Shown: in pieces, positions 1 through 16,687 of the stretch
How positions within the stretch are numbered: the stretch's first letter is position 1
Layout: the number at the start of each line of letters is the position of its first letter
Source of the DNA: Candidatus Mcinerneyibacteriota bacterium
GTDB lineage: Bacteria > AUK180 > JAQVHJ01
Length of the DNA: 16,687 bases
Direction of reading: 5' to 3'
NCBI GenBank assembly: GCA_030630935.1
Contig: DAOVMD010000015.1
Location: forward strand, 1 to 16,687
Notes under the pieces: generated by a model
Told to the model about the DNA's origin: nothing
Database searches by the model: none
What the model saw: only the letters and a program-made list of their open reading frames with translations
Translations under genes and position numbers: made by a program

Positions 1-1584
1 CATGGATTCATGCAGAAATCCTGGAATTTAAAAGCAGGATTTGATAGACTCCTGCTTTTTGAAAACACAAAATATTCTAATATCGTATTTTTGCGGGGAA
101 AAGGCGAGAACAAGGATACCATTTCAATCTTGAGTAATGGAAGGTTAATTTATTCAGATGGCTGGGAAGAAGGAGCAAAGGAGAAGACAGGATTCCTTTT
201 AAATGTTCACCCGTCTCCGGAAACAATCTTGGTCCTCGGGTTACCAGCTTTTCAGAGTATTGAAGTACTTGAAAAGATGAAATTAAAAGAAACTACAATC
301 ATTGTGAATGATCCATTCTTCAAAGCAATGGGGACGTTCTTTCATTTTCCCGGTAAGATTCAAGTAGGTGATGGTAGAAGATATTTGAAAACCTTGACTA
401 ATAAAAAATTTGATATAATCTGGGTAACTTATTATGAACCAATGAGCATCTCAGGGAACCGGTATTTTACACAAGAATTTTTTAACCTGGTAAACCGGCA
501 TTTGAAAGATGACGGTTTCTTTATTATTAATGTCAATGGTTCCGAAAACTTCCTGTCTGAGAACCAGGGAATGATGATTGCAAATTTATATAATACATTG
601 AACTCCGAATTTGAATTCATTAGATTTTCACCGGGGGATGAGTTCATATTCTTCGCTTCGAAAAATAAATTTATTTTTGAACCGAAGGAATTATTTTTAA
701 AATATCAAAAGGAGCCTAAAGAATATAAAGAATTTAAACCAGAGATTTTTCTTATAAAAATTCAGCCTGACCGGGAAAAATATTTTTTAAGTATCCTCAA
801 AAAATTTGATATTACTATTAACACCGATCTTCACCCGATTTTATTTCTTAATTCGATTTCGGTTTGGGGTGAGATAAATGAAACAAGGACATTAGAGCTA
901 TTCAGCCGTCTATCAAAAAAAACTAAATTTATTATTTGGATTATAGTTGGTTTAATTATAATTGTGTCAATTTCGCTTTTATTTAGAAAGAGGACTTATG
1001 GATTTAACACATCATCCATTACATGGTCTCTTATTACAACAGGAACAACTGCAATTTCTTTTGAACTGATATGCTTATACCTTTTTCAGATTAGCTTCGG
1101 AAATATCTTTGAGAAGATTGGTCTTTTAACAGGAGTATTCATGTTCGGGATTGCACTTGGAGCTCTAATTGGTTTGAAATTAAAGAATTCCGGGAAAACA
1201 CTATTTATAATTTTAGAAGCAGGAATTGTAATTTTATGCTTGATTAATTGGTGGTTTTCTGATAAAATAATTTATATGAAAGATTTTAGTATGTCAATGT
1301 TTATAATTTCTTTACTTTTTTTAATGGGCTTGATATCAGGAATTGAATTTCCCATTGCGGCCAAACTTTTAAAGAGATTTCAAAAAAAACTTAATCACCG
1401 TGCTGCCTGGGTCTTGAGTTCCGATTTATTCGGGGCTCTTATCGGAAGTTGTATTGTTCCTTTGCTGCTTGTTCCGGCAGTAGGTCTTAAGACAACCTTA
1501 ATTCTAATTAGTCTGATTAATTTATCAAGCTTCGTAATTTTAATATTAAGAGAGTTTATAACTAAGGAAAGAGTTCCTAACTAA
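1..1584 (+). CDS. Membrane protein with spermidine-synthase-like domain (5' partial)
   Basis: The frame is open to the window edge, so the true start is probably upstream; residues are counted from the ATG at 10. Residues ~20-225 resemble the class I methyltransferase fold of polyamine aminopropyltransferases: an 'SNGRLIYSD' strand, a glycine-loop position (LVLGLPAF, 75-82), DGRRYL (121-126) and NRYFTQEFF (150-158). Residues 307-514 hold about seven membrane helices with features typical of bacterial fused MFS/spermidine synthase proteins (FELICLYLF; GIEFPIA; SDLFGALIG). Family members usually have a matching helix bundle before the synthase domain, here presumably outside the window. Key motifs are altered: the usual GGGxG loop is GLPAF, and the usual D/N-x-P-D-P substrate motif is TYYEP (140-144). 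Aminopropyl transfer is therefore doubtful. The next gene starts 1 nt after the stop, so they are probably cotranscribed. Confidence 0.8.
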   Translation, partial: HGFMQKSWNLKAGFDRLLLFENTKYSNIVFLRGKGENKDTISILSNGRLIYSDGWEEGAKEKTGFLLNVHPSPETILVLGLPAFQSIEVLEKMKLKETTIIVNDPFFKAMGTFFHFPGKIQVGDGRRYLKTLTNKKFDIIWVTYYEPMSISGNRYFTQEFFNLVNRHLKDDGFFIINVNGSENFLSENQGMMIANLYNTLNSEFEFIRFSPGDEFIFFASKNKFIFEPKELFLKYQKEPKEYKEFKPEIFLIKIQPDREKYFLSILKKFDITINTDLHPILFLNSISVWGEINETRTLELFSRLSKKTKFIIWIIVGLIIIVSISLLFRKRTYGFNTSSITWSLITTGTTAISFELICLYLFQISFGNIFEKIGLLTGVFMFGIALGALIGLKLKNSGKTLFIILEAGIVILCLINWWFSDKIIYMKDFSMSMFIISLLFLMGLISGIEFPIAAKLLKRFQKKLNHRAAWVLSSDLFGALIGSCIVPLLLVPAVGLKTTLILISLINLSSFVILILREFITKERVPN

Positions 1585-1585
1585 A

Positions 1586-2818
1586 ATGATAGTATCATTA
1601 ATGATATTTGTATTGTTACTTTTTTTCTCAGCATTATTTTCAGGTTCCGAAACAGCGTTCTTCTCTTTGAAATATTATCAGATAGTAAAAGTTATAGAAG
1701 AAGATTCTAAAAAAGGTAATCAAATTAAGAAACTTCTTTCTAAACCAAGTAAACTACTGTCAACAATTTTATTCGGGAACATGCTGGTTAATATCTTTAT
1801 GTCTTCGCTGGTAGCGTCACTATTTCTAAAGATGAGATACGAATATTCCGAGTTGATTTCTATTTTAATTACTACATTCGTACTCTTGATTTTCGGGGAA
1901 GTCACTCCAAAACTACTGGCCGTAAAAAATCCAAAATCATTTTCGAAGAGGATAGTTTCATTAATGATATTCTTTGAAAACATTACAACACCTATTACTG
2001 CTATAATTGCATGGATTACAGATCTTTCAATTAAAATTCTGCACTTATCATTTGGAAAACCTTCAAATAAAATTATGAAGACTGAGTTAAAGGATTTCTT
2101 TATTGACCATGATGATAAAGCGACTCTGGACATTTATGAGAAGCAAATGATATTAAATCTGTATGAATTCTCCGACAGGAAAGCAATTGAAATCATGAGA
2201 CCCAGAACCGAAGTGTTTACAATTGAAAATAGTAATGATATAGATAGTGTCATCGGCAAAGTTAAAGAGACAGATTTTTCAAGGATTCCAATATTTGAAG
2301 ATAATTTTGAAAATATAATAGGTATATTATATGTTAGGGATTTAATATTAGTTCAGAGTAATAATAAAACGTTTATTCTTTCCGGGATTTTAAAACCGGC
2401 ATACTTTATTCCTGAGTATAAGAAGGTTGATGAGCTCTTCATAGAATTTATAAAGAAACATATTCACTTTGCTGTTGTGGTTGATGAGTATGGCGGGTTT
2501 TCAGGTATTATTACCCTTGAAGATATTCTTGAAGAGATAATAGGAGAGATTGAGGATAAAGAAGAGTTTGAGATTAAAATTGAGAAAACAGATGAGAAGA
2601 CGTATATAGTTGAAGGTCGGCTTGAACTTGGTGAGTTTAATCAAAGGTTTAATGTTAACTTAGAATCAAAAGACGCTGAAACATTAAATGGTTTATTACT
2701 TGAGAAATTCGGGGAGATTCCTGAAGAAGGTGAAGTTCTGGAAATTAATAAGATTAAATTTGAGATGTTAGCAGTCTCAAATAATAAAATTGATAAAATA
2801 AGGGTATTCTTTAAATGA
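1586..2818 (+). CDS. CNNM/CBS-domain transporter, full length (HlyC/CorC family)
   Basis: A 410-aa protein with the complete architecture of the CNNM/CorB/HlyC-CorC family, which is linked to Mg2+ and Co2+ efflux or magnesium homeostasis. Residues ~1-150 form the membrane DUF21/CNNM domain with three or four helices and the signature motifs SGSETAFFS (~20), FGNMLVN (~62) and FGEVTPK (~103). Two CBS repeats follow, starting near MRPRTEV and YFIPEY; the second contains VVDEYGGFSGIITLEDILEE, the usual nucleotide-binding signature. The end (from about IVEGR) is the CorC_HlyC domain. It starts 1 nt after the preceding stop, with an AAGGAAAGAG stretch about 13 nt upstream. Its stop overlaps the next gene's start as ATGA. 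The family is clear; the transported ion cannot be read from sequence. Confidence 0.93.
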   Translation: MIVSLMIFVLLLFFSALFSGSETAFFSLKYYQIVKVIEEDSKKGNQIKKLLSKPSKLLSTILFGNMLVNIFMSSLVASLFLKMRYEYSELISILITTFVLLIFGEVTPKLLAVKNPKSFSKRIVSLMIFFENITTPITAIIAWITDLSIKILHLSFGKPSNKIMKTELKDFFIDHDDKATLDIYEKQMILNLYEFSDRKAIEIMRPRTEVFTIENSNDIDSVIGKVKETDFSRIPIFEDNFENIIGILYVRDLILVQSNNKTFILSGILKPAYFIPEYKKVDELFIEFIKKHIHFAVVVDEYGGFSGIITLEDILEEIIGEIEDKEEFEIKIEKTDEKTYIVEGRLELGEFNQRFNVNLESKDAETLNGLLLEKFGEIPEEGEVLEINKIKFEMLAVSNNKIDKIRVFFK

Positions 2819-3792
2819 TCTGGTCAGGAGTTGTAATAATTATAATTTCATTATTATTTGCAGCATTCTTCTCTGGGATAGAGATAGGAGTGATCTCAAT
2901 CAGTAAGATTAAATTACTCCGGAAATTAAAGCAGGCTCGACCAGGTGCGAAGATAACAAAGAAGCTGCTCGGAAATTTAGAGAGATTACTCGGCACTACA
3001 CTGGTAGGGACAAATATCGCAATTGTAATTGCATCCACTTTGTTAACAGGATTATTATACCGGAACTATCCCGATTCTGCTGAATATTTCAGTTTAATAA
3101 TTCTTACTCCTATCGTATTAATATTTTGCGAAGCAATACCAAAGGCAATGTTTAGAGAATATAAAAACTCAATGACGATTGAATTATCTCCTATCCTTAA
3201 TCTATTCTATTATATATTCTACCCGATAGTAGTAATAATTAACTTCTTCTCTCATCTCTTGATTAGAATTATGGGGGGTAAACAAATTAAGAAGAATCCG
3301 TATATCTCAAGAGATGAATTGAAAATCATTGCCCTGGAAAGTTATAAGGGTAAAGAAGGTGAGGCTCTTAGACAGATTGCAGGAAGGATATTTTATTTTG
3401 GGGAGAAAACCGCTGAAGAAATCATGCTTCCCTTGAATGAAATTGTAATGCTGGAGAAAACACAGACTGTTAAAGAGCTCAGGGAGATATTTGAAAAGAT
3501 AAAACTCTCAAGATATCCGGTTTATTCAAGGAAAATCGATAACCTGATTGGGTATATTAATATTAAAGATATCCTTGCAGTTGGAAATAATAAAAGAATC
3601 TCAAGCTTTATGAGAAAAGTTTTGTTAGTTGAGAAGGATTTACATTTAGAAAAATTATTGACTTTATTCCGAAAGGGTGCTGAGCAGTTGGTTTTTGTAA
3701 AGGAGAATAATTCAATATTAGGTATGATTACACTTGAAGATGTTTTAGAGGAACTTGTAGGTGAGATAAAAGATGAGTATGAACCTGAATAA
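2815..3792 (+). CDS. CNNM/CBS-domain transporter paralogue lacking the CorC_HlyC tail
   Basis: A 325-aa protein with the same fold order as its upstream neighbour: membrane CNNM domain (~1-155) then two CBS repeats (MLPLNEIV onward; final block MITLEDVLEELVGEI). It ends straight after the second CBS repeat and lacks the CorC_HlyC domain present in the upstream paralogue. Signature motifs are kept but relaxed: SGIEIG for SGSETA, GTNIAIV for GNMLVN, CEAIPK for GEVTPK, and no VVDEYGG. The 4-nt ATGA overlap implies translational coupling, so the two may form a heteromer or have divided roles (inference). Family assignment is strong; substrate is unknown. Confidence 0.9.
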   Translation: MIWSGVVIIIISLLFAAFFSGIEIGVISISKIKLLRKLKQARPGAKITKKLLGNLERLLGTTLVGTNIAIVIASTLLTGLLYRNYPDSAEYFSLIILTPIVLIFCEAIPKAMFREYKNSMTIELSPILNLFYYIFYPIVVIINFFSHLLIRIMGGKQIKKNPYISRDELKIIALESYKGKEGEALRQIAGRIFYFGEKTAEEIMLPLNEIVMLEKTQTVKELREIFEKIKLSRYPVYSRKIDNLIGYINIKDILAVGNNKRISSFMRKVLLVEKDLHLEKLLTLFRKGAEQLVFVKENNSILGMITLEDVLEELVGEIKDEYEPE

Positions 3793-4591
3793 CATAGGAA
3801 TTATAGGCTTCGGTCGTGCAGGAAATTTAATCTATAATATCTTTGGGAAGAAAACCAGGCTTTATGATTCAAAGGTTCGTAGAGTTCTTCAAGTGAAACC
3901 AAAGAGTTATAAGAACGATTTATCAATTCTTGTTCAGAGAAGTGACCTGATCTTTATCTCAACTCCTGATGATAAAATAAAGGGAGTAATAAAGAAAATA
4001 ATTAATTTAAATCTGAAAATAAAAGGGAAGTTATTTTTACACTTGAGCGGTGTCCTGGATTCTTCAGTCCTAATGCCACTATATAAACTTGGAGCTTTAA
4101 TCGGTGCAGTTCACCCTGCTATTTCAATCGTTGATGTTAAGTGGGTAATAGAAAATAAAGATAATTTTATCTGGACAATTGAATCTGAAAAAAAGGAAAG
4201 AACTTCAGTTCAGAAATTATTTAATAAGAAAGGGATAAAAATCTTTCCAATCGAGAAAGATGTAAAATTAATTTATCATCTTGGCTGTGTTTTCCTCTCT
4301 AACCTTCCTGTTTTTAACCCCGTCTATGGTGGGGTAATTCTCCGTGAAACAGGTCTTCCTGAACCGATTATTAAGAAAATCAGTACAGGACTTTTAACTT
4401 GTCTTGAGCATAATTTAATCCATATTGGGGGACATAAATCTATTACAGGACCAATTATACGCGGTGATATAAGGACGATTGAAATGCACTTGGAGTATTT
4501 AAAGGATAGAAAGGAAATACATGATTGGTACTTGACAAAGTGCCGTGAAGCTTCCAGAAAATATAATATTAAAAAATTAAAGTCTTTATAG
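3773..4591 (+). CDS. Rossmann-like DUF2520 oxidoreductase family protein
   Basis: A 272-aa protein. An N-terminal nucleotide-binding motif GIIGFGRAGN (~9-18) and the strand end ISTPDDKI (~62-69) give a Rossmann fold of the 6-phosphogluconate/ketopantoate-reductase type. The middle and end match the DUF2520 family: HLSGVLDSSVL, GAVHPAISI, YHLGCVFLSNLPVFN and TGPIIRGDIRTIEMHLE. The family is usually called an NAD(P)-dependent oxidoreductase of unknown substrate. The start at 3773 overlaps the previous gene by 20 nt and has TAGGTGAG 7 nt upstream; an in-frame ATG at 3779 is an alternative. It ends the first tight gene run; the next spacer carries an inverted-repeat element and no clear terminator. 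Confidence 0.88.
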   Translation: MSMNLNNIGIIGFGRAGNLIYNIFGKKTRLYDSKVRRVLQVKPKSYKNDLSILVQRSDLIFISTPDDKIKGVIKKIINLNLKIKGKLFLHLSGVLDSSVLMPLYKLGALIGAVHPAISIVDVKWVIENKDNFIWTIESEKKERTSVQKLFNKKGIKIFPIEKDVKLIYHLGCVFLSNLPVFNPVYGGVILRETGLPEPIIKKISTGLLTCLEHNLIHIGGHKSITGPIIRGDIRTIEMHLEYLKDRKEIHDWYLTKCREASRKYNIKKLKSL

Positions 4592-4632
4592 AGACGTAAC
4601 TTATGTTTGATAAATATTATTGTTACCCAGAA

Positions 4633-4749
4633 CTATATAAGCGCGTATATATAAATCGTGCAACTGACATTAATAATAATTATACGGAATACCATTTTTT
4701 GCAATGATAAAAGGCAATAATGTCGAAAGACATATGCACAGTTATATAG
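4633..4749. mobile_element. Degenerate MITE-like element, short copy
   Basis: The ends are imperfect inverted repeats: CTATATAAGCGCGTATAT at the left and ATATGCACAGTTATATAG at the right, matching at 14 of 18 positions when one is reversed and complemented. Inner blocks (CGTGCAACTGACATTAAT; AATGTCGAAAGACATATG) recur in the same order in the longer element at 9793-10070, so the two look like relatives. This copy is about 117 bp and lacks the central palindrome, as if internally deleted. No target duplication is visible at its ends. It has no coding capacity. Confidence 0.6.
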
Positions 4750-4762
4750 GATGTTAAGAATA

Positions 4763-4788
4763 GGAATCGATAGAGTGAAATCGATTCC
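4763..4788. repeat. Perfect 9-bp-stem hairpin just right of the short element
   Basis: GGAATCGAT, an 8-nt loop, then ATCGATTCC. The hairpin is bracketed by short direct repeats, GGATGTTAA (4749-4757) and GGATGTTTAA (4790-4799). It lies 31 nt before the endonuclease V start and has no T-run, so it is not a convincing terminator. An operator or part of the repeat element are both possible. Confidence 0.5.
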
Positions 4789-4819
4789 CGGATGTTTAAA
4801 TGCAAAAGGAAGATAACCA

Positions 4820-5524
4820 ATGAAGGTACCTGATCTGAATCCAGCTGGGTATAGAGAAGCAGTTCTTATTCAGAACAGATTAAGGAAGAAACTTATATTG
4901 CAGACTTCATTTGATAAAAATAACGTGAATATAATTGCTGGCTGTGATAATTCGATTATCAAGGAAAAAAACCTTATGCTCGCCGGAGTAATTCTCTTTA
5001 AATTTAACGAAGCTAAAGAACTTGTTATTATTGAGAAAACTTTTTCAAAGGGAAAAATTAATTTTCCTTATATCCCCGGTCTGCTGTCATTCCGGGAAAT
5101 CCCAACCCTTTTATCTGCATTTAAGAAATTAAAAAATAAACCTGATCTAATATTTGCTGATGGCCAGGGTTATGCACATCCACGACGAATGGGGCTCGCA
5201 TCTCATCTGGGAATAATATTGAACACTCCAACGATTGGAGTTGCAAAATCAAGATATATAGGTGTGTTCAAGGAACCGGGTAAGCGGAAAGGCAGTGTAA
5301 CAGATTTGGTCGATAAAGACGAAATTATAGGAAAGGTATTTAGAAACCGTGCCAATGTTAAACCTGTCTTTATCTCACCTGGACATCTTGTGGGGATGAA
5401 TGATATTATTAACCTGGTTAAGATGGTATCCGGAAAATTCCGAATCCCGGTCCCGACAAGAATTGCACATATTGAAACAGGGAAATTTAGAATGGAGCTG
5501 TTGAATAATGTTAAGAAAAAATAG
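4820..5524 (+). CDS. nfi: Endonuclease V (deoxyinosine 3' endonuclease)
   Basis: A 234-aa protein of the usual length for endonuclease V, which nicks DNA near deoxyinosine and related deaminated bases as the first step of alternative excision repair. Diagnostic motifs are all present: D43 in AGCDNS, PYIPGLLSFRE (Y84, E93), DGQGYAHPRRMGLASHLG (D114, H120), GVAKS (K143), SPGH (H189) and PVPTRIAH (H217). The acidic residues D43, E93 and D114 fit the family's metal site, so the protein should be active. The ATG has AGGAAG about 8 nt upstream. The end overlaps the next gene by 17 nt, suggesting coupled translation. It opens a three-gene run. Confidence 0.96.
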   Translation: MKVPDLNPAGYREAVLIQNRLRKKLILQTSFDKNNVNIIAGCDNSIIKEKNLMLAGVILFKFNEAKELVIIEKTFSKGKINFPYIPGLLSFREIPTLLSAFKKLKNKPDLIFADGQGYAHPRRMGLASHLGIILNTPTIGVAKSRYIGVFKEPGKRKGSVTDLVDKDEIIGKVFRNRANVKPVFISPGHLVGMNDIINLVKMVSGKFRIPVPTRIAHIETGKFRMELLNNVKKK

Positions 5525-6500
5525 AATAGTTTTAATTTCAATCTTCAGTAAATACCGAACATGGAACCTGCCAAATGAAATTGTTAAAAAGCTATCGAAC
5601 GAATTTCCGGAATTTAAATTTATTCAGACAAAAAATAAATCTGAGTTTCTTAAGTATATCCCTAAAACTGAGATATTACTTTCTTTCCGATTTTCTGCAA
5701 AGGATTTTCTAATTGCAAAGAAATTGAAATGGGTCCATTTTGGCGGGGCCGGTGTTGGGAGAATTATATTTGAGCAACTCCTGCAATCAGATGTTATCAT
5801 CACAAAATCCGCAGGTATAAATGCTGAAGTAGTTGCTGAGATGGCATGGTCGTTCATTCTTGCCCTCGCTAAGATGTTACCTGCCTGGTTAGAAAATAAA
5901 AATAAAGGAGATATCCTATCCGATCGAATTAATTTTTTCAATACAAAATCACTATTTGATAAGACCCTTGGGATAATTGGACTTGGCAATATTGGAAGAA
6001 ATATTGCCAGGATTGGAAAAGTTTTTGGGATGAAAATTATTGGTACAAGAAGAAAGTTCAATAAACCACTTGAGAATGTCGATGAGATATTTTCGTCTGA
6101 TAATATTTATGAAGTTCTGAAACAATCTGATTTTCTTGTCATTGCAGTACCTATTACTCCCGCAACCGATAGAATGATAGGTGAAAAGGAATTTGAATTA
6201 ATGAAGGATGGAATATTTCTTGTGAATATTTCAAGAGGGAAGATTATTAAAGAAGACCTGTTAATTAAATACCTGAAATCAGGAAAGGTTGCCGGTGCAG
6301 GTCTTGATGTCATTGAAAATGAACCGATTGCTCCTGATAACGAATTGTATAAATTACCAAATGTAATTCTTACTCCGCATATTGCCGGATTTCATGACCA
6401 GTACTGGGAAAGATTATACGAAATGCTGAGAGCAAACTTCAAACGATATTTAAATGATGAAGAATTAACTAATCAAATCAATAAACAATTCCGATATTAA
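5508..6500 (+). CDS. D-isomer-specific 2-hydroxyacid dehydrogenase
   Basis: A 330-aa NAD(P)-dependent dehydrogenase that interconverts 2-oxoacids and D-2-hydroxyacids. The nucleotide-binding loop GLGNIG is at 158-163. The expected catalytic set is present: R243 in NISRGKI, E272 in DVIENEP and H291 in TPHIAG. The N-terminal substrate-binding half (1-~105) has the family pattern KWVHFGGAGVG followed by NAEVVAEMAWSFILAL. The GhrA/PGDH-like superfamily is clear, but specificity (glyoxylate/hydroxypyruvate, phosphoglycerate or another) cannot be told by eye. The start lies within the end of endonuclease V, and the stop is 16 nt before the peptidase gene. Confidence 0.93.
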   Translation: MLRKNRIVLISIFSKYRTWNLPNEIVKKLSNEFPEFKFIQTKNKSEFLKYIPKTEILLSFRFSAKDFLIAKKLKWVHFGGAGVGRIIFEQLLQSDVIITKSAGINAEVVAEMAWSFILALAKMLPAWLENKNKGDILSDRINFFNTKSLFDKTLGIIGLGNIGRNIARIGKVFGMKIIGTRRKFNKPLENVDEIFSSDNIYEVLKQSDFLVIAVPITPATDRMIGEKEFELMKDGIFLVNISRGKIIKEDLLIKYLKSGKVAGAGLDVIENEPIAPDNELYKLPNVILTPHIAGFHDQYWERLYEMLRANFKRYLNDEELTNQINKQFRY

Positions 6501-6516
6501 AGGGAGAGGAAAGAAT

Positions 6517-8511
6517 ATGATAAGGAAGTATTATGAAAATAATTTAAAAACAAGTTTAAAAACTTTACTGCTAATTTTTATCTTAAGCTTGGTCTGGTTA
6601 ATAAATTTCAATGGAATATTTACATCTCGAAAGTCAACTCCGGTTGGCTTAATTCCCCGAGAGGAGTTATTCCAGTTTAATATGCAATATGATTTGAGAA
6701 TCTCACCGGATGGGAAGAATATTATTTATCGGAGATCCGAAAGTGGTGAAATCAGTTTAATGGTCTATAATATCAAGACCGGAGATAAATCGTTATTGGT
6801 TGAAGCAGGAGATAATGTAATCTCCGAATTTGAATGGTTGTCAGATAGTGAGAACATAATTTACCTGATGGATCAAAGTGCAAATGAGTTGGATCGATTA
6901 TTTAAAATTTCAATCACCGATAAAGTTAATCAGCAGCTTTCAACCGATGATATGATCAATGTTAAAATTTTAAGCCTTAGGTGGAGCGGCGATTCACGTA
7001 ATAACCTAAAAATCAAAGCATTTTCGAAAAAGGAACTGAGTTGGATATTGTATGATTATGATATTAGAGAGAATACCTGGGAAGAAATCAATAAAATTAG
7101 TCCATATACCATGGAAATGTTTTTTGACCACAACCAGGATCTATATGCCTATAAATTTTTTAATCCAAAAGATCAAAATGTAGTCTTCAGTATCTGGAAT
7201 GATAAAACTAAAACATTTGATAGTGGCTTTTCAATGGGTTTGCTAAGTCAGTATTTCTTTAAACCCATGCGTATATCCAAGGATAAAAAATATATTACTT
7301 ACCTCGGGATAAATAAACGAACTCTGCATTATGAAGTGATTAAATATAATACTCAAAATTTAGTAGAAGAGATAATTTATATCGCCAAGGATCATGATGT
7401 TTTTTATCCAATCTTTGACAGGAATAATGAAAATATCCTTGCCCTGCTGAGAACTACCAAAAAAGGCAGTGAATGGGTTTTCTTTGATAAGAAAATTAAA
7501 AGGAAAAGCAAGTTTATTACAAGGAAATTTAAATCGGAACCCTGGTCATTTAGTACATGGGATACCCAGTCTCTATCTATTGTAAGTACCTATTCCGATA
7601 AAAACCCGGGAACCTTTTACCTAGCGAATCATAAAAAAAGGAAAGTAAAAAAGCTTTGGGATCAAGCACCTGGTTTAAAAAAATATACCCTGGCAGACCA
7701 TGAACCATTCTCTTTTATAGTTCGGGACGGAAAAATAATCCATGGGTATTTAACATTTCCCGTCAATAAAAAACGAGAAAACCTTCCAGCTGTTCTTCTA
7801 GTACACGGGGGACCGGATGTTTTCAATCCCTGGTACTATAACCCACATTCCCAATGGTTAGCAAATCGAGGATATCTGGTGATTGATATTAACTACCGGG
7901 GTACCAGGGGATATGGAGCTGAGTATTGTATCTGCGGATTCAGAGAATGGGGAGCAAAAATGCAAGATGATTTGATAGATGGCGTTAATTGGGTAATTGA
8001 AAGGGGGTATGCTAATCCGGAAAGAATTGCGATAATGGGAGGGTCATATGGCGGATATGCAGCATTGTGCGGAGCGGCATTCACCCCTGATAAATTTAAG
8101 TGTGCGATTAGTATTAACGGTGTTAGTAATTTGATTACAATGGTGAAATATTTCTATGGTCATGCAGCTGTATCTTTTTATATCAGAGTAGGGGATTGGG
8201 AAAAAGATTCCCAAAGACTGATGCAAAACTCTCCCTTATACTATACACAAAAAATTAAAATCCCCATTTTCCTTGTACATGGTGAGAAAGATCATATCGT
8301 AAAACTTCAGGAGACTCTCCAGTTTAAACAATTATTAGAAGAACATAAGGTTGAACATAAGTATATGTCTTTTGAAGATGAAACTCATAACTTCAGAAAA
8401 CCGAAAAATATCTTGATTCTTTACCGGGAAATTGAAAAATTCCTGGCTGATAATCTTGGCGGAGAATATCAAGAACCAACTAGTGAAGAAATTAGAATTA
8501 TTGAACAATAG
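6517..8511 (+). CDS. S9 family serine peptidase (prolyl oligopeptidase type)
   Basis: A 664-aa protein. Residues ~14-35 are strongly hydrophobic, acting as a signal peptide or membrane anchor, so the enzyme is probably periplasmic or membrane-tethered; no lipobox is seen. Residues ~45-390 form a beta-propeller with SPDGK-type blade motifs (RISPDGKNIIYRR). The C-terminal alpha/beta hydrolase carries HGGPD, then the nucleophile S510 in GGSYGGYA, D592 in HGEKDHIV and H624 in DETHNF, giving a complete catalytic triad. Family members cleave short peptides or acyl-amino acids. GGGAGAGG before the ATG is a strong ribosome site. It is last in its run; the following spacer has hairpins but no classic U-tract terminator. 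Confidence 0.94.
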   Translation: MIRKYYENNLKTSLKTLLLIFILSLVWLINFNGIFTSRKSTPVGLIPREELFQFNMQYDLRISPDGKNIIYRRSESGEISLMVYNIKTGDKSLLVEAGDNVISEFEWLSDSENIIYLMDQSANELDRLFKISITDKVNQQLSTDDMINVKILSLRWSGDSRNNLKIKAFSKKELSWILYDYDIRENTWEEINKISPYTMEMFFDHNQDLYAYKFFNPKDQNVVFSIWNDKTKTFDSGFSMGLLSQYFFKPMRISKDKKYITYLGINKRTLHYEVIKYNTQNLVEEIIYIAKDHDVFYPIFDRNNENILALLRTTKKGSEWVFFDKKIKRKSKFITRKFKSEPWSFSTWDTQSLSIVSTYSDKNPGTFYLANHKKRKVKKLWDQAPGLKKYTLADHEPFSFIVRDGKIIHGYLTFPVNKKRENLPAVLLVHGGPDVFNPWYYNPHSQWLANRGYLVIDINYRGTRGYGAEYCICGFREWGAKMQDDLIDGVNWVIERGYANPERIAIMGGSYGGYAALCGAAFTPDKFKCAISINGVSNLITMVKYFYGHAAVSFYIRVGDWEKDSQRLMQNSPLYYTQKIKIPIFLVHGEKDHIVKLQETLQFKQLLEEHKVEHKYMSFEDETHNFRKPKNILILYREIEKFLADNLGGEYQEPTSEEIRIIEQ

Positions 8512-8580
8512 AAGTTCGGAGGTTGAGATTAAAACAGTGACTATAAAGAGATATGTAATGTATAAGATAAAAACGACTAA

Positions 8581-8655
8581 ATGTCATTGCGCATCGAAGA
8601 TCTAGCTTGCGTCAAGAGCAAGCTCTCTTTGTGATGTCGCGCCAATCTCGCTTTC
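8581..8655 (+). repeat. Rearranged copy of the 45-bp intergenic element
   Basis: The ends TGTCATTGCG and GTCGCGCCAATCTC correspond to the ends of the copies at 12679 and 16557, but the middle is replaced by about 40 nt containing a perfect 7-bp-stem hairpin (AGCTTGC 8604-8610, GCAAGCT 8618-8624). It is in the same orientation as the other two copies and, like them, lies downstream of a plus-strand gene. Confidence 0.55.
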
Positions 8656-8776
8656 TTACAGGACAAAAGAAAACAAAAACAAAGAAATAAAAGAAAGAAT
8701 TTTAATCCCGATATCCTACGGACATACGGGACGTCTGCGCTTTGCTTGTCGCAGGACTTTTATCTAAAAAACAACT

Positions 8777-8811
8777 GTTCTCGGTTCTCTGCTCTCAGTT
8801 CTCTGTTCAAG
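8777..8811. repeat. Tandem heptanucleotide repeat, 5 units
   Basis: Units in exact 7-nt register: GTTCTCG, GTTCTCT, GCTCTCA, GTTCTCT, GTTCAAG. The reverse complement resembles the phrase after the channel gene (about 12625-12650): both contain CTGAGA followed by an AGTTGTT-like end. Confidence 0.6.
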
Positions 8812-8827
8812 CAACGGAGTTGCTTGA
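8807..8827. repeat. Perfect 9-bp-stem hairpin after the outer-membrane gene
   Basis: TCAAGCAAC, loop GGA, then GTTGCTTGA. It lies 7 nt past the stop codon of the minus-strand gene, where a terminator would be expected, but the minus-strand sequence beyond it (ACAGAGAAC) has no U-run. It could protect the mRNA 3' end instead. Confidence 0.5.
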
Positions 8828-8834
8828 GCATAGA

Positions 8835-9515
8835 CTATAAATAAAGGGATATGGAGAGGATTAATCCATTTACGGGGATGAGATCTGTTTCTTCTTTGAA
8901 GAAGAGGTTCATGTCTTTATATTGGAAACCACAGAGAATTTTATATTTTATTTTTGGAGATGGAACATAATATAATCCAGTTCCTATATTAAATCCCCCA
9001 CCGTTTCTCTTGAATTTTTCTGAGGTATCCAAACCAACATAATTGAATTTCAAGTTGGTAATTTTTTTATCTACATTAATAAGGGTATGCATAATGAATA
9101 ACCCGAATGAGATGAAAGGTTGATATTTCTCAGTCCTTGATTCAGAAAAGATATATTCGATAGAACTTCCTAATTGATATGAGAATACATCATTATACAT
9201 TTCATTCTTGATATCGGCATTAACCGTATCACTATACCAAACATCATCATTATAACTTTTAGCCATAGTAAAATTAAAATTAAATTCGAGGTTTAATTTA
9301 TTCGTTAAAGAATTCTGGTAGCTGAATCCGAACATATAATCTTGAGTCAAGTCCCCGTATTTCCAGAGGTTATTTACATCAACATCTTTCCAGGACTTCA
9401 AAAGTGAAGGTGAAGTTCCCAAATGAAATCCAAAATAATGATCCTTTGCAATCGCGATTGTTGGGATCAAAATTATAAGGAATAAAAATAATACTCTAAT
9501 TTTCTTTATCATCAT
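8835..9515 (-). CDS. Outer-membrane beta-barrel-like protein
   Basis: A 226-aa protein with a clear signal peptide (MMIKKIRVLFLFLIILIPTI, then AIAK, cleavage likely after IAIA). The mature part is rich in alternating hydrophobic/aromatic strands (YFGFHLG, YMFGFSYQNSL, LNLEFNFNF, PFISFGLFIM, GFNIGTGLYYV, YKILCGFQY) typical of a small 8- to 10-strand barrel, and it ends in a strand (LILSISLYL), though not in the usual terminal Phe. No specific family is recognised. The start lies inside the end of the small membrane gene, with GGGGAGGA about 6 nt upstream, so the two are cotranscribed from the promoter at 9659-9687. Confidence 0.8.
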   Translation of the reverse strand: MMIKKIRVLFLFLIILIPTIAIAKDHYFGFHLGTSPSLLKSWKDVDVNNLWKYGDLTQDYMFGFSYQNSLTNKLNLEFNFNFTMAKSYNDDVWYSDTVNADIKNEMYNDVFSYQLGSSIEYIFSESRTEKYQPFISFGLFIMHTLINVDKKITNLKFNYVGLDTSEKFKRNGGGFNIGTGLYYVPSPKIKYKILCGFQYKDMNLFFKEETDLIPVNGLILSISLYL

Positions 9516-9639
9516 TCTTGTCCTCCCCGATACCTAACTTATTTTCCAGTATCCTGATTCTATTTAGCATATCTACTTTCTGTTCAAATAAAATCCAAAT
9601 ACTCGATAAAATTATGATTAATATAAACGACAAATCCAT
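9496..9639 (-). CDS. 47-aa single-pass membrane protein
   Basis: Reading from 9639 on the minus strand gives a 47-residue protein: a hydrophobic segment (FILIIILSSIWILF, ~5-18) and then a charged helix with heptad-like leucines (MLNRIRILENKLG) and an acidic end (GEDKNDDKEN). AGGAG lies 6 nt before the ATG, a good promoter lies just upstream, and the end overlaps the barrel gene by 20 nt; all three support a real gene. Its N-terminus and its LENKL end match those of the 84-aa protein at 12955-13209 (ILIIIISSTWV; ELENRL). Function is unknown. Confidence 0.68.
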   Translation of the reverse strand: MDLSFILIIILSSIWILFEQKVDMLNRIRILENKLGIGEDKNDDKEN

Positions 9640-9641
9640 TA

Positions 9642-9707
9642 AAACTCCTGTTTATAATATAATAACTCATTTTAAGAAATTAATCAAGAGAAATCTAACA
9701 GGAGTTT
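9642..9707. promoter_or_regulatory. 11-bp perfect inverted repeat bracketing the promoter
   Basis: AAACTCCTGTT (9642-9652) and AACAGGAGTTT (9697-9707) are exact reverse complements, with centres 55 bp apart. The proximal arm overlaps the predicted transcript start and the AGGAG ribosome site of the 47-aa gene; the distal arm lies just upstream of the -35 box. It could be a paired operator, or a way to hide the ribosome site in transcripts starting further upstream. Confidence 0.45.
9659..9687 (-). promoter_or_regulatory. Sigma-70-type promoter for the 47-aa/outer-membrane gene pair
   Basis: On the minus strand: -35 TTGATT (9687-9682), a 17-nt spacer, -10 TATTAT (9664-9659). The predicted start falls near 9652, about 13 nt before the ATG, with the ribosome site inside this short leader. 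Confidence 0.5.
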
Positions 9708-9783
9708 CCCTATTTTTTTATTAATATGGAGTGCATCGATGTTCTCAAGCAACTCTCATATACCACGTTGGGTATACGACTTC

Positions 9784-10079
9784 AGATTGAGATCTATATA
9801 ACTGCGTATATAATAATCGACATTAAAAAGCATTATTTTCCGTTGCACGTTTGGTCAATTGACCAAACGTGCAACGGACATGAATAATAATTGCAAGGAT
9901 TTTTTTTACCACAATAAATATTATGTGCGACAGGCACGAACAAAATAGGTTTTATTAAAGTGCTTATGTACATGAAATTAAAGAAATAAAATAACAAATT
10001 ATATAAGAACACTTTTTTATTTAGTAATAATAATAAATAGTTATGTCGAAAACAATATGCGCAGCTATATAGATTGAGA
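9784..10079. mobile_element. 278-bp MITE-like element with 9-bp target duplication
   Basis: The direct repeat AGATTGAGA (9784-9792 and 10071-10079) flanks 278 bp whose ends are inverted repeats: CTATATAACTGCGTATAT at left, AATATGCGCAGCTATATA at right. The match continues inward to TCGACATTAA (left) and TTATGTCGA (right). The inside holds a perfect 38-bp palindrome and no credible gene; an 87-codon minus-strand frame here is incidental. Non-autonomous size, terminal repeats and a target duplication all fit a MITE moved by an unseen transposase. A shorter relative sits at 4633-4749. Confidence 0.7.
9840..9877. repeat. Perfect 38-bp palindrome inside the mobile element
   Basis: The left half is CCGTTGCACGTTTGGTCAA and the right half is its exact reverse complement, with no loop. 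The symmetry continues imperfectly outward (ATTATT on the left, AATAAT on the right). It could extrude as a cruciform. Confidence 0.9.
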
Positions 10080-10114
10080 CTAAGTATTGTATGCATGTAA
10101 TACAGTCTCGATCT
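10071..10114. repeat. Long imperfect hairpin at the insertion site
   Basis: AGATTGAGACT (10071-10081) pairs with AGTCTCGATCT (10104-10114) except for one G-T position; an inner GTATT/AATAC pair extends the stem. One arm contains the target duplication, so the element inserted into a pre-existing palindrome. Confidence 0.55.
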
Positions 10115-10291
10115 AAGGTCTCGGTCTGATTACTGTTGTTTTCCAAAGGAAAATAATGGAGGGACGGTCCTCCCATTTTGTCCCATTCATATCTCTAAAT
10201 GTCGTTATATTGGAAAATTGGTTTTTTATTTGATTTTTATTGTTTTCATACACGACATAAATGTCGGATATTTTTCTATCATTTTCCTAGG

Positions 10292-10473
10292 GTTAAAACC
10301 CCAGGCTATGAATCATTTTCATAATTGCCATAAATGGCTTTATTACAATATCTTATGTTAAAACCACATGCTATTAATCTTTTTCATAGTAGCCACAAAT
10401 GGCTTTATTACAATATCTTATGTTAAAACCACAGGCTATTAATCATTTTCATAATTGCCATAAACGGCCTATT
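10292..10473. repeat. 65-bp tandem repeat, three units
   Basis: Units start with GTTAAAACC at 10292, 10357 and 10422, exactly 65 nt apart. Shared blocks are CAGGCTATxAATC, TTTTCATA, GCCAxAAAxGGC and TTTATTACAATATCTTAT (the last only in units 1 and 2). Each unit has a small hairpin around GCCATAAATGGC. A similar CATAAATG-centred hairpin, CGACATAAATGTCG, lies just before at 10253-10266. Confidence 0.88.
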
Positions 10474-10513
10474 CGGTTAAGTATGTTAACCTCAAGAGGA
10501 ATATAGAATAGAA

Positions 10514-10619
10514 AGAGCTTCAGCTCTAATGCGAAGAGCCCCGGATTTCAATCCGGGGATTAAATTATCGCACCCTCACAAGGGACTTCAGTCCCAAGTT
10601 TAATCCCATTCATGGGATT
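10514..10619. repeat. Array of four hairpins sharing a TTCA loop
   Basis: Four perfect hairpins have different stems but one loop: AGAGC-TTCA-GCTCT (10514-10527), CCCCGGAT-TTCA-ATCCGGGG (10539-10558), GGGAC-TTCA-GTCCC (10582-10595) and AATCCCA-TTCA-TGGGATT (10602-10619). They lie between divergent genes, upstream of the predicted channel promoter, so they are not terminators of the flanking genes and are not in the predicted channel mRNA. Confidence 0.85.
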
Positions 10620-10644
10620 ATTTATCTCTTATACCATTTTTATA

Positions 10645-10673
10645 TTGAATTTATATTATAATTCTGTTATACT
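10645..10673 (+). promoter_or_regulatory. Sigma-70-type promoter for the channel gene
   Basis: -35 TTGAAT (10645-10650), a 17-nt spacer, -10 TATACT (10668-10673). The start would fall near 10680, giving a leader of about 40 nt to the ATG at 10720. Confidence 0.5.
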
Positions 10674-10719
10674 ATGAATAGATAAATTTTAACTTTTAAA
10701 ATTAATGCGGGGTTGGCAG

Positions 10720-12609
10720 ATGAAGAAGTATTCATTTTGGGATAAGGTTAAGTATATATTTGATAATACTATGTCCAGGGGTGCGATTGCCCTGATTTTA
10801 TGGTTAACTGTATTCACGTCAATTCTGATCGTGGTGATCTCTGCGATAACTTTTTTGGGGAACATGGCTCCTGGTAGTCCTAAGTTTCCAGAGTTATTAT
10901 GGATAGTTTTGATGAGAGCCTTGGATCCTGGCAATGTATCCGGGGATGAGGGAATATTATACCGCCCCTTAATGTTTCTATTAACTTTGATGGGTATTTT
11001 TATTTTCAGTACCTTAATCGGTATAATCACTACCGGAATTGAGACTAAGATAGAGGAGTTGAGAGAAGGTAAGTCTCGGGTTATCGAGACTAATCACACC
11101 ATAATCTTTGGTTGGTCGGAGCAGGTTTTTACTATTATCCAGGAATTGATAATTGCCAATGATAATCAGAAGAAATCCTGTATTGTGATCCTGGGTGAAC
11201 AATCAAAGGTGGAGATGGAAGAAGAGATTAAGAAGAAGGTCGGGAAGACCGGGAAAACTCGAATAGTCTGCCGTCAGGGTAGCCCTATTGATATTAACGA
11301 TATTGAGATTGCTAACATTGACAGTTCAAAATCAATAATTATACTATCTCCTGAAACAGAGGACCCCGATTCAAGTGTGATCAAGACCATGCTCGCAATT
11401 ATTAATAATCCGAATCGGAATCCGGAAACCTATAACATCGTTGCAGAGATCCGTGACCCGAAGAATACGGATGTGGCTCAACTGGTGGGGAAAGATGAAG
11501 CAGAGATCGTATTAATCGGGGATTTAATCTCAAAGGTGATTGCTCAGACCTGCCGGCAATCAGGTTTGTCTCAGGTTTATGGAGAGTTGATGTCATTCGA
11601 AGGTAATGAGATTTATTTTGCAAAGGAGTCCGGATTAACCGGGAAAATATTCGGGGATGCAATCTTCAGGTATGAGGATTCGGTTTTAATCGGAATTAAA
11701 CAGAAAGGGAAGCCTCCAAAGCTTAATCCGGCAAAAGATATAATGATTAATGCCGAAGACGAACTTCTCTTTATTGCAGAGGATGATGATACCATGGTCC
11801 TCTCTGATATTACCGAGTATAATATAAATGAAACAATTATTAATCACCAGAGGCATGAAGAAGCAAAACAGGAACGAACGCTGATCCTCGGTTGGAACTG
11901 GAGAATTACCGGTATTATCAATGAATTAGATAACTATGTCACCGCAGGTTCAGAATTAATTGTAGTGGCTGAGAAGAAGTATGGCGAAAGGATTATTCAA
12001 GAATCATGTACCGGGATTAAAAATCAGAGGATTAAATTTATACGTGAGGATACCACTGACCGGAGAACATTGGATCGGTTGAAGATAAACGAATTCAATC
12101 ATATTATCATCCTTTGTTATTCTGATGATTTAGAACCACAAAAATCAGATGCCAAAACTTTAATAACCCTGCTGCACCTACGGGATATAGCTGAGAAGCT
12201 TGAAAAATCCGGGTCAATCGTGAGTGAAATGATTGATATCAGGAACCGAAACCTGGCAGAGATTACCCAGGCAGATGACTTTATTGTGAGTGATAGGTTA
12301 ACCAGCAAGATAATCTCACAGATTTCCGAGGATAAACTCCTGCACGCAGTTTTCCAGGATCTGTTCTCCCCGGAAGGATCTGAGATTTATCTGAAATCAA
12401 TTACAGATTATATCTCAACTGATAAAGAAGTGAATTTCTATACCCTGACCGAATCCGCTAAGTTGAAGGATGAAGTCGCGATAGGGTACCGGCTGATGAA
12501 ATATGCAAATGACTCTACTGAAGCCTATGGTATAAAAATTAATCCTCCTAAATCTCAATTGATAAAAGTTGTTGATGATGATTATTTAATTGTACTGGCA
12601 GAAGACTAA
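10720..12609 (+). CDS. CASTOR/POLLUX-type RCK ion channel
   Basis: A 629-aa protein from the ATG at 10720 (15 nt after an in-frame ATG at 10705; GCGGGG precedes 10720, while nothing like a ribosome site precedes 10705). It has a membrane helix (~22-46), a pore loop with MRALDPGNVSGDEG (~65-78), a second helix (~83-107), then SRVIETNHTIIFGWSE (~119-134), the opening of the first regulatory Rossmann/RCK region. A second such region starts with LILGWNWR (~388). This order matches the bacterial relatives of plant CASTOR/POLLUX/DMI1 channels, which conduct cations and are gated through the RCK ring, by Ca2+ in the plant proteins. The filter differs from the TVGYG of ordinary K+ channels, so selectivity should not be assumed. 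It has its own promoter and appears monocistronic. Confidence 0.9.
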   Translation: MKKYSFWDKVKYIFDNTMSRGAIALILWLTVFTSILIVVISAITFLGNMAPGSPKFPELLWIVLMRALDPGNVSGDEGILYRPLMFLLTLMGIFIFSTLIGIITTGIETKIEELREGKSRVIETNHTIIFGWSEQVFTIIQELIIANDNQKKSCIVILGEQSKVEMEEEIKKKVGKTGKTRIVCRQGSPIDINDIEIANIDSSKSIIILSPETEDPDSSVIKTMLAIINNPNRNPETYNIVAEIRDPKNTDVAQLVGKDEAEIVLIGDLISKVIAQTCRQSGLSQVYGELMSFEGNEIYFAKESGLTGKIFGDAIFRYEDSVLIGIKQKGKPPKLNPAKDIMINAEDELLFIAEDDDTMVLSDITEYNINETIINHQRHEEAKQERTLILGWNWRITGIINELDNYVTAGSELIVVAEKKYGERIIQESCTGIKNQRIKFIREDTTDRRTLDRLKINEFNHIIILCYSDDLEPQKSDAKTLITLLHLRDIAEKLEKSGSIVSEMIDIRNRNLAEITQADDFIVSDRLTSKIISQISEDKLLHAVFQDLFSPEGSEIYLKSITDYISTDKEVNFYTLTESAKLKDEVAIGYRLMKYANDSTEAYGIKINPPKSQLIKVVDDDYLIVLAED

Positions 12610-12610
12610 C

Positions 12611-12637
12611 TCTCAGCTTCGCTGCAGAGAGCTGAGA
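12611..12637. terminator. Hairpin immediately after the channel gene
   Basis: TCTCAGCT (12611-12618), an 11-nt loop, then AGCTGAGA (12630-12637), starting 2 nt after the stop codon. There is no T-run after it, so it is at best a non-canonical terminator or 3' end stabiliser. Confidence 0.35.
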
Positions 12638-12678
12638 ATCGAGAGTAGTTGTTCGTGGTTTGTTAACTGTAAATCGTT

Positions 12679-12723
12679 ATTTGTCATTGCGAGGAGTGAA
12701 CAGCGTGAATGACGCGGCAATCT
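12679..12723 (+). repeat. 45-bp intergenic element, copy 2
   Basis: It runs from ATTTGTCATTGCGAGGA to GTGAATGACGCGGCAATCT and is the same length as, and nearly identical to, 16557-16601; the differences are in the middle. Inside, GTCATT pairs with AATGAC and ATTGC with GCAAT, so alternative hairpins can form. Confidence 0.85.
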
Positions 12724-12890
12724 AAAAAAAACTTTCTCTGTGTCTTCGACGGTTAAAATATTTCTTTCTATATTTAAAAAAAGTTCTCTTCAGTTCCTTG
12801 TAAATTTATTTTTTTATTATGCGTGTGTTTAAATTCTTCTGATCAGGATTAAAGCCCTTAACTCCTACTGCATTGTCATATATAATGCAA

Positions 12891-12932
12891 AATCAATTAC
12901 CAATAACCATCAATCATAAATCATAAATGTGT
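12891..12932. repeat. Degenerate tandem heptanucleotides, 6 units
   Basis: In 7-nt register: AATCAAT, TACCAAT, AACCATC, AATCATA, AATCATA, AATGTGT. Two units are identical; the rest are degenerate. Confidence 0.5.
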
Positions 12933-12954
12933 AGCGAAGCGAAACTATAACACT

Positions 12955-13209
12955 TTAACTATTTAGTCTATTCTCTAATTCTTTAATTTTATCTACCATC
13001 GTATCAAACCTGATTTTTAGGACTTTGGACCTCTTAATCATATAATAGGTGAAAAAAAATGGCCATAAAAACAAACAACTGAAAAGCCAGGCCATTTGTC
13101 CTGTATTTTCTGAGTAAGGTTTTTCTGTAATTGAAATCTGGTAGATCTCGGAATCTTTGTAGACCCAAGTACTTGAAATGATTATAATTAAGATTAAAGA
13201 TATTCCCAT
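12955..13209 (-). CDS. 84-aa two-pass membrane protein
   Basis: A hydrophobic N-terminus (ISLILIIIISSTWVY, ~3-17), a polar loop (~18-38), a second membrane segment (MAWLFSCLFLWPFFFTYYMI, ~39-58), a basic stop (KRSK) and a C-terminal charged helix with coiled-coil spacing (MVDKIKELENRLNS). The WLFSCLFLWPFFFTYYMIKR pattern is common in small hypothetical membrane proteins; no named family is recognised. AAGGAG lies 6 nt before the ATG, and a strong promoter lies upstream. Its ends resemble the 47-aa protein at 9496-9639, which looks like the same plan without the loop and second helix. Confidence 0.78.
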   Translation of the reverse strand: MGISLILIIIISSTWVYKDSEIYQISITEKPYSENTGQMAWLFSCLFLWPFFFTYYMIKRSKVLKIRFDTMVDKIKELENRLNS

Positions 13210-13241
13210 TACTTGCTCCTTTTAAATTTAGTTAATAAAGT

Positions 13242-13270
13242 ATTATAATAGATATTCTACTTGAAGTCAA
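13242..13270 (-). promoter_or_regulatory. Sigma-70 promoter for the 84-aa gene
   Basis: On the minus strand: TTGACT (13270-13265), a 17-nt spacer, perfect TATAAT (13247-13242). The start is expected near 13235, about 25 nt before the ATG. This is the best-matching promoter of this class in the window. Confidence 0.72.
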
Positions 13271-13286
13271 GGAAGAAAAAGTTTAA

Positions 13287-13770
13287 ATGTTAAATCGCTC
13301 AAGTGTTAAAAAAAGTTCAAGAGCTGAAGAAGCTTTGATAGTTCAATTGTTCAAGTGTTGCATGAGTTTAAGTGTTTTTGTAGAGACGTGCCACGGCACG
13401 TCTGATAGTTCAATAGTTTAAATGTTATTATAGTTAAAGTGCTGAACGAGTTTTGATAGTTCAATCGTTCAAGTGTTTAAATGTTAGGTTTGCTCAACTC
13501 TTAAACTATTTAACGATAGATGTGCAACGACACATCAATAAAATAACTCTTGAACACATGGGAAGCATGTTGTTATAACATTTGAACGATTGAACCATAG
13601 ACATGCGGTAGCATGTCTTTAAAATAACTCTTGAACGCATGCGGAGCATGCATTTATAACATTTGAACGATTGAACCATAGACATGCGGCAGCATGTCTT
13701 TAAAGTAACCCTTGAACATATGCGAAGCATGTTGTTATAACATTTTAACAATTTAACATTTTAACCCTTT
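13287..13770. repeat. Octanucleotide/hairpin repeat array with inverted halves
   Basis: The left half (about 13287-13495) is built from 8-nt words such as GTTCAATC, GTTCAAGT and GTTTAAAT. The right half (about 13540-13770) carries the same words reversed and complemented (AACATTTG, AACGATTG, AACATTTT). Short hairpins interrupt both: AGACGTGCC-AC-GGCACGTCT (13383-13402), GATGTG/CACATC (13518-13535), GACATGC-GGTA-GCATGTC (13600-13617) and GACATGC-GGCA-GCATGTC (13681-13698). The whole can fold as a large imperfect inverted repeat. Confidence 0.8.
13540..13760. repeat. 81-bp tandem repeat, two full units and a partial third
   Basis: Units start near 13540, 13621 and 13702 (AAAATAACTCTTGAAC, AAAATAACTCTTGAAC, AAAGTAACCCTTGAAC). 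Each full unit has two hairpins, one around CATG...GAAGCATG or GCATGCGGAGCATGC, and one GACATGC...GCATGTC. A minus-strand frame running through it codes 27-aa repeats and is judged incidental. Confidence 0.88.
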
Positions 13771-13844
13771 CAATTTTTTGATTTTAATTTCAAAAAATTA
13801 ACATATATTCATTTTTTTATTCCTATAATAGGGGAGAATTTCTA

Positions 13845-13860
13845 AGGCACGATTCTTGCA
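13845..13860 (+). promoter_or_regulatory. Sigma-54 (RpoN) promoter for the secreted protein
   Basis: AGGCACGATTCTTGCA matches the -24/-12 consensus (TGGCACG-N4-TTGCW) at every defined position but the first; GG (13846-13847) and GC (13858-13859) are exactly 10 nt apart. Transcription should start near 13871, giving a leader of about 14 nt that still contains the AGAGG ribosome site. A TATAAT at 13824-13829 lacks a good -35 partner. Confidence 0.68.
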
Positions 13861-13884
13861 CATTTTTTATTAGAGGTATTGAAA

Positions 13885-16533
13885 ATGAAGAACTGGTTTT
13901 CAAGGACATTCATAGTATTCTTATTATTAGCATTATCTGTTTTAGCTTATGCAGCTTCAAATGATAATAATGTAGAGTGGAATGGTCTTTACCATTCATG
14001 GAATAATGATGCGGACGGCTCTGTTCCCGGTGCATCATACCGTTACCGTGAACCATATAATGTTGGTTCACCCGGGACAATCTATGATGACGAAGAAGTA
14101 ATTCTTACACTTCAAGCATACCAGGGCGACCTTACAGATGTTTGGGTAAGGTGGTGGGACGGAAGTGAAAATTGGACTGGCGGTAACTGGAGTCATAACT
14201 TTAATCCTGGTGGTGGTGACCGTGATTACTGGCGAATTAATCTTGGAAAACTCACTCCCGGGATTACCATCTGGTACCAGATCCAGGTAAAGGACGGGAC
14301 TGATGACGATTATGTTCTTGATATTGCTGACCCGCACTGGTCAAACTCTGATGCTCAGGATGTTGATGAGGATATGTCCGGGGAGACAAGAGTAGAATAT
14401 TCATTCTATGTCTCTGATGATGATAAATCAGGTCCTGCTCTAACAGATTTCTATCCTGCCGAAATTGAAGTTGGCGCAACATTTTATATCAAGTGTAAAA
14501 TCTCAGATACCATCACAGATTCCGGAGATAATGACTCAGGGCTATATGATGATAATACCGGGTCTTCAGGTCAGGGTATTTATCTGCTCTGGGATAATGA
14601 TGGTGAATTGGATATCGATGCGAATGAAATTCAAATGTCTCTCGACTCAGGCTCAACTTATATTACAGATTCTTATCTGCCCGCGGCTGCTACAGGCGCT
14701 GATCTTGTATTTAAAATCTATGCTTATAATAATGATTTCGATAGTAACCGGATTGGTGATAGGGACCTAACAGTTTCACCTGTTCAAGGGATTAAGGTGT
14801 ATTCCAGGTTGGACACTTCAGCTAATGAGATTATTCTATTTCCTACCTGGTCCTGGGACGCAAAGAATATTGTATATATAAAATATAATATTTCTACCGG
14901 CGACTCAAATATATTTATTATTCCCGCAGATAAATCTTCTCTCCCAAAACAGTTAACTGTAAATAGCGATAATGTTTTTCATGGTTCAAGAATTACTTTT
15001 TCCCCGGATGATTCAAAAGTGATCTTCTCAAAACTTAATAATAGCCAACTGCATATTTTTTCAATCTCATCAGACCCTGATAATTCTGATGCTGCAGTGA
15101 AGTACTTTCCAGATAGTGTTCCGAACTATGGTCGTGTACTTGACCCCGATTATGGAACTGCAATTAACCAGTATAATAATGTTGAAAGGATTGTGCTTTC
15201 GATCTCGGGTGATATCTGGGTATATGAACCTGACTCCGCAAATTCCCTGAAGAATCTTGTCCGGATTACTGAACTCTCTGACTGGAATCAATCCGACACG
15301 CAGATTGATAAAATTTACCTGCCCAAGTGGTCGTATGATAATAAATCCATTGCATTCGTCAGACGCCCCGCTGTCTTACCGAGCCAGGTTTCCAATGCGG
15401 ATATTTATGTGATAAATGATGTGCAGGATATTATTGAAAGCGCCCTTACTTCAGGGTCAACTATGCCGCCGACAACCTGGGTCGACTCAAGAATAAAAAA
15501 GATTTCAACATCTTCAAACCCGGAATGGTATCCTTCATATTCAAGAGATAGTTCTTTAATCTCTTATAATCTTGATTCGAACAACTCATTTAATAATAAA
15601 ACATTTGTTACCGATCCTGACTCAGCATTAACCCCGGCAAATTTTGATATCTATAAAAGTTCTTCGAATGGACTTGGAACACCTGAAGAAATTGAAGGCA
15701 ATTCTTATAATGAAGCATTCATTCACTGGGCTCCCGCAGGAGGTGACCTCTTAACGTATATCTCAATCGACGGTTCAGGAAATTGTAATCTCGATATAAT
15801 CTCTTATCCATCCGTAAAAAATATCGGCGGGTTCAGGAAGGATTCAAGTTCAGAAGTCGTTCTTAAAGATAATAGCTATTCATCAATAAAGTTTCATGCA
15901 AACGAATTTAAGTCAAATGAAAGTGTGAGATTCGTAACACCATTACCATTTTCAATGCCATTAACCCAGGCATTAAAACCAATTAATACATTTAGAATTA
16001 TAGAGTTTGCTTCAGGTCGGGAAGGTTTCAATTACCCGGCTGAGTTAACCTTATTCTATTCCGATGCCCAGGTACGAAATATAAATGAATCAACCTTAAG
16101 TATATTGAAATTTGTACCTGAACAGAATAGATGGATTCAGATCTCTTCAAAAATTGATACGAAAAATAATTTAGTGATTGCAAATATAAATTCAACAGGT
16201 TTATATGGAATATTCTCCGGGTCAAAAGCTCCAAATATCGATTTCATTGAGCAAGGAAAATTCTTTGCTTTTCCTAACCCGGTCATCTACCCTGAAAATG
16301 AAACTGTTCGATTCAGGTCAAACCCATTAAATATTTCTATTAAAGGTTTTGAGATATATTCAATAGATGGAACCTTGATCTATAAACGTGATTTCATACC
16401 AAATGAAACAGGAAATAAATCTTGGGGCTTAGTCAATTATAACGGAGACATTGTATCATCCGGTATTTATATCTATATCATAACCGAAGAGACTGGCAAA
16501 AAACACGTCGGCAAAATCGCCATAATAAAATAA
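13885..16533 (+). CDS. Large secreted propeller protein with C-terminal sorting-like domain
   Basis: An 882-aa protein from the ATG at 13885; the ribosome site AGAGG is 8 nt upstream, while the in-frame TTG at 13879 is too close to it. Signal peptide ~1-23 (LALSVLAYA, cut before ASN). Residues ~30-170 (NVEWNGLYHSWN, VWVRWWDGS, GITIWYQIQVKDG) resemble the beta-sandwich found before amylase/pullulanase-type domains. Residues ~310-660 form a TolB/WD40-like propeller (FPTWSWDAKNIVYIKY; ITFSPDDSKVIFSK; PKWSYDNKSIAFVRR). A further beta region follows (~680-790). Residues 793-882 (FAFPNPV, IYSIDG, GIYIYIITEETGKKHVGKIA) match the Por/FlgD-like sorting tail, suggesting a type IX-like or similar surface route. 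No catalytic residues are recognised, so surface binding or polysaccharide recognition is a guess. Confidence 0.87.
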   Translation: MKNWFSRTFIVFLLLALSVLAYAASNDNNVEWNGLYHSWNNDADGSVPGASYRYREPYNVGSPGTIYDDEEVILTLQAYQGDLTDVWVRWWDGSENWTGGNWSHNFNPGGGDRDYWRINLGKLTPGITIWYQIQVKDGTDDDYVLDIADPHWSNSDAQDVDEDMSGETRVEYSFYVSDDDKSGPALTDFYPAEIEVGATFYIKCKISDTITDSGDNDSGLYDDNTGSSGQGIYLLWDNDGELDIDANEIQMSLDSGSTYITDSYLPAAATGADLVFKIYAYNNDFDSNRIGDRDLTVSPVQGIKVYSRLDTSANEIILFPTWSWDAKNIVYIKYNISTGDSNIFIIPADKSSLPKQLTVNSDNVFHGSRITFSPDDSKVIFSKLNNSQLHIFSISSDPDNSDAAVKYFPDSVPNYGRVLDPDYGTAINQYNNVERIVLSISGDIWVYEPDSANSLKNLVRITELSDWNQSDTQIDKIYLPKWSYDNKSIAFVRRPAVLPSQVSNADIYVINDVQDIIESALTSGSTMPPTTWVDSRIKKISTSSNPEWYPSYSRDSSLISYNLDSNNSFNNKTFVTDPDSALTPANFDIYKSSSNGLGTPEEIEGNSYNEAFIHWAPAGGDLLTYISIDGSGNCNLDIISYPSVKNIGGFRKDSSSEVVLKDNSYSSIKFHANEFKSNESVRFVTPLPFSMPLTQALKPINTFRIIEFASGREGFNYPAELTLFYSDAQVRNINESTLSILKFVPEQNRWIQISSKIDTKNNLVIANINSTGLYGIFSGSKAPNIDFIEQGKFFAFPNPVIYPENETVRFRSNPLNISIKGFEIYSIDGTLIYKRDFIPNETGNKSWGLVNYNGDIVSSGIYIYIITEETGKKHVGKIAIIK

Positions 16534-16556
16534 TGTGGAGTGTTCTGCCGGATGAT

Positions 16557-16601
16557 ATTTGTCATTGCGAGGAAGGAACGAAGTGAATGACGCGGCAATC
16601 T
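16557..16601 (+). repeat. 45-bp intergenic element, copy 3
   Basis: Starts ATTTGTCATTGCGAGGAA and ends GTGAATGACGCGGCAATCT; same length and orientation as copy 2 at 12679-12723. It begins 23 nt after the secreted protein's stop. Confidence 0.85.
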
Positions 16602-16605
16602 CAAA

Positions 16606-16619
16606 GGGAGCTTGCTCCC
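16606..16619. repeat. Short perfect hairpin GGGAGC-TT-GCTCCC
   Basis: A 6-bp G+C-rich stem directly after the 45-bp element. No T-run follows, so it is not a canonical terminator. Confidence 0.5.
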
Positions 16620-16636
16620 CTTCGCTGCGCAAGTAA

Positions 16637-16678
16637 GAATGAACAATGAACAATGAAGAATGAAAAATGAATAATGAT
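16637..16678. repeat. Tandem heptanucleotide repeat, 6 units
   Basis: In exact 7-nt register: GAATGAA, CAATGAA, CAATGAA, GAATGAA, AAATGAA, TAATGAT. It is the cleanest heptamer array in the window and runs nearly to its edge. Confidence 0.75.
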
Positions 16679-16687
16679 TTTGCTTTA

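Follow-up and report, generated by a model that had tools for sequence, protein, structure and literature searches.

Among the closest described systems is the REP of Marinomonas sp. MWYL1, in which a perfect 5-bp stem closes on the loop TTTA next to GTAG (Corneloup 2021, PMC8266576). By SELEX, mutants, and cleavage assays, loop positions 1, 2, and 4 (T, T, and A) were found to be essential for its REP transposase, and position 3 was free. The stem sequence was of small importance to this TnpA_REP, i.e., swaps were tolerated and mismatches were harmful, and GTAG served as a guide for the cleavage site. This TTNA recognition was demonstrated for group 3 (class 2) TnpA_REP, not for subclass 1.2 (PMC8266576). 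The GTAG-tagged REPs and BIMEs are dispersed and mostly located between genes; each palindrome is short, has a short loop, and carries GTAG at its foot (Di Nocera 2013, PMC3733652). The BIMEs are often inverted dimers, and their spacers contain further stem-loops. The subclass 1.2 TnpA_Y1, which has the signature Y---Q--HH, was reported to be without REPs and generally without the typical IS200 terminal structures (Quentin 2018, PMC6006769).

The window, i.e., the whole analysed stretch of 16,687 nucleotides, carries four perfect TTCA hairpins on the plus strand at 10514-10620, with stems of 5, 8, 5, and 8 bp. H1 (10514-10527) is AGAGC-TTCA-GCTCT. The linker AATGCGAAGAG (10528-10538) follows, and it contains the degenerate tag GAAG where sister copies have CGTAG. 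H2, CCCCGGAT-TTCA-ATCCGGGG (10539-10558), has 8 bp and is REP-like; in the sister copies and in the related bacterium STE_202, GTAG stands beside it. A 23-nt spacer (10559-10581), of similar length in other copies, leads to H3, GGGAC-TTCA-GTCCC (10582-10595). H4, TAATCCCA-TTCA-TGGGATTA (10601-10620), has 8 bp, one more than the earlier note had counted. No GTAG adjoins H1, H3, or H4.

TTCA was the most frequent tetraloop of the window, and no TTCA hairpin with a stem of at least 5 bp was found elsewhere in the 16.7 kb; all four lie within 107 bases. When the window was dinucleotide-shuffled 1000 times, a mean of 0.2 TTCA hairpins appeared per shuffle. The best cluster of the same loop within 110 bases reached two in 34 shuffles and never three or four. 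A chance origin of the cluster was thereby ruled out, as the earlier note had held. Folded as single-stranded DNA, the stretch gave z = -6.2, and the minimum-energy structure included all four hairpins and an extra small stem around H2. The surroundings were also as that note described them. The hairpins lie between divergent genes (8835-9515, minus strand, and 10705-12609, plus strand) and upstream of a weak promoter-like match at 10645-10673.

The four hairpins are not independent of one another; together they make up half a copy of a repeat that is dispersed between genes. The DNA of 10490-10630 matched 20 places in the host genome (3.16 Mb, 471 contigs, 80% complete). All 18 copies checked were outside ORFs of at least 100 aa, and the copies adjoin unrelated genes in both orientations. 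The aligned copies showed one common architecture. H1 is joined to H2 by a linker with CGTAG at its end (window-type copies have GAAG), about 23 nt separate H2 from H3, and H4 sometimes follows. Relative to the H2 loop, the loop positions were nearly fixed, at -28 to -35 for H1, +37 to +40 for H3 (the 37-40 nt of complete copies), and +62 for H4. The conserved order and spacing of the hairpins indicate a repeat and not independent hairpin birth.

In each slot of this architecture, both arms were altered together between copies, and pairing was perfect in the H1 variants. The H1 slot held the stems AGAGC/GCTCT, AAAGGAA/TTCCTTT, AGCAA/TTGCT, and AAGGGAA/TTCCCTT, the last three with the loop TTTA in other copies. 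The H2 slot held CCCGGAT, CCCGGGT, and CCATGGT, and the H3 slot held GGGAC/GTCCC or AATAGGAA/TTCCTATT. The loops of the family were TTCA or TTTA, and TTAA was rare. In a loop-blind control with the H3 pattern GGGACNNNNGTCCC, the 22 genome sites were divided into 15 TTCA, five TTTA, one TTAA, and one TTTT. In several copies (L010, L011, L013, and L015), the H2 loop was replaced by a CATTGCGAG..GCAATC repeat, a repeat nested in a repeat.

In two copies, on C148 and C428, H4 is followed by an inverted unit with CTAC at its end and then by H1 in inverse orientation, which identifies the complete element as an inverted dimer. It spans about 230-300 bp in the order H1, (C)GTAG, H2, H3, H4, inverted H3', H2'-CTAC, and H1', with H4 at its centre. 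Complete dimers were found in C148, C428, and STE_202, and the window copy consists of the left half and the centre. No gene was found within the element, whereas an autonomous IS200/IS605 element has an intact Y1 gene between its subterminal hairpins. Many dispersed short palindromes, extragenic sites, and inverted dimers, of which the window holds one half only, are the features of REPs and BIMEs. The stretch most probably represents the left half of a REP/BIME-type element that is non-autonomous, lies dispersed between genes, and is putatively spread by a Y1 transposase.

The element shares with the GTAG-tagged REPs and BIMEs the short loops, the GTAG foot (at H2 of the sister copies), the dispersed intergenic placement, and the inverted dimers with extra stem-loops (PMC3733652). 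It differs in that each half has three or four hairpins with the common loop TTYA, i.e., TT(C/T)A, and H2 alone is tagged, and the tag of the window copy is degenerate. It resembles the Marinomonas REPtron in perfect stems, a TTNA-type loop, a GTAG tag, and free stem sequence; that system consists of single small REPs with GTAG 2 nt from the stem, whereas this is a multi-hairpin element (PMC8266576). A literature search with the exact hairpin strings returned unrelated papers only. Judged on the open-access literature, the element is a new family and architecture of the REP/BIME type.

By plain DNA similarity search, the element was found in none of 59 other genomes. This search was misleading, because a genome of the same family, found by pattern search, keeps the architecture with new stems. 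This genome, bacterium STE_202 (L119), is the nearest relative; it belongs to a different genus and was the sole other member of the family among the relatives listed, with which it was equated by a 100% match and by Y1 coordinates that agree exactly. It gave 59 matches to the four-hairpin element with order and spacing unchanged. The hairpins were AACAA-TTTA-TTGTT, GTAGG-CCCRGGT-TTYA-ACCYGGG, GGGC-TTCA-GCCC, and AGTCCGA-TTAA-TCGGACT, and the element continues into an inverted CCGTGGT-TTTA unit with CTAC. Between the two genera, loops, tag, and spacing are conserved and stems are not. A pair of genera that share the architecture but not the stems provides a natural data set on what single-strand-DNA transposases read in hairpins.

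The earlier note had also mentioned comparable TTCA hairpins in repeat-rich genomes elsewhere, and pattern matches across GTDB genomes bore this out. The tagged-H2 pattern GTAGNCCCGGGTTTYAACCCGGG (GTAG and the CCCGGG-TTYA module) matched 98 stretches against a chance expectation of about 0.06 by our own estimate for random sequence; the scan covered this one stem with TTYA loops. The matches came from Bacteroidota, Chlorobi, Fibrobacterota (Chitinispirillia), Neomarinimicrobiota, Holophagales, Hydrogenedentes, Zixibacteria, and others. Bacteroidota and Fibrobacterota are absent from the published list of phyla with GTAG repeats (PMC3733652). The count of GTAG tags in the retrieved contigs mainly reflects the pattern used to find them and is not evidence. 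A phage origin was also considered, and an exact IMG/VR search with the window-type H1-linker phrase gave no match.

Y1_Tnp genes were gathered from 24 named genomes selected for the tagged H2, with a match in 23. Most of the classifiable genes showed the signature DHxH ... Y---Q--HH of the subclass 1.2 type, and they agree with the published subclass in signature and approximately in length (PMC6006769). TTYA hairpins cluster by these Y1 HUH genes. For 40 subclass-1.2-like genes, TTYA accounted for 33 of 64 tetraloop hairpins (stem of at least 6 bp) within 400 bp, and for 2 of 20 beyond 700 bp. In an order not selected for the repeat (10 genes), the counts were 8 of 20 near and 0 of 9 far. 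Fisher's test gave p = 0.0014, which makes the clustering look stronger than it is, because hairpins of one locus are not independent and only 13 of 50 subclass-1.2 genes had a TTYA hairpin nearby; in about 10 of these 13, such hairpins lay on both sides. A Kapaibacterium gene (L260), for example, has inverted ATATTTGTAG-CCGCCGGT-TTYA-ACCGGCGG hairpins at 56 and 20 bp, and flanked genes are also present in the laboratory strains Mucilaginibacter sp. OK283 and Dyadobacter sp. CY356. Stems tend to match within a locus and differ between loci, and the loops are constant. As a separate observation, other subclass-1.2 genes (L341, L342, and L344) were flanked by another fixed-loop class, i.e., CCC-TNAC-GGG hairpins with variable outer stems, in which the loops were TAAC and TGAC, and TGCC once.

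The link of GTAG/TTYA hairpins to subclass 1.2 Y1 genes is probable, and it is apparently unreported in the open-access literature; the hairpins flank a sizeable minority of these genes, where no REPs had been reported (PMC6006769). Subclass 1.2 proteins, which had no substrate before, thus gain a candidate, and their function becomes directly testable. It is tentatively proposed, as a possibility that falls somewhat short of even, that a second REPtron-like system, with subclass-1.2 Y1 HUH proteins as its enzymes, is spread over Bacteroidota, Fibrobacterota, Neomarinimicrobiota, Acidobacteriota, and others. The substrates of these proteins would be GTAG-tagged TT-N-A hairpins with freely evolving stems, and they would disperse multi-hairpin BIMEs like that of the window.

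The TT(C/T)A loops are kept while the stems are free; the most likely cause is a single-strand-DNA transposase for which the loop and a short tag, and not the stem, are the signal. We infer that the TTYA hairpins are sites that a Y1 HUH enzyme recognises on folded single strands. During replication, single-stranded copies of the element would fold on the lagging strand. A Y1 transposase, probably of subclass 1.2 and perhaps a REP transposase, would bind the GTAG tag and the T-T-N-A loop, cleave nearby, and so spread the element. The stem would be selected for pairing and little else, so that the arms could drift together or whole hairpin modules could be exchanged, whereas the loop could not change. 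If so, the loop and tag, not the stem, are the feature read by single-strand-DNA transposases. The earlier note had offered a loop-recognizing protein as one of two readings, and this part gained indirect support from the turnover of stems with TT-N-A kept, the TTYA clusters by Y1 genes, and the published TTNA requirement (PMC8266576).

The 80%-complete assembly of the host genome yielded no intact cognate transposase, and no Y1 gene there is flanked by this element in the manner of a REPtron. In other genomes, related GTAG-TTYA hairpins do flank Y1 genes. The own genome has a broken subclass-1.2 gene on C247 (L046:740-1207), with 49% identity over 100 aa. The C-terminal part of this gene, including the catalytic Tyr of the Y motif, is replaced by an approximately 25-bp tandem array with units of the type AAAGATATCGCTCCTACAGAGCTGC.

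A variant of the transposase reading, rather unlikely but the likeliest of the alternatives, holds that the element is mobilised by class 2 RAYT (TnpA_REP) and not by subclass 1.2. The TTTA-loop rule was established for class 2 TnpA_REP, the cognate of the Marinomonas REPtron, and not for the subclass found beside the TTYA hairpins here (PMC8266576). In addition, a RAYT-like gene in the set of relatives (L304) has GTAG-TTYA hairpins within 250 bp. However, TTYA hairpins were near only 2 of the 11 RAYT-class genes examined, compared with the 13 of 50 for subclass 1.2. The own genome encodes two RAYT-like Y1 genes, C338 and C343, both under the NCBIfam cut-off. As cognates these were rejected, since C338 is flanked by a different repeat and C343 has a TTCA copy only at a distance of about 3 kb.

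Mutational template switching across the hairpin, which copies one arm and so makes or repairs perfect stems with no protein recognition, is improbable as a full account. It would explain that arms change jointly and sometimes wholly, e.g., AGAGC and AAAGGAA in one slot, with few mismatched intermediates. The C148 copy has also lost approximately one arm and the loop of H2, as is expected of hairpin slippage. Against it stands the loop census of 76 contigs picked by number, an unbiased sample of 518 kb. The TTCA hairpins with stems of at least 5 bp numbered 22 against 17.2 expected (1.3-fold), i.e., approximately background, and TTTA hairpins were at 1.9-fold. The enrichment is thus a property of the repeat family and not of the genome, and a general hairpin-making process is not supported. 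The genome-wide TTCA excess, which the earlier note had set as its own check, did not appear, and its suggestion of a genome-wide arm-copying process is left without support. Moreover, order and spacing are kept between genera, and the loop follows the published rule of protein recognition (PMC8266576). Under the preferred reading of a REP/BIME-type element, only pairing is selected and stems drift or are exchanged as modules, and template switching may be a supplier of the stem changes.

A structured RNA that would serve the downstream channel gene, either in cis as a regulator or as a small RNA, is very improbable. The predicted fold is strong (the z of -6.2 was obtained with DNA parameters) and the stems are compensated, but the copies are dispersed beside unrelated genes in either orientation, the nearest promoter-like site ahead of the gene lies downstream of the stretch, and no Rfam family reached its gathering score. 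No tRNA or known RNA family was matched.

A bidirectional transcription terminator is equally doubtful: the terminator pattern is matched by H4 on the plus strand and H1 on the minus strand (five sites in the region, 0.5 expected), but the genes are divergent, H2 and H3 have no T tract, and fixed loops in a multi-hairpin architecture are left unexplained. The terminator-like features are better regarded as a side effect of REP hairpins than as their origin. A host function of the element, such as termination or an RNA role, is possible and secondary.

Several families of dispersed repeats are gathered in the intergenic region 9684-10628 and form an island. A repeat of about 280 bp (9794-10073) is present on other contigs, and a 40-bp perfect palindrome lies at 9839-9878. 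A solo copy of a different repeat, GGAGGGACGGTCCTCCCATTTTGTCCCATT, is located on the plus strand at 10158-10214, with 84% identity to L044:8780-8836; this repeat is also found directly upstream of the C338 RAYT gene, which starts at 8892. Three 65-bp tandem units (10292-10486) carry a related TTTA hairpin phrase, GCCATTTATGGC ... ATAGCCTGGGGTTTTAACCCTAGG, on the minus strand, and the TAG-tagged hairpin is best kept in the unit at 10292. The Rfam family Acido-Lenti-1 RNA was matched at 10286-10313 below threshold (22.8 bits, cut-off 37). In its consensus, CUA follows a hairpin, and this family may therefore represent a REP of the GTAG type, read from the opposite strand. Beyond the island, 81-bp tandem repeats with AGACATGCGGYAGCATGTCT hairpins occupy 13300-13860 and are dispersed on many contigs of the genome.
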